Assembly (NCBI GenBank): GCA_030266365.1
Contig: JAJDHV010000001.1
Span: forward strand, 1-64,000
Length of the DNA: 64,000 nt
Direction: 5' to 3'
From: Synergistaceae bacterium OttesenSCG-928-I11
GTDB taxonomy: Bacteria; Synergistota; Synergistia; Synergistales; Synergistaceae
Of the stretch, positions 1 through 64,000 are shown piece by piece. A model generated the notes under the pieces. It was not told the origin of the DNA and made no database searches. It saw only the letters and a list, made by a program, of their open reading frames with translations. The position numbers and the translations under genes are program-made. Each line of letters opens with the position of its first letter. The first letter of the stretch is position 1.

Positions 1-1249
1 CGCGGATGACCGAGGCCGCGGGCAAACTGTGCGAGATCAGGCCGATGGAGGCCAAGGCCGAGAACTGGCGGTTCATGCCATCCTTGTGGTCGTTGTGCCA
101 CCACGCGGTGCCGAACTGCATTTTTCCGGGCGTCGTGCCGTCCTGATACGAGCCGATGACGCTTGCGATCATGTCGTTGTCGTTCGGGTTCAGCACGTAG
201 ATGATCGTTCGGGTGAGCGCGTTTTCGGATTCGAGCCGGTCCAGCAGCGCGACAAGCGCATCGCCGATGGGGAACTGCCCGATGGAGTCGTAGCCGGTGT
301 CCGGCCCGCGCAGCGCGAAGGCGCGTGTGTTGTTGTTGCGCTTTGCGCCGAAGTGAAGCTGTTGCGTCCAGTTTTGGCGCGCGTCCATGACGAGCAGGTC
401 GTGCAAGGCAGCGGAGCGGTATTTTTCGAGCTCGTCGCCCGAGAGCGGTTTGCCCGCGCGAATCTTTTCGAACGCCGTTTTGATTTCTTCCTCTTTATAT
501 AGGGCGGCGTACGGGCGCTCGATGCCGTAGTCGGAGAGGCGACAACCGCAGGAGTGGAAAAATTCGTGCCGCGCCCACAGAGCGTCCATGAAGCCCGCGT
601 ACGTCGAGATGGATTTTCCGCTTGCCGCTTCGAGCTTGTCGATCCACGGGCCGATGACGGCGGGGTTGTCCGCGGCGAGCGCCTTGTCCGGTCGCCATGC
701 GGGGTAGACGCGGCAGCCCCAGTTTGTGCGCGCGAGGGCGATGTGGTCGGCGAGGTCGTCCGTTGGATCGTCGGTCGTGCAGACGACCGACACGTTGCTG
801 CGCCGGATGATCGAGCGGACGGAGAACGCCGGCTGGCGCAATTTTTCCGCACATGCGTCGTAAATTTTTTTTGCACTCGAAGGGTTCAGCAACTCATCGA
901 CTCCGAAGTAGCGTTGCAGTTCCAGATGCGACCAGTGATAGAGCGGGTTGCCCACCGTCTGCGGCACGACGCGTGCCCACGCCTCGAAGCGCTCGTAGTC
1001 GGGCGCGGCGTCGGGGATGCCGGAGACGAGGTTTTCAGAGACGCCACAAGTGCGCATGGCGCGCCACTTGTAGTGGTCGCCGTAGAGCCAGATCTGCGTC
1101 ATGTTCTCGAATTTCGTGTCCTCCAACACCTGCCTGATCGGCAGATGCGAGTGGTAGTCGAAGATCGGCATACCAGCCGCGTACTCGTGGTAGAGGCGTT
1201 CGGCCGCCTTGTTGGGGAGCATGAAATTTTCATCCATAAATTTTTTCAC
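1..1249 (-). CDS. uxaC: Glucuronate isomerase (partial, 3' end outside window)
   Basis: Isomerizes D-glucuronate (and galacturonate) to the ketohexuronate, first step of hexuronate catabolism in the cytoplasm. About 416 codons are visible of a family normally near 470, so only the C-terminus is missing beyond base 1. The N-terminus reads VKKFMDENFMLPNKAAERLY and then FDYHSHLP, the amidohydrolase-fold metal-binding DYHxHLP motif typical of UxaC; LYHWSHLELQRYFG follows, also family-typical. The GTG at 1249 is chosen because a GGGAGG-like Shine-Dalgarno lies upstream; an in-frame ATG at 1237 is the alternative. The gene is last in line behind dctPQM, 18 bases after dctM, suggesting that the TRAP transporter imports a hexuronate. 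Confidence 0.9.
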   Translation of the reverse strand, partial: MKKFMDENFMLPNKAAERLYHEYAAGMPIFDYHSHLPIRQVLEDTKFENMTQIWLYGDHYKWRAMRTCGVSENLVSGIPDAAPDYERFEAWARVVPQTVGNPLYHWSHLELQRYFGVDELLNPSSAKKIYDACAEKLRQPAFSVRSIIRRSNVSVVCTTDDPTDDLADHIALARTNWGCRVYPAWRPDKALAADNPAVIGPWIDKLEAASGKSISTYAGFMDALWARHEFFHSCGCRLSDYGIERPYAALYKEEEIKTAFEKIRAGKPLSGDELEKYRSAALHDLLVMDARQNWTQQLHFGAKRNNNTRAFALRGPDTGYDSIGQFPIGDALVALLDRLESENALTRTIIYVLNPNDNDMIASVIGSYQDGTTPGKMQFGTAWWHNDHKDGMNRQFSALASIGLISHSLPAASVIR

Positions 1250-1267
1250 AGTCGTTCGAACCTCCCG

Positions 1268-2566
1268 TTAATTGATGCCCATCAGCCTCGGCACCGTCAT
1301 GACGATTGCAGGGATGTAGGTGATCGCCATCAGAACGATGAACATGACGGCGTAGAATGGCACCATCATCTTTGACAGCGTCTCGATTGAAATTTTTCCG
1401 ATTGCACAGCCGACGAAGAGCGTGCTGCCGACCGGCGGTGTCAGAAGGCCCATGCCGAGGTTGAGCATGAGGACGATGCCGAAGTGGATCGGGCTCATGC
1501 CGATCTGTGTGATGACCGGCAGGAGGATCGGCGTCGTGATGAGGATGAGCGGTGCCATGTCCATGATGCAGCCCAGCCCCAGCAGCAAAATGTTGATGAC
1601 GAGCAGGATGACGTACTTGTTGTCCGAGAGTGTCAACAGCGCCTGCGTCGCCATTGCGGGGATCTTGAGGTAGGCGAGCATCCAGCCGAAGACGTTCGAC
1701 GCGCCGATCAGGGCGACGACGATCGCGATGGTGCGGAGCGCGCGCTTCAGGATATTCGGGAAGACGGAGAGCGGCACGTCCTTGTAGACGAAAAACGTGA
1801 TGACGAACGCATAGAGCGCCGCGACCGCCGCTGCCTCGGTCGCCGTGTAGAACCCGGTGACGACGCCGACGACGACGATGACGAACGTGAAGAGCCCGAG
1901 GAACGAGTCCTTGAACGCCGCGATTTTTTCCGAGCGCGAGACGCGCTCGCCGAGCGGGTAGTTGCGTTTTTTGGCGATGATGTACGAGATGACCATGAGG
2001 GACGCGCCCAAGAGCAGGCCCGGGACAATGCCCGCAAGGAAGAGCGCGCTGACCGACACGCTGCCCGCGACGAGCGAGTAGATGATCATGTTGTGGCTCG
2101 GCGGGATCAGGATGCCCTGAATGGAACTGGTGATCGTGACGGCGACGGAGTAGTCGGCGTCGTAGCCCTTCTGCACCATCATCGGGATGAGGATGGAGCC
2201 GTTCGACGACGTGTCGGCGACCGACGAACCGGAGATGCCGCCGAAAAACGTGCTGGCCAAAATGTTGACCTGCGCCAGCCCGCCCTGCACGTGTCCGATC
2301 ATGGCGTTCGCGAGGCGGACCATGCGCATGCTCATGCCGCCCTCGCCCATGATCTCGCCGGACAGGATGAAAAACGGGATGGCGAGGAGCGAGAAGGAGT
2401 TGATGCCGCGCACCATGGCCTGTGCCAGAATCGGGAGCTGCACGCCGCAGTAGATCGCGGTCAAAACGCTTGAAATGCCGAGGCAGAACGTGATCGGCAC
2501 GCGGAGGATCATGAGGACGAAGAAGCTGCCGAGGAGCAGGGTGATGGCGACCTGTGTGTCGAACAT
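1268..2566 (-). CDS. dctM: TRAP transporter large permease, DctM family
   Basis: Large membrane subunit of a tripartite ATP-independent periplasmic transporter, which moves organic acids across the inner membrane using a sodium or proton gradient. About 432 residues, typical for DctM, hydrophobic throughout with about a dozen membrane segments; family landmarks include AIPFFILSGEIMGEGGMSMRM near residue 60 and a C-terminal LITTPILLPVITQIGMSPIHFGI segment. The start at 2566 overlaps the dctQ stop (TGATG), indicating translational coupling; a longer reading upstream has no homology. Order dctP-dctQ-dctM-uxaC suggests sugar-acid uptake, an inference from context. Confidence 0.93.
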   Translation of the reverse strand: MFDTQVAITLLLGSFFVLMILRVPITFCLGISSVLTAIYCGVQLPILAQAMVRGINSFSLLAIPFFILSGEIMGEGGMSMRMVRLANAMIGHVQGGLAQVNILASTFFGGISGSSVADTSSNGSILIPMMVQKGYDADYSVAVTITSSIQGILIPPSHNMIIYSLVAGSVSVSALFLAGIVPGLLLGASLMVISYIIAKKRNYPLGERVSRSEKIAAFKDSFLGLFTFVIVVVGVVTGFYTATEAAAVAALYAFVITFFVYKDVPLSVFPNILKRALRTIAIVVALIGASNVFGWMLAYLKIPAMATQALLTLSDNKYVILLVINILLLGLGCIMDMAPLILITTPILLPVITQIGMSPIHFGIVLMLNLGMGLLTPPVGSTLFVGCAIGKISIETLSKMMVPFYAVMFIVLMAITYIPAIVMTVPRLMGIN

Positions 2567-3066
2567 CACGCGTCGCCTCCCTTGACCATCTCGGGGCGTC
2601 GCTTGCCCGTCAGGATGTCCCAGAATTTTTCGAGGCTGTAGACGAAGATCGCGACGCCCGCGATCGGTACAGCGGCGTAGAGCCACGCGGAGGTGAGGCC
2701 GAGGCCGGGGAATCGGTTCATGAGGCCGACCTGTACCATCCGCCATCCCTGCAACGCCATGAAGACGCCGAAGCCACCGGTGCAGACGTACTTGAAGAGC
2801 GAGATCGGTTTCTGCGCAAATTTCGGTACCAGCGGGTCCAGGATCGTGATGCTCAGGTGCAGGTCGTCGCGGACGCCCAGCGCCATGCTCAGGAAGCCGA
2901 ACCAGACCATGCAGAGCAGCGCCGTCTCCTCACCCCATCTGGGCGTGTAGCTGAAAAAATATCTCGTCACGACGGTGAAGCAGACGACCAGGACCATAAG
3001 GACGAGCAGTACCATTCCAACATGTTCCACGAACATGCTGACGCTTTTCTCTATTTTTCTGAACAT
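2566..3066 (-). CDS. dctQ: TRAP transporter small permease, DctQ family
   Basis: Small membrane subunit that joins the binding protein and the DctM channel. It has 166 residues with four predicted membrane helices (around residues 14-35, 48-66, 86-110 and 125-148) and the conserved RYFFSYTPRWGEETALLCMVWFGFL-type segment seen in DctQ proteins (here residues 36-60). The ATG at 3066 follows an AGGAGG Shine-Dalgarno. It lies between dctP and dctM; its stop overlaps the dctM start. A strong hairpin separates it from dctP and may lower its expression relative to the binding protein. Confidence 0.92.
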   Translation of the reverse strand: MFRKIEKSVSMFVEHVGMVLLVLMVLVVCFTVVTRYFFSYTPRWGEETALLCMVWFGFLSMALGVRDDLHLSITILDPLVPKFAQKPISLFKYVCTGGFGVFMALQGWRMVQVGLMNRFPGLGLTSAWLYAAVPIAGVAIFVYSLEKFWDILTGKRRPEMVKGGDA

Positions 3067-3149
3067 CGTATTCCTCCTAAAAAACGCTGCGGCGTTGTCG
3101 GGGAACGCAGTTTTTCAAATATGGACTTTGAAGGATCGATCTTGAACGA

Positions 3150-3173
3150 GTGCCGCCCCGTGTGGGGCGGCAC
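3150..3173 (-). terminator. Hairpin between dctP and dctQ (partial terminator or mRNA stabilizer)
   Basis: A perfect 10-bp inverted repeat, GTGCCGCCCC then GGGGCGGCAC with a 4-base loop, sits in the 125-base dctP-dctQ gap. No clear T-run follows on the minus strand, so it more likely dampens read-through or protects the 3' end of the dctP message than stops transcription fully. This would raise the ratio of binding protein to membrane subunits. Confidence 0.55.
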
Positions 3174-3191
3174 TGCGCGTGTGAAACGGGT

Positions 3192-4184
3192 TTATTTGAC
3201 TTCCTGAATCCTCTTGATGTACTCGTCGCGCTTGGGGCCGAGGTCGATCTGGCTGTAGACGGGTTTGACCGCCTCCTGCCAGGGGGTGAGGTCGGTGACC
3301 TCGGTGATCGTGTTCTTGCCGCCGGCCTTGATGGCCTCGATGGACTTCGCCTCGTAATCCTTCCACGCCTTGCGCTGGGTCGCCTGCGACTCCATCGCCG
3401 CTTCCTTGATTATTTTCTTGTCCTCGTCGGAGAGCTTGTCCCACACGATCTTGGACATGCAGAGGACTTCGGGGGTGCGGGTGTGGTGGTCGAGCGTGAA
3501 GAACTTCGCGACCTCGTAGTGCGACGTGGAGTAATAGCTCGGCCAGTTGTTCTCCGCGCCCTCGATGACGCCGCTCTGGAGGCCGGTGTAGACTTCGCCG
3601 TACGCCATCGGCGTCGCGGACGCGCCGAGGGACTCGACGAGGCCGACCATCAGCTTGGACTGCTGGACGCGGATCTTGAGGCCCTTCATGTCGGCGGGCG
3701 TCTTGACCTCGCGCTTGCTGTTATAGAAGCTGCGCGAGCCGGAGTCGTAGTACGCGAGTCCGACGAGACCGTTGGCCTCCATCTCCTTGAGGATGTCCTC
3801 GCCGATGGGACCGTTCAGCACCTTCCAGAGGTGGTCTTCGTCGCGGAAGATGTAGGGGAGGGAGAGGACGCCCAGGGCCGGAGTGAAGTCGGAGAGGGGT
3901 TGCGCGTTGACGCGGCAGAAGGCAAGGCCGCCCATCTGCGCCGTCTCGATGGCGCTCTTCTCGTCGAAGAGCTGTGCGCTGTGGTAGACGTCGATTTTGA
4001 TTCTGCCGTCCGTGCGCTCCGCGACGAGCTCGGCAAATTTGTTGTCGCCGATCGTCGTCGGGTAGTCGGCAGGCTGGTTGTCGGAAAGCTGATAGACCAC
4101 AGGGGCCGCAAACAGGGGCGCTGCACACAGAATGGCGGAGAGGACGAGGAGCATTGCAACGAAACACTTTTTGGCTGTCATCAT
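3192..4184 (-). CDS. dctP: TRAP transporter periplasmic solute-binding protein, DctP family
   Basis: Extracytoplasmic binding protein of the TRAP system. About 330 residues. An N-terminal signal peptide is clear: KK, a hydrophobic core (FVAMLLVLSAILCAAPLF) and an AxA-like cleavage site before APVVYQLSDNQ. The conserved core contains KGLKIRVQQSKL with the Arg that usually salt-bridges a carboxylate ligand, and GVIEGAENNWPSY. The ATG at 4184 is preferred over a TTG at 4190 because it is 10 bases from AGGAGG. It has its own upstream promoter. Linkage to uxaC suggests a hexuronate ligand; this is inference. Confidence 0.93.
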   Translation of the reverse strand: MMTAKKCFVAMLLVLSAILCAAPLFAAPVVYQLSDNQPADYPTTIGDNKFAELVAERTDGRIKIDVYHSAQLFDEKSAIETAQMGGLAFCRVNAQPLSDFTPALGVLSLPYIFRDEDHLWKVLNGPIGEDILKEMEANGLVGLAYYDSGSRSFYNSKREVKTPADMKGLKIRVQQSKLMVGLVESLGASATPMAYGEVYTGLQSGVIEGAENNWPSYYSTSHYEVAKFFTLDHHTRTPEVLCMSKIVWDKLSDEDKKIIKEAAMESQATQRKAWKDYEAKSIEAIKAGGKNTITEVTDLTPWQEAVKPVYSQIDLGPKRDEYIKRIQEVK

Positions 4185-4311
4185 TGTCAAAAAACCTCCT
4201 AATTGTTTGGTTGAGCGGCAAAATACGAAGATGAGTGAAGCGACTTCCGAGCGTAGATCGACGATCCTCCTTTGTGTGTTTTGGCATTAGGTTAAACGTT
4301 TATCTTTGTAA

Positions 4312-4339
4312 ATCGTATCACATGATTTTGCGATGTCAA
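4312..4339 (-). promoter_or_regulatory. Sigma-70-type promoter for dctPQM-uxaC
   Basis: On the minus strand TTGACA (4334-4339) and TACGAT (4312-4317) are 16 bases apart, about 130 bases upstream of dctP. With the abgT terminator just upstream, this makes dctPQM-uxaC an independent unit. Confidence 0.6.
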
Positions 4340-4387
4340 TAAACTGTCAGTAAATATTTTGGGAAAAATAAATCCATTCGTGCATAT

Positions 4388-4420
4388 AAAAACGCGGAAG
4401 CGCGTCGGCGCTCCCGCGTT
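4388..4420 (-). terminator. Rho-independent terminator after abgT
   Basis: A 13-bp stem (4391-4403 with 4408-4420, one G-U pair, 4-base loop) followed by TTTTTA on the minus strand, about 40 bases past the abgT stop. Confidence 0.75.
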
Positions 4421-4457
4421 TTCCGGAAAATGCAACGGAGATCGGTTGGAAATTTTT

Positions 4458-6035
4458 TTACATGAACATCGGCGCACCCGGCCCGATGTCGAATCCGAAC
4501 ATGTACCAGACGAAGAGGAGCAGCAGCAGGGAGATGAGGAAGCAGATGCTGTACGGCATGCAGAGCGAGATGACCGTACCCAGCCCGACCTTGCGGTCAG
4601 GGTCGTTGTTGTAGGTCGCGAGCAGCCCCATGATGACCGGCACATAATAGTCGACTGGCGAGATGATGTTCGTGCAGGTGTCCGCGATGCGGTACGTCGC
4701 TTGCGTCAGCGCCGGGGAGAGGCCGAGCATCGAGAGCATCGGCACGAAGACCGGCGCCAGGATGAGCCACTTCGCCGTGCCGCTCGTGATGAGCAGGTTG
4801 ATTGTCGTCGCGAGCGCGACGAACGCCAGCAGCACGGGGTACCCCGTCATGTTGATGGACTTTAGCGCCTCGCCGCCGGAGACTCCGATGACCGTCGAAA
4901 TGTTGCTTTTCGCGAAGAGGTCGATGAAGATCGACGCTGGAAGTGCGATGACGATGAAACCCAGCGCGCCGGATACGCCTTTCTGCATGAACTTCGGCAC
5001 GTCGTCCATGGTCTTGATGCTGCCCGATCCCTTCCCATAGGCGAGTGACAGGATGAAGAACAGGATGAACAGGATGAAGATAATGCTGCTCAAGAGTGGC
5101 GAGCGGGGCAAAAATCCACCGTCAGCGTTGCGGAAGATGCCCGTCTTCGGGATTGCCATGGCGAGGATGAGTATGATGTAAGTAGCGGCGGCGATCGCGC
5201 AATAACGGAGTCCCTTCAGCTCGCCAGGCGTGAGGGCATGTTCCTTAAGCTGACCGACACCGACCTCGAGCTTGCCGACGCCGAGACGGCGTGCAGTGTA
5301 GAATTTGGTGACGGCCACGGTGCCGATCGTGATGATGAACGTCGACGCGACCATGAAATAGTAGTTCATCATCGGATGGACGGGCGCGTCGATGTGAAGC
5401 GCTGTCGTGACAGACTCCGTGATGCCCGATAGCAACGCGTCCGTGCCAGCGATGAAGATGCTCGCGGAATATCCGCCGTTCGCTGCGACATATCCCGCAA
5501 TGACACCGATCCAGGGGTGCAGGCCGAGCGAGTGAAAGACCGCACCTGCGACGGCGGGCACGATGATGACACCGGCGTCGGAGGCGATGTTCGCATTGAC
5601 GCCGACAAACGCGACGATGAAGAGCAGCAGGGACGTCGGGGTGGAAAGAATCGTCTTCCGGATGAGGGCGGAGAGCATGCCGGTCTGCTCAAGCATGCCG
5701 ACCCCCAGCATCATGATCATGACAAGGCCGAGCGGCGCAAAGCCGGAGTAGATGTTTGTAAAATTCATGAAAAGGCTTTGCAGATTTTCCTTGCTCAACA
5801 GGTTGTTGACGAGGACGGTGACCTCCTTTGGCGCATCGGCGGCGGATCGCGAGGCCTGGAGGTACGTGACGCTCACACCCATATTGGACATGATGGCGGA
5901 AAGGACGAGAATGATGAGTGTGAGCCAGACAAAGAGCCAGAACGGGTGCGGTAGTTTGTTGCCGGCCCACTCCACTCCATTGATAAATTTGTCGAACGCG
6001 GTGACTTTTTTTGCAGGCACATGTTCAACGGACAT
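4458..6035 (-). CDS. abgT: AbgT-family transporter (p-aminobenzoyl-glutamate type)
   Basis: Inner-membrane transporter of the AbgT family; known members import p-aminobenzoyl-glutamate or export sulfonamides. 525 residues, with the family's N-terminal pattern (WAGNKLPHPFWLFVWLTLIILVLSAI), multiple membrane helices, the helical hairpin TSGTAKWLILAPVFVPML and NIISPVDYYVPVIMGLLATY near the C-terminus. Start ATG at 6035 lies behind a GGGAGGG Shine-Dalgarno. It is 66 bases downstream of an AbgA-like amidohydrolase, the same pairing as in the abg operon, so import and hydrolysis of an N-acyl amino acid is the likely job. The true substrate is not shown by sequence. Confidence 0.92.
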   Translation of the reverse strand: MSVEHVPAKKVTAFDKFINGVEWAGNKLPHPFWLFVWLTLIILVLSAIMSNMGVSVTYLQASRSAADAPKEVTVLVNNLLSKENLQSLFMNFTNIYSGFAPLGLVMIMMLGVGMLEQTGMLSALIRKTILSTPTSLLLFIVAFVGVNANIASDAGVIIVPAVAGAVFHSLGLHPWIGVIAGYVAANGGYSASIFIAGTDALLSGITESVTTALHIDAPVHPMMNYYFMVASTFIITIGTVAVTKFYTARRLGVGKLEVGVGQLKEHALTPGELKGLRYCAIAAATYIILILAMAIPKTGIFRNADGGFLPRSPLLSSIIFILFILFFILSLAYGKGSGSIKTMDDVPKFMQKGVSGALGFIVIALPASIFIDLFAKSNISTVIGVSGGEALKSINMTGYPVLLAFVALATTINLLITSGTAKWLILAPVFVPMLSMLGLSPALTQATYRIADTCTNIISPVDYYVPVIMGLLATYNNDPDRKVGLGTVISLCMPYSICFLISLLLLLFVWYMFGFDIGPGAPMFM

Positions 6036-6101
6036 AAAAATCCCTCCTTCGTTGTTTGAAACGTTCCAATGTGCGGGTTATGTGTTTTTTCTCACCTCCC
6101 T

Positions 6102-7430
6102 TTACTGTTCATTTTCTCTTGCATGTTCTCCCGCGAGCTCCACGACGCGGTTGAGCAGCCTGATCGACGGGATCATCACCGATTCGTCGAAGTCGAATGC
6201 TTCATTATGGAACCCCGCGGCAAAATCGCAGCCAAGACCTGCATAGCTCGCCATACCTCCATTTCTCTGCACACGTCGGATCATTTCGGCCGCATCGTCC
6301 GTGCCGCCTGCGCTGCCTACGTCGTGGATCTCGGTGAACCAGTCGACGCTTTCCGACGCTCTGCGTACCAGCGTGATCGCCTCGTCGTCGGATGCAGCGG
6401 CACAGGTCTTGCCGATCAGGGTTGTCTCCAGCTCGTTCTCGTACATGGCGGCTGCACCAGCCACGACCTGTTGCACGCGGCGCTCCGCGTATTCGCCGAC
6501 AACGTCGTTCTCCGCGCGCATGTCGACCTGAATGTACCCGTCCGCCGGGACGGCGTTGCGCACGACGCCCGCTTGCTGCACGCCGACATTAAGGCGCATG
6601 ACGCCCTCGCTGTGCGGAGGGATGCTGTGGATGGCCATCGATGCGTGGCAGGATGCCAAGAGTGCATTCTTCCCGACGTGCGGGTCGCCGGCCGAGTGCG
6701 CGGCTTTGCCGCGAAAGCGGAAATCGTAGCGCCGCGAGTCGAGCAGGTCCTTGACGCCACAAATCAGCCCGTGTTGGCCCAGCGGCAAGCCGTCGAGTTT
6801 CGTCAGTCCGACATGAACGGCGAAGAAATATTTCACGTCGTCGAGGATGCCTCGTGCAACGATGCCCCTCGCACCACCGCCCCCCTCTTCCGAGGGTTGG
6901 AAGATGAGTTTGACTGTGCCGCACAGGTTTTCACGGTTCGCCATCAGCACCTCGGCGAGTCCGAGCCCCATCGCCGTATGGCCGTCGTGGCCGCAGGCGT
7001 GGCAGTATCCTTCGTTGACGGAGCGGAACCCCTCCTTGCGGGGGTAGTGGTCCAGTGTGTCGCTCTCCGTTGTGAGGAGTGCGTCCATGTCGAAGCGGAA
7101 GGCGATGACCGGTCCCGGTTTTCCTCCTTCGATGATGCCGACCGCGCCGGGCAGGCCGTCCATTTTTTCGATCGTCTCGGGGTCGCCTCCCTGTCGAATC
7201 GCACGCGCGATTTCCGCGTCGCGAGATTCATCGTCGGGATAGGCGAATTGAAACCCTTTGACGCTCATCTCCTCCCCGAGCAACGTCCTGATACCCAGAT
7301 TGTCCAGCCGTTGTGCCACGATGCTCGCCGTGCGAAACTCCGTCCATTTGACTTCTGCGTACTTGTGGAAATCGCGTCGGTAGTCCCTGATCTTCACTTC
7401 GAAAGCGCTGTCGTTCCAGAATTGATACAA
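6102..7430 (-). CDS. M20-family amidohydrolase, AbgA-like
   Basis: Metal-dependent amidohydrolase that splits an N-acyl or aminoacyl amide in the cytoplasm; closest recognisable family is AbgA (aminobenzoyl-glutamate hydrolase subunit A). About 442 residues, matching AbgA. Metal-site motifs are all present: FRFDMDAL, CHACGHDGHT, PSEEGGGGA, KAAHSAGDPHVGKNA and a final GFHNEAF. TTG at 7430 is chosen because GAGAGGTG lies 6 bases before it; reading further upstream gives sequence of different character. It sits between grdEB and abgT in the same direction, so the released amino acid could feed an amino-acid reductase; that link is inference. No AbgB partner is adjacent. Confidence 0.87.
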   Translation of the reverse strand: MYQFWNDSAFEVKIRDYRRDFHKYAEVKWTEFRTASIVAQRLDNLGIRTLLGEEMSVKGFQFAYPDDESRDAEIARAIRQGGDPETIEKMDGLPGAVGIIEGGKPGPVIAFRFDMDALLTTESDTLDHYPRKEGFRSVNEGYCHACGHDGHTAMGLGLAEVLMANRENLCGTVKLIFQPSEEGGGGARGIVARGILDDVKYFFAVHVGLTKLDGLPLGQHGLICGVKDLLDSRRYDFRFRGKAAHSAGDPHVGKNALLASCHASMAIHSIPPHSEGVMRLNVGVQQAGVVRNAVPADGYIQVDMRAENDVVGEYAERRVQQVVAGAAAMYENELETTLIGKTCAAASDDEAITLVRRASESVDWFTEIHDVGSAGGTDDAAEMIRRVQRNGGMASYAGLGCDFAAGFHNEAFDFDESVMIPSIRLLNRVVELAGEHARENEQ

Positions 7431-7490
7431 CCGAAACACCTCTCTTTCTTGAAATTTTTTATATGATAAAAAAGAAGGTGAATAAAATAA

Positions 7491-7521
7491 AGAGTTCGCC
7501 GCTGTGAAAGCGGGGAACTCT
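7491..7521 (-). terminator. Hairpin terminator between grdB and the amidohydrolase
   Basis: Stem AGAGTTC/GAACTCT extended by CCGCT/AGCGG with one mismatch and a TTCAC loop, followed on the minus strand by the T-rich stretch TTATTTTATT. It begins 5 bases after the grdB stop and separates grdEB from the downstream pair. Confidence 0.6.
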
Positions 7522-7525
7522 TCCA

Positions 7526-8881
7526 TTAAATCGTTACGCGGAACACGGTCTGTTCCGAAATTTCCGTCTCGAGGGCGTCCAGCGCGACACCGACCCTGTG
7601 CAGGCGGAGGGCGATCTGGTCCGCAGCCGGAAGCGCCGGGTTCCCCAACGGATAGGGGACCGAGACGGTCGGCACGATCCGGTTTGCGCCGACGGAGAGG
7701 GCGATGTTCGTCAGGTTGCACATGACGACGATCGCGATGCCCGCAAGTTCGATCTCTCTCGATATCGTTGACCCGCAACGCGTGCAGGTACCTCAGGTGG
7801 CGGTGAGTAGCACGGCTTCGACGCCGCGCTCTTTGAGGTCGCGCGCGATCTCCTGTCCCATGCGGGAGGCTTCGGCCTGCGTCGTCCCGGTGCCGACGGT
7901 TGTGTAGAAGTGCTCTTCGATCTCTCCGATGCGTCCGATCCGCTGATAGTGGCGGATGGCGTCGAGCGGCACGATGACGTTCGGGTTCTTGTCCGCCTCG
8001 GTCGGGTCGAAACCCGCGTGGATGGTCTTGTAGTCTCCGGCGGGGAACCCCTCTTTCAGGTGCGCGATCGGATATTTTCCCCACTTCGTCGCCGAGCAGG
8101 ATTCGATCCGGTCGGGGTTGTCGCTCGGCACGATTCCGCCGGAGGAGACGAGCGCGAGCTTGACCTCTTTCAACGAGGGGATCGCTTTTGCGATGGCGAC
8201 CGCGCGCGTCTCCGGGATCGGGAGTTCCGTTCGCCACGGTCTGTTCGCGATTTTTTCGAGCAGCATATCGACGGCGCGGTCCGCAGCGGCGAGAACGGGA
8301 AGCCCGGGGATTTCGCCGTCTTCAAGGAAAATTTGTCCGCGCACGCCGGTGGGGAAGTATCCCGCGACGGCGGCCGGGGGGATTTGCTCGCCGTGCAGCC
8401 GTGAACGTGCGAACGAGACCATCCGCCCCATGTCCTTTTTCATGTCCGACGCGCGCCGTCCGCCCTCGAACACGTGGATCGAGCTGCGGTACATCCCCAG
8501 GCCGGGGTTTTCCGCGTTCATGGACGTGACGGCGGGCACGCCGAATTTTTTTCGGACCTCCGTCGCCATGAGGACGCAGGCGACGCCGTAGCGTCCGGCC
8601 GCAAACGCGGGACCGGCCAAGAAGACGTCGAATTCGACGCCGTCCAACAGATCGAGCACGGCGTCGCGCGCCTCGGCCGGGGTGCTCGCCGCGAAGTTGT
8701 CGCCGCAGACGATCGTTTTGACGACCTCGATTTCGTCCGTGAGGCTGTGGACGATTGCTGCCGCGCCGATCGGACCCTCGGAGATCGTCGGCGCGACATC
8801 CGCCGCATCCTCGCCCCCGATCTGGCCGAAGAACTGGTTGAGATAGCAGACCGCTTTGAATTTTTTTCCGGTGTCTTTCAT
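7526..8881 (-). CDS. grdB: Selenoprotein subunit beta of glycine/sarcosine/betaine reductase component B (GrdB-like), in-frame UGA = Sec
   Basis: Substrate-binding reductase component that passes a carboxymethyl group to a selenoprotein in Stickland-type amino-acid fermentation. A TGA at 7793-7795 splits the frame after VLLTAT, yet the reading continues as U-GTCTRCGSTISREIELAGIAIVVMC to 7526. That gives 451 residues, close to GrdB, and exactly the family's UxxCxxC motif, so the TGA encodes selenocysteine rather than stop. A SECIS-like hairpin starts 3 bases later. The N-terminal part has YLNQFFGQIGGE and SMNAENPGLGMY, GrdB landmarks. It follows grdE by 10 bases. The reductase family is clear; whether the substrate is glycine, sarcosine, betaine or another amine cannot be told. 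No grdA, grdC/D or selenium genes are nearby. Confidence 0.92.
7771..7795 (-). promoter_or_regulatory. UGA selenocysteine codon with bacterial SECIS-like hairpin
   Basis: On the minus strand TGA (7795-7793) is followed 3 bases on by a 7-bp stem, ACCTGCA pairing with TGCGGGT (one G-U pair), enclosing the loop CGCGT. The hairpin lies in the coding sequence just after the UGA with a GU in the apical loop, as expected for SelB-dependent recoding. The stem encodes part of the conserved TCTRCG motif. Confidence 0.75.
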
Positions 8882-8891
8882 TCGAATCGCC

Positions 8892-10193
8892 TCAATAGTC
8901 CACGCAGGTTTTCATCGAAAACCCGCTGACATGATCGCCGCAAAAAATGCCGTTGTCCTCCATCGTGACCGAGCCGTCCGCCGCCACGCATCCGTCCCAT
9001 CCGCCGGAGATGCCGTCCCGTTCGAGCGAGTGAATGTCGCCGAGCACCGTCGGCATCGGCGGGAGGTGCAAAATTTCGGAGACGTTGCCGCAGGAGACGA
9101 GGGCGTCCGCCGCGCGGTCGAGGGTCATCAGCGGCTGTGACGCGCCGTCGCGTCCCGTGCACTCGTTCGCGATCCCGACGGTCCGGATGCCGACGCGCTC
9201 CAATTCGACGAGCGTCTGGATGTAGTCGACGTCGGGATTGCCGTACCCCTCCTCGCAGACGATGGCAGCGACCGCGCCGATGTTTTTGGAGAGCGACGCG
9301 ACGACCTGTGCGGACCGCTGTTTCTGATCCATCGCGACGTTCAGGTTCGACAGGATGACGCCCAGAAAATTGATCGTCCTGCCGTGTTCGCGCATCAGGC
9401 GCTTCACCGTGGGGTTGTTGCAGTGCTCGTACGACGAAATTTTCGACGAGCAGGGCATGAAGCTGCCGGAGATGACCGCGCCGTCCAGAAGTTCGTTCGG
9501 GTGAATCAAGGTCGGAATCATGTGGTTGCAGTCCCAGCCATAGTAGAGGGTGTTGAAACCGGGAATCTCCATCTGCGTCTGCACCTGGAGCACGTAGACG
9601 ACCCCGGGAAGGTCAGAGGCATCGCCGCGTGCGTCGAGCGGCGGCAGTTCCCATACGTCCGTCTCTTCCGGGCAGAGGTTTTGCAGGCAGGAGCCGACGT
9701 ATTCGGCGAGCCGGTGTCCGGCCCAGCGGATGGCGTGGTTTCGTTTCTGCTGTTCGTGGCGTTCAAATTCCTCGTCGGTGTCGGCGACGAGGACGAGGTT
9801 CGTCATGGAGCCGTAGATTGTGTATCGCTGAAACGGGCCGCCCATGTCGATGAGTCCGTCCTGGAACGACCCCCATTTTTTTCCGGCTGCGAGAACGCAG
9901 CCGCCCGTCAACGCATGCACGACGCCGCTGCCTGCCGGGGCGAGCTGCCCCGTGACGCCGGGGTAGGCTGTGCCGCCTATTTTGCAGCGCATTTCGATCG
10001 CCTCTTTGACCGGCACGATCCGTACCGGATCCCCCGGCTTGACGATATGGAGTTCCGCACTGACGATGTGCGCGTCCTCCATGACGACGTCCAGCGCCTC
10101 GTTCCGATCGATGTGAAGAATGCCCGCTTCGTATCTCGTTTCTTTTCCAAACGCCATGTCGCGGATGGGAAAACGCCCGATGTCGAGTCGCAC
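8892..10193 (-). CDS. grdE: Glycine/sarcosine/betaine reductase component B subunit alpha (GrdE-like proprotein)
   Basis: Partner of GrdB in substrate-specific component B. GrdE is made as a proprotein that cleaves itself to create a pyruvoyl group that binds the amine substrate. 433 residues, family-typical. Recognisable stretches are GGTAYPGVTG, NHMIPTLIHPNELLDGA, GSFMPCSSKISSYEHCNNP and IANECTGRDGASQPL. Cys248 in SFMPCSSK lies close to the cleavage cysteine reported for GrdE (Cys242), so it is the likely pyruvoyl precursor; this assignment is by position. GTG at 10193 is 9 bases after AAGGAG. First gene of its unit, with a candidate promoter and a palindrome upstream. Confidence 0.9.
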   Translation of the reverse strand: MRLDIGRFPIRDMAFGKETRYEAGILHIDRNEALDVVMEDAHIVSAELHIVKPGDPVRIVPVKEAIEMRCKIGGTAYPGVTGQLAPAGSGVVHALTGGCVLAAGKKWGSFQDGLIDMGGPFQRYTIYGSMTNLVLVADTDEEFERHEQQKRNHAIRWAGHRLAEYVGSCLQNLCPEETDVWELPPLDARGDASDLPGVVYVLQVQTQMEIPGFNTLYYGWDCNHMIPTLIHPNELLDGAVISGSFMPCSSKISSYEHCNNPTVKRLMREHGRTINFLGVILSNLNVAMDQKQRSAQVVASLSKNIGAVAAIVCEEGYGNPDVDYIQTLVELERVGIRTVGIANECTGRDGASQPLMTLDRAADALVSCGNVSEILHLPPMPTVLGDIHSLERDGISGGWDGCVAADGSVTMEDNGIFCGDHVSGFSMKTCVDY

Positions 10194-10220
10194 CGTCTCA
10201 CGCTCCTTGCAAGCCAGAAT

Positions 10221-10281
10221 GAATTCGTCGCCTCGCCGGAAGCGACGGATTCATTATAGAAGCGGTGTCGCGATACGATAA
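10221..10281 (-). promoter_or_regulatory. Candidate grdE promoter with inverted repeat over the start site
   Basis: On the minus strand TATAAT (10258-10253) is preceded at 17 bases by the weak -35 TTATCG (10281-10276). Directly downstream lies an 11-bp inverted repeat, GAATCCGTCGC (10252-10242) with GCGACGAATTC (10231-10221), one mismatch. Its place at +1 suits an operator or a 5' leader hairpin. Confidence 0.45.
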
Positions 10282-10371
10282 TCGGTCTCTGTCGGATTCC
10301 GCCTCATGAAAAGTGCCATTTTCTCTCGTGCTTTTTTCCCGTCGCGTTCGGTGCGGGACCTCCGAAATACA

Positions 10372-10408
10372 ACGAGCGACGGCAGGGCATGCGCCTGTCG
10401 CCGCTCGT
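10372..10408 (-). terminator. Long imperfect hairpin after the response regulator gene
   Basis: A 15-bp stem (one G-U and one mismatch) with a 7-base loop, about 40 bases past the response-regulator stop on the minus strand. No real T-run follows, so termination strength is uncertain. Confidence 0.45.
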
Positions 10409-10448
10409 GATGTGTCGACCAAATCCCGACGTTTCGCGGATCGGTGCG

Positions 10449-11108
10449 CTATTCGATTTCGACGAGCCCCTCCCGGATCGCGTATCGGGTGAGGTCGGCG
10501 ACGTTCTCGCACTGGAGCTTCTCCATGATGTTTCTCCGGTGCGTGTCGACCGTCGTCTTGCCGATGTGGAGTTCGCGCGAGATATCCCGTGTGCTGTGCC
10601 CGCTCGCCATGAGTTTGAGAACCTCGACCTCCCGGTTCGAAAGGGGGTTCGATTCGCGCCGCGATGTCGGCGAGCCGCCCTTCGCGTAGGCGAGGTAGTC
10701 CTCCATGACGATTTGCAGCGCGTCGCCGCTGAAATAATACCCACCGTCGCGCACGGCTCGTACCGCTTCAATGAAGGCTGCTTCGTCCGACTCCTTGAGG
10801 ATGTAGCCCATCGCGCCTGCAAGTAGTGCCTCCTTGATGATCCGCTTGTCGAGGTGCATCGACAGGATGAGGGGTTTGGCCGTCACGCCCTGTCCCGCCA
10901 TACGTTTAATCACCTCGATGCCGTTCATCTCGGGCATGGAGATGTCCACCACGACGATGTCGGGACGCAGGCGTTTGATCTCCTCCAACGCCTGTGAACC
11001 GTCCGACGCGGTTCCGACGACGTCGATCCACGTCTCGTTCTGCAGGACGGCGCGGAGGCCCGATAGGAATAATTTATGGTCGTCAGCGAGAAAGACCCTG
11101 GTGCCCAT
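10449..11108 (-). CDS. Two-component response regulator, NarL/LuxR type
   Basis: DNA-binding regulator activated by phosphorylation. 219 residues: receiver domain 1-120 with acidic pair DD at 9-10, phospho-acceptor Asp55 in IVVVDISMPEMNG, and Lys near 102; a LuxR-type helix-turn-helix at about 153-212 (LSNREVEVLKLMASGHSTRDISRELHIGKTTVDTHRRNI, here residues 155-193). The ATG at 11108 overlaps the kinase gene by 26 bases, so the two are coupled and form a pair. The next genes downstream in the same direction are grdE-grdB, which makes them candidate targets; no binding site can be proven. Confidence 0.92.
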   Translation of the reverse strand: MGTRVFLADDHKLFLSGLRAVLQNETWIDVVGTASDGSQALEEIKRLRPDIVVVDISMPEMNGIEVIKRMAGQGVTAKPLILSMHLDKRIIKEALLAGAMGYILKESDEAAFIEAVRAVRDGGYYFSGDALQIVMEDYLAYAKGGSPTSRRESNPLSNREVEVLKLMASGHSTRDISRELHIGKTTVDTHRRNIMEKLQCENVADLTRYAIREGLVEIE

Positions 11109-12231
11109 TCGCTTCGCTCCCTTCCATTGCGATGCTCGCCGGGGCGTGGATCGTGATGACGCTGCCGCGCCCCTTTTGCGAAATAATTTTCATGCTGCCG
11201 CCGATCGAATGAAGCGTCTCGTTCACGCTGAGCAGCCCGAGACCCCGACCAATCCCGTAGTTTTCCGACAAGCCCGGCTCAAAGCCCTTGCCGTCGTCGT
11301 CGACGACGAGGTGCGCGCCGGTTTTCCCCCTCTTGAAGCGCACGTAGACGCGCGTCGCCGTCGCGTGTTTGACGATGTTGACCAGCAGCTCGTGCACGAT
11401 TCGATACAGCAGGATGCTGACGTTTTTGTCGAGCGACAGGTCCTGCGCGTAGCGAAAGTCCCACACGATGTCGGTCTTGGCGAACGTGTGTTCCATCAGG
11501 CGCTCGACCGCCGCTTCGAGCCCCACCTCGTAAAGAAGGGGTGAGCTGATCTCGAACGTGAACGAGCGCGTCCGGTCGAGCAGGTCCTCGACTTCCGAGA
11601 TGATCTCGTCGACGCGCGGCGCGTTCTCCGCCGTCGACGCTTTGAGCGCCCGCAGTTTTTGCAGCGTCGATATGAGGGAATAGCCGATGCGGTCGTGCAA
11701 GACGACGGAGATGTCACGCCGCGTCTTTTCCTCCGCGATCGAGAGGCGGGCCGCGTACTCCTTGACGCGTCGCCTGTAATCGAGCAGCTCGTTCTCGATC
11801 CGCTTCGCCTCGGTCAAATCCGAGAAGATGACGACGACGTCGTCGTCGAACGGCATGAAGGCGAACGCGTGGAGATAGCGCCCCGTTACGACGCTGTAGC
11901 CCTCGTAGTTCGACGTCTGTCTCGTGCGCGCGACGTTGTGCACAAGATCCAGCCAGCCCTGCTCGGAGTTGTGCCAGACGTCGCGGAACGTTCTCCCGAT
12001 CACGTCCTCGCGCTTCACGCGGTTGTTGTGCTCGTATGCCGGATTGACGTCGCGGAAGACGACGCTGTACTCGCCGTCGTTTTTGACGACGCGATAGATC
12101 GCGACCGGATCGAAGATATTCGAAAACACGGCCCGATATAACTCGACCCGCGAAATATTTTCAGGCGAAGCGTCGCCGTATGTTTCCTTATTATGCAGCG
12201 CATTTTTCAACCGGTATCGCCCCCGCTTCAT
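11083..12231 (-). CDS. PAS-domain sensor histidine kinase, NarX/DegS type (HisKA_3)
   Basis: Soluble sensor kinase partner of the adjacent response regulator. 382 residues without membrane segments. A PAS domain covers about 30-145 (FDPVAIYRVV...FRDVNPAYEHNN...VIGRTFRDVW). The HisKA_3 dimerization helix has EEKTRRDISVVLHDRIGYSL with phospho-acceptor His179. The ATPase domain follows with an N-box HELLVNIVKHATAT and G-boxes DDGKGF and GRGLGLLS. The cytoplasmic PAS suggests an intracellular ligand. The start is uncertain: ATG at 12231 has no good Shine-Dalgarno, and a TTG about 18 bases later is possible. Confidence 0.88.
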   Translation of the reverse strand: MKRGRYRLKNALHNKETYGDASPENISRVELYRAVFSNIFDPVAIYRVVKNDGEYSVVFRDVNPAYEHNNRVKREDVIGRTFRDVWHNSEQGWLDLVHNVARTRQTSNYEGYSVVTGRYLHAFAFMPFDDDVVVIFSDLTEAKRIENELLDYRRRVKEYAARLSIAEEKTRRDISVVLHDRIGYSLISTLQKLRALKASTAENAPRVDEIISEVEDLLDRTRSFTFEISSPLLYEVGLEAAVERLMEHTFAKTDIVWDFRYAQDLSLDKNVSILLYRIVHELLVNIVKHATATRVYVRFKRGKTGAHLVVDDDGKGFEPGLSENYGIGRGLGLLSVNETLHSIGGSMKIISQKGRGSVITIHAPASIAMEGSEANGHQGLSR

Positions 12232-12311
12232 TGCATCTGGGCCACATTATCGCACGATATTCTCCAAAGGCAGAAATGGTGACAGATGGTGTTTTTTCGC
12301 AAGCGTTTGTG

Positions 12312-12317
12312 TATAAT
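12312..12317 (+). promoter_or_regulatory. Candidate -10 box for the GGDEF-EAL gene
   Basis: TATAAT lies about 95 bases upstream of the TTG start in the divergent gap (12232-12409) between kinase and GGDEF-EAL genes. A convincing -35 box is not visible, so this is weak. Confidence 0.3.
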
Positions 12318-12409
12318 GTGAAACACTTCGTTTTTTCTGTATCGTCAATTTGCATTTGTTCCACCCCTTGGTGCTTTTTAAAAATTTTTGCGGGGATAGG
12401 GGATATACG

Positions 12410-14633
12410 TTGCGGAAAGAAAAAAAACATTCGTCCATTTTTGAGTTTATCGCGCGGGCGATCATGGGGAGCGAACCGTCCGCCGATGTGAACGACGCGA
12501 TTCTGCGCGAGCTGTGCGGTTCCCTTGGCTATGACGCCGGTTTTATCTATATGGGCGATCTGGATTTCGGCGAGACGCTTTTTCTGCGGGGCAGCGTCGG
12601 TTCTTCGAATCTGTTGGATTTTCCGGAAACGATCGACGAGGACCTCCGCGCTTCGCGGGTGGTGGACGCCCCCACAAGAAGCGAAATCGCGCGTCGGCTC
12701 AATGAAAAATTGAAAGAGCTCTTTCTTGGGCGTCAGGATCCTTCCCTGCGCGAGAGCGCGACCATCCTCTCCCTTCCTGTCGTCGAGAACGAGCAACTTG
12801 TCGGTATCGTCGGTGTTGTCTCCCTTCATTCGTCGCCCGCAAACACCTCCCATGAAGCGGAAGCTTCGACGACGGCGGTCCTCACGCTGATTGCCCGCGA
12901 TATCCGCGCGAGGTACAACAAGCGCCAGCGGCATTTTCTCACACACTTTCTCGAATGTGCGATCGACAACGCGGGGATCGACATCTACGTCGTCGACTAT
13001 CACACGCACGAGATTTTATACATCAACCGGTCGATGGCGGCCCCTTATGGGACGCCGGAGGGCCTTCTCGGACAGAAGTGTTATCTCGCGCTCTACAAGG
13101 ACAAGACGAAGGAGTGCGATTTCTGTCCGAAACAGAAGCTCGTAGACGACGAGGGAAACCCAACGAAGGTCTACGCGTGGGATTACAGGCGACCGTTCGA
13201 CGGCGCCTGGTTCCGTGTCTTCAGTGCGGCCTTCCGTGACGAGGGCGACCGGCTCGCGCTCGTCATCACCAGCACGAACATCACCGAGGACAAGAAAAAC
13301 GAATTTCTCGTCGAAAAAATGGCCTTGAACGACGCTCTGACGGACATCCCGAATCGCCGGGCGTTCGAACGGGACTTCGAGCGCGTCGTCGAGGCGGCGC
13401 TGCGCGAGGACAAGCCGGGCTTCATCCTCTTTCTGGACCTGGACAATTTCAAGCACATCAACGACGCCTTCGGCCACGAAAAGGGCGACGAGCTTCTGTG
13501 TGCGGTCGCCTCGTATCTGGATGGTTTCTCGAACGACCGGCAGAAGGCCTACCGATACGGCGGAGACGAATTCATCATCCTGATCGAAGACATCGAATTC
13601 GAGACGGTGGCGGAACTCGTCAGCCTGCTCCTCTTCCGTTTTGCGGAGTCCTGGGCGCTCGACGATCTGGAATATTTCTGCACCGCCAGTATCGGCGTCG
13701 CCGCATACCCGGCGGATGGCGTGACGTACGACGCCCTTCTGAACGCGGCCGATCGCGCGATGTACGAGGCGAAAAAACTGGGCAAGTCGACCGCCGTCTA
13801 CGCGCAGCGAGACGACCAGCCCCGGTCAGAGAAGATGGAGATGGAGTTCGCCCTCCGGCGGGCGGTACTGGACGGCTGCGAGGAGTTCGAGGTCCTCTAT
13901 CACCCCTTCGTCGACATGAAGACCGGCAGGTGGTGCGGCGTGGAGGCGCTGGCACGCTGGAATTCACATGCCTATGGGGATGTGGCGCCGGAAGTTTTTA
14001 TCTCCATGTGCGAAAAACTCGGCCTCATCTCCGATCTGGAGCAGTGGCTGCTCTCTGCCGCTGTCGGCGAGGTGTCGACGTGGAGGGATCGCCTCCCCGA
14101 GGATTTTTTCCTCAGTTTCAACGTCTCCGCCATGGAATTTCTTGCGGAGGGCTTCAAGGATTTCGTCGCCGAAAAGACGCAGGAGTTCGGCTACCCGAGC
14201 GAGAGGTTGATGCTGGAAGTCATCGAGTCTGCGCCTGGCGCGCATCGCTGGTCGGCGGAGATCAAAGAGGGGATCGACCTACTTCGCTCGCAGGGGATTC
14301 TGGTCGCCCTCGACGGATTCGGCATCGGTAACAACTCCCTGGAGCGCATTCAGGAGTTGGACATCGATTTCATCAAAATCGACCGGAAATTCATCACAGA
14401 TTTCATGGACGACGAAATCCGTGTCGCGGTGGTGAAGGCCATCGTCATGCTCGCGCGCGCGGCGCGCGCGAAGGTCTGTGCGGAGGGCGTAGAGACGGAC
14501 GAGCACCTCGCATGCCTGAAATCGATCGGCTGCGACTACGTGCAGGGTCGCCTCTTCTGCAAACCTAAAAAAGGAGCGCAGATTCTCTCCGCGCTCCTCG
14601 CACACAATGCTGCCATCGATTCTTCCGATCCTG

Positions 14634-14647
<14 letters not shown>
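12410..14647 (+). CDS. GAF-PAS-GGDEF-EAL cyclic-di-GMP protein with altered EAL motif
   Basis: Cyclic-di-GMP signalling protein, about 745 residues, no membrane segments. An N-terminal GAF-like region (about 10-165), a PAS domain (about 185-295, YVVDYHTHEILYINRSMA), GGDEF (about 305-465) and EAL (about 480-735). The GGDEF domain looks active: LDLDNFKHINDAFGHEKGDE and YRYGGDEF; the RxxD inhibitory site is absent. The EAL domain keeps VEALARW, FNVSAMEF, LMLEVIES, IKIDRKF and AEGVET, but the usual DDFGTG loop reads DGFGIG, losing the second Asp, so phosphodiesterase activity may be weak or lost. TTG at 12410 follows GGGGATAGGGGA; a longer ATG reading from 12350 is less likely. Confidence 0.9.
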
Positions 14648-18101
<3,454 letters not shown>

Positions 18102-18220
18102 TTGCAATCTCTCCTAAAAAAGAAGGGGCGAAGGGTTCGTATAAACAATTTTTGTATGATGTTTTCAATGGATATTTTTTCACATTATATTCGCATATCC
18201 CGAAAAAGGAGAGAAGGCGC

Positions 18221-18250
18221 TTCAAGATTCGGTAATTTTGAGGATATAAT
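18221..18250 (+). promoter_or_regulatory. Candidate promoter for the gamma-glutamyltransferase gene
   Basis: TTCAAG (18221-18226) and TATAAT (18245-18250) are 18 bases apart, about 40 bases before the coding start. The -10 is perfect and the -35 weak. Confidence 0.5.
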
Positions 18251-18288
18251 GGCGCACGGCAATTCAAGCAAACGACGAGGTGAGTGCT

Positions 18289-19896
18289 TTGAAATTCGAT
18301 CCTTTCAGCTACAGATACCCATCGCGAAGAAATTTGGTCTACGGTTCGCGCGGCATGGTCGCGACCTCTCATCCGCTCGCGGCTTCCGCGGGAATGGAGA
18401 TTTTGAAAAAAGGCGGAAACGCCATCGACGCCGCCGTGGCGACAGCCGCCGCGTTGACTGTCGTGGAGCCGACGTCAAACGGCATCGGCAGCGATGCGTT
18501 TGCGATCGTCTGGCACGAGGGTGCGCTCAAAGGTTTGAACGCGAGCGGCCCCGCGCCAAGTGCGCTGACGATCGAGAAGGCGAAATTGCTTGGGTACGGC
18601 GACGCGTTGCCGAGATTCGGATGGGCGCCTGCGACCGTTCCCGGCGCGCCCGCTGCATGGGCGGAGTTGTCCAAAAAAATGGGCCGCGTTTCGCTCGAAC
18701 AAACGCTCGCTCCCGCGATCGAACTTGCGCGTGGTGGGCACGCGGTGTCCGTCAACGCTGCGCATCTCTGGGCAAATGCTTTTACCGCCTTTTCCCACCT
18801 GAAGACCGTGGAGCATCGACACTGGTTCGAGACGTTCTGCGCGGGCGACAGGGCGCCTTGTCCTGGAGAGCGATTTGTTTCTCCCGGACACGCGTACACG
18901 CTGGAACAAATTGCATCGACAAACGCGCGCTCCTTTTACGAGGGAGAGATTGCGGATCGGATTCTGGCGTTCTCGAGGGAAACAGGCGGTTTTTACACGG
19001 AGGAGGATTTCGCTTCGTTCCGTCCCGAGTGGGTTGACCCAATCGGCGTCTCGTATCGCGGATACGACGTCTGGGAGATTCCGCCGAACGGCCAGGGGAT
19101 TGTCGCGTTGATTGCCTTGGGGATTTTGAATCGTTTCCAGCACGAGGGGCACGATTGTCCGCACACGATCCATCGGCAAATCGAGGCCATCAAGATGGGT
19201 TTCGCGGATGCCCGAGCGTTTGTCGCCGACATGAAATACGGCGATGTCCCGGTGAAAGAACTTCTGTCGGAGGCGTATGCGGCCCGTCGCGCATCCCTTA
19301 TCGGAGAAAAAGCGCGCGATTTTGCGGCGGGAGATCCCTATGGCGGCGGTACCGTATACCTCTGTACGGCCGACGATCAGGGAAACATGGTCTCGTATAT
19401 TCAAAGCAATTACATGGGCTTCGGCTCGGCGGTCGTCGTGCCGGAGACGGGCATCGCACTCAACAACAGGGGACAGTGTTTTTCGCTCGACCCGTCTCAC
19501 CGCAACGCACTTCAGCCTGGCAAGAGACCCTACAACACCATCATCCCCGGTTTTATTACGAAAGATGGCGAGCCGGTCGGTCCCTTCGGCGTCATGGGCG
19601 CGTTTATGCAGCCACAGGGACACGTGCAGGTCGCGATGAACTGCATCGATTTTCACATGAATCCGCAGGAAGCGCTGGACGCGCCGAGGTGGCAATGGGA
19701 AGGGGATTTGCGGGTGTCCTGCGAGCCGGGGTTCTCGAACAACATCGCGCAGAAATTGAGCCGCATGGGGCACGACGTCCGCATGGCGATGCACTCAACG
19801 GACTTTGGGCGAGGACAGATGATCTGCCGCACCTCCAGCGGCACATTGGTCGGCGCGACCGAACCGCGAACCGACGGAACGGTGGGAGTGTGGTAA
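18289..19896 (+). CDS. ggt: Gamma-glutamyltransferase-family N-terminal nucleophile hydrolase
   Basis: Family members cleave or transfer gamma-glutamyl groups, for example from glutathione. About 535 residues. The N-terminal GMVATSHPLAASAGMEILKKGGNAIDAAVA motif region is clear (residues about 24-53). Autocleavage is expected before Thr355 in GGGTVYLCTADDQGNMVS, which splits the protein into large and small subunits; the small-subunit motif LNNRGQCFSLDPSHRNALQPGKRP is family-like. No signal peptide is visible, unlike the secreted enterobacterial enzyme, so it may act in the cytoplasm. TTG 18289 lies 6 bases after GAGGTG; GTG 18280 is an alternative. Monocistronic, with its own promoter. Confidence 0.88.
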   Translation: MKFDPFSYRYPSRRNLVYGSRGMVATSHPLAASAGMEILKKGGNAIDAAVATAAALTVVEPTSNGIGSDAFAIVWHEGALKGLNASGPAPSALTIEKAKLLGYGDALPRFGWAPATVPGAPAAWAELSKKMGRVSLEQTLAPAIELARGGHAVSVNAAHLWANAFTAFSHLKTVEHRHWFETFCAGDRAPCPGERFVSPGHAYTLEQIASTNARSFYEGEIADRILAFSRETGGFYTEEDFASFRPEWVDPIGVSYRGYDVWEIPPNGQGIVALIALGILNRFQHEGHDCPHTIHRQIEAIKMGFADARAFVADMKYGDVPVKELLSEAYAARRASLIGEKARDFAAGDPYGGGTVYLCTADDQGNMVSYIQSNYMGFGSAVVVPETGIALNNRGQCFSLDPSHRNALQPGKRPYNTIIPGFITKDGEPVGPFGVMGAFMQPQGHVQVAMNCIDFHMNPQEALDAPRWQWEGDLRVSCEPGFSNNIAQKLSRMGHDVRMAMHSTDFGRGQMICRTSSGTLVGATEPRTDGTVGVW

Positions 19897-19963
19897 CGAC
19901 AAATCTTTTTTTCATAAAATCGCGAAACACAGCGAAAAATCGACATTTAATTCTCACGATTCA

Positions 19964-19993
19964 TTGACAAGAAGGGTGATTTCGTGGTTATAT
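19964..19993 (+). promoter_or_regulatory. Candidate promoter of the pilMNOPQ operon
   Basis: TTGACA (19964-19969) and TTATAT (19988-19993) with an 18-base spacer, about 75 bases before pilM. The leader carries a hairpin at 20024-20045 (GTGCC...GGCAC) just before the Shine-Dalgarno. Confidence 0.5.
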
Positions 19994-20070
19994 CATAGTT
20001 GATGTCGTCAAAGTGAAGGTCGTGTGCCTTGCCGGGAGCAGGCACAATTCTTTCTCGAGGAGGCGCCTGC

Positions 20071-21030
20071 ATGGGATTGTTCGGTAGTGGTGGTGAAGGT
20101 ACGAGGGCAGGGCTTTTTATATTCGGTGGCGTCATGCAGTATGTCGAAATTTCTAAAGCTGGCGACAGTTACACTTTGGAGAATTGTATCGACATGCCAT
20201 ATGACATCGGCTCTACAGGTGGAGAGCTTTTTGTCGCGCAGGGAATCATTGAAAACAACCTGAGAACCCTCAAAAAGGCGATCGGCAAAAAATGGCCCGA
20301 TCGCGTCTATGCCGGCATCCAGTCCAAGGATGTCCTGTTGCGCACGGTTGAACTGCCACAGATGGAACTTCGCGATATCAAGGACGCGTTCCGCTATGAG
20401 TTCGATCGGTTTTTTCCCATTCCTGTGGACGATTCTGTGTACGACGTATCGTTTATCGACCGGGCGCCACAGGACGACGCGACGCAGGGGGCGGTTGCAT
20501 TCTGCCTGGCTGCCGCGGTGAGGCGCCCTGCCGTCGAGAACTTCATGCTCGCCGCGCAGCGCGTGGGTTTGAAGTTAAGCGCCATCGAACCCTCGCCGGT
20601 GGCGATGCTGCGGTGCCTGATGGGACCTGTGCCGCCGATGGGATACAATGTTTACGCGCTGGCAGGCCTTGTCAGCAGTATCATCGTGGCGACGTACCGG
20701 GATAACGGGATCGTGTTCAGAAACACGACGCAGTCGTTTGCGACTGTGGACCCCAACGACCGGATGGTTGAGAACTTTACGAGAGACCTTCAGGCGACGG
20801 TCAACTTCGCCACGACGCAGATGCGCGGCTTCGCACCCGACAAAGTTTACATCGGTGGATATGGCGCGGCGCTCGGCGAGAAGATCAGGTCCAGCGTGGC
20901 TGAGGTCGTAACCGCGCCGATCGATCTGGTGAACCCCTGGAAGTTGTGGAACATAAAGGGTACCCCCAAGGAAACGTATGGCTGGGAAGTCTCGTTGGGT
21001 TTGGCTCTCAGGCCGACGGAGGTGAAATAA
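20071..21030 (+). CDS. pilM: Type IV pilus assembly actin-like protein PilM
   Basis: Cytoplasmic actin-fold ATPase that docks PilN and links the inner-membrane alignment complex of type IV pili or DNA uptake machinery. About 319 residues. The pattern of an N-terminal beta-rich segment (GGVMQYVEISKAG), KDVLLRTVELPQMELRDIKDAFRYEFDRFFPIP, and FNYA-like segment VNFATTQMRGFAPDKVYIGGYGA matches PilM/ComA-type proteins. The ATG at 20071 has GAGGAGG 7 bases upstream; a longer upstream reading exists but lacks this site. It is first of five genes in order M-N-O-P-Q, which supports the assignment more strongly than its own divergent sequence. Confidence 0.82.
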   Translation: MGLFGSGGEGTRAGLFIFGGVMQYVEISKAGDSYTLENCIDMPYDIGSTGGELFVAQGIIENNLRTLKKAIGKKWPDRVYAGIQSKDVLLRTVELPQMELRDIKDAFRYEFDRFFPIPVDDSVYDVSFIDRAPQDDATQGAVAFCLAAAVRRPAVENFMLAAQRVGLKLSAIEPSPVAMLRCLMGPVPPMGYNVYALAGLVSSIIVATYRDNGIVFRNTTQSFATVDPNDRMVENFTRDLQATVNFATTQMRGFAPDKVYIGGYGAALGEKIRSSVAEVVTAPIDLVNPWKLWNIKGTPKETYGWEVSLGLALRPTEVK

Positions 21031-21034
21031 ACCA

Positions 21035-21649
21035 ATGCAGGTATTGTTCGACTTACGCCCCCCGCATCTGGTTCAAAGCCAGGAAACGAGAGTCGACCCG
21101 ATCCGCCTGTTGAGCGTGTTGTTCTTCGTCGTCTTTGTACTGCTCTCCATTTTCAACATCGCCTTCACGACGCTTCAGCTCAACAATGTGCGGTCAGAGC
21201 TTGCCAGACTCAGAGGGGAAGAAACCCGGGTCACCGACAACAACGATCGCCTCGGTGCCAGCATCGGCAGCATGCGGGAATTCCGGGACAGGATCAAAGC
21301 GTATCTGGCTTTCACTCGCCAGGAGCTGCCGACGGTGGAGTTCATGGCGGCACTTGAGGGTGCGGTACCGAGAGGACTCAAGATCGCGAATCTGGAAATT
21401 CGTCCCGGGAGTGCTCTTATGAGGGGTTCCGCGCTTACCGACCAGGACATCATCGATTTCGGCGCGAAGCTCGACGGCATGCGCAACATCGTGCGCAAAG
21501 TCGACGCACCGGTGACGACACGAGGTACCCTTGGCACGAGAATGATCTCCGACTTCTCGATGACTTGCAGCATTCGCTCGATCACCGACATCGCGGACAC
21601 ATATCCCGAGCAGATCGAGGATGCCAATGAAAGCGAGGGTGGGCGATGA
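21035..21649 (+). CDS. pilN: Type IV pilus assembly protein PilN-like
   Basis: Inner-membrane bitopic protein that binds PilM through its short cytoplasmic N-terminus and PilO in the periplasm. 204 residues: cytoplasmic head with VLFDLRPPHL, one membrane helix at about 28-50 (SVLFFVVFVLLSIFNIAF), then a coiled-coil (LNNVRSELARLRGEETRVTDNNDRL, residues about 52-76) and a ferredoxin-like periplasmic domain. It starts 4 bases after pilM and overlaps pilO by 4 (ATGA). Sequence is divergent; identification rests on topology and order. Confidence 0.78.
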   Translation: MQVLFDLRPPHLVQSQETRVDPIRLLSVLFFVVFVLLSIFNIAFTTLQLNNVRSELARLRGEETRVTDNNDRLGASIGSMREFRDRIKAYLAFTRQELPTVEFMAALEGAVPRGLKIANLEIRPGSALMRGSALTDQDIIDFGAKLDGMRNIVRKVDAPVTTRGTLGTRMISDFSMTCSIRSITDIADTYPEQIEDANESEGGR

Positions 21650-22164
21650 CTACCGAAAAGCAAAAGAAAACCTACGTCTTTCTGTTGTCGATCGTAGTGG
21701 TTCTCCTGTTGGCGGCACAATTTTTTTTGCAGCATACGTTCGAGAACACGAGCGCCGAGCTTGCGCGAACGAGCGGTAACCTTGAAGCGCTGAAAAAAAC
21801 AGCCGACGCGAGATATGCTCTGCTCGACAAATACAAGTCCTTCGAATCCCTGGCGGCGGCACCGGGAAAATCGACTCGCGCTTTTCCGGAAAACGCGTTG
21901 GAATTGTTTGCCGTCGTCGACCGGGCGATGAAGGATAACCGTCTTGAGCATACAAACCGCTCCTCGTCGAGCGGAACGGAACCGGGCGGCGTTTTGCAAC
22001 TGCAAATCGCGTTCAGCGGCCCTTATTACGGGGTGATGAAAGCGCTCGCGACCTTGCGGGAAAGCGAGTATGTCATGCGGATCTCGGATTTCCGCATCAC
22101 CGCCGAATCAGATGGCAAAGTGTCGGGATCGATGACGATCCTGAGCAATGCGAAACAGGGTTAA
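21646..22164 (+). CDS. pilO: Type IV pilus assembly protein PilO-like
   Basis: Inner-membrane partner of PilN. 172 residues with one membrane helix at about 9-29 (TYVFLLSIVVVLLLAAQFFL), a coiled-coil to about 65 and a small periplasmic domain with LQLQIAFSGPYYGVMKALATL, the fold that dimerizes with PilN. Its start overlaps the pilN stop, so they are translationally coupled. Confidence 0.75.
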   Translation: MTTEKQKKTYVFLLSIVVVLLLAAQFFLQHTFENTSAELARTSGNLEALKKTADARYALLDKYKSFESLAAAPGKSTRAFPENALELFAVVDRAMKDNRLEHTNRSSSSGTEPGGVLQLQIAFSGPYYGVMKALATLRESEYVMRISDFRITAESDGKVSGSMTILSNAKQG

Positions 22165-22180
22165 GGAGGGGTGAGGATAG

Positions 22181-22813
22181 ATGGCTGACAGCTCCTCGAT
22201 GAAAAGAACGGCGGGTTCTTTCGTCTCGCAGACGGGCGGGAAAAAACGAACCGGCGCGTTGCTGGCGATTCTGATTCTGTTCGCTTGTTGCGCCGCCAGT
22301 TTTTATGTGTACATGAACACGATGCAGACGATGCGTGACAGAAACGACGGCTTCTTGAGCGAGATACCCGAACCGGATACGGAGAGCCTCTCGGAAGCGA
22401 AAGAGCTTGAGACGACGGGCGGCGAATATGTGAGTATGGGACGGGCGACCTCGATGGTGATGCAAACGGCACTGCTCGCTGAAATATCGGGAAAATATCC
22501 GGTTGCGCAACCCGCGGCGTTGATCCCGCCGGTAGTAGAGACTGCCGAGGGAATGACGGGCGACGGGGCCGAAGAGCCGGTGCTGGAGGATGTTCCAGAA
22601 GAATTTGAGCCCGACCCGCCCCAACTGACCGTCATAGCGATCATGATTTCTGGGCAGGACAAGATCGCGATGGTCGATATTCTGGGCGAAGAAACGGGTA
22701 TGGTCATCAGGCAGGGAACGAAGTTTTCGGGTGGAGAAGCAAGGATCACAAAAATCGACGAAAAGGGTGTGACATTTACATGGATGGGAAACAGTTATAC
22801 GGTGGTGATGTAG
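22181..22813 (+). CDS. PilP-like pilus assembly protein
   Basis: Sits where PilP, the link between inner-membrane PilNO and the secretin, is expected. 210 residues: cytoplasmic N-terminus, one membrane helix at about 28-46 (ALLAILILFACCAASFYVYM), an acidic Pro-rich linker (residues about 110-145) and a small beta domain (VIAIMISGQDKIAMVDILGEE...GTKFSGGEARITKIDEKGVTFTWMGNSYTV) resembling the HR/PilP beta-sandwich. Typical PilP is a lipoprotein; this one has a membrane anchor and no lipobox, so it could also be called GspC-like. AAGGAGGGGTG precedes the ATG. Confidence 0.65.
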   Translation: MADSSSMKRTAGSFVSQTGGKKRTGALLAILILFACCAASFYVYMNTMQTMRDRNDGFLSEIPEPDTESLSEAKELETTGGEYVSMGRATSMVMQTALLAEISGKYPVAQPAALIPPVVETAEGMTGDGAEEPVLEDVPEEFEPDPPQLTVIAIMISGQDKIAMVDILGEETGMVIRQGTKFSGGEARITKIDEKGVTFTWMGNSYTVVM

Positions 22814-22815
22814 CG

Positions 22816-24666
22816 ATGACGAATCCAAAATTGTCCGCCAGGTACCTTTTGCTTTCGCTCCTTCTCGTTCTCACCCTTCTGTTTGTTTGTGCGCCGTCGT
22901 TTGCTGCGGACATCGAGCCCGACAGGACAATGAAGGACGATGTAACGCCCGTGTTGTCCGGGCTTCAGCCTGTGCAGATCGGCGGAGATTCTCTGCTGAT
23001 TCGCGTGCGCGGTCACGAGCTGCCGCATCCCCGCGCGGTAACCGCTCCCGGCGAGAACAAACTCGTCTTGCAGTGGGACGGTGTTCGCTTCCCCCAAAGG
23101 ACGGATAAACGCGATTGGTGGGACAACTACGACTGGGATATTCTGATGCTGGATGCCGGTAAGAGCAATAAATGGTGGAAGCAGTACGACTATCCGCTGC
23201 TCGACCGCATCAATGCCGAGCCCGTCGACGACAACAGTATGCGTCTTACGTTTACCTCGAGCAAGCCGCTTGTCGTACACAAGATCGAGGGACTTCCCGG
23301 ATCGGACAGCACGGCGATCATGCTGAAAGTCTATGAACCCCCGAAACCGGCCCAGGCCGTAGCTCCTGTGAAGGCACTCGCAAAAGGCGATCCGATGGCG
23401 ATCAAGAGCCCTGTAACCCTTCAGGTTCGGGACGGTGACGTCAAGTCCGTATTTCGTATGCTGGCCGAGCAGCAGAACATCAACCTTCTGCTCGATCCTT
23501 CCGTGCCGGATATGACAGTGACGTTCTCGTTCAAAGGTGTGCCATATAACGAGGCCTTCTCTTATCTTCTGCGGATGACGGATCTCAATTATTCAATGGT
23601 CGGAAATATGTTGATCGTCGGCAAAATGGAGAGCCTTGGAAAGACGCTCGGCAAGGAAATCGTACGGGCCTATCAACTCTCCTATGCGGTCGACGACAAC
23701 GGCGAATTGAAGGGCGACCTCACCGCGGCTTTGACCGGCCTGATCAAGCTTTCGACACCGCCCACGCTCGATCAACGCAACCGTACATTGTACGTTACGG
23801 CGACGGCCGAGCAGCACGAGGAAGTTGCGATGCTCCTGTCGAAACTCGACCAGCCCGGCAAGCAGATCATGATTCAGGCCAGAATCGTTGAGGTGAACGA
23901 CGACGGCAAGCAGGAGCTCGAGGCTTTGGTTTCCGCTGTGTACGACCAGTGGCTTGTGAATTTTTCTGGTTCTGGATTGGGTGTCGGTTATAATTCTTCA
24001 TCTGCCGGCTTTGAGGCAGGCGATATTGAGCTTCCCGTCGCAGGCAGGGTTCCGGGTAGCGATACAATGTGGACTGACATTACAATGGATGCGGGCTTGC
24101 GTTTATTGAGCGCCGGACTTCGCGCGATCGAGAGCAATGGCAAGGGCAAGATATTGGCACATCCGTCCGTTATCACGCTGGACGGGCAAGAGGCGCGGGT
24201 CGAATTGACCCGAAACTACAAATATACTTCGGGCGTCGACTCGAACGGCAACACGACGTTCTCCGAAGTGGAGAGCGGGCCGAAGCTCACCTTTACGCCG
24301 ATCATGGGCAGAAACGGCATCGTCACGATCAAGGTCGAGATCGAGACGGGCGAAATCGTCCAGTTCCGTAATGCCGGCAACGGTGCGCAGGCACCGGAGA
24401 CGACTTCGCGGAGGGTAGAAACGATCGTTCGTGTCCGCAACGGCGAGCCGTTTGCAGTCGGCGGTCTCTACCAGGAGAGCAAGACGAAAAACCGCTCCAG
24501 GATTCCGGTGCTCGGCTATATCCCGCTCTTGGGCGATCTTTTCACAACGCGGACGGATAACCACATCAAGTCGGAGGTTGCCATGGTCGTCATTCCCTAT
24601 ATCCTTGACATCCCGGATGACGATATCGCGACGTTTGATCTGAAAAAATCCTCGTTGACGCATTAA
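22816..24666 (+). CDS. pilQ: Type IV pilus secretin (PilQ-like outer-membrane pore)
   Basis: Forms the multimeric outer-membrane gate for pilus or DNA passage. About 616 residues. Signal peptide at 1-30 (LLLSLLLVLTLLFVCAPSFAA). An AMIN-like N-terminal domain is followed by an N0/STN domain (about 205-270, LQVRDGDVKSVFRMLAEQQNINLLLDP in part), an N1/KH domain (about 285-355), and the secretin core from about 365, with PSVITLDGQEARVE and the C-terminal signature VGGLYQESKTKNRSRIPVLG plus YIPLLGDLF. ATG 22816 follows the pilP stop by 2 bases; a reading from 22780 would overlap it. The presence of a secretin shows a diderm envelope. Confidence 0.9.
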   Translation: MTNPKLSARYLLLSLLLVLTLLFVCAPSFAADIEPDRTMKDDVTPVLSGLQPVQIGGDSLLIRVRGHELPHPRAVTAPGENKLVLQWDGVRFPQRTDKRDWWDNYDWDILMLDAGKSNKWWKQYDYPLLDRINAEPVDDNSMRLTFTSSKPLVVHKIEGLPGSDSTAIMLKVYEPPKPAQAVAPVKALAKGDPMAIKSPVTLQVRDGDVKSVFRMLAEQQNINLLLDPSVPDMTVTFSFKGVPYNEAFSYLLRMTDLNYSMVGNMLIVGKMESLGKTLGKEIVRAYQLSYAVDDNGELKGDLTAALTGLIKLSTPPTLDQRNRTLYVTATAEQHEEVAMLLSKLDQPGKQIMIQARIVEVNDDGKQELEALVSAVYDQWLVNFSGSGLGVGYNSSSAGFEAGDIELPVAGRVPGSDTMWTDITMDAGLRLLSAGLRAIESNGKGKILAHPSVITLDGQEARVELTRNYKYTSGVDSNGNTTFSEVESGPKLTFTPIMGRNGIVTIKVEIETGEIVQFRNAGNGAQAPETTSRRVETIVRVRNGEPFAVGGLYQESKTKNRSRIPVLGYIPLLGDLFTTRTDNHIKSEVAMVVIPYILDIPDDDIATFDLKKSSLTH

Positions 24667-24683
24667 CCGACATCGATCTCGCA

Positions 24684-24727
24684 TAAAAAAACTGGCGGCT
24701 GCCAATTGGCAGTCGCCGGTTTTTTTA
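24684..24727. terminator. Bidirectional terminator between pilQ and the wHTH gene
   Basis: Stem ACTGGCGGCTGCC / GGCAGTCGCCGGT around AATT, flanked by A7 on the left and T7 on the right. It serves both pilQ (plus) and the convergent gene ending at 24748 (minus). Confidence 0.85.
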
Positions 24728-24747
24728 TGGTTAACTGTGCGTGGTGC

Positions 24748-25116
24748 TCATGAAAGAAGGCAATCGCAGAGGTCCTGGTTTTTTCCGTTGCCCTTTGCCG
24801 TTCGGATATGCGTGATCTCGATCGCGCCCTGTCGTTCGAGTGCCAGGAGCAGGCCGGTTACGGTCGAAGGGGTGAGGCCGATTAGCGCGGAAATTTTTTT
24901 AACGTCAATCGTCTCATCTTCACCTGTTACCCTCAAAATTTCGTCCGACATCAACTTGACCCAGCTGTCGAACATGCGTCGCATCTCCGGCGTTTGCATG
25001 GAGGCGATCTGGCTGTTCTTGACGATCATCTCGAGCAGCCTTGCCGTGACAAGTTCGAGCGAGTCGACGAGCTTGGCGGCGCGGTTGTCGTTTTGTGTTG
25101 TTTCGGTGTCGCTCAT
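24748..25116 (-). CDS. Small winged-helix (MarR-like) regulator
   Basis: 122 residues. The C-terminal half carries a winged-helix pattern: IDVKKISALIGLTPSTVTGLLLALERQG followed by a short wing, with helix 3 SPSTV-like, as in MarR-type regulators; the N-terminal half is helical and Met/Glu-rich and could dimerize. ATG 25116 has GGAGG 8 bases upstream, which sets the start over an upstream reading. Target unknown; it is divergent from cheW and convergent with pilQ, so either operon could be controlled. Confidence 0.6.
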   Translation of the reverse strand: MSDTETTQNDNRAAKLVDSLELVTARLLEMIVKNSQIASMQTPEMRRMFDSWVKLMSDEILRVTGEDETIDVKKISALIGLTPSTVTGLLLALERQGAIEITHIRTAKGNGKNQDLCDCLLS

Positions 25117-25239
25117 GAGTTTTTCCTCCAAAATATTTTTTGATTGCGAATCCTTTCGGTTATAATAACAGAAGAGAAGCGACCGCAAAACGTCTGCTGA
25201 AAATACGCGTGTTGCAATTTCGTAAAAAACCGATTTTCA

Positions 25240-25268
25240 TTGAATGACGAGCCGAAATGTGCAATAAT
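25240..25268 (+). promoter_or_regulatory. Candidate promoter of the cheW-to-secG operon
   Basis: TTGAAT (25240-25245) and AATAAT (25263-25268) with a 17-base spacer, about 40 bases before cheW. Confidence 0.5.
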
Positions 25269-25310
25269 TGAAGCGGAACAGTTGGATCCTTACGTAGTGG
25301 AGGTAGAGGT

Positions 25311-25832
25311 ATGGCTGCGATAACGGAAGAACCGAAAAACAGAACGGCGAGAGTGGACGATAACGCGGCGCCGGAGAACGAGAGAACGTTATTGGTATTC
25401 GATCTCGCAGGCGAACATTGCGGATTGGATGTAAATCTTGTACGGGAGATCGTGCATGTGCCCCCGAGAATTACGCGCGTTCCAAATGCGCCGCACTATG
25501 TCCGGGGTGTCATCAACCTTCGCGGAACCGTCATCCCTGTGCTCGATTGTGTGATCAAGATGGGCGGCGGTCACACGGAACATACGAACGAAACGAGAAT
25601 CGTCGTCGCAGAGTTCGAGGGAATACAGTTCGGCGTCCTCGTCGACGCGGTCCGCGAGGTGCGCACCGTTGCGGATTCGCTCATCGAGTCCGGCGACAGT
25701 GCGAGATCCACCAGTTCGATCGGTGACGACTATATTCTGGGCGTCGCGAAGATGGACGACGGCAGGCTCATCGTGCTCATCGACCTTGCGGCGCTTTTCG
25801 AAATAGAGGAATTGATCGAGGAAGACAACTAG
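25311..25832 (+). CDS. cheW: CheW chemotaxis coupling protein
   Basis: Adaptor that connects methyl-accepting receptors to the CheA kinase. 173 residues forming a single CheW domain after a 25-residue charged tail: LLVFDLAGEHCGLDVNLVREIV, ITRVPNAPHYVRGVINLRG (the conserved VRGVINLRG), VIPVLDCVIKMG, and a C-terminal LIDLAALFE. No other chemotaxis gene is near; it heads an otherwise metabolic and envelope operon, 6 bases before the PHP gene. Confidence 0.9.
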   Translation: MAAITEEPKNRTARVDDNAAPENERTLLVFDLAGEHCGLDVNLVREIVHVPPRITRVPNAPHYVRGVINLRGTVIPVLDCVIKMGGGHTEHTNETRIVVAEFEGIQFGVLVDAVREVRTVADSLIESGDSARSTSSIGDDYILGVAKMDDGRLIVLIDLAALFEIEELIEEDN

Positions 25833-25838
25833 GCGCGA

Positions 25839-26663
25839 ATGATCCGCATCGACATGCACGTGCACAGCACCGCTTCGGACGGCACGTGCACCCCGGCGGA
25901 GATTGCGCGATTGGCGCGCAGGGATCGCGTTTCCGTGCTTGCGTTGACCGACCACGACACCGTCGACGGCATCTCCGGTTTCATTGCGGCGTGTAAGCGA
26001 TGTGCGGTCCGCTGGATCGCGGGAATCGAGCTTTCCGCAGCAGCAAAGGTGACGACGCATATCCTGGGCTACCGCCTTCGCAACCTCGACATGGTAAAAC
26101 GCGCGATGGATTGGGTCGTCGAGAAGAGAAACGAGCGAAATCGTCTGATGTGCGAAAAACTGCGCACGTTGGATATCGATATCGATTTGAAAGAGATAGA
26201 GCGAGAAGCCGGGGGGCATGTGATCGCACGCCCCCATTTTGCTGGAGTGATGCTCAAAAAGGGATACGTCTCCGACTATCGGGAGGCGTTCGATCGTTAT
26301 CTCGCGCGCGGCGCAGTGGCCTATGTGCCGCGAGAAGCGTATTCGCCGGAGGCGTGTATTTCGCTGATCCGCGAGGCGGGGGGGGTTGCGGCGCTTGCGC
26401 ACCCGTCGCAGACGGGGTTGTCCGATTCCGCGCTCGACGACCTTTTGCTCGAACTCAAGGGTTATGGCCTCTGGGGCCTGGAGTGCATTTCCTCGCACTG
26501 CACGAGCGAGCAGGCATTCGACTACATGCGCATTGCGGATAAGCATGCGCTTTGTGCGACGGGGGGCTCCGACTTCCATGGAGCGCGGCGTCCCGGCGTT
26601 GCAATGGGCGTCCAGGTGTCGGAGGATTTCCTGCCCTGGGCGCGCCTTGGCGTTACGCTGTAA
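25839..26663 (+). CDS. PHP-domain metal-dependent phosphoesterase
   Basis: 274 residues of the PHP phosphoesterase family related to RNase AM/YciV and 3',5'-nucleotide phosphatases. Metal ligands are in place: HVHS (His7, His9), TDHDTV at 37-42, a Glu in GIELSA, and late motifs LAHPSQTG and GGSDFHG. The substrate is probably a nucleotide or short RNA end; the family alone does not settle it. Overlap-free but tightly spaced after cheW. Confidence 0.85.
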   Translation: MIRIDMHVHSTASDGTCTPAEIARLARRDRVSVLALTDHDTVDGISGFIAACKRCAVRWIAGIELSAAAKVTTHILGYRLRNLDMVKRAMDWVVEKRNERNRLMCEKLRTLDIDIDLKEIEREAGGHVIARPHFAGVMLKKGYVSDYREAFDRYLARGAVAYVPREAYSPEACISLIREAGGVAALAHPSQTGLSDSALDDLLLELKGYGLWGLECISSHCTSEQAFDYMRIADKHALCATGGSDFHGARRPGVAMGVQVSEDFLPWARLGVTL

Positions 26664-26687
26664 CAGATTTTTGCCGTTAGGAGGCAG

Positions 26688-27737
26688 ATGAATTTGGAAA
26701 AAACGAAGGAACTGCTTGATTTTAGAAGCGACACCGTCACACAGCCGACGGAAGAGATGCGCAGAGCGATGGCAGCCGCTGCCGTCGGCGACGATGTCTA
26801 TGGCGACGATCCGACGATGAACGAGTTGCAGACGTATGCGGCAGATCTCGTCGGCACGGAGGACGCGATTTACACCTGCTCCGGGACGATGGGCAACTTG
26901 ATGGCGATCATGACGCACTGTGGGCGGGGCGAGGGTGTGCTGATGGGCGTCAATTCGCATACGTGGATCAACGAGGTCGGGAACGTCGCCTCTCTTGCGG
27001 GGGTGATGCCGTTTCCTCTTGATGACGCGTCGGGCGCGCCGACGCTCGAGTCGATCCGATCGGCGTACAAACCCGCATCCAACGTGCATTTCGCGCCCAC
27101 AACGCTCATGGTGATGGAGAACACGCACAATTACACCGGCGGTGTCCCGGTCGACGTCGCCACGTTCGCCGAACGCGCCAACCTAGCGCGCGAACTCGGC
27201 ATGAAGATCCACGTCGACGGCGCACGCATTTTCGACGCTGCGGCTTATTTCGACGTGGACGTCAAAGAATACGTTTCACTCGTCGATTCCGTGCAGTTCT
27301 GCCTCTCGAAGGGGCTTGGCGCGCCGATGGGCTCGTTGCTTTGCGGCAAAAAGGATTTCATCGCCCGCGCGAGAAAGCACAGAAAAGCGCTCGGCGGCGG
27401 TCAGCGCCAGGCTGGCATCGCGGCGGCGGCGGGGCTTGTCGCCCTTCGCGACATGCGCGGCCGTCTCAAGGAGGACCACGCGAACGCGGCGCTGCTGGCC
27501 AATTTGTTGAAGGAAGTGGGTGTCGAGGTGGAAGATGTCTCGGCGCGTACGAACATGGTCTATTTCAAAACGCCGGGTGGCCTGAAATCCTCGGCGCTCG
27601 ACGAGCGTTGCCGAAAGAGCGGGTTGCTGCTCAGCCTCCCCTCCGAGACGCGAATCCGGATGGTCACACATGTCGGACTGGATGTGGATTCCGTGAAGCA
27701 AGCGGTGAAAATAATAAAAGAGGCAGCCGGTTTGTGA
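26688..27737 (+). CDS. ltaE: Low-specificity L-threonine aldolase
   Basis: PLP enzyme that cleaves L-threonine or L-allo-threonine to glycine and acetaldehyde in the cytoplasm. 349 residues. DFRSDTVTQPTEEMR at the N-terminus is the family signature, with VGDDVYGDDPTMNELQ, HVDGARIFDAAAYF (PLP-binding Asp) and Lys208 in LSKGLGAPMGS as the Schiff-base lysine. GGAGG precedes ATG 26688. Glycine release could supply the amino-acid reductase pathway, an inference. Its stop overlaps the pmbA start. Confidence 0.93.
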   Translation: MNLEKTKELLDFRSDTVTQPTEEMRRAMAAAAVGDDVYGDDPTMNELQTYAADLVGTEDAIYTCSGTMGNLMAIMTHCGRGEGVLMGVNSHTWINEVGNVASLAGVMPFPLDDASGAPTLESIRSAYKPASNVHFAPTTLMVMENTHNYTGGVPVDVATFAERANLARELGMKIHVDGARIFDAAAYFDVDVKEYVSLVDSVQFCLSKGLGAPMGSLLCGKKDFIARARKHRKALGGGQRQAGIAAAAGLVALRDMRGRLKEDHANAALLANLLKEVGVEVEDVSARTNMVYFKTPGGLKSSALDERCRKSGLLLSLPSETRIRMVTHVGLDVDSVKQAVKIIKEAAGL

Positions 27738-29107
27738 GCGGGAATCGCCTGGACCGGACGCATGTGGAGTCGCTGTCGGCGTGGGTGTTCGACCGGATAC
27801 GCACGCACGGCGACATCGTGGATGCCGACGTTCTGTACTTCTCGAGCGAGAATCACACGCTCAGCCTGCGGGACTGTGAACCGGAGGAGAACACCTACGG
27901 CGTATCGGCCGGCATCGGCATTCGGACCATCGGTCCCGGCGGGCGGCAGGGTGTGGCCTACGGCAACGATTTTTCGCGCGACGCCGTCTCGGAGCTGATT
28001 GAGTGGAGCCGCAAGAATTGTCTCGCTGCGGAACCGGAGGAGGATATCTTCCTTTATGCGGGGCCGATCGACGACGACGCGACGTCTCTCGAGCAGTATG
28101 ATGAGCGGATTGACGCGGGGATCGAACAGAGCGAGCGCATGCGCGCCTGTCTGGAGATGACGGAGACGGCGCGGGAGCGTGATGCACGGGTTGCCTCTGT
28201 TCGCGCGGCATCGTGGAGCGACGGCGTTGGAGAGTCGTTCTACGCCTCGACGCAAGGGTTCTCGGGTTGGAGGCTTGCGACATCCGCTTCCTGCGGTGTC
28301 GCGGTCGTTGTGAACGACGGCGATTCGTACGAGCTCGGCTCGTACGGCAAATCCGAGCGCTTCGCGGGCGATCTGGACTGGCACGAGTACGCGCGGCTTG
28401 CCGTCGACCGGACGACGCGCATTTTGGGCGGAAATCCGCTCCCGACGGGTCGATACTCCGTGCTCTTCGATCCGGAAATCTCGGCGTCGATCGTCGACGA
28501 GATTGGCGAACTCTTCTGTGCCTCGGACGTACACAAGGGGCGCTCCATGATGAAGGGAAAGCTGGGTGAATCCGTGGCCGGCAGTGTCGTCACGATCGTC
28601 GACGATGCTCGGCTTCCGCGCAGAATGGGATCTGTGACTTTCGACGGTGAAGGGGTGCCGACCGGTCGTACGACGTTGATCGAGCGCGGCGTCGCGCGTA
28701 ATTATCTTTACAACCTTCAGTATGCCGCGAGGGACGGCGTCCGATCGACGGGCAGCGCGTCGCGCGGGCTTGCGGGGCTGCCGGATGTCGGGACCTCGAA
28801 CCTCGTCCTGACACCGGGGAGCGAGAGCCGCGAGTCGCTAATCCGGGGCGTGAAGAACGGCTTTATGGTCTATGAATTGATGGGATTGCACACGCTCAAT
28901 CCGGTCAGTGGGGATTTTTCCCTCGGAGCGAAGGGTGTACGTATCGAGAACGGCAGAGCGGGCGGCGCGGTTTCCGGCGTGACGATCGCGGGAAACCTGC
29001 TCGACCTGCTCAAAAAAATCGCCTCCGTCGCCGACGACCTCGAATTTTTCGGGGCGACGGGCGCGCCGACGTTATTGGTGGAGGATATCACCGTTGCGGG
29101 AAATTAA
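27734..29107 (+). CDS. pmbA: PmbA/TldE-type metallopeptidase partner protein
   Basis: TldE/PmbA pairs with TldD to form a peptidase that trims peptides such as microcins or modified-peptide precursors. 457 residues, normal for PmbA. No HExxxH zinc motif is present, which separates it from TldD; landmarks are NLQYAARDGVRSTGSASRG, MGLHTLNPVSGDFSLGAKG and AGNLLDLLKKIASVADDLEF. No tldD lies next to it. GTG 27734 overlaps the ltaE stop by 4 bases (GTGA), so the reading that extends far upstream through ltaE is an artefact. Confidence 0.88.
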   Translation: MSGNRLDRTHVESLSAWVFDRIRTHGDIVDADVLYFSSENHTLSLRDCEPEENTYGVSAGIGIRTIGPGGRQGVAYGNDFSRDAVSELIEWSRKNCLAAEPEEDIFLYAGPIDDDATSLEQYDERIDAGIEQSERMRACLEMTETARERDARVASVRAASWSDGVGESFYASTQGFSGWRLATSASCGVAVVVNDGDSYELGSYGKSERFAGDLDWHEYARLAVDRTTRILGGNPLPTGRYSVLFDPEISASIVDEIGELFCASDVHKGRSMMKGKLGESVAGSVVTIVDDARLPRRMGSVTFDGEGVPTGRTTLIERGVARNYLYNLQYAARDGVRSTGSASRGLAGLPDVGTSNLVLTPGSESRESLIRGVKNGFMVYELMGLHTLNPVSGDFSLGAKGVRIENGRAGGAVSGVTIAGNLLDLLKKIASVADDLEFFGATGAPTLLVEDITVAGN

Positions 29108-30770
29108 ACGTCTGTCGATCGTTTTTTTCATGGCGCTGTTTGCCGTGTCGGTCATGATCGGGGTGCTCTATGCAAGCGACGCCGAATTCCTGCAAGGCGG
29201 CATCAAGAAGGGCGCCGTTGCGGTCATGGATCACGATGGGCAGAAGTACGTAGCGCTCGACGACATGCTGTCGGCGCTTGGGTTCGCGCAGACCCCCGCG
29301 AAAGGCGGCCTCGTCTCGACGTTCTCCGGCAAGAAGATCGAATTTTGGGGGGGCTCAGCCGCTGCCCGCGTGAACGGCATGGTCTGTCCGATGCCCGGTC
29401 CGGTGTTCGAAAAAAATGGACACTGGTGGGGGGAAGCGAACGCCTCGCTACAGGCGATGAGCCAGTTTTTAGCGAGTGCGGGAAGGCCGTCCGATCTGAA
29501 ATTCGATTTTTCGCCGGGTAAGGGGACAGGAACGGAGCAAAAAACGCCGACACCGATCCCGCCACGACCCGAACCGACGCCATCCGCCACGCCGCAAACG
29601 CCGGTCCTGCCGCCCCCGACAACGACGAACCCGTCTCAGACGGCAAGTGCCGGCAGCATCGCCCTGCTGTCCCAGGTTCGCTGGGGTGAGCAGCCGAACG
29701 CCTACCGCGCGGTTGTGGACATCTCGCGCCCGGTCGACGTGAAGGTGACGCACAAGTCCGGTGAGATCGACGTTGCGTTTCCCGACACGACCTCGCCGAC
29801 AATCAAGAACGACAGCCCTTGGACGCCGCTTTCCGTCTCCTCGCGGCAGTCTTCCAGCACGGTGGTTTTGACGTTCCGCCATGGGGCGAAAAACGTGAAG
29901 AGCTTCTGGCTGGAGGACCCGCCCCGATATGTCATGGACTTTTACTTCGACGGGCAGGCAACTCCAGCCGCTGCGGAGGTTGCCCCAAGCACGACTGAGA
30001 GCCCGAGCGTATCGACACCTCCCTCGAGGCCGTCGACGCCATCCTCTCCACCCGCGTCGAACAAGCGTCCACTCGTCGTCGTGGACGCCGGACATGGTGG
30101 ACACGACCCCGGCGCAGTCGGCAACGGCCTCCGCGAGAAGGACATCAACCTCAAGGCGGCGCTCGAACTCGAGGCAAGCCTGAAAAAATTGGGTATGGAC
30201 GTCAAACTGTCGCGCCGCGACGACCGTTACCTCAAGCTTGAGGAACGCACAGCATTCGCGAACAGCAACAACGCGGACATCTTCATCAGCCTGCACTGCA
30301 ACGCGCTTCCGAAGGGCAAACACGCAACCGGGGTCGAGCTTTACCTCATGGCGGACTCGACCGACAAGGACGCGCTCAATCTGGCCATCTTGGAAAACCG
30401 CGAGTTGAGCGGCAACGCGCAGAACGCGGCCGAGGTCAACGCGGCTGCCGACAAGAAGACGAAGTTGCTGCTCATGATCCTGGGCGACATGCAGCAGAAC
30501 GACAAGATCAACGAGAGCACGGCGCTGGCGGAGCATCTGTACGAGCGGATGCGCGCGTCCGGCCTTTCGATTCGCAAGGTGCGGCAGGCGCCGTTTTTCG
30601 TTCTGAAGGGGGCGGGGATGCCCGCACTGCTGGTGGAGATGGGCTATATTACGGAGCGCAGCGATGCGAATCAACTCAATTCGGCGGCGCACAGGAAAAA
30701 AATGATGGACGCCACGGCGTTGGGAATATCGAATTACCTCAAGAGAGGATCCAGAGAGGGAGGACGTTGA
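29094..30770 (+). CDS. N-acetylmuramoyl-L-alanine amidase (AMIN + Amidase_3)
   Basis: Periplasmic zinc amidase that cuts the stem peptide from MurNAc, used in cell separation. 558 residues: signal or anchor helix (about 8-27), a copper-amine-oxidase-N-like module (about 40-125), a Pro/Thr-rich linker, an AMIN domain (about 185-285), a second Ser/Pro linker, and Amidase_3 (about 323-555). Zinc ligands: His in VVVDAGHGGHDPGA, His in FISLHCNA and Glu in LLVEMGYI. TTG 29094 is 8 bases after GGTGGAGGA and overlaps pmbA by 14 bases. Followed 4 bases later by a GerMN protein. Confidence 0.9.
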   Translation: MREIKRLSIVFFMALFAVSVMIGVLYASDAEFLQGGIKKGAVAVMDHDGQKYVALDDMLSALGFAQTPAKGGLVSTFSGKKIEFWGGSAAARVNGMVCPMPGPVFEKNGHWWGEANASLQAMSQFLASAGRPSDLKFDFSPGKGTGTEQKTPTPIPPRPEPTPSATPQTPVLPPPTTTNPSQTASAGSIALLSQVRWGEQPNAYRAVVDISRPVDVKVTHKSGEIDVAFPDTTSPTIKNDSPWTPLSVSSRQSSSTVVLTFRHGAKNVKSFWLEDPPRYVMDFYFDGQATPAAAEVAPSTTESPSVSTPPSRPSTPSSPPASNKRPLVVVDAGHGGHDPGAVGNGLREKDINLKAALELEASLKKLGMDVKLSRRDDRYLKLEERTAFANSNNADIFISLHCNALPKGKHATGVELYLMADSTDKDALNLAILENRELSGNAQNAAEVNAAADKKTKLLLMILGDMQQNDKINESTALAEHLYERMRASGLSIRKVRQAPFFVLKGAGMPALLVEMGYITERSDANQLNSAAHRKKMMDATALGISNYLKRGSREGGR

Positions 30771-30774
30771 CGAT

Positions 30775-31485
30775 ATGAGGCCTTCGGAGAGAAGAAAATG
30801 GAAAAAACACGACGAGCCGTCGCCGCGCGAGCTGCGTGAAATGCGCGAACGGGGCGAGTGGATCGACGAGGAGGACGACGAGCCGATCAAAAAAGCGCCA
30901 CTCGCGTTTCGGGTTCTGGCGTGGGTTTCGCTGATCGCGATCTTTTTCGCCGTCGGCTACGGCGCAACGTCGCTCGTCTTCAAATGGATGGACGGCGGAG
31001 GCGGTCAGAAAACGCCGTCGAACCTCGTCGCGAGCCAGGAAGATGCAGCGGACCTGCTCGCACGCGCGAAGTCGGCTGACGAAGTCGCGGCGTCGAGCAA
31101 CATCGTGACCTGCACGCTCTCGATCCCCGAGGGGGGCGCGTTCGTCTCGCGGCAGATTCAATGCTCGGCGGGCCTGCGCGAGGATACGATGAAGCAGGCG
31201 CTCTCCGCGTACATGGACGCGGTCAAGGAGAGCAGCATGCTCGACCCGACGACGCAGAACATCAATCTCTTTCAGAGCGGTGATTGGCTCTATCTCAACA
31301 TGAACGCCAAGTTCCTCGAGTCGCTGAACAAACTTGGCGCGGAGAAATCGCGCTTCCTGATCACCGGCATGGTGAAGACGATGGCGGACAATTTTTCGCC
31401 GGTCAGCAAGATCAAGTTCTACGTCGACGGCAAGGAAGTGCGCGACAAGAAGCCCGTGGACCTGACCGCCGCCTGGGGGATCTGA
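30775..31485 (+). CDS. GerMN-domain membrane-anchored protein
   Basis: 236 residues. Charged cytoplasmic N-terminus to about 42, one membrane helix (about 43-65, VLAWVSLIAIFFAVGYGATSLVF in part), then a GerMN domain (about 105-232) with INLFQSGDWLYLNMNAKFLESL and FYVDGKEV, the fold first described in spore germination protein GerM but common in non-sporulating bacteria next to amidases. Here it follows an amidase, so a role in peptidoglycan remodelling outside the inner membrane is likely. Confidence 0.78.
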   Translation: MRPSERRKWKKHDEPSPRELREMRERGEWIDEEDDEPIKKAPLAFRVLAWVSLIAIFFAVGYGATSLVFKWMDGGGGQKTPSNLVASQEDAADLLARAKSADEVAASSNIVTCTLSIPEGGAFVSRQIQCSAGLREDTMKQALSAYMDAVKESSMLDPTTQNINLFQSGDWLYLNMNAKFLESLNKLGAEKSRFLITGMVKTMADNFSPVSKIKFYVDGKEVRDKKPVDLTAAWGI

Positions 31486-31486
31486 G

Positions 31487-32257
31487 GTGCAGATGGCAAA
31501 TTCGCTCGAGCTGCGCCCCGACGGAAGAAGATACGATGAACTGCGCCCCCTGTCCGCGGACAGGGGGATCAATCGTTATGCGGAGGGTTCCCTGCTGCTG
31601 AAATGGGGGAACACGGTCGTTCATTGCACCGCGTCCGTCGAGGACCGCGTGCCGCCCTTCATGAGGGGACAGGGGACCGGCTGGGTCAGCGCCGAGTACT
31701 CGATGCTGCCGCGGGCGACGCACGAACGAACGCCGCGCGACGTCAATAAAGGGCGAATCAATGGGCGGAGCAGTGAGATCCAGCGCTTGATCGGGCGCTC
31801 GCTGCGTGCTGCCGTCGACCTGAACCGCATCGGTGAGCGGACGATTTGGCTCGACTGCGACGTCCTGCAGGCGGACGGCGGAACGCGCACCGCGTCGATC
31901 ACCGGTGCGTTCGTCTGTCTCGTGGATGCCTTGCGAACGATCTCCGGCGTGGATGCCCTTGTCGCGCAGGTTGCAGCCGTCAGCGTCGGCAAGGTGAACG
32001 GCGTCTCTGTCCTCGACCTCTGCTATGAGGAGGATCGCACGGCAGAGGTGGACTGCAATGTTGTGATGAACAGTCGCGGCGAATTCGTGGAGTTGCAGGG
32101 GACGGGGGAGGGTGGATTTTTTTCGCGCGCGGAGTTCGACGAAATGTTGCGACTTGCCGACACGGGGCTCACTGCGCTCTTCGAGTTGCAGCGCCAGGCA
32201 CTGGATCTTTCCGCCTCGGAGAAACCGATTTTCACCAGGGTTTCCAAAAACACATGA
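31487..32257 (+). CDS. rph: Ribonuclease PH
   Basis: Phosphorolytic 3'-5' exoribonuclease that trims tRNA 3' ends. 256 residues with the family's RPDGRRYDELRPL, GNTVVHCTASVEDRVPPF, GRSSEIQRLIGRSLRAAVDL and CDVLQADGGTRTASITGA motifs, and VELQGTGEGGFFS near the end. GTG 31487 immediately follows the GerMN stop; ATG 31493 is an equal alternative. Overlaps rdgB by 4 bases, the common rph-rdgB pair. Confidence 0.95.
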   Translation: MQMANSLELRPDGRRYDELRPLSADRGINRYAEGSLLLKWGNTVVHCTASVEDRVPPFMRGQGTGWVSAEYSMLPRATHERTPRDVNKGRINGRSSEIQRLIGRSLRAAVDLNRIGERTIWLDCDVLQADGGTRTASITGAFVCLVDALRTISGVDALVAQVAAVSVGKVNGVSVLDLCYEEDRTAEVDCNVVMNSRGEFVELQGTGEGGFFSRAEFDEMLRLADTGLTALFELQRQALDLSASEKPIFTRVSKNT

Positions 32258-32943
32258 CACACACAAGCATCATTCTGGCGAGCGGAAACGCGCACAAGCA
32301 TAAAGAGTTCGAACATTTTTTCGCGACCCTTGACGGTTTGACGACAAACCGTATCACGCTTCTATCGCCCCGCGATTTTCCCGACGTTGCTTCGACGCTC
32401 GACGAAATCGAAGAAAACGGCGCGACCTACGAAGAAAACGCGCTGATCAAGGCACGTGCTTGGGCGAATGCAACCGGTCTCCCTGCGATCGCCGATGACA
32501 GCGGCATCGAGGTGGAGGCGCTCGACTGGGCGCCGGGAATTCGTTCGGCGCGCGCGACTGACGGCAGCGACGCGGATCGGGTGTGTTGGATGCTGAATCG
32601 GATGCAGGGCAAGAAAAATTTGCACGAACGGCGGGCCTGTTTCGTCGCTTGTATCGTCATCGCGTTCCCGGGGAAAATTTCCCACGGCGGGCGCGATTTT
32701 TTTTCGACGGAGGGACGATGTTGGGGGATACTTGCCCTGGAGCCGCGGGGAACGAACGGCTTCGGATATGATCCGATCTTCGTTCCCGATGGGTACGACC
32801 GTACGTTTGCCGAATTCGACGGTGCGGAAAAATCGAACGTTTCCCATCGGGCAATCGCCATGAAAGGTATGGCGCAAATGATGTCCGTTGTGTTAGAATA
32901 TGCGTCCGTGCGTGAGACATCGCACGGACGGATCCGATATTGA
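32254..32943 (+). CDS. rdgB: XTP/dITP diphosphatase (RdgB/HAM1)
   Basis: Hydrolyses non-canonical purine nucleotides (XTP, dITP, ITP) to monophosphates, preventing their incorporation. 229 residues; motifs are ILASGNAHKHKEF, TYEENALIKARAWA, AIADDSGIEVEAL, APGIRSAR and GTNGFGYDPIFVP. The C-terminus is about 25 residues longer than usual. Translationally coupled to rph through ATGA. Confidence 0.95.
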   Translation: MTHTSIILASGNAHKHKEFEHFFATLDGLTTNRITLLSPRDFPDVASTLDEIEENGATYEENALIKARAWANATGLPAIADDSGIEVEALDWAPGIRSARATDGSDADRVCWMLNRMQGKKNLHERRACFVACIVIAFPGKISHGGRDFFSTEGRCWGILALEPRGTNGFGYDPIFVPDGYDRTFAEFDGAEKSNVSHRAIAMKGMAQMMSVVLEYASVRETSHGRIRY

Positions 32944-32973
32944 CCCGACTTTTTCAGGGGGGTGTACGAACAG

Positions 32974-33201
32974 ATGAAAATCCTGCTTTCAGCCGCATTT
33001 ATCGTCCTTTGCATCGCATTGATGGGCGTGATCCTGATGCAGCATCGCAAGAGCGGCGGCTTCACCGGCAGCTTCGGTGGTGGCGGCACGCAGATGGACA
33101 CGTCCGGCGGATCGTGGCAGCGAATGACGTCGATGACGAAAATCACCGTCGTTCTGACCGGCGTCTTTATGGTTCTGGCGTTATTGCTGGTAAAATTCTA
33201 A
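32974..33201 (+). CDS. secG: Preprotein translocase subunit SecG
   Basis: Small subunit of the SecYEG channel in the inner membrane. About 75 residues with two membrane helices (2-20 and 49-70) and a Gly-rich loop (HRKSGGFTGSFGGGGTQMD) between, as in SecG. ATG 32974 lies 9 bases after AGGGGGGT; GTG 32962 is an alternative that adds four residues. Last gene of the cheW operon. Confidence 0.9.
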   Translation: MKILLSAAFIVLCIALMGVILMQHRKSGGFTGSFGGGGTQMDTSGGSWQRMTSMTKITVVLTGVFMVLALLLVKF

Positions 33202-33232
33202 AGTCTGGTCGATGTGACCGGCGACAAACGGC

Positions 33233-33261
33233 TTGACGCTGGTTGTCGCTTGCATTATAAT
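33233..33261 (+). promoter_or_regulatory. Strong promoter of rplM-rpsI
   Basis: TTGACG (33233-33238) and TATAAT (33256-33261) with an exact 17-base spacer, about 80 bases before rplM. Near consensus, as expected for ribosomal protein genes. Confidence 0.85.
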
Positions 33262-33290
33262 CCTTGAGTTTGACAGATATGGTGTTTGAT

Positions 33291-33314
33291 ACGCCGTCCC
33301 CCCTACGACGGTGT
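33291..33314 (+). promoter_or_regulatory. Hairpin in the rplM leader
   Basis: ACGCCGTC pairs with GACGGTGT (one G-U) around an 8-base C-rich loop, in the 5' leader between promoter and rplM Shine-Dalgarno (AGAGGAGG). A candidate L13 autoregulatory leader, known in other bacteria, but no consensus match is claimed. Confidence 0.4.
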
Positions 33315-33340
33315 TTTCTTAAAAGAGGAGGAAGTTTTCA

Positions 33341-33787
33341 ATGATCGGAACGCGCACCTACGTGGCCAAGCGCGAAGAGGTCGAGCACAAGTGGTACGTC
33401 ATCGACGCCACGGACAAGCATCTCGGCCGGCTCGCCGCACAAGTGGCCCGCATTCTTACCGGCAAGCACAAGCCGACCTATACACCGCACGTGGACACCG
33501 GCGACTTCGTCGTCGTCGTGAACGCGGAGAAAATCGCGCTCACCGGGAAAAAACTCGAACAATCGAAGATCTACAAGTACAGCGGATACCCCGGCGGACT
33601 CAAGTCGCGCACGTATGCCGAGGTGTTGCAGCGCCGCCCCGAACACCTCATCGAAAAGGTCGTCTGGGGCATGCTGCCGAAGACGAAGCTCGGCCGCGCG
33701 ATGTACAAGAAGCTCAAGGTCTACGCCGGCGCGGCGCACCCGCACGCGGCGCAGCAGCCCGAGGCTGTCGACAGCTTCAAGTGGTAG
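33341..33787 (+). CDS. rplM: 50S ribosomal protein L13
   Basis: Large-subunit protein, 148 residues. [38 protein letters not shown], and [21 protein letters not shown] match L13. AGAGGAGG upstream of ATG 33341. Followed 14 bases later by rpsI, the standard pair. Confidence 0.97.
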
Positions 33788-33801
33788 GAGGTTTTATATA
33801 A

Positions 33802-34194
33802 ATGGACGTTGTCAATTATTGGGGAACCGGACGCCGCAAGAACGCCGTCGCGCGCGTGCTTCTGCGCACCGGCAGCGGTAAGATCACGATCAACAACCGC
33901 ACTGTCGACGACTATCTCCCGCGCTTCTTCTGGAAGACGCAGGCGATGGAGCCGCTTCAGGTCGCGGGCGTCGAGGGCAAGGTCGACATCATCGTCAACG
34001 CGCACGGCGGCGGCTTGACGGGACAGAGCGGCGCGATCCGCATGGGCATCGCCCGCGCGATCCTCAAGCTCAATCCCGACGCGCGCCCCGTCCTCAAGAA
34101 GGCAGGGATGCTTCGCCGCGACTCGCGCATGGTCGAGCGCAAGAAGTTCGGCCAGAAGGGCGCGCGCGGCAAGAGGCAGTTCTCCAAGCGTTAA
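33802..34194 (+). CDS. rpsI: 30S ribosomal protein S9
   Basis: Small-subunit protein, 130 residues. YWGTGRRKNAVARVLL at the start, GGGLTGQSGAIRMGIARAL-like segment in the middle, and the highly conserved basic tail ending KRQFSKR that reaches the P-site tRNA. Shares the rplM promoter and ends before a terminator. Confidence 0.97.
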   Translation: MDVVNYWGTGRRKNAVARVLLRTGSGKITINNRTVDDYLPRFFWKTQAMEPLQVAGVEGKVDIIVNAHGGGLTGQSGAIRMGIARAILKLNPDARPVLKKAGMLRRDSRMVERKKFGQKGARGKRQFSKR

Positions 34195-34222
34195 TTCTGT
34201 CTGCCGATTCGGATTTACACAG

Positions 34223-34249
34223 CGGGTTGCATTCGTGCAGCCCGTTTTT
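34223..34249 (+). terminator. Terminator after rpsI
   Basis: CGGGTTGCA/TGCAGCCCG stem (one G-U) with a TTCG tetraloop and TTTTT following, about 28 bases past the rpsI stop. Confidence 0.85.
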
Positions 34250-34310
34250 CTTTATTTGAAATTCAGCAATTCTACCTGTTTAAAGATCGGTTCTTTACGA
34301 GATATACTGT

Positions 34311-34441
34311 TCAGACAGGGGAGTAGTCGGCACCCGATAAGCGGTGCGGCCAAGTCAACAACACGGTGTTTCACACTGGTTTGGCCTTTTATGACAAGAC
34401 CTGCGTTCTCGAATCGGGATCGCTGTGTCTTGTTTTTTTTT
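34311..34441 (+). promoter_or_regulatory. yybP-ykoY-type manganese riboswitch with terminator
   Basis: The leader of the P-type ATPase contains AGGGGAGTAGTCGG, then AAGTCAACAACAC, then ATGACAAGACCTG, the conserved blocks of the yybP-ykoY (Mn2+-sensing) aptamer. ACAAGAC at 34394-34400, inside the last block, can instead pair with GTCTTGT at 34427-34433, which is followed by nine T: a terminator mutually exclusive with the aptamer. Mn2+ binding would therefore allow read-through. A -10-like TATACT at 34303-34308 lies just upstream. Covariance search was not possible here. Confidence 0.78.
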
Positions 34442-34478
34442 GACGCAGTGTTTCGAAATCTTCTGGGAGGTCGGTTGA

Positions 34479-37103
<2,625 letters not shown>

Positions 37104-37109
<6 letters not shown>

Positions 37110-37187
37110 GGACAAGGTCGCGGGGCTCTGCCCCGCACCCCGCAAGGGGCGGGCCGCGGGGCAGAGCCCGCGACCTTGACCCTACGC
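37104..37187. repeat. Large inverted repeat between the ATPase and trpB (bidirectional terminator-like)
   Basis: Arms of about 33 bases (GCGTAGGG, one mismatch, CAAGGTCGCGGG, then CTCTGCCCCGC with one extra G) flank a short GC-rich centre, filling the 80-base gap between convergent stop codons. The stem is very stable but lacks T-runs. It may end both transcripts or be a REP-like dispersed element. Confidence 0.7.
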
Positions 37188-37189
37188 TT

Positions 37190-38413
37190 TTACTTGAATA
37201 TGCCCAGTTTGCTGATGGTTTCCATGTCTTTGTCGCCGCGTCCGGAGAGGTTGACGAGGACGGTTTTGTCGGGTGTCAGCTCGCGGGCGATTTTGATGCC
37301 TCCTGCGAGGGCGTGTGCGCTTTCGAGGGCGGGGATGATGCCCTCGGTCTGGCAGAGGAGGGTGAAGGCCTCGAGGGCTTCGTCGTCGCCGACATAACAG
37401 TAGTCGGCTCTGCCGCTGTCCTTGAGGATGGCGTGGAGCGGGCCGACGGAGGGATAGTCGAGGCCGGAGGCGATGGAGTAGACCTCTGCGGGCTCGCCCG
37501 CGTCGTCGGTCAGGACGTAGCTGCGGAAGCCGTGCATGACGCCGGGGTGGCCGAGTGTGATGCTCGCCGCGTGCTGCCCGTATTCGAGGCCACGACCGGA
37601 GGGCTCGATGCCGACAAGTTTGACGTCGGTATCCTCGAGGAAGCCGGTGAAGGCGCCCGCCGCGTTGCTGCCGCCGCCGACGCAGGCGACGACGTAGTCG
37701 GGGAGCGCGCCGGTGCGCTCGATCATCTGCGCGCGGGCCTCGTCGCCGATGATACGCTGGAAATCCTGGACCATGGTGGGGTAGGGGTGTGGCCCGACGG
37801 CGGATCCGATGAGGTAGAAGAGGGTCGGGTCGTCGATCAGGGCCTGGAGAGCGGCGTCGACGGCCTCCTTGAGGGTCTTCTGGCCGAATTCGACGGGGAC
37901 GACGGTCGCGCCGAGCGCCTTCATGCGGAGGACGTTGGGCGCCTGTTTGACGATGTCGACGCTGCCCATGTAGACGTCGCACTCCATGCCCATGAGGGCG
38001 GCGACGGTGGCAGCGGCGACGCCATGCATGCCCGCGCCGGTTTCGGCGATCAGCTTGGTCTTGCCCATGCGGCGCGCGACGAGCGCCTGGCCGATGCAGT
38101 TGTTGATCTTGTGTGCGCCGGTGTGATTCAGGTCCTCGCGCTTGAGGAAGATGCGTGCGCCGCCGTATTTCGCGGAGAGGTTTTTGCACTCGGTGAGGGC
38201 GGTCGGGCGTCCGACGTACTCCTTCATGAGACGCATGTACTCCTCGCGGAACGCGGGGTCGTTGCGGCATTCGTCGTATACGCGAGCGATCTCGTCCATC
38301 ACGGGAACGAGTGCGTCGGGGATATAGCTGCCGCCGTAGTCGCCGTACATGCCGCACTTGGGGAAACCTGCCGTTGCCTTATCGATGTTCTTTGTCGTGT
38401 TTGTCGTTGTCAT
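37190..38413 (-). CDS. trpB: Tryptophan synthase beta chain
   Basis: PLP enzyme that joins indole and serine to make tryptophan. About 407 residues, TrpB1 type. [21 protein letters not shown] opens it (residues about 17-37); [15 protein letters not shown] carries the Schiff-base Lys (about 102), [11 protein letters not shown] and [10 protein letters not shown] bind substrate and phosphate. ATG 38413 is 9 bases from GGGAGG; the ATG at 38422 touches the Shine-Dalgarno and is less likely. No trpA or other trp gene is adjacent, so it may salvage indole or meet a distant TrpA. A trp leader peptide and attenuator lie upstream. Confidence 0.95.
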
Positions 38414-38458
38414 GATCTTCATCCTCCCAAATTTTTTATTTTATTTTTTCGTATTCAC

Positions 38459-38474
38459 GTCAAAAATTTTTGAC
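38459..38474. promoter_or_regulatory. Perfect 16-bp palindrome upstream of trpB
   Basis: GTCAAAAATTTTTGAC, about 45 bases before the trpB start and downstream of the attenuator terminators. Could be an operator, or part of a secondary promoter: TTGACG on the minus strand starts inside it. No -10 at good spacing is evident. Confidence 0.4.
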
Positions 38475-38543
38475 ACGTTGTCTTCTGTTACGTTCGGTCC
38501 GCGATTCTTTCAGGTCATCTCGAATCATCTCCCTGTGTATCAA

Positions 38544-38575
38544 CAAAAAAAGAGGGGCGAAAACATCGCCCCTCT
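38544..38575 (-). terminator. Second terminator in the trpB leader
   Basis: AGAGGGGCGA/TCGCCCCTCT stem (10 bp, 5-base loop) followed by TTTTTTT on the minus strand. It lies after the first attenuator terminator and before trpB, about 130 bases from the start codon. Confidence 0.85.
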
Positions 38576-38603
38576 CAGTCCTGTTTATCTATTGCAGTCG
38601 ACT

Positions 38604-38640
38604 AAAAAAGGCTCGAAGGATTGGTTGCACCCTCCGAGCC
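38604..38640 (-). terminator. trp attenuator terminator
   Basis: Minus-strand GGCTCGGAGG pairs with CCTTCGAGCC (10 bp, one G-U, 11-base loop) followed by TTTTTT. It starts 33 bases after the leader-peptide stop, the classical position for ribosome-controlled attenuation. Confidence 0.85.
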
Positions 38641-38672
38641 CTTCTGCATGCGCAGTATGAACCGGTGGGTGG

Positions 38673-38741
38673 CTATCGCCACCACCACCAGCAGGTCGTT
38701 ACGTTGATTGCCGTGTGTTCGCGAAGTTCTGCGATTGACAT
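38673..38741 (-). CDS. trpL: trp operon leader peptide with four tandem Trp codons
   Basis: A 22-residue peptide starting MSIAELREHTAINV and ending TTCWWWWR, with GGAGG 8 bases before the ATG. The four consecutive TGG codons would stall ribosomes when charged tRNA-Trp is scarce. The Trp codons form one side of a small hairpin: GGTGGC next to the stop pairs with GCCACC just after it, and the CACCC beyond can pair with GGGTG in the loop of the downstream terminator, a plausible antiterminator. Together with the terminators this is a complete trp attenuator for the lone trpB gene. Confidence 0.88.
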   Translation of the reverse strand: MSIAELREHTAINVTTCWWWWR

Positions 38742-38918
38742 TTCGTTGCCTCCACACTCAAAAGATAAACTTTCACCATTTGCTGCGCGAAAGCGTATCA
38801 TAGATGGTAAAATCGTGCAAGAGGGGAGTTTTTCTTTTTTCTGCGAAAATACGGCCACTGCCTCTGGACACAACGAAAATCAGACGGTATTTTTTAATTC
38901 GATAAAGGGGGAGATGCC

Positions 38919-39488
38919 ATGCTGTACAGAAAGCCAAGAAATAAGGAGGAGCCGCTCGAATTTGTCGGAGTACAACCGAGAAACAGGCACATCGATGAGA
39001 TGGTCCGCAAAGTAGGTTATATCGGCGTGATGTTCAACAACGACGACTTCTTCGACGCGGTGATCTGGGCCTCGAATCTGGTCGACGAATACGAAAAACA
39101 CTTCGACACGCTCGGCGACCGCGTGGCGATCCCCTTCGACGAGCTTGGCGATTTCAAAAAGGCCGAACTCATCGACGCTTACCTCCTTCTGATCGTTTAC
39201 TACTACAGAAAAGGCAACTTCCGCGTGCTGGAGTCGCTGAAATCGCGTTTCATGACTGTGGCTAAATTTCAAAACCTACCCAAAGAGCACGTTTCGGTGA
39301 TGCGAAATTGGGACGACTATATGGCCGATGTGAAGAAAAAAATGGAGCAGGACGATTACAGCGCCCCCGACATCGGCGACCTCGGCGGTACGGAAGACCT
39401 GTTCGAGTACTACAAGGGCGTCGTCGAGAAGGAGCAACAGGCCTTCAAAGATGAGATGCGAAAAGAAAAGGGCCTCAGAGTCGATTGA
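38919..39488 (+). CDS. Hypothetical protein, helical, unrecognised
   Basis: 189 residues, no signal peptide or membrane helix. I do not recognise the family. The sequence is mainly helical and acidic: FFDAVIWASNLVDEYEKHFDTLGDRVAI, AELIDAYLLLIVYYYRKGNFRVLESLKSRF in the middle (shown by region, about 45-115), and a charged C-terminus EKEQQAFKDEMRKEKGLRVD. GGGGGAG stands before ATG 38919. Divergent from the trp leader and just upstream of the tRNA-Val. Codon use is like its neighbours, so it is probably a native gene. Confidence 0.65.
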   Translation: MLYRKPRNKEEPLEFVGVQPRNRHIDEMVRKVGYIGVMFNNDDFFDAVIWASNLVDEYEKHFDTLGDRVAIPFDELGDFKKAELIDAYLLLIVYYYRKGNFRVLESLKSRFMTVAKFQNLPKEHVSVMRNWDDYMADVKKKMEQDDYSAPDIGDLGGTEDLFEYYKGVVEKEQQAFKDEMRKEKGLRVD

Positions 39489-39514
39489 TTCCAGCCGAAT
39501 GTGCCGCACAAGTG

Positions 39515-39543
39515 TTGACAAGGCCTCGATCAATCGCTAAAAT
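39515..39543 (+). promoter_or_regulatory. Promoter of tRNA-Val
   Basis: TTGACA (39515-39520) and TAAAAT (39538-39543) at 17 bases, ending 11 bases before the mature tRNA. Close to consensus. Confidence 0.85.
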
Positions 39544-39554
39544 CTAGCCTCGTC

Positions 39555-39629
39555 GGGTGATTAGTTCAGAGGTAGAACGCTTCCTTGACACGGAAGAGGT
39601 CAGAGGTTCGATTCCTCTATCACCCACCA
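39555..39629 (+). tRNA. tRNA-Val (anticodon GAC)
   Basis: A complete 75-nt cloverleaf with encoded CCA: acceptor GGGTGAT/ATCACCC, D arm with AGTTCAGAGGTAGAAC, anticodon stem CTTCC/GGAAG with loop TTGACAC, and T arm AGAGG-TTCGATT-CCTCT. Everything to its right to at least 62.7 kb has mobile-element character, so its 3' end is a likely integration site. Confidence 0.96.
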
Positions 39630-39638
39630 GCTAATACC

Positions 39639-39673
39639 AAGGCTTCAGGGCATTTCGCCCCGAAGCCTTTTTT
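39639..39673 (+). terminator. Terminator after tRNA-Val
   Basis: AAGGCTTC/GAAGCCTT stem extended by GGGC/GCCC around a short loop, followed by TTTTTT. Ten bases past the CCA end. Confidence 0.85.
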
Positions 39674-40093
39674 AATAATCTGCTCCAAATCTGCTCCAAA
39701 ATTTTTCGTCATAAATTTACAAAAGTCGGGTGCCTTTTTTGACTCTCCTCAAAAATAAATCTATTCTTCTCTCGAATAAACTATAAGACATTTCTTTGTG
39801 CCTTGGCGGGCTGAAAAACAATATCGGATTGATGGCAAAATATTTTTCCTGGCAGGCGACACACTCCGTTGCCTCGCAGGGAGACACGTAGTTTTACCTA
39901 CTCACAGCCGTGCAAAACTGCCCACGCTTGAATTACCCAAAACTCATGAAGCCTTCACCAGTACATTCTTACAGCATCAGTATAATCTGCCGCGCCCTTT
40001 CCCCTCTCATATACAGGCGCTTTATCAACACCCCACCTCACCAGCCGTATCGTGAACCACAACAAAGCGCTGCGGTTTAAGGGAGTGATTGAT
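39674..40093 (+). other. Gene-poor junction between tRNA-Val and the excisionase-like gene
   Basis: About 420 bases with lower GC at the left (TCTGCTCCAAATCTGCTCC is a tandem 9-10-base repeat at about 39680). Short open readings here show no family features. The stretch is where an attachment site and former integrase end would be expected, but no duplicate of the tRNA 3' end is visible in the window. Confidence 0.4.
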
Positions 40094-40486
40094 ATGACAA
40101 GCGCGATTAACGTTTCGGTCGAGAAGGGTTTCCTTCGGGTCATCGGCGAAATACCCGTGACAAGCTCGAAGGAGGAGTTGGAGGCATTCGTCTCGGATAT
40201 CAACTGGAGGCTGCTCGGGGACAAACAAACCCCGAAAGCGCCTTCATTCGGACTGCGTACCAGGGAACTCACGGAGGCCGACGCCGCGATTTACATCGGG
40301 CGCTCTCGTTCATTTTTGCGGAGTTGCCGTCATGAGGGAAAGAGGGGCAAGCGCCCAAGAGGGCCGAAATACACGCGCGACAGCGCGCGCTCCATCAGAT
40401 ACCCGGTCGAGGAGTTGGACAAGTGGCTCGCCGGTCGCGCTCTTTATGAGGCCACATGCGAGGAGATGGGCGACGAAGAGCAATAG
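40094..40486 (+). CDS. Excisionase/AlpA-like helix-turn-helix DNA-binding protein
   Basis: About 130 residues. The N-terminal 45 residues form a small beta/alpha segment; residues about 60-120 show the excisionase-type pattern RELTEADAAIYIGRSRSFLRSCRHEG with a basic stretch KRGKRPRGPKYTRD and a final YPVEELDKWLAGR helix, as in HTH_17 proteins. ATG 40094 is 8 bases after AGGGAG; an upstream GTG at 40052 has no such site. The position next to the tRNA suggests a role in excision of the element, though no integrase is in the window. Confidence 0.7.
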   Translation: MTSAINVSVEKGFLRVIGEIPVTSSKEELEAFVSDINWRLLGDKQTPKAPSFGLRTRELTEADAAIYIGRSRSFLRSCRHEGKRGKRPRGPKYTRDSARSIRYPVEELDKWLAGRALYEATCEEMGDEEQ

Positions 40487-40505
40487 CAGCCGCTATCGCT
40501 CTGGC

Positions 40506-41711
40506 TCAGAGATTCGTAACAAAGAGCGTCGGAACTCCGAAGAGGAGGCCCCAGAGGTTGACGGTATTGCGCTGGGTGATTGGCAACGACGTATCACGGC
40601 ACCACCAGAGATTCGCAATCGAGATGAGCATATCCGGTTTGCGCCGCATTGAGACGAGGTACGGCCACGTCAGATAAGCCTCGTAGCAGATGACGACGGC
40701 GACCTTTCTGCCGTCCAGAAGTTCGAGAATGCCGTCGTCCAGCAAGTGTAGGTTCGCACCCGTTTTGGCGAACGGGCCACGGTACATTGAGTAGGGGACG
40801 GGAATTCTTTGAGGAGTGACCGTCACATCTCCTTTGTGTAGCATGATCGCCACGTTGTCGTACTTTCTTCCGTCCCCTGTCGGTATCTCCCCGCCAAAAA
40901 TAATCGTCGTATCACCGTCGTTGACGAGCTTGCCCAACTCCTTGCGCCAAAGATCGAGACCGGACGGGTTGACGCGCCCCGCTATCGTCTCCGGCAGGAC
41001 GACGTATTTAGCGTCTGAGTTCTTGAGGTCGCGCTTGCGGAGATCGGCAAATACGTGTTGGATTCTTTCGTAGTCGTCTGCAAAGTCGTAGCTGCCGCTG
41101 CCGAGTCGCCCAATAGAGGTGTCGATGGCGATAAATCCGTCCGGCTTCGGCGGGAGATACCAACCGTCGTTCGGGAATATAGTGAAGGCGACTATGACAC
41201 AGAGAAGGGCACAGGCGATTCGCTTGGAAAAGGCGCATAGAACGAGCAGGAGAAGCGTAACTCCCATCCCGAGGCATCCGAGCCCCTTGAACACGGTTCC
41301 GGCTGCCATGAGAGGGTTTACGATGCCTATGAGCGATATCGGCGGCAGGACAAAGGATGTCAGAAAAGCCAGAATCAGGCCGAGGGCTTTTTTCTTCCTC
41401 TCTCGGCTCCAGAAAACCAAGAACGGCAGCGATACTCCGAGCGGCATGAGGAAGTAGACAGTGGCAGCTTGGATAAACGTGTGGTTTTCTGATAGAAACA
41501 CGGCGGCTCCCGGCAAGAGCCCTCTGGATACAGTGAGGAAGTATGCGAACATCACGCCGAACGCCGACGCTCTGCTGCTCGCCAAGCACCAGAGAACCGG
41601 CACGGCCAATATCGGCGTCGCGAGTCGCGGAATGCTCGAAAGCCCGAGGTATCCGATGATTCCCGCGATGCCGATGAGTATGAGATCGTTTTGTTTCTTT
41701 GAAATTTGCAT
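40506..41711 (-). CDS. traB: TraB-like conjugal transfer protein with nitrilase (CN-hydrolase) domain
   Basis: 401 residues. Residues 1-180 contain about six to seven membrane helices; residues about 190-395 are a CN-hydrolase fold related to apolipoprotein N-acyltransferase. Catalytic Glu in VLPETIAG and Cys in VVICYEAY are present; the region of the usual Lys reads QRIPVPYSMYRGPF. That PVPxSM pattern, as I recall it, fits TraB proteins of conjugative plasmids rather than Lnt. Found with relaxase and coupling-protein genes, so a transfer role is likely. Activity is uncertain. A hairpin at 41715-41756 overlaps its Shine-Dalgarno. Confidence 0.7.
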   Translation of the reverse strand: MQISKKQNDLILIGIAGIIGYLGLSSIPRLATPILAVPVLWCLASSRASAFGVMFAYFLTVSRGLLPGAAVFLSENHTFIQAATVYFLMPLGVSLPFLVFWSRERKKKALGLILAFLTSFVLPPISLIGIVNPLMAAGTVFKGLGCLGMGVTLLLLVLCAFSKRIACALLCVIVAFTIFPNDGWYLPPKPDGFIAIDTSIGRLGSGSYDFADDYERIQHVFADLRKRDLKNSDAKYVVLPETIAGRVNPSGLDLWRKELGKLVNDGDTTIIFGGEIPTGDGRKYDNVAIMLHKGDVTVTPQRIPVPYSMYRGPFAKTGANLHLLDDGILELLDGRKVAVVICYEAYLTWPYLVSMRRKPDMLISIANLWWCRDTSLPITQRNTVNLWGLLFGVPTLFVTNL

Positions 41712-41714
41712 TTT

Positions 41715-41756
41715 GCCGCCTCCCGTAGATCAACGTACATCCATCATAGAGGCGGC
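41715..41756 (-). promoter_or_regulatory. Hairpin that can hide the traB Shine-Dalgarno
   Basis: Minus-strand GCCGCCTC (41756-41749) pairs with GAGGCGGC (41722-41715), the latter including the GGGAGG ribosome site just before ATG 41711. Could tie traB translation to an RNA or protein signal. Confidence 0.4.
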
Positions 41757-41827
41757 AATGGGGTCGGTGGATAAAAAACGCGGTCGTTCGGGCTTGGTTT
41801 TGTGAAGACGAGATGACGAACGGGTTA

Positions 41828-42418
41828 TTATTCTTGCAACCCCGCCGCTTTGAACATGCGTTCGTAAATCTCCCGGATGACCGGTTGCTTCCTGGCGTTG
41901 TACTCCGTCACGTCGCTTGCGCCCCGCACGGCGTCGAGTTTCGTTTGCTCGTACAGCTCCCGGTCGTCTGGATGGGATTTCAGCCATTCTCGAAACATCC
42001 TGTGTCGGATGACCTCCGGGCAATCCGGGCCGAATACGTGTAAGTTGACGCGCGGCTCCGCCAGACGAAAACAGCGGTGCTGATGCCAGCTCGGTTCTCG
42101 AATGTACAGGTCGTAGCCGAGTTTTTCCAGTTGCGGGGCGTATGATGCTTCGTCCGTTGTGTCGGCAACTGTCAGGTCGATGTCTATGACGGGTTTGGCC
42201 GCCAGCCCCGGAACGGCAGTCGAACCGACGTGCTCGATAGAGAGCGCGGTATTGCCCAGCGCTGCTTTGATTTCTCGCTCCAGCCTTTGAAAGATTGCAG
42301 GCCAGTTGGAATCATACGGGATGACCTCGATGTTTTCCGTCGGCGGGTTTCCATGAACCCAAGGGTTTTCGTTCGGCGGCGCGTCGTGGTGTCGGACGAT
42401 CGCTTTCGCGTCTGTCAT
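41828..42418 (-). CDS. GrpB family protein (UPF0157, nucleotidyltransferase fold)
   Basis: 196 residues, cytoplasmic. IEVIPYDSNWPAIFQRLEREI and SIEHVGSTAVPGLAAKPVIDIDL are the GrpB signature; the GSTxxxG...DIDL pattern is a nucleotidyltransferase active-site motif. Later NLHVFGPDCPEVIRHRMFREWL is also typical. Some GrpB proteins are fused to kinases for CoA metabolism; function of stand-alone forms is unknown. ATG 42418 chosen by homology. Cargo gene of the mobile region. Confidence 0.85.
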   Translation of the reverse strand: MTDAKAIVRHHDAPPNENPWVHGNPPTENIEVIPYDSNWPAIFQRLEREIKAALGNTALSIEHVGSTAVPGLAAKPVIDIDLTVADTTDEASYAPQLEKLGYDLYIREPSWHQHRCFRLAEPRVNLHVFGPDCPEVIRHRMFREWLKSHPDDRELYEQTKLDAVRGASDVTEYNARKQPVIREIYERMFKAAGLQE

Positions 42419-42634
42419 GATCTGTCCGTCCTCAAATAAACCATATACCGCAATATTTTCTCGATCATGCCCGCACCTCGATGATTGTCGTTGTAACAAG
42501 AAATGCCGGGTAATCGTATCACATCGGCGTGTGCGGGGCATATCGTTCATAAAACCGACCGTTTCCGCAACGAATCTGTCAGGAACACCCCGCTCGTTTA
42601 CGCTATCATCTCAGGAGAACGGAGGTTTGCGGCA

Positions 42635-43513
42635 ATGGATACGATGGCACGAATGAACGAAGCGCTGAAATACATCGAGGGCAACCTTGACGGAGAGATC
42701 GACTTCGGCGAAATGTCCCGCATCGCGGGCTGTTCGGAGCATCACTTCCGGCGGATGTTCTCGTCTCTGGCGGGAATACCGCTCGGGGAGTATGTCAGAC
42801 GCAGGAGGCTTTCGACTGCGGCGGCGGAGCTGCTCCGCAGCGGGGTGCGGGTAATCGATGTCGCGTTGAAGTACGGCTACGATTCGCCGGAAGCCTTTGC
42901 CAGAGCTTTTCATGCGATGCACGGCATAACGCCCGGTCAGGCCCGAAGATGCGCAGCGCCGGTCATGAAAGCATACCCGCCCGTGACCTTCCAACTCACT
43001 GTGAAAGGAGGCTGCATCATGGAATATCGAATCGTTGAAAAGGGCGCGTTTTCCATCGTCGGGTTCAAAAAGAGAATCGCGTTGCAGTTCGAGGGGGTCA
43101 ATCCGCAGATGGATTCCCTCGTACAGAGACTGACTCCGGAGGTCGCTGCGGAGCTGAAATCGCTGTGCGACGTGGAGCCGTCCGGCATCTTGAGCGTCTC
43201 GACGAACTTCGCGGAGCGCACGGCAGAGGGGAGTGAGCTGGACCAGTATATGGGCGTAGCGACGACGAAAGCGCCACCTGCGAGATACGACACACTTCCG
43301 GTGGAGGCGTCCGCCTGGGCGGTCTTCACGTCCATCGGCCCTTTCCCGAAAGCCTTGCAGGACACCTGGGCCGGGATTTACGCCGAGTGGTTCCCGACAT
43401 CCGGTTACGAGTCGACCGGCGGCCCCGAAATCTTGTGGAACGAAAGTCCGGACACCTCGAAGCCGGATTATAGAAGCGAGATTTGGGTACCGGTCAAAAA
43501 AATTGCGAGGTAG
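42635..43513 (+). CDS. AraC-family regulator with GyrI-like effector-binding domain
   Basis: 292 residues: two AraC helix-turn-helix motifs (about 8-105, IDFGEMSRIAGCSEHHFRRMFSS and DVALKYGYDSPEAFARAFHAMHG) followed by a GyrI-like small-molecule-binding domain (about 125-290, MEYRIVEKGAFSIVGFKKRI and SEIWVPVKK). SoxS/Rob-like organization used for drug or metabolite sensing. ATG 42635 is 9 bases after GGAGG. It could control the small enzymes that follow in the same direction. Confidence 0.9.
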   Translation: MDTMARMNEALKYIEGNLDGEIDFGEMSRIAGCSEHHFRRMFSSLAGIPLGEYVRRRRLSTAAAELLRSGVRVIDVALKYGYDSPEAFARAFHAMHGITPGQARRCAAPVMKAYPPVTFQLTVKGGCIMEYRIVEKGAFSIVGFKKRIALQFEGVNPQMDSLVQRLTPEVAAELKSLCDVEPSGILSVSTNFAERTAEGSELDQYMGVATTKAPPARYDTLPVEASAWAVFTSIGPFPKALQDTWAGIYAEWFPTSGYESTGGPEILWNESPDTSKPDYRSEIWVPVKKIAR

Positions 43514-43611
43514 TAGGTATCGACGGCAAAATATTGAATCGTCCTCGACCGGAAAACCCGAAATTTTCAGCTATACTGCGAATACCGATTTATATGCAGG
43601 GGGTGCTTCCA

Positions 43612-43965
43612 TTGAAACCTGTAGAAGTATTGAAAGCGTTCGTCGATGCCTTCAACGAGGCGGATGTCGATGCGCTCGCGAATCTGTACGACGACAGCGC
43701 CGTCAACCATCAGGTCGCAAACGAGCCGGTTGTCGGGAAAACGGCGATTCGCGCGATGTTCGAGCGCGAGTTTGCGACAGCCGAGATGGTCTGTATCGTG
43801 GAGAACATCTACGAGGACGGGCAGTGGGCGATCATGGAATGGAGAGACCCGCTCGGCTTACGAGGCTGTGGCTTCTTTCAGGTCGTTAATGGCAAAATCG
43901 TCCTCCAGCGCGGCTACTGGGATAAACTCTCGTTTTTTAAGCAACACAATCTGCCGGTGGAATAA
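43612..43965 (+). CDS. SnoaL/NTF2-like polyketide-cyclase-fold protein
   Basis: 117 residues of the NTF2-like fold: VLKAFVDAFNEADVDALANLYDDSAVNHQVANEP, GKTAIRAMFEREF, then a beta-sheet with ENIYEDGQWAIMEWRDPLG and VVNGKIVLQRGYWDKLSF (segments listed in order). Members hydrolyse, isomerise or just bind small molecules. TTG 43612 is 6 bases after AGGGGGTG; the upstream reading overlaps the regulator gene. Probably co-transcribed with the next gene, 3 bases away. Confidence 0.8.
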   Translation: MKPVEVLKAFVDAFNEADVDALANLYDDSAVNHQVANEPVVGKTAIRAMFEREFATAEMVCIVENIYEDGQWAIMEWRDPLGLRGCGFFQVVNGKIVLQRGYWDKLSFFKQHNLPVE

Positions 43966-43968
43966 GCC

Positions 43969-44448
43969 ATGTCCGAATATCGTTTCCGTCCCGCAACGAC
44001 GGATGATTTGCCGATTCTGAAGGGCATCGCGCGGGACGTTATAGAATCCTGCTACGCTTCGTTTTTAAGCCGGGAGGCGATTCGGGGTTATATCGACAGC
44101 GGCCAGTCGGATCGGGAAATAGAGGACGGGGTGAGCGGCTGTGTCGTGATGCTGGATGGCGACGAGCGAATCGGGTTCGCAATCACCAAAGAGTCCACGC
44201 TGCACCTGCTGATGATCGCCCCCGCAAGGCAGAATCAAGGGTGCGGCTCGGAGCTGCTGAGACACGTAGAGGACGGCTTATTCGACCGCTACGAAACGAT
44301 TTATCTTCAATCGTTCGCGCGGAACTGCCCCGCGAACCGCTTCTATGAGAAAAACGGCTGGATGACCGTCCGAGAGGAGTATCTCCCGGAGATGGGGCTT
44401 GAAATGCTGTTTTTCGAAAAGACGATTGCGGCAACGGAGCGTTCGTAA
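43969..44448 (+). CDS. GNAT-family N-acetyltransferase
   Basis: 159 residues. YRFRPATTDDLPILKGIARDVI at the start, IAPARQNQGCGSELLRHVEDG forming the acetyl-CoA pyrophosphate loop (RxxGxG-type, here QNQGCGS), and NCPANRFYEKNGWM near the end are GNAT hallmarks. The acceptor is not predictable; in such cargo blocks these enzymes often modify antibiotics or amines. Confidence 0.88.
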   Translation: MSEYRFRPATTDDLPILKGIARDVIESCYASFLSREAIRGYIDSGQSDREIEDGVSGCVVMLDGDERIGFAITKESTLHLLMIAPARQNQGCGSELLRHVEDGLFDRYETIYLQSFARNCPANRFYEKNGWMTVREEYLPEMGLEMLFFEKTIAATERS

Positions 44449-44479
44449 AATTCATGAAAACAGATATCGAACCTGTTCG

Positions 44480-45334
44480 TCATTCGCATTCCTCTCGAAG
44501 ATACTTGGGGAACGTGGTATCCGTATACTGTACTGCGCCCTCCGCGCCGGTTTTGCCCGCCAGCACCGCGTCGGTCATCAGCGCGAGGTTTTTCGCCCCG
44601 GACGCTGAAAAGCCCGCCCCTTCCAGTACCGGCAGCCATTCGTTTCTGGGAATCTGCGACGCGGCGACGGGCCTGCCCAGCGCTTTTCTGAACTCACCGG
44701 CAACGTCGTCTGGCGAGTAGGACTCGGGACCGGCAATCTCCATCATCGGCTTTCGCTCTCGCTTTCCCGCGAGGAGATCCGCGATGAATGCTCCGACGTC
44801 GGCGGGCGAGATCATGGGGATTTTCATGTCTGTCGGGAAAAAGGTCGGTAGAACGCCGCTCTCCCTGGCGAGGTCCCAATAACCCATCCAGTTGCTGTAA
44901 TAGTAGGTTGCGCGGACGAACGTCTGCTCGGCGTCCAGCTCTGCGAACGCGTGCTCCAGCATGTAGGAGGCTTCAAGATTCCCCGTGCCGCCCGAATGCT
45001 GCGCGCCGAACGAGGAGAGCCCGACGATCCTGCCGACTCCGGCGACCTGGATCGCCTCACGGTAGTTTTGCAGGACGATCCGCGTATCCCCCAAAAAATC
45101 CTCGCTCGCCGGATTTTCCGGCGTCAGCAGGAAGACCGCTTTCGCGCCCCGAAAGGCGCGCTTCAAAGCACCAAGGTCGAAAAAGTCCGCAACCTCTACA
45201 TCCACACTGCGCTCTTTCAATTCCGCGGCCTTCGCCCCGTTCCGCACGACCGCCCTCACAGGCTGTCCATATTCGAGAAGTTTCTTTACAACGGCGGAGC
45301 CGACCCTGCCGGTCGCACCCAGAACGACGATCAT
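44480..45334 (-). CDS. NmrA-like NAD(P)-binding protein
   Basis: 284 residues, Rossmann fold: MIVVLGATGRVGSAVVKKLLE with the GxxGxxG dinucleotide loop, then DFFDLGALKRAFRGAKAVFLLTP and FVRATYYYSNW. Atypical short-chain dehydrogenases of the NmrA/quinone-reductase (QorB) group sense redox state or reduce quinones. ATG 45334 is preceded by GAGGAG. Convergent with the GNAT gene. Confidence 0.88.
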   Translation of the reverse strand: MIVVLGATGRVGSAVVKKLLEYGQPVRAVVRNGAKAAELKERSVDVEVADFFDLGALKRAFRGAKAVFLLTPENPASEDFLGDTRIVLQNYREAIQVAGVGRIVGLSSFGAQHSGGTGNLEASYMLEHAFAELDAEQTFVRATYYYSNWMGYWDLARESGVLPTFFPTDMKIPMISPADVGAFIADLLAGKRERKPMMEIAGPESYSPDDVAGEFRKALGRPVAASQIPRNEWLPVLEGAGFSASGAKNLALMTDAVLAGKTGAEGAVQYTDTTFPKYLREECE

Positions 45335-45480
45335 TGCCCTCTCCTCGCTTTCGCAAGTTGTATCGCCTCCAATGGTATCCCGGAGTTCGTCGCTGTCAAG
45401 GCTTTCGTTCACCGCTACAGCCGTGTATAATCGAAAAGCACGGCATTTTTGATACAACTTAAGTAAAAGGAGTTTTAACA

Positions 45481-46227
45481 TTGGATATCCCACGTATTTT
45501 CAATATCACCGAAAGCGCCCACCGCATCCATAACCCGTTCACGCCGGAAAAGCTCGCCACGCTCGGCGCGGTGTTGCGTCTGGAACCGGGGACTCGCGTA
45601 CTCGACCTCGGCAGCGGTTCTGGCGAGATGCTTTGCACATGGGCACGCGATTACGGGATCGTTGGCATTGGCGTCGACATGAGCCAGTTGTTCTTCAGCC
45701 AAGCGAAACTTTGTGCCGAAGAACTCGGTGTCTCGGATCGGGTCGAGTTCATCCACGGCGATGCCGCCGGTTACGTGACCGACGAAAAGGTTGATGTCGC
45801 GGCTTGCCTTGGTGCAACATGGATCGGAGGGGGTGCCGGCGGCACCATTGAGCTTCTGGCGAAGAGCCTCCGTCCCGAGGGAATCATTCTCATCGGCGAG
45901 CCGTACTGGCTGCGTCTGCCGCCGACCGAGGATATCGCCAAGGAGTGCTTTGCCAACGCCATCTCCGACTTTCTGATGCTTCCGGAACTTATCGCCTCTT
46001 TCGGCGACCTCGGCTACTACGTCGTGGAGATGGTTTTAGCAGATCGCGAGGGCTGGGATCGGTACGAGGCGGCCAAATGGCTCACCATGCGGCGATGGCT
46101 CAAGGCGAATCCCGGCGACGACTTCGCGAAAGAAGTTCGAGCGCAGCTGACTTCGGGACCCAAACGCTACGTTACCTACGCGCGCGAATATCTCGGATGG
46201 GGCGTGTTCGCCCTGATGGCGCGGTAA
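45481..46227 (+). CDS. SAM-dependent methyltransferase
   Basis: 248 residues, class I fold: TRVLDLGSGSGEMLCTWARD is motif I, IGVDMSQLFFSQAK motif II, DVAACLGATWIGGGAGG motif III region. Substrate unknown. TTG 45481 follows AAAGGAG by 8 bases. The nucleotidyltransferase gene begins 9 bases after it, so the two may act together. Confidence 0.87.
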   Translation: MDIPRIFNITESAHRIHNPFTPEKLATLGAVLRLEPGTRVLDLGSGSGEMLCTWARDYGIVGIGVDMSQLFFSQAKLCAEELGVSDRVEFIHGDAAGYVTDEKVDVAACLGATWIGGGAGGTIELLAKSLRPEGIILIGEPYWLRLPPTEDIAKECFANAISDFLMLPELIASFGDLGYYVVEMVLADREGWDRYEAAKWLTMRRWLKANPGDDFAKEVRAQLTSGPKRYVTYAREYLGWGVFALMAR

Positions 46228-46236
46228 GAAAAAAAC

Positions 46237-46917
46237 ATGATTGACGTACAGCCCTGGATGCAAGAGGCCGTAGCACTTTTACGGGAACAGTTCGGCCCTC
46301 GTTTGCTCTTCGTCGGATTGCAGGGCAGCCATCGCCGAGGTGAGGCGCGGGAGGACAGCGATATTGATATTATGACCATCCTGGACACGTTAGTTGTGGA
46401 CGATCTCGCCGCATACCGTGGAGTGTTGCGCCAGCTTCCCGAGGGCGAAAAAGCGGGTGGATTCACCTGTGGGCGACAGGAATTGCTGGCATGGCCCCCG
46501 TTCGAGCTGTTCCAATTCGCGCAGGACACGGATGCTTATTACGGAGATTTGCAGACGCTCCTCCCGGAAGTGACGCGCGCGGACACCGTAACGGGAGCAA
46601 GAGCGGCTGTGTCCAGCCTTTACCATTTCGCCGTGTATCTTTATCTGTCCGGTGATCCAACAACGCGAGCAGACGATCTGAAAGGCTTGTACAAAAGCTT
46701 CTTCTTTGCCATGCAGGTTGTCGAATATCTTCGGCACGGCGTCTATGTGAAGTCGAAAAGAGATTTATTCCCTATGCTTTCCGGTGCCGAGGCCGAGTTG
46801 CTGCACCTCAGCATGGACACGGCTTACTGCGAAGAGCGCAAGCAGAGCAAGCCGGATGAACTTTTTCAGCTTTTGATCGAATGGGCAGGCGCTATGTTGC
46901 GCGAATTGGCAAGGTAG
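46237..46917 (+). CDS. Nucleotidyltransferase-domain protein
   Basis: 226 residues. FVGLQGSHRRGEAREDSDIDIM is the polymerase-beta-like GSxxxGxxxxxSDID motif found in MNT toxins/antitoxins and aminoglycoside adenylyltransferases; the C-terminal half is helical. It could modify an antibiotic or a protein. No antibiotic class can be named from sequence. End of the left cargo block, followed by a terminator. Confidence 0.82.
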   Translation: MIDVQPWMQEAVALLREQFGPRLLFVGLQGSHRRGEAREDSDIDIMTILDTLVVDDLAAYRGVLRQLPEGEKAGGFTCGRQELLAWPPFELFQFAQDTDAYYGDLQTLLPEVTRADTVTGARAAVSSLYHFAVYLYLSGDPTTRADDLKGLYKSFFFAMQVVEYLRHGVYVKSKRDLFPMLSGAEAELLHLSMDTAYCEERKQSKPDELFQLLIEWAGAMLRELAR

Positions 46918-46965
46918 AATGATTCGGTAGACGGGCCAAAATAACGATCCTGACCTGCATCAAAA

Positions 46966-46998
46966 AGGGTTCGTGCAGGATGTGCCCACACGAACCCT
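46966..46998. terminator. Terminator between the nucleotidyltransferase gene and traG
   Basis: AGGGTTCGTG/CACGAACCCT stem with a 13-base loop; GATTTTC follows on plus and TTTTTG on minus, so it can serve both convergent genes. Confidence 0.8.
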
Positions 46999-47003
46999 GA
47001 TTT

Positions 47004-49016
47004 TCAGAATGTTAACTCAAGCAGATTGTCGCTCTTCTCCGGCGGTTTGATTTTCGACCGCCTGTCCATCTCGGCGTCCAGGAAGTATAAAACCTGTGTG
47101 CCGTAAATTGCCGAATATCCAGCCGGGAAGATGAGCATGTTCCCGGCGTCGACGACATCGCCGTTTGAATCCTTGCGCAGGCCGGGGAGTCTTCTGCACT
47201 CGTCCGGTGTCATCAAGGGGCGCTGCACTTCCTGGAGTGAGGTCTGGCGGGATTTATTGCCGAATAGCTTGCCTTCTTGTGTTGACTCCGAGAAATTTTC
47301 CTTTAAAACTGTTGTTTGTCCTGTCGATTTCGATAAATATTCACAAGTTTCAAAGTCATTTGGTGCGAATGCCACTTGAATGTGGCATCCAACTCGAATA
47401 CTTTCTTCTTTCCCATACGCTTTATAGAGCTGCGGCAGGCCCTGAACCATGATGTAACTTTTGAGTCCGTAACCGCCAATGAACCCCAGCGCACGCTCGA
47501 ACAAGTCCATCTTGCCAAGGCTGGGGAACTCGTCCAGAAGCAGTAACAGGCGATGTTTGTATGCTTCTGTGCTTCGTCCCTCCTTGAACTCCATCTTTGC
47601 AGCGAGCGTGAAGATGACCTGGGTCAGAACCAATCTTGTCAGGGGCATCAGGCGCAACTGGTCGTTGGGGTTGATGACGAGGTAGCAGGAGACGGGATCG
47701 TCGTGGTTCATGAGCTGACGAATCTTGAAGCTGCTCCTGCTCGTGTTGCGGGCTACGATGGGATCGCGAAAGAGCCCCATGTTGGATATGACCGTGGAGA
47801 GAACGCTTCCCGCCTCCTCGTCCGGCTTGTTGAGGATGCTCTGCGCCTCCTGCGCGACGATGGGATGGACGAGCGGCGCGACTGCCTCGTCGCCGTTCTG
47901 ACGAATGATTTTCTCGTAGCCGAGGTGCGGGTACTCCTGCCAGCCCTGGACGACCTTCTTCCACTCAAGTCCCGGTTTCGAGAGTTCGGTCAAAACGTCG
48001 GCGATGCCCGGACATCCGCGTCCCTCTATCTTATGCCTGTAGAGCAGGTGCGTGATCGCGCCCAGCATGAAGCTGGAGGCCGTCTTCGACCAATGATCCT
48101 CAAGCCCCTTTCCCTGCGGGTCTACGATGATCGACACTATTTGCTGAATTGTTGCTGTCTCGGTGTACGATCCGATTGGAACCAGCTTGAAGACTTCTAT
48201 TTCGGGGTTTTTCGGGTCGGGGCGTCTCTCACCGGGTGCGAAGTCGAAATCCAACACGACCTCTTCCAGTGGGTTGAACGTCGCGGACGTGCCCTTGTCG
48301 ATGGCGTCGGGGTCGGTGAAATCTAGCTTGAGGATTTTTTGCTTCAGCTCCTTCGCCCGATAACCTGCCGAGAGCGCATGATTCTCGGATTTGATGTCGA
48401 GCACGAAAACGCTCTGCTTCCAGCCGTCCAGCAACGTCGGCAGTACAAGGCTGATGCCCTTGCCCGATCTGGTCGGCGCGTAGCAGAGCACATGTTCTTT
48501 TCCCCCGTGGCGAAGCATTTTGACATCCTTCCCTACCTTCACGCCACCGACGACGACTCCCTCCTCGAAAGAATCTCCGTCGTTATCCAATAACCCTGCG
48601 TCCTTTATCTCCCTCAGCGTCGCCCAATGCGCCGAGCCGTGCAGGGACTCCAGACTCTCGCTCTTGCCGGTCATGTAGAACTTTCTCGCGGCGAAGACGG
48701 CGATCAGGAGGCCGCAGGAGAAGACGAAGGCGCTCATCGCGGCGACGGACGAGCGGGATTCCTCGTAAGCGGACATCAGGGTGTAGAGCCAGAAGGGCGC
48801 TTTGAAGAGCGGGTACAGCCGAAACCCTCCCAGTGAAATGTACCAGCCGAGATACGGGTGGTAATCGTAGGCGTGGGCGATGTACTGCGCCGTGATTTGC
48901 AGGTTCACCAGCGTGCAGAGGACGAAGGCGATGATCGCCTTCGTCCGGTAGCTCATTCCTTCTTTCTTCAAGCCCTGGAAGGAATAATCGCGCGTCCTTA
49001 CTACATTCCGTGCCAT
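47004..49016 (-). CDS. traG: Type IV coupling protein TraG/VirD4
   Basis: Membrane ATPase that hands the relaxase-DNA complex to the secretion channel. 670 residues: two N-terminal membrane regions (about 25-47 and 92-112), Walker A at about 180-188 (APTRSGKGIS), Walker B LLLLLDEFPSLGKMDLF at about 490-505, and ALGFIGGYGLKSYIMVQGLPQL typical of TraG. Start overlaps the ArdC-type gene stop (ATGA). No VirB4 or channel genes follow it here; the next gene to the left is cargo on the other strand. Confidence 0.93.
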   Translation of the reverse strand: MARNVVRTRDYSFQGLKKEGMSYRTKAIIAFVLCTLVNLQITAQYIAHAYDYHPYLGWYISLGGFRLYPLFKAPFWLYTLMSAYEESRSSVAAMSAFVFSCGLLIAVFAARKFYMTGKSESLESLHGSAHWATLREIKDAGLLDNDGDSFEEGVVVGGVKVGKDVKMLRHGGKEHVLCYAPTRSGKGISLVLPTLLDGWKQSVFVLDIKSENHALSAGYRAKELKQKILKLDFTDPDAIDKGTSATFNPLEEVVLDFDFAPGERRPDPKNPEIEVFKLVPIGSYTETATIQQIVSIIVDPQGKGLEDHWSKTASSFMLGAITHLLYRHKIEGRGCPGIADVLTELSKPGLEWKKVVQGWQEYPHLGYEKIIRQNGDEAVAPLVHPIVAQEAQSILNKPDEEAGSVLSTVISNMGLFRDPIVARNTSRSSFKIRQLMNHDDPVSCYLVINPNDQLRLMPLTRLVLTQVIFTLAAKMEFKEGRSTEAYKHRLLLLLDEFPSLGKMDLFERALGFIGGYGLKSYIMVQGLPQLYKAYGKEESIRVGCHIQVAFAPNDFETCEYLSKSTGQTTVLKENFSESTQEGKLFGNKSRQTSLQEVQRPLMTPDECRRLPGLRKDSNGDVVDAGNMLIFPAGYSAIYGTQVLYFLDAEMDRRSKIKPPEKSDNLLELTF

Positions 49017-50329
49017 TATCTCTTCATCCCCTCTCTGGCGAGTTCAGCCTTCTTCGCCTTTTCTGCGGCGCGCCCCTGGACGACGCTGTCTCCGTCCTCG
49101 TTCACAGAAAGATTCACGTCGTCGCCGATGTTCAACGAGGATTTTGCAGCGATATCCCTAACCGTGTGCAGAACCGCGTGGTTGTCCGATATTACCTGAA
49201 TTGCGGTTTTATCCGGGCCGTTGTCCAGAACGCCGACGATTTTCCCGCCGTAGGTCTTGTCCGGCTGGGCGTTGGTGACGATAGCGCCGCTGCCGAGATG
49301 TTTTTTGGCGGCCTCACGCGCCTCGGTGAACTTGCTCGGTGCTGCGCTGGTTTCATGGCGCGTCGCCGACGCTCTCAGCTCGTTCACCTGTGTCGCGGCT
49401 TTCGCCGTCGCCGCGACAACCGTCTCTTGCGTTGCCGAAAGATCGGCGTTGGGCCCGCCAAAAAGGTTGAAGTCGGCTCCTCGGGGAACAGTGACGGCTT
49501 CGGCGACAATCTCCTGCGCTTTTTGGGCTTCGATGCGCTGCTGCCCGGCACGAAATAAGTTTTCCTCCCTCTCCTGTGTCATGCTGCCGATGACGCTCTT
49601 CGCGATGTGGCTGCCGTCCCTGGTGGCCTTGTAGAGTTGAGAGGGGTCGTGGTGGATGCTCGACGCCCAGGATTTCGTCGGCAAGCCCTCTGCCTGCTCC
49701 ACCGGGAGACCGGCTTCGCGCATGACGACGGTCGAGGCGATGTTGTTGCGCAGGGCCATCAGCTCCGGCGTGTGGACATCCCGCCTGTAGCCTGCTTCCT
49801 CCGCGAATTTGGCGACGAGCTTTTTGATCGCGTCCTGAAAATCCTTGACGCTGCTGCCAGATTGAACATCGACACCGGCATTTTTGAGCATCTGTTCCGC
49901 TTTTTCCGTTCCGACAGCCGTAAGCGGCGATTCAGACGTTGGCAATTTCGAGAGGTCGCCGCTCAACTGCTTGACGTTGAAAACGGTATAGACCTGCGCC
50001 TCCACTTTGCCGCTCTCCTTCTCCTGCCAGCGCTCCAGCGGAACGCCCCGCTCACCTTTGCGCACCCAGAGGCCATGCTCGTTCGCGGCGCTCGCCGTGA
50101 TGAAGCGAGGGTCGTCGTAACTTTCCCTCGCGCACTTTTCGAGAAGGTAGAGCATGTTGACGCCGCCGTATTTGCCGCCGGAGACGGCACTCTGCACCGG
50201 AGGGATCGGCAACTTTTTATCCTGCCAAGGAACGACGCCTTGACTGAGCGAGCCAGCGACCCGCTCGGCAAATTCGTCACGCATTTTTTCCACACGCGCC
50301 TTCGCGCCTCTTGCCTCTGTCTGTGCCAT
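49016..50329 (-). CDS. ArdC-like ssDNA-binding protein with C-terminal KfrB-like domain
   Basis: 437 residues. N-terminal ArdC/DUF1738-type region (about 10-120): FAERVAGSLSQGVVPWQDKK, GGKYGGVNMLYLL and ANEHGLWVRKGERGVPLERW fit proteins that coat and protect incoming single-stranded plasmid DNA. The centre is helical. Residues about 345-415 (AIVTNAQPDKTYGGKIVGVL) resemble the KfrB-like module also present at the end of the large helicase. ATG 50329 follows a GGAGAGG site and lies 6 bases after a 51-codon gene; the traG start overlaps its stop. Confidence 0.8.
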   Translation of the reverse strand: MAQTEARGAKARVEKMRDEFAERVAGSLSQGVVPWQDKKLPIPPVQSAVSGGKYGGVNMLYLLEKCARESYDDPRFITASAANEHGLWVRKGERGVPLERWQEKESGKVEAQVYTVFNVKQLSGDLSKLPTSESPLTAVGTEKAEQMLKNAGVDVQSGSSVKDFQDAIKKLVAKFAEEAGYRRDVHTPELMALRNNIASTVVMREAGLPVEQAEGLPTKSWASSIHHDPSQLYKATRDGSHIAKSVIGSMTQEREENLFRAGQQRIEAQKAQEIVAEAVTVPRGADFNLFGGPNADLSATQETVVAATAKAATQVNELRASATRHETSAAPSKFTEAREAAKKHLGSGAIVTNAQPDKTYGGKIVGVLDNGPDKTAIQVISDNHAVLHTVRDIAAKSSLNIGDDVNLSVNEDGDSVVQGRAAEKAKKAELAREGMKR

Positions 50330-50334
50330 AACGG

Positions 50335-50490
50335 TTATCTCCTCTCCCTGTCGATCCAGCTTTTTATGAACATCTCGTCGGCAACGTCGTCCCCTGAGTT
50401 CCGGGTGACGATATCGCTTTCCTGCGGCGTGTCCGTGTTATCCGGCGCGCACATGATCTCCAAAATTTCCTTCAGCTTTCTTGCTTCCAT
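50335..50490 (-). CDS. Small acidic protein (51 residues), first gene of the ArdC-TraG operon
   Basis: Sequence begins MEARKLKEILEIMCAPDN and ends MFIKSWIDRERR; acidic, helical at both ends, no known family. GGAGG lies 8 bases before ATG 50490, and the stop is 6 bases from the ArdC-type start, so it is very likely translated and coupled. A long leader (about 107 bases) separates it from the promoter. Confidence 0.65.
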   Translation of the reverse strand: MEARKLKEILEIMCAPDNTDTPQESDIVTRNSGDDVADEMFIKSWIDRERR

Positions 50491-50603
50491 TGAGATTCCT
50501 CCGTTATTCGAGAAAATATTTGCCCGTTCATCGTTGCGGCTCTGTCCCGTGCTACCTCCGTCATGTTTGTTGAGCCTTTTGGATTCGATTCGCAGGCAGA
50601 TTT

Positions 50604-50634
50604 AGCGTAAACCCGCTTTGGGGGGCTGTTGATA
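50604..50634 (-). promoter_or_regulatory. Candidate promoter with conserved 18-bp box upstream of the ArdC-TraG operon
   Basis: The plus-strand 18-mer TTTGGGGGGCTGTTGATA (50617-50634) recurs exactly at 62765-62782. On the minus strand it provides TCAACA (50632-50627), and TACGCT (50609-50604) lies 17 bases beyond. The same geometry holds in the second copy, which suggests shared control of both transfer operons. Confidence 0.6.
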
Positions 50635-50664
50635 TTTTTTACAGCGGATAAGAGTTCGATATCG

Positions 50665-50693
50665 TTGACGCTGTTCGATGCGCTGCATATACT
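50665..50693 (+). promoter_or_regulatory. Promoter of the OB-fold protein gene
   Basis: TTGACG (50665-50670) and TATACT (50688-50693) with exactly 17 bases between, about 40 bases before ATG 50732. Divergent from the ArdC operon promoter. Confidence 0.75.
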
Positions 50694-50731
50694 GAACAAA
50701 ACTTACCGGCACATGAAAAAGGAGGCATACT

Positions 50732-51136
50732 ATGAGGCATTCAAAATTCATTGCTTTGATTCTGGCAACTGTGTTGGTTCTGGTATTTGCTCAAATCGCG
50801 TTTTCTGAGACTGGAATCCAAACTATCGGTGCCAAAAATTTCTGGCAGGAGTTCGAGGACGACAGGGAGAAGGCCGAGGCCAAGTACATCGGGCAAACGT
50901 TGAATTTTACCGGCGTGGTCACGGGTACCGGCATCAGTATCTATCTGACTCCGAACGTCATGCTCTCCGACAGCCCCAATGGCCGAACCCATCTGGTCTG
51001 TGTCCTCCCAAGAGCCGATGTCGGCAAGTTGTCCGAATTCAAAAAAGGCGAGCAGGCTACTCTGATGGGCCGCGTCTATCGCAGCAAATCGGGCGGCAGT
51101 GTCGTAATCAAGGAGTGCAGGCGGGTTGAGAGCTGA
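50732..51136 (+). CDS. Exported OB-fold (tRNA_anti-like) protein
   Basis: 134 residues with a signal peptide (FIALILATVLVLVFAQIAFS, cleavage about residue 25). The mature part has IGQTLNFTGVVTGTGISIYLTP and KKGEQATLMGRVYRSKSGG, the five-stranded OB-like pattern of periplasmic tRNA_anti-like proteins. A Lys/Glu-rich helix precedes it. Function unknown. AAGGAGG upstream; followed 21 bases later by an EamA-like gene. Confidence 0.75.
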   Translation: MRHSKFIALILATVLVLVFAQIAFSETGIQTIGAKNFWQEFEDDREKAEAKYIGQTLNFTGVVTGTGISIYLTPNVMLSDSPNGRTHLVCVLPRADVGKLSEFKKGEQATLMGRVYRSKSGGSVVIKECRRVES

Positions 51137-51157
51137 CGCAAGAAAGGAGTGTATCTC

Positions 51158-51571
51158 ATGTGGGTTGTATACGCGCTGCTATCGGCCCTTTTCGCGGCGC
51201 TGACGTCGATACTCGCAAAAGTGGGAATACAGAACGTCAATTCGAACTTGGCGACGGCGGTTAGAACGATCGTCGTACTGATCATGGCGTGGGGCATTGT
51301 ATTCGCAACGGGCAAGCAACATGAAATCGGCGGGATCACTCAAAAGAGCTTAGTGTTCCTTGTTTTATCCGGCATAGCCACCGGATTGTCTTGGCTCTTC
51401 TATTTCAAGGCTTTGCAGATCGGGGATGCGTCGAAAGTCGTCCCGGTCGATAAGTTCAGCGTTGTCATCAGCATGGTCTTGGCGTTTGCCGTATTGGGAG
51501 ACGCAGTCAGCGCAAAGACCATAGCGGGCGGCGCGCTCATCACGATCGGAACGCTGGTGCTCGTGCTGTAA
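51158..51571 (+). CDS. EamA-family single-domain membrane transporter
   Basis: 137 residues, five predicted membrane helices, corresponding to one half of a DMT/EamA transporter. VVYALLSALFAALTSILAKVGI, SGIATGLSWLFYFKALQIG and KFSVVISMVLAFAVLGD are characteristic. Single-domain members act as dimers and export small molecules. ATG 51158 is 8 bases after AAAGGAG. Confidence 0.88.
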   Translation: MWVVYALLSALFAALTSILAKVGIQNVNSNLATAVRTIVVLIMAWGIVFATGKQHEIGGITQKSLVFLVLSGIATGLSWLFYFKALQIGDASKVVPVDKFSVVISMVLAFAVLGDAVSAKTIAGGALITIGTLVLVL

Positions 51572-51606
51572 ATAAACGTACAACATATAACGAGAGGGGC
51601 ATTCTC

Positions 51607-51753
51607 ATGAAACTATCTATCCTGTACTACTCCAAGAGCGGCAACACGATGAAAATGGCTGGCGTCATCGCCGAGGGAATGACGTCGGTGGAGGGCGCGG
51701 AGGCCAGGACGTTCTCCATCGGGGAACTGGACGAGGACGCGGATCACGGTTAA
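51607..51753 (+). pseudogene. Flavodoxin N-terminal fragment
   Basis: 48 codons from ATG 51607, behind GAGAGGGG. It starts MKLSILYYSKSGNTMKMA, the flavodoxin FMN-phosphate loop, and stops after DEDADHG, where a full flavodoxin needs about 100 more residues. The next frame continues with unrelated coding-like sequence, so the gene looks truncated by a deletion or frameshift. Confidence 0.65.
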
Positions 51754-52027
51754 GCTGAGCGACCGGATTCATTTACAGGTCAATGACTCTGGGGGCGACG
51801 GCGAGACGTACGGCCCCTACTCGTTCGACGTCGACACGGAGCGCGAGCGGGAGGCCATGATCGAGCGCTACGAGGCGGCCGGGCGTCGCATCGACGCGTA
51901 TATGCTGCGTTCGAAAGGGGAGATGCCGCCCCCCAAAGAATACCTCAGAATGATGCAGGAGGAGGGTTTCATGAAAAAAACCAGCGACGACAGTTTCATC
52001 AATTACCTTGATTCACTTCCGGATTAG
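51754..52027 (+). pseudogene. Coding-like remnant downstream of the flavodoxin fragment
   Basis: The +1 frame from about 51752 is open for 91 codons to TAG 52025-52027, with acidic, codon-biased sequence such as YGPYSFDVDTEREREAMI and a tail NYLDSLPD. There is no start at its head; the first ATG (about 51856) would give 57 residues without a ribosome site. Probably the 3' part of another gene, or of the flavodoxin gene after a frameshift. Family not recognised. Confidence 0.45.
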
Positions 52028-52093
52028 CGGCCTGCCGGGCCCATAAGGGTAGTGGCATACTCTGCTTATCCGCAAAAAATAGGAGGAAGCGAC

Positions 52094-52747
52094 ATGACGA
52101 AACAAAAACTGGCAATAGCGGTAAACGGCAGCCCGCGCAAAGGGCGGAACACGGATACTCTACTGCAAAAGGCGCTCGACGGCGCAAAATCGGTCGGCGC
52201 GGCGACGCGGACGATCCATCTGTACGACCTCGCGTTCCGCGGGTGCGTCAGCTGCTTCTCGTGCAAACGAGTCGAGACGTACAGGGACGGCAGATGCGCG
52301 ATGCGCGACGACCTCTCCCCCGTTCTGGAGGAGGTCATGAAGGCGGACGCGCTCTTCCTGGGCTCTCCGATCTACCTGTCGGACGTCACGGGTGAGATGC
52401 GCTCATTCATGGAGCGATTGCTCTTCATGAACGCCACGTACGACAGCCAAGAGCTTTCGATCTTCAAAGGGTCGATATCGTGCGGTTTCATCTACACGAT
52501 GGGAGTCCCGCTCGACATGATGAACGAGTGGGGATATCCCAAAATATTCGAGTCTCACATGACGTTTTTAAAGTTGTTGAACGGAAGGACGGAATACATC
52601 GCCGCCAACGACACGTACCAGTTCGACGACTACTCAAAATATCACGCGCCCCGTTTCGACGAAGCGCACAAAAGAGAGGTCCGCGAGAGGGACTTCCCCA
52701 AAGACTGCGAACGAGCCTTCGAAATGGGCGCGCGGCTAGCTGGGTAG
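52094..52747 (+). CDS. NADPH-dependent FMN reductase / iron-sulfur flavoprotein-type flavodoxin
   Basis: 217 residues, flavodoxin-like fold. IAVNGSPRKGRNTDTLL is the FMN-phosphate loop, followed by GCVSCFSCKR, a Cys cluster as in iron-sulfur flavoproteins, though only CVSCFSC is compact, and LFLGSPIYLSDVTGEMRSFMERL. Members reduce FMN or quinones, or carry electrons in anaerobes. ATG 52094 follows AGGAGG; a GTG at 52052 is less likely. Confidence 0.87.
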   Translation: MTKQKLAIAVNGSPRKGRNTDTLLQKALDGAKSVGAATRTIHLYDLAFRGCVSCFSCKRVETYRDGRCAMRDDLSPVLEEVMKADALFLGSPIYLSDVTGEMRSFMERLLFMNATYDSQELSIFKGSISCGFIYTMGVPLDMMNEWGYPKIFESHMTFLKLLNGRTEYIAANDTYQFDDYSKYHAPRFDEAHKREVRERDFPKDCERAFEMGARLAG

Positions 52748-52828
52748 AGCGAGGGGGTGCGAGAGAGACACCCGCACCCTGCCGGTCATCCTGAGCGAGA
52801 AGTAGTGGCATGGCAACTCGTAAATCGC

Positions 52829-52955
52829 AAGCGTCAAACCTAAGCTCACCTAGCTCTCCATCAATATTCACGCTATCCTATCCCCCGAGTCGAGAAGCGA
52901 GAGTAGGATATCGCTACTTCGCTCAACGGTCGAGGTGAGGATGGGTTTGGCGCTT
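52829..52955. repeat. Imperfect inverted repeats between the FMN reductase and helicase genes
   Basis: A 23-base arm at 52829-52851 (AAGCGTCAAACCTAAGCTCACC plus T) is matched with five differences by the inverse at 52933-52955. A second pair, GAGCGAGAAGTAG near 52794 and CTACTTCGCTC near 52914, is nested around it. The 217-base gap 52748-52964 has no gene and may hold a small palindromic mobile repeat or a long terminator for the helicase operon. Confidence 0.45.
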
Positions 52956-52964
52956 ACGAAGTTT

Positions 52965-55900
52965 CTACCTGCTCATCGAGGCGGCTCTGGCCTGAACCTC
53001 CTGTGCGTTTGCCGAGCCTCGCAAATTCAGGTCATAAGCGATTTCAACAAACCCAACATCCAGCGGTTCATCGATATTTTTCAGAGCGTGGATGATGCCG
53101 CGCCCATCGTCGATTTTCTGCACGGCATACGCCGCGCCCATCTCCACGATTTCACCGGAGTACGTCTTGCCCTCCATCGCGTCGGTTACGATGGGAACGT
53201 CGCCGAGTTTTGCTTTTGCCGCAATGATGACGTTCTTGCGATCCTCCTGTATTTCCGCTTTGGACAATTCTTTCTGTTGGCGTATGTCTTCAAATCGAAC
53301 GATGTTATCCGCAAAACTTTGTGCGTCGTCTCCGGTTTCGACTAGAGTCTCACGAGTCTCATATTCCGTAACGCTCGTCGTTTCGGTTTCGTCGAACGCC
53401 GTTCCGTTTGCGGTCGGACGCCTGAACAGCGAATCCTCGTCCAGCCCGGCCTCTGTAAGTTCGTTCTGAAATTCGTACTCCTCGTCCTCGCCAAGCGTCA
53501 GCCCCTCCTCCTCTTCCTCGCCGCCGCGACTGTGATTGCTGATGTTCAATTCCAGATTCAGCTCGGCGAGCCGGGCGGATTTTTCGGTCAACTCCTGCTC
53601 CTGAGAAAACGGCTTCTCAAGCTCGGCTTGCGCGAGCTGAACCTGGTTCACGGCCTCTTTCAACTCCGTCTGCGTTTTTTGCAGTTTCTCCTCAAGGCCG
53701 TTCAGCACGTTATTGATGCGAGTAATCGTCCCCGATTCGCTGTCGCCGACGTTGATCCGGTGCTCCTCGTTGCCCTTTATCACCATCTGCGTTATGGCAA
53801 AGTGAGGGTTGAACTCCACGGTCATCTCAAAGCCGCGATACGAGCCTATTTGCATCGGATGAACGTCGACGTAGCCTCGAATCTCCTCCATCAGGGCCTT
53901 GCCTGCCTCGTCGCGCTTGTCGTAGGCGACGCCGGATATCGTCATCGGAGAGAATTCTTTGACGGATTCACCGGCATTGGCACGGTTCCGCTCGACATCT
54001 TGACTCAGTTTTTTTATCCGATATTCCAGCGCGTTTATCGTTCGCGGAAGCTCCTTGCGAAGCCTGTCCTGCAACGAATACTGGCTCTGCTGGTGCCCGG
54101 CTTTCGCTACGCGGAGCTTGGCAACCTGCACGTCCAGCTCCATCTTGAGTTTTATTTTCGGGTTACCAGCCGCCAGCGCCTTTATTTCGGCATAGCTCAG
54201 GACTGACTCGTCCACGTCCTCGCAGCTCCTGACAGGGTTCTTGTCCGTCATGATCTGCGAGATGAATTTCTGCTTCAACTCCAAAGTTTGAAAGAGGTAC
54301 GAATCAAAAGTGCCCTTCGTCACGTAGCGGAAAAGCTGTACTTCCGGGTTCTGGTTGCCCTGACGAAGAATGCGGCCCGCGCGTTGTTGGAGGTCACTTG
54401 GCCTCCATGGAGCATCGAGATCATGCAAGGCGATGAGCCTATCCTGAATGTTCGTGCCGACGCCCATCTTCTGCGTGGAGCCGAAGACGACGCGCACCTG
54501 CCCGCTCCTCACCTTCGCAAAAAGTTCCTTTTTCTGGAGGTCGGTTTCGTAATCGTGGATGAAGGCTATCTCGTTCTCGGGAATGCCCTTCTTCACCAGT
54601 TTCCACTTGATATCGTCGTAGACGTTGAATTTTTTTTGCGAGCCCTTCTTAGGTGTTGAGTAGTCGGAAAACACAGCCTGTGTCAGCCGTTCCTCCTTCG
54701 TGTCATTCCAAATTTTATAGATGTTCTCCATACAGGCGTTGACCTTGCTTCCCGCCGTATCCGGCAGTTGTTCGTTGATGAGGCGTTGGTCGAGGCCGAT
54801 TTTCCTGCCGTCAGTGGTAATCGCGAGCATGTTATCCTCGTGCGGCTCTACTCGACGGTCGCGAACAGCCTGCGCGCGTTTGGCGAGGTTTTTGATAAGG
54901 GCCTTCTGGATGTTGCTCGGCTCGACGGCGACGGTGGTGTATTTGCCCTCCGGACGGGGAAGGTCGAGCATCTCCGGTGTCTTGATGTCGGCAGCCTCCT
55001 TGAAAACCGACATCAGCTCCGGCAGGTTGTAGAATTTCGCGAAGCGTGTCCGAGCCCTATACCCGGAACCCTCCGGGGCCAGCTCGACGCTGGTCGTCGT
55101 CTCGCCAAAGACCGACGCCCAACTGTCAAAGTGTTCGAGCCCCATTTCGTTCAGCCGGTCGTGCTGCAAATACCGCATCATCGTAAATAATTCCGTCATT
55201 GAGTTGCTGATAGGGGTTCCTGTTGCAAAGACGACGCCGCGCCCGCCCGTGATCTCGTCCATGTAGCGGCACTTCATGTACATATCGCTTGACTTCTGCG
55301 CTTCCGTCTGCGGGATACCGGCAACGTTGCGCATTTTCGTCATCAGGAAGAGGTTTTTATAGTTGTGAGCCTCGTCGACATAGAGTTTGTCTATGCCCAG
55401 GCGCTCGAAGTCGATAACGTCGTCCTTCTTCTCCTGATCGGTCAACTTCTGGAGCCTGACCCTCAGGGATTTCAGCGTCTTTTCGAGTTTCTTGACGTTG
55501 AACTTGGCGCTGTGATCGCCGCGCATCTCCTCGATGGCGTCCATCGTCATGTCCATCTGCTGTTGGATGAGCTGCGCCTGACGCTCGACGGAGACGGGGA
55601 TGCGCTCGAACTGGCTGTGTCCCATGATGACGGCATCGTAATCCCCGGTCGAAATTTTTGCGCAGAATTTTTTTCTGTTCGCCGTCTCGAAGTCCTTCTT
55701 TCGAGCGACGAGGATGTTGGCGTTGGGGTAGAGTTTTTGGAACTCCGCCGCCGTCTGCTCGGTCAGGTGGTTGGGCACGACCATCAGGCTCTTGTTGGAG
55801 ATACCGAGTCGCTTCGATTCCATGATGGAGGCTATCATCTCGAACGTCTTGCCAGCGCCGACGCAGTGGGCCAGAAGCGTATTGCCGCCGTAGAGGGCGT

Positions 55901-58900
55901 GCGCGATGGCGTTCGTCTGATGCGGATTCAGCTTGATGAGGGGGTTCATGCCGGGAAAGGTCAGGTGCGAGCCGTCGTACTCGCGCGGGCGAATCTGATT
56001 GAACGTCTCGTTGTACTTCTCGACAAGAGCCTCCCTGCGGTCGGGGTCGCGGAATATCCAGTCCTTGAACGCGGTTTTTATCGCCTCCTGCTTGATTTGA
56101 GCTGCCGCCGTCTCCTCGCCGTTCAGGACAGGGCGCTCCTTGCCGTCCGGCCCCATCTCCATATCGTGAACGCGGACGTCCTGTAGATTGAGCGTGGCCT
56201 CCAGGATGGCGTAGGCGCTCACACGCTCGGTGCCGTAGGTGGAACTCGCCTGTACGCTGCCGGAGTCACGGCCCTTGTTCGTGATGTTCCATTCGGAAGA
56301 ATGGCTGGAATACTGCACCTCGATGGTGTTGCGCAGCCGCCAGGGCGTGTCGAGGAGTTCGTGCATGAACTCCTCGACGTACTTTTTGTCGACCCAGGTC
56401 GCGCCGAGCCGCACGTCGATCTCGTGGGCTTCGAGTTTTGGTGGAAGCGACGCTTCGAGTGCGGCCACGTTTTCCGCGAACAGCTCAGGTTCGCGCTCGG
56501 CGTATTCACGAGCAGCGAGTAACTTTTTTCTGATATTGCCGGAGAGGTATTCGCCTGCGGTCTCGTAGTGGAGGATTGTCGCTCCGTCGCGAACCTCGCT
56601 CTTTTCAGGATTCGCGAAGACGATGCCCTTCAGGTCGGATAAGATTTTATCCCGTTCCAACCCCGTGAGCGAAGACATGTAGTCGAGGTCGATCTTCGCT
56701 TTTTCGGAGATGGAGAGCAACAGCGCCTCGTTCGCGGTTTCGACGCGATCCGGGACGGCATGTCCTTTGACCGTGCGCTTGGTAAAAATATCGGCTTTGC
56801 GCTCCAACTCTTTTTCTTCGTTCAGGACTTCGAGCGTGGAGAGAAGGTAATAACCGGAGTCGTCCTCCATCGCCCGCGCGTTCGCGCGGTCGTTGATGAG
56901 ACCATATGTCGCCGTGAAGCTGTCGTAGGCGGAACTCAGCTCGCCTTGCAGCTTCGCCAGCTCGTCGTCGCCGCACTCGCGGTACTGCGCGTCGATGAGC
57001 GTCCGCGTGCAGTCGCGAAGTTCTATGAGCCCTCTCAGGCGTCCCGCCTGTAGCGACGGCAGCTCGATTTTGAACATGACGGAGTTTTCGCGGTAGTAGA
57101 TATCGTCGTCCACCAGGGCGTAGCTCCAGTTTCGGACGCCCGGGTCGGCGGGTATGGACTCCCGCGTCTGCTCTTCCGGCTCTGCGGCATAGTCCATGAA
57201 TTTTCCGTCTATCTTCGACAACGCTGTCTTTAGCTGCACCGCAAGGTTCTTTCCTGGGATGGGCTCGCAGGCCGTTTCCTCGTCGTTGCCGTACATGTTG
57301 CGGGAATGGATCATGCGCCCGAGCACCATTTCAGGGTGCGATGCGAAGTAGGAATTTACCGGGATACCGTCCTCGGTCTGCCCGAGATGCACCCAATCCG
57401 GCTCTGTCACGATGGGGCGCTCGCGCTTGCGCAGGAATATGATGTCGGCTGTCACTTCGGTTCCCGCATTGTCCTTGAAGGCGTCGTTCGGTAGCCGGAC
57501 GGCTCCGAGCAGTTCCGCGCGTTCGGCGAGATAGCGTCGTGTCGATGGGTTCGCCTTGTCGAGCGTCCCCTTCGAGGTGATGAACGCCACGACGCCGCCG
57601 GGACGAATGTGATCCAGGGATTTGGCGAAGAAGTAGTCGTGAATGTTAATTTTTTGCGCTTCGTACTTGGGGTCGAAGACACGGTAGTTGCCGAACGGCA
57701 CGTTGCCGATGGCCAAATCGAAGAAATTTTCGCGGAAATTCGTCTCCTCGAATCCCTTGACCTCTATCTTCGCATTCTGATAGAGCTGTCTCGCGATGCG
57801 GCCTGATACGCCGTCAAGTTCGACGCCGTAGAGCTTGGCGTCCTTCATGCTCTCGGGCAGCAATCCGAAGAAGTTGCCGACGCCCATCGACGGCTCCAGG
57901 ACGTTGCCCTTGGTGAAGCCCATGTTTCCCACGGCTTCATAGACGGCGCGAATAACGGTGGGAGAGCTGTAAAAGGCGTTGATCGTCGTCGCCCGCGCCG
58001 CTTTGTACTCCTCGGCGCTGAGAAGTTCTTTCAGCTCTCGATATTCCTTGCCCCACGACTCGTTCTGGCTGTCGAACGCCTGCGATATCGCGCCCCAAGA
58101 GACGTATTTGGATAGAGTGCTCTGCTCCTCCGGTGTGGCGAGGCGATTTTCCGACTCTATTTTCCGCAGGGTGCGGATGGCCTCGACGTTGTTGCGGTAT
58201 TTTGTCTTGGCCCCGCCGTAGCCGAGCGCGTCGTCGGTGATGCGGAAATCCAGCTTGGGCTGCGCCGGGGCTTGTGCTTCGTCCTCGCGTAGAGCTTCTG
58301 TTTCCGGTGCGGGTGCGAGTTCATCGTTTTTCGGTTCGAGGATGGCGGGTTGCGGCTCGCTTTGCGAAAAGATTTCTTCTCCGGCAACCTTCGCTTGTTC
58401 CGCCTGTTCTATTTCCTCAATCTTCTCGATCTGTTCCTCCTCGGATGGAAAGATGGAGAGCTGATTCACGCCGCCGTTCTTATCCCGCTTCCTTGAGGGT
58501 TTTTTCGGCGGAACAGACGCGACGGAGGAAGCGGCGGCGGTGCGCTCCGCTTCCTCCGGTCGGTCTTTTGAGAAATTTTCTTCGTTTCCTCTATGTATAG
58601 ATGAAGAATCTACGCGAAGATGAGTTCCCTCGTCACGATCTCTTCCGCGCGGGCCTTCAAATTCTCCATGCACCCGACCCACGCCATCGGGTCGTTCGTC
58701 TTGTCCGGCGCGGGCTCCTTCTCCAGCGTCCTCTCGATGAACAGGTTCACCTGCCGACGCGCCGTCTCGTCCACCTCCTCCAGATGGCTGTACAGCTCGC
58801 CCTTCAATTGTAGCGTCGTATATAGCACTTTGTCGTTCGTCTCCAGATGTCGCCGTCTCATCAGGGCGTATTTGCCCAATGGCTTCGTCGGAACGTCGTC

Positions 58901-59705
58901 CAGCTCTATCGCCGGAATCAGATAATCTCCCGCCTGTACGTACTCTATCTCCATCATTGCTCCTGCTCCTTTCAATTCTGTCGCGAGACTGAATCCAGCG
59001 ATCCACATTTTTGACGGTGCGCTCTATGTTTCGGAGTATCCCCTCGGATATCTCGCCGACCGCGAGGCCTAACTCGGATATTTCCTCCGGTGTGCTAAAA
59101 CTCTGGAGTTGCTCGAATGACTCCGGTAATTTTTCCGATGCCTCTGCATCGAGGCCGCAACGGGAGAGAACACAATAGACGACGCTGTCCGATATCAGTT
59201 CCCTCGTTTGCGGGTCGTTAGTATAGCTTGACGTGATTTTTTTAACAATACTCGTGAGCTGCTCTTTTGTGTCGGGATCGTCGAAGCCATAAGTTTTCCC
59301 GAGCATTCCCTTCACTGGGTTCAGGTGTTCTTCGCCCATTCGCCATATATACGGGGTGGGTTGGCCGATGTGACGCTGGTACGTGTCGCGGACATCGAAC
59401 ACGTATTTGAGAACCGGCTGCTGCCGGTTCGAGTTGTCGATGAGCGCGATGCCCTTGGAGCCGCGTTTCACCCATCTGTGCATCCGTTCGTTCCAGAACT
59501 CGATAGAAGCGCAGGCGACGGCCTCGTGCCGCTGCGCGTGGATGAGCATCTGGTCGGCGAAGGAGTATTTGTACATCCTGCCGACGCAGGAGAGGAACGA
59601 AGCCCAGGTCGCGGAGTCCTTCGTCACCTCCCCGATGTGCGCGGAGAAGATATCCGCCGTGCGTTGCAGTTTCGGGTTTCGGAATTTGCCATTGAGTAGT
59701 TCCAT
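52965..59705 (-). CDS. Giant DNA methylase / SNF2-type helicase of conjugative elements
   Basis: 2246 residues. Residues 1-130 are an ArdC-like N-terminal region ([21 protein letters not shown]); 245-400 an Arg/Gly/Asp-rich linker overlapping tnpV in another frame; about 590-690 an N6-adenine methylase fold ([20 protein letters not shown] in place of NPPF); about 1270-1850 a helicase with Walker [21 protein letters not shown], a conserved [16 protein letters not shown] and [16 protein letters not shown]; coiled-coil then acidic linker; 2160-2235 a KfrB-like tail. Such fusions are common on Gram-positive ICEs and may protect or process transferred DNA. The IGNVPFG change may weaken catalysis. 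It lies 12 bases after the relaxase stop, in its operon. Confidence 0.9.
58610..58957 (-). CDS. tnpV: TnpV-like protein gene nested in the helicase gene (+1 frame)
   Basis: 115 residues entirely inside the helicase coding region, same strand, shifted by one base. It reads [21 protein letters not shown], then [25 protein letters not shown], then [20 protein letters not shown] and ends TRELIFA, which resembles TnpV proteins of conjugative transposons from end to end (segments quoted in order). AAAGGAG lies 8 bases before ATG 58957. In the helicase frame the same bases give a low-complexity R/G/D/E-rich linker, so constraint appears to be on TnpV. TnpV function is unknown. Both frames are open; dual expression is inferred. 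Confidence 0.75.
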
Positions 59706-59717
59706 AGTCCGTTTATT

Positions 59718-62402
59718 TCACCTTCCTTTATATTGCCTTTGTGCCTGCTGCTGCTGTTGTGTCATGCTGCGCCCTTCGAGGCGCAGATATAGGGGCTGAT
59801 ACTGCAAGGCTCTTTGATATTGAATCGTGCCTCGTGCCCCGAAGACGAATTTCTCCGTCGTCTCCGACGCATAGCGACTCCAGTCCCGATTGCGGTATTT
59901 GGCGTCGAAAGCCTCTGCGGTCATGTTCTCCCGGCGCATGGCGGGGCCGTTGGATTCGATGGCGTTTTTCACTTCGCTCTGCGAGTAGCCGGTCACCCTC
60001 ATGCGGATGCCGATCATGGCGTCGATGCGGGAGTAGTCGATCTGCCCGGGATCGCCCATAGATTTCGAGACGATATCGCGGTAGTGAGTCCAGTACGCGC
60101 CGTTCGGGTCGTTAGGGCCGTTGGAAGAATTCGAAGCAGAGGCGTTGGTATTTTTCACGATACTCGCCGCCACGCGCTCTTTCGCCTCGATCTCCTTCTG
60201 TGCCTTCTGCTGCTGGGCATAAATCTCCCTAAGCTCGGCGCGAGCCTTTTCGCAGATGCCTCCGTTCGTTTCCGTCAATGTCGTTAATGGGTAACTACCG
60301 TCCTCGCGCCGATGTTTCGGCTTGCAGTTCGGGAATGGCGGCAGTCGGTGTCCGTGGACGGAGCCGGAGAGCTTCGGGTCGCCGTATTCCTGATTCAACA
60401 GCTTTGTCAGCCTGTTTGCGGCTTCGCGGTCTTTTGAGGTGTCGCCGAGAACGCTTGGAACTGTGAGAATCGCCTGATAGTTTCCCGGACTGGACTCGAT
60501 GACACAGGCGGGAGCGTAGCCGTCGCCTTTCAGGCGCTGCAAATTCTCCGGCGTGAGGTCGTCCACGAGGATGTGGTGTTTGTCTGGGCTCATGGGTGTG
60601 ACGATGATGTTTTTGTTGTAGTAGCTGAATGCTGAAAATTTTGATATTGCCTCCAATAGCTCTTCTTTTTTCTTTCCTTCATAGCCGCCGTTTTGTTTGT
60701 CGAAGAGGAACGCCTTCGTGCCGCCTTTGGTCATCTCCGTTACGACGACGCGGAAGCGCTCGGCCCCAACTGCGTCGGCGTAGTTGCCGACTATTTCTTT
60801 TTTCTGCATGTCGTTTCTTATCTGCACCTTCTCCTTCCTTTTTTCCTCGATCTGTTTCGCGAGGTCGGGGTTTGAAATTCTCAAGTTATGCGCGGCTGCG
60901 AGTTCCACACACTTACGCTTGTACTCGTCTGTGCCCTGAATCTCTGCGGAGCCCCACTTCTGGTTGGCGAGTTGCAGGGCGGCGAGGATAGCGTCGTCGT
61001 TGGTGTTCTCCGCGAGGATGATTTTTTTGCCGTAATCGATGAACCCAGCTTGCTGGCTACCGTCCGCGACATAGGCGACGCCGCCCTTGCTGCTCTGTGC
61101 CGGTTTGAATTGGCGTAAGTCTGCATGGGCCTTGGACGTGTCCTGATTTTGATCTAGTGGCGCGCCGAAGATAGCACCCTGGTTGGGGTATCTGAAATTC
61201 AGGATGGGTGCCTGCTCGTAGCCCTCTTCGAGCCAACGCTTGAAATTCTTGAAGCGGCGGGGGTAACTCTTGCGAAACGCTTCTATTTCCTTCTTCTGGA
61301 TGTCGGCGAGGTCGAGCTTTTCACCCTGCTGCTTTGCCGCCATAATGCTGCGCTGGCGGTTGAGAAGTGCGCCGCGCCCTTTCCACGAACCGGCGAAGGC
61401 TGTCTGACGTTCGTTTTTTTGAGCGTCGTGCAGTTCGGCGCGTTCTTTTTTGTGACGTTCTTTGAGTGCCTCCAATGCGTCGGATTTGTCCGTGTAATAC
61501 TGGCTACGCGCTGCGGAATATCGCTCCCAATCCGATTTGACGCCGCGTTTTTCAACCTGCTCGACAGGCTCCGGCTGCCGTTCTGTGACGATGATGTTTT
61601 CGGGGCGCTGTTCATAGGCCCCCAACCGCTCGCAAAGTTTTGACAGGCTGATGTCGCGCCCCGCCGTCGAGGCTTTGACAGCCGTGTCGCCGATCCACAA
61701 AATAGCGCCGCTGCCCTTTTTCTCGAAAGCGATGCCCTGTTCGGCAAGGCGGCTGTGGAGTTGCTGCCAGTTCGGAGCTTTGCGAATGATGTCGGCGGCG
61801 ATCTCCTGCGCGATACGTTCGGCGCTCTTGGTGGCGGTATGAACCTCGCCATCCTTCGCGTTCTGCGAGATGGCGCGGTCGCCGGATTTTTTCTTCTCGA
61901 CGATCTGGCCGTCGTCGGTGACGAGGAAAAATCCGTTTTGCTCGACCTCCCAACCCTGCGCCAGTTCGATCTTCCTCGCCGCCAACTCCGTAGCCTTGTA
62001 CGTCCAACCGTTCGCCGGGAGGACTGCTTTCAGAGTCTCGGGGTGAATTCGGTTGACGACGACGTGGACGTGTTGGTTCTCGGTATCCCGCTGAAGAACC
62101 CATAATGCCTGGCAATCCTGCAAATTCAGCTCTTGCAGCAGGATTCCGACCGCCTCGTCGACCTGGGCGTCGGTGGGCAGTTCGTGTTCGCGCCACGACA
62201 AGATGGCGTGAAAGACGGGGTCTTTGCAGCGTTTGTTGTCCGTCGCAAGGGCCTCCATCTCGATTGCCGCCGTTTCTGCGGAAAGGATGTGCTGGTAGCC
62301 GACGTGCGCGGTTTTCAAAGAATCGTGGGTGAGACAGTAGGAGACTAGGTCTTTGAAGCTACTCTTGCCATCGTTCCGTTTGTCAGGGATTTTGCCGATC
62401 AC
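59718..62402 (-). CDS. MOBP-type relaxase with LPD7 and RepB-primase-like domains
   Basis: Nicks oriT and leads the strand into the recipient. 894 residues. Relaxase domain 1-about 250: FKDLVSYCLTHD with Tyr22, placed like the catalytic Tyr of RP4 TraI, FHAILSWREHELPT, and HVHVVVNRIHPET (111-123) with metal-binding histidines. A charged coiled region follows, then LPD7 (about 455-545, VAYVADGSQQAGFIDYGKKI and ILAALQLANQKWG), and a RepB-like primase region (about 565-720, FRVVVTEMTKGGTKAFLFDK, SSPGNYQAILTVPS). The primase could start complementary-strand synthesis after transfer. Start overlaps the mobC stop by 4 bases. Confidence 0.9.
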   Translation of the reverse strand: MIGKIPDKRNDGKSSFKDLVSYCLTHDSLKTAHVGYQHILSAETAAIEMEALATDNKRCKDPVFHAILSWREHELPTDAQVDEAVGILLQELNLQDCQALWVLQRDTENQHVHVVVNRIHPETLKAVLPANGWTYKATELAARKIELAQGWEVEQNGFFLVTDDGQIVEKKKSGDRAISQNAKDGEVHTATKSAERIAQEIAADIIRKAPNWQQLHSRLAEQGIAFEKKGSGAILWIGDTAVKASTAGRDISLSKLCERLGAYEQRPENIIVTERQPEPVEQVEKRGVKSDWERYSAARSQYYTDKSDALEALKERHKKERAELHDAQKNERQTAFAGSWKGRGALLNRQRSIMAAKQQGEKLDLADIQKKEIEAFRKSYPRRFKNFKRWLEEGYEQAPILNFRYPNQGAIFGAPLDQNQDTSKAHADLRQFKPAQSSKGGVAYVADGSQQAGFIDYGKKIILAENTNDDAILAALQLANQKWGSAEIQGTDEYKRKCVELAAAHNLRISNPDLAKQIEEKRKEKVQIRNDMQKKEIVGNYADAVGAERFRVVVTEMTKGGTKAFLFDKQNGGYEGKKKEELLEAISKFSAFSYYNKNIIVTPMSPDKHHILVDDLTPENLQRLKGDGYAPACVIESSPGNYQAILTVPSVLGDTSKDREAANRLTKLLNQEYGDPKLSGSVHGHRLPPFPNCKPKHRREDGSYPLTTLTETNGGICEKARAELREIYAQQQKAQKEIEAKERVAASIVKNTNASASNSSNGPNDPNGAYWTHYRDIVSKSMGDPGQIDYSRIDAMIGIRMRVTGYSQSEVKNAIESNGPAMRRENMTAEAFDAKYRNRDWSRYASETTEKFVFGARGTIQYQRALQYQPLYLRLEGRSMTQQQQQAQRQYKGR

Positions 62403-62725
62403 TGCTCTCGATTCCTATTACTGGAAAATTCTTCGTTCATTTTGTGAACGTAATTGCTGATCTCGTCGATTGCCTTAGAGGTTTTCGCGCTGTATGCGCC
62501 CTTGCTCTCGTTGTGAATATGCTTGAGGAGGCCGCCGATGCGACGTAGCTCCGACAGCACGCGCAGGTCGGTCTTGGCCGAAACGCGCTTGCCGAGACCG
62601 CGCTGACGCAAGAATGAGGATACCGACAGACCGCACAGGTCGGCTTCGTCGGCGAGAAATGTCTGCTCCTCCTCGGTTACTCGAAAGGAAATTCTGATGG
62701 TTCGTTTTTCGTGATTTGGTTTCAT
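62399..62725 (-). CDS. mobC: MobC/TraJ-like relaxosome accessory protein
   Basis: 108 residues: ribbon-helix-helix-like N-terminus (RTIRISFRVTEEEQTFLADEADLCGLSVSSFLRQRGLG, about residues 8-46) and a helical C-terminus with LRVLSELRRIGGLLKHIHNES, the MobC/PF05713 pattern. Binds oriT and recruits the relaxase. ATG 62725 follows TGGAGG. First gene of the mobC-relaxase-helicase operon, with the conserved promoter box upstream. Confidence 0.88.
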   Translation of the reverse strand: MKPNHEKRTIRISFRVTEEEQTFLADEADLCGLSVSSFLRQRGLGKRVSAKTDLRVLSELRRIGGLLKHIHNESKGAYSAKTSKAIDEISNYVHKMNEEFSSNRNREQ

Positions 62726-62736
62726 GCTTCGCCTCC

Positions 62737-62782
62737 ACAATCGTTTTTTCGATTGTATGGGCGGTTTGGGGGGCTGTTGATA
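62737..62782 (-). promoter_or_regulatory. Candidate mobC promoter with conserved 18-bp box and operator-like palindrome
   Basis: Plus-strand TTTGGGGGGCTGTTGATA (62765-62782) is identical to the copy at 50617-50634. On minus, TCAACA (62780-62775) and TACAAT (62757-62752) are 17 bases apart. ACAATCG/CGATTGT (62737-62743, 62750-62756) forms an inverted repeat that overlaps the -10 and abuts the mobC Shine-Dalgarno, suiting autoregulation by MobC or control of translation. Confidence 0.65.
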
Positions 62783-62990
62783 ATTTTAGATCGTTTGAAA
62801 TGGTAACTTCAGGAATTCATTGAGCACAGAGGGTAGACAGGTTTTCTAGGACTTTTTGATCGTAATCCCGCACCGTTTCGAGAGCAAAATGATTGATGTC
62901 TTTCTTTAGTTTAATGCATATGAACTAGGCATTATGTTTTTGAGATATTTATTGTGGGCATACTTTCAGATGTAGACTGTATATTCTCAA
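62783..62990. other. AT-rich gene-free stretch, possible oriT region
   Basis: About 210 bases visibly richer in AT than flanking DNA, directly upstream of mobC-relaxase, where oriT is usually placed in MOBP elements. No nic consensus was recognised on either strand. Confidence 0.35.
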
Positions 62991-63015
62991 GGTGAGGGCG
63001 ATTGAAACCCTCACC
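62991..63015. terminator. Hairpin downstream of the small His/Gly-rich gene
   Basis: GGTGAGGG/CCCTCACC with a 9-base loop, 18 bases past the stop at 63033 (minus). No T-run, so termination is likely but weak. Confidence 0.5.
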
Positions 63016-63032
63016 CAATTATTTGTTTCTTT

Positions 63033-63200
63033 TCAATAGCGGCAGTTCGGCCCGTGCCCATATCCACCATCACAATAGTATCCGCCGTTTCCGTTGTAAC
63101 GCCAATTGTGACCGCCATCGTTGTGATGACCGTGTGCAAAAGCAGAGCCTGCGGATAAGAACAGTACTATACCGGCTAGGATAGCGAAAACCTTTTTCAA
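63033..63200 (-). CDS. Small secreted His/Gly/Tyr-rich protein
   Basis: 55 residues. A clear signal peptide (KKVFAILAGIVLFLSAGSAFA) then a mature part of about 33 residues made almost only of H, G, N, Y, D and two Cys: begins HGHHNDGGHNW and ends GHGPNCRY. Such composition suggests metal binding or a structural role; the family is not recognised. TTG 63200 follows AAGGAGGTGATGA. Next to a MerR regulator that might sense a metal or stress. Confidence 0.65.
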   Translation of the reverse strand: MKKVFAILAGIVLFLSAGSAFAHGHHNDGGHNWRYNGNGGYYCDGGYGHGPNCRY

Positions 63201-63306
63201 ATCATCACCTCCTTTTGTGTTACGGATTTCATGATGAAAGAATACTGCATCTTTATATGAACGCACATTGTCAAAAGCACCAAACTGCATAAGATAGCTA
63301 ACTCAT

Positions 63307-63708
63307 TTAAAGATGCATTTGGTCCGTTTGCCGTGGAAAAAGTTCTTCTTCCTTTGGCGCAATATGGATTTCATAACATTCTATTTTTTCATCCAGAAGG
63401 CGCTGTATTACTTGCAATTCATTGATTCTTATTGTCAGTTGATTTTTGAGTTCAAGCAAAAGTTTTTTCCGAGCTTCTATTGTTTTATCACCGTCGGGAA
63501 CCATGTCTATGTATTGCGTTAACGTTTTGATAGACATCCCTGCGTCTCTCATCCACTTTATCATGGCAATTCGTTCGCAATCTCGTTCGGCAAATTCTCT
63601 GAATCCACCGGAATTCTTCTGAACTCTCGGAAGCAACCCAATTTTTTCATAGTATCGCAACGTGTCCTGTGAGAGCGCAAATTTTTCACATACCTCAGAA
63701 ATTGTCAT
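63307..63708 (-). CDS. MerR-family transcriptional regulator
   Basis: About 133 residues: winged-helix MTISEVCEKFALSQDTLRYYEKIGLLPRV (residues 1-29, the MerR signature) with KNSGGFREF and RIAMIKWMRDAGMSIKTL, then a long dimerization helix to about 120 (KKLLLELKNQLTIRINELQVIQRL). The C-terminus has a single Cys (KIECYEIH), so metal-sensing of the CueR/MerR type is not obvious; it resembles YyaN/AdhR-like small-molecule or stress sensors. ATG 63708 follows GGGAGG. Same direction as the small secreted gene downstream. Confidence 0.9.
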   Translation of the reverse strand: MTISEVCEKFALSQDTLRYYEKIGLLPRVQKNSGGFREFAERDCERIAMIKWMRDAGMSIKTLTQYIDMVPDGDKTIEARKKLLLELKNQLTIRINELQVIQRLLDEKIECYEIHIAPKEEELFPRQTDQMHL

Positions 63709-63816
63709 TTTTAACCCTCCCACAGGATTTGCTGGAGCTTTGGCGAACGAAAGACCGGAAGGAATCTCTCATTCGCCTTTTTACATGCTCCATTTGATGT
63801 CGCAACTCGCCAAAAG

Positions 63817-64000
63817 TTATTTATTCTTCTTATTTTTCCCTGCGAGGCATAACACCGCCGGGATTAGACCCACCAGAAGCAATCCGCCGATTCCCAAAGC
63901 GTTGCAGCCACCGCCGCCTCCGCTGTTATCGCTGCTATTGTTGCCTCCGCGTGTGGAAAGAAGAACGTCCGCTTCGACTTCTCCAACCGTCGGGTTTCGG
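63817..64000 (-). CDS. C-terminal part of a Synerg-CTERM surface protein (partial)
   Basis: The last 60 codons of a gene whose start lies beyond base 64000. The end reads SSDNSGGGGGCNALGIGGLL, then a hydrophobic helix (LLVGLIPAVLCLA) and GKNKKNK. Gly-run, Cys, membrane helix and basic tail form the Synerg-CTERM sorting domain, described in Synergistota. The Cys is probably the processing or lipid-modification site. The body of the protein is not visible. Confidence 0.85.
   Translation of the reverse strand, partial: RNPTVGEVEADVLLSTRGGNNSSDNSGGGGGCNALGIGGLLLVGLIPAVLCLAGKNKKNK

Follow-up and report, generated by a model that had tools for sequence, protein, structure and literature searches.

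The window analyzed here, a 64,000-nucleotide stretch of contig JAJDHV010000001.1 of Synergistaceae bacterium OttesenSCG-928-I11, contains on the minus strand an open reading frame for a 2246-residue protein (positions 52965..59705) in which an ArdC-like head, an adenine methylase and an SNF2-type helicase are joined (Pfam Eco57I, SNF2-rel_dom, ResIII and Helicase_C). The head, residues 1-250, is predicted to be folded (58956..59705; AF2 pLDDT mostly 80-98), and the methylase region (57411..58268; Eco57I) and the helicase core (54126..55988; SNF2-rel_dom and Helicase_C) each form a conserved alignment block. A second gene on the same strand, tnpV (58610..58957), which encodes 115 amino acids, begins with ATG ATG and ends with TAG, lies 100% within the helicase frame at an offset of +1 (59705 - 58957 = 748, that is, 1 modulo 3). 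It is preceded by an internal Shine-Dalgarno (SD) sequence, AAAGGAG (58966..58972), 8 nucleotides 5' of the first ATG. Read in the helicase frame, the bases of tnpV (58608..58955) encode a linker of residues ~251-366, which is predicted to be disordered (AF2 pLDDT 35-54 from about residue 251, immediately after the well-folded head). The ORF coordinates agree with a preliminary description of this DNA, which placed tnpV wholly within the 2246-codon gene, in the +1 frame of the same strand, with AAAGGAG 8 bases ahead of its ATG; the linker, characterized there as low-complexity and R/G/D-rich, is indeed rich in R, G, D and E.

The other genes of this neighborhood, all on the minus strand, include a relaxase/primase immediately upstream of the helicase gene (59718..62402; Pfam Relaxase, TraI_middle, LPD7 and RepB_primase), a NikA-like mobilization protein (62399..62740; PF21983, E 3e-23), a separate ArdC-type protein (49016..50329; ArdcN, E 2e-14) and a type IV coupling protein of the TraG/TraD type (47004..49016; T4SS-DNA_transf, E 4e-89). 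Given these neighbors, the locus belongs to an element that is conjugative or mobilizable, and the same company suggests that TnpV may assist in the processing of the element's DNA as an accessory factor.

The 115-residue frame is a full-length TnpV protein (PF14198; 110.1 bits against a cut-off of 27, profile positions 1-111, E 7.2e-32). The resemblance to TnpV throughout, noticed in the preliminary description, is thus an end-to-end profile match of 110 bits, and the absence of an HMM match, which the preliminary description had named as evidence against the gene, did not occur. Like the tnpV genes of Tn4451 and Tn6104-6106, that of the window belongs to a mobile element; unlike them, described as ordinary separate genes, it resides entirely inside another gene. 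The AF2 model of the protein (pLDDT 89.7) consists of a hairpin and four helices, for which a structure search found no significant match in the PDB or in viral structure libraries; PDB sequence searches were without a match as well, and the weak viral structure match, Q8W6J4, had a probability of 0.98 but an E-value of 0.55. In PMC3158075, which cites Bannam 1995, a role of TnpV in excision is only postulated, by likeness to lambda Xis, and the idea of a lambda-Xis-like excision factor gains no support here because the fold has no significant PDB match.

For the head of the helicase protein, sequence and structure comparisons give different answers. No match to Pfam ArdcN (PF08401) was detected by sequence, even at E 10, and the hhalign comparison with the window's own ArdC-type protein is weak. 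By contrast, the top three PDB matches of the head model are all structures of R388 ArdC (the best is 6i89, probability 1.00, E 1.8e-3), and these are the sole good matches in the PDB (probability 1.00, E 1.8e-3 to 4.8e-3, TM-scores 0.28-0.40, the query-normalized score being lowered by the disordered linker included in the model). The earlier designation of the head as ArdC-like therefore holds at the level of the fold and not at that of the sequence. Large proteins combining ArdC-N, a methylase and an SNF2 helicase are known among the polyvalent proteins described from phages and conjugative elements (PMC5512222), which the host gene resembles; the searchable text of that paper does not describe the hidden frame, the phrase "reading frame" occurring once, in another context.

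For homologous large proteins, the preliminary description had posed the question whether tnpV is separate or nested. Among relatives of the helicase, gathered with search patterns derived from those parts of the helicase alignment that lie outside tnpV, it is nested in every one of the 84 helicase ORFs in which head and methylase share one open frame, and always directly follows the head; 68 of 68 such ORFs from named genomes and 8 of 8 from viral contigs are within this count. The frame offset is identical in all 147 nested copies counted. Given that the other alternative frame across tnpV contains on average 14 stops, this uniformity is not in itself evidence of a single origin. Nested copies are found in Synergistota, Clostridia, Bacilli, Negativicutes and phage contigs, to which plasmid records add Cohnella, Monoglobus, Anaerococcus, Streptococcus, Listeria, Virgibacillus, Ruminococcus, Enterococcus and Selenomonas; where tnpV is missing from a locus in the named genomes, the contig is in most cases truncated on its 5' side. 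Fourteen further helicases from viral contigs, all headless, are accompanied by a tnpV-like frame, mostly just 5' of the methylase domain and in most cases weak (23-66 bits). On phage contigs, very large ORFs (L145, L146, L152, L156, L163 and L165; 2992 to 7345 codons) show a weak tnpV-like frame just 5' of the methylase and no ArdC-like head. In proteobacterial and Bacteroidota relatives of the helicase (Campylobacter, Burkholderia, Rhizobium, Acetobacter, Vibrio and Phocaeicola), neither head nor tnpV is detectable, so that these can serve only as a nest-free outgroup. On a Dermacoccus plasmid (L307:5589-5849), the +1 frame ahead of an actinobacterial helicase gives a marginal match to TnpV (26 bits), which might mean that the nest reaches Actinomycetota. 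Broken or rearranged copies also occur: one genome (G021) has an intact copy on contig C58 and two broken head-tnpV segments on other contigs (L043 and L044), and in the nearest relative of the window (G050), the head is followed by a tnpV start cut short by rearrangement.

The pattern of substitutions shows which frame dominates selection in the overlap. Among close pairs of relatives, on which the codon-position tests were taken (a search for close relatives of the window gave none with an intact overlap, tnpV being interrupted in G050, and the case of the window rests on the family), differences at helicase codon positions 1/2/3 amount to.162/.104/.364 in the head,.216/.100/.065 in the tnpV segment and.114/.075/.470 in the core. 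Head and core thus vary most at the third position of helicase codons. Within the overlap, the fastest position is instead the first of the helicase codon, which corresponds to tnpV position 3, and this flip identifies TnpV as a selected protein. At 5-15% DNA difference, residue change in TnpV is about half that in the helicase frame (0.105 vs 0.247). Its evolution marks the nested frame as protein-coding, and constraint confined to the helicase frame, the pattern which, according to the preliminary description, would speak against tnpV, was not observed: constraint acts mainly on the tnpV frame and more weakly on the helicase frame. The possibility that only the helicase is real, the likeness to TnpV being a shadow of a conserved linker on which the Pfam family itself was built, might draw on the frequent lack of a TnpV annotation in helicase-bearing records. 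It is refuted by the codon-position flip, with substitutions following tnpV codons, unless this flip were produced by faulty alignment, and is at odds with the folded TnpV model, with the conserved SD and ATG, and with the frequency of standalone tnpV genes, which, in the sampled loci, occur without a helicase nearby as commonly as nested ones (46 and 37, respectively); we consider its probability negligible.

An SD sequence of at least 5 nucleotides precedes the tnpV start in 72 of the 79 nested copies analyzed, compared with 18 that control starts would give, and is missing in 7 of the 79; every one of the 79 was assigned an ATG start, under a choice rule that favors ATG on ties. Translated in the helicase frame, the SD gives E-R-S or a similar motif, and the arginine codon is AGG in 53 of 56 E-R motifs, as opposed to 8% at other Glu-Arg pairs of these genes, which implies that the nucleotides rather than the amino acid are conserved. 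Judging by this conserved SD and ATG, the nested tnpV has a translation start of its own. In the Synergistota relatives L034-L036, L038 and L039, the best SD and ATG lie ~180-215 nucleotides upstream of the TnpV domain; such a position, some 200 nucleotides upstream in a few copies, implies forms of TnpV with N-terminal extensions of ~60-70 residues. Around the tnpV start in the window, no Rfam family was found, and no RNA structure exceeded that of shuffled sequences. The latter result bears on another way in which TnpV could be produced, namely ribosomal frameshifting from the helicase frame, which would yield a head-TnpV fusion and no free TnpV. The arrangement on the same strand in the +1 frame is compatible with frameshifting, but the conservation of SD and ATG at a narrow spacing speaks against it, and in several loci (L116, L062, L080 and L053) the tnpV frame is open for only 2-4 codons 5' of the domain, leaving almost no room for a shift. 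Frameshifting accordingly appears very improbable.

The helicase frame, for its part, is free of stops across tnpV in all 79 nested copies. When each tnpV was recoded synonymously with the codon usage of its host gene, the frame remained open with a mean probability of 0.004, so that 0.3 open copies would be expected and chance is excluded; shuffling of tnpV's own codons leaves the frame open with a probability of 0.09. Standalone tnpV copies mostly contain several stops in the helicase-type frame. Four-fold degenerate sites of tnpV differ by 0.206, compared with 0.392 in the head and 0.383 in the core for the same pairs, an approximately two-fold slowdown. At equal divergence of the TnpV protein, four-fold sites change less in nested than in standalone copies in the better-populated bins above 12% divergence (0.463 vs 0.609 in the 30-40% bin), whereas in the 5-12% bin, with only six standalone pairs, nested change is not below standalone change. 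The linker is almost free of Cys, and in 71 of 76 cases its content of large hydrophobic residues is below that of synonymous shuffles that keep the frame open; the depletion of Cys, Tyr, Lys and large hydrophobics goes beyond what openness of the frame demands. Taken together, these data show that the host helicase frame is also constrained inside the overlap.

Exceptions to the intact outer frame were nevertheless observed. In Lutispora thermophila, tnpV is intact, but one TGA within it (L055:10865-10867) interrupts the helicase frame and separates head and helicase into two ORFs; either the full-length helicase is dispensable somewhere or this copy is broken, so that the locus offers an experiment of nature on the need for the fused protein. 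A Fretibacterium MAG (L039:4639-11382, minus strand, the same as locus L098) has one in-frame stop 3' of tnpV, which divides the helicase frame into two neighboring ORFs (815 and 1433 codons), and on a Cohnella herbarum plasmid (L290), a break lies close to the C-terminal end of the helicase frame, with tnpV annotated and no helicase gene listed. The Lutispora stop, together with the disorder and variability of the linker and with annotations in Monoglobus and Selenomonas that start the helicase 3' of tnpV, could be taken to mean that TnpV is the only real protein of this segment, the helicase frame being open by chance or composition, and that head and helicase are separate products, the latter made by reinitiation after tnpV. 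Openness in 79 of 79 copies against 0.3 expected, the slowing of tnpV four-fold sites and the biased composition of the linker all argue against such an arrangement, which we regard as improbable.

With regard to the origin of the overlap, the fit of the tnpV frame to the synonymous codon usage of the host gene (-1.085) is close to that of the head (-1.035), and that of the linker frame (-1.328) is near the out-of-frame control (-1.415). A folded and a disordered product are the usual marks of the older and the newer of two overlapping frames, respectively. Because tnpV fits the host gene in codon usage and encodes a protein that is folded in the model, as opposed to the disordered linker, these comparisons suggest that tnpV is the older frame and that the linker arose on top of it by overprinting at the time of gene fusion; this polarity, an indirect one as far as it comes from codon usage, fits a fusion across a pre-existing tnpV. 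Distances between TnpV proteins correlate with those between the helicases (r = 0.72, 26 loci), indicating that both travel together. In a TnpV tree that is midpoint-rooted, poorly resolved and has long branches (113 columns, 158 rows), 46 standalone copies fall into several groups among 112 nested ones, with 11 changes of state, a scatter that hints at repeated escape from the nest. In one Synergistota relative (L045:6375-6656, minus strand), a standalone tnpV has no helicase near it, and the helicase-type frame is open across the whole domain; this copy is possibly a recent escapee. The scattered standalone copies, and the fact that every head-bearing helicase examined is nested, also lend some weight to the reverse order of events, in which tnpV was born by overprinting within the helicase linker and later escaped as a standalone transposon gene. 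The agreement of codon usage with the host gene in the tnpV frame and its lack in the linker frame, the predicted folding of TnpV compared with the disorder of the linker, and the poor resolution and midpoint rooting of the supporting tree count against this order, which we hold to be unlikely, although less so than the other alternatives considered above. It bears on the origin alone and would leave the synthesis of two proteins untouched.

We therefore consider it highly probable that the same strand of DNA yields two proteins, a read-through helicase and an internally started TnpV, following a fusion across tnpV. Under this scheme, ribosomes initiating at the ATG of the helicase gene (59705) would read through to produce the 2246-residue ArdC-like/methylase/helicase protein, in which bases 58608-58955 would be translated into a flexible linker rich in charged residues. 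A further set of ribosomes would bind at AAAGGAG (58966-58972) and begin at position 58957 with the ATG of the shifted frame, to make the folded 115-residue TnpV. Most likely, an ardC-like gene, tnpV and a methylase-helicase gene were joined into one open frame across tnpV, which would have kept its own start while its bases were overprinted as linker. Conjugative and mobilizable elements would since have passed on the nest as one unit, alongside separate tnpV copies, some of which are probably escapees. Translation of both proteins in cells is inferred here from the sequence signatures. The preliminary description had offered two proteins from the same bases and a gene row fused across tnpV as alternatives; each has found support, and the evidence favors both together rather than a choice between them.

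When a long gene overlap on the same strand is met in a bacterial genome, it is usually dismissed as an annotation error. In the survey of 338 genomes by Palleja et al., no co-directional overlap of at least 60 bp was found to be real, the longest real one being 56 bp (PMC2478687); the tnpV overlap is likewise on the same strand, but spans 348 bp, is wholly nested and is conserved. Out-of-frame nested bacterial genes are already known, as exemplified by comS within srfAB of Bacillus subtilis (PMC12915044), also a small gene in a distinct frame of a giant one. The comS case is experimentally established, whereas the nested tnpV, identified here computationally, spans phyla and belongs to a family with standalone members. 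A literature search of open-licence papers found no report of the tnpV-helicase overlap. An overlap of 348 bp that is maintained across phyla, with both frames measurably under selection and a known family in the inner frame, runs counter to the view of such overlaps as errors. It also exposes a systematic fault of annotation: among nine annotated records, three contain tnpV and a shortened or missing helicase, six contain the helicase without tnpV, and none includes both genes in full.

The nest provides a large natural data set on the co-evolution of two proteins encoded in one stretch of DNA, and it places the little-studied TnpV beside the machinery of DNA transfer and not only beside resistance genes. 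As a tentative extension, to which we assign somewhat less than even chances, the nest may be the reservoir state of the TnpV family, as old as the ArdC-headed helicases, with the tnpV genes of resistance transposons representing repeated escapes and the shared message coupling the supply of both proteins. If this is the case, production of TnpV within the helicase message would tie the two supplies to each other, as both proteins would act in the same step of DNA transfer.
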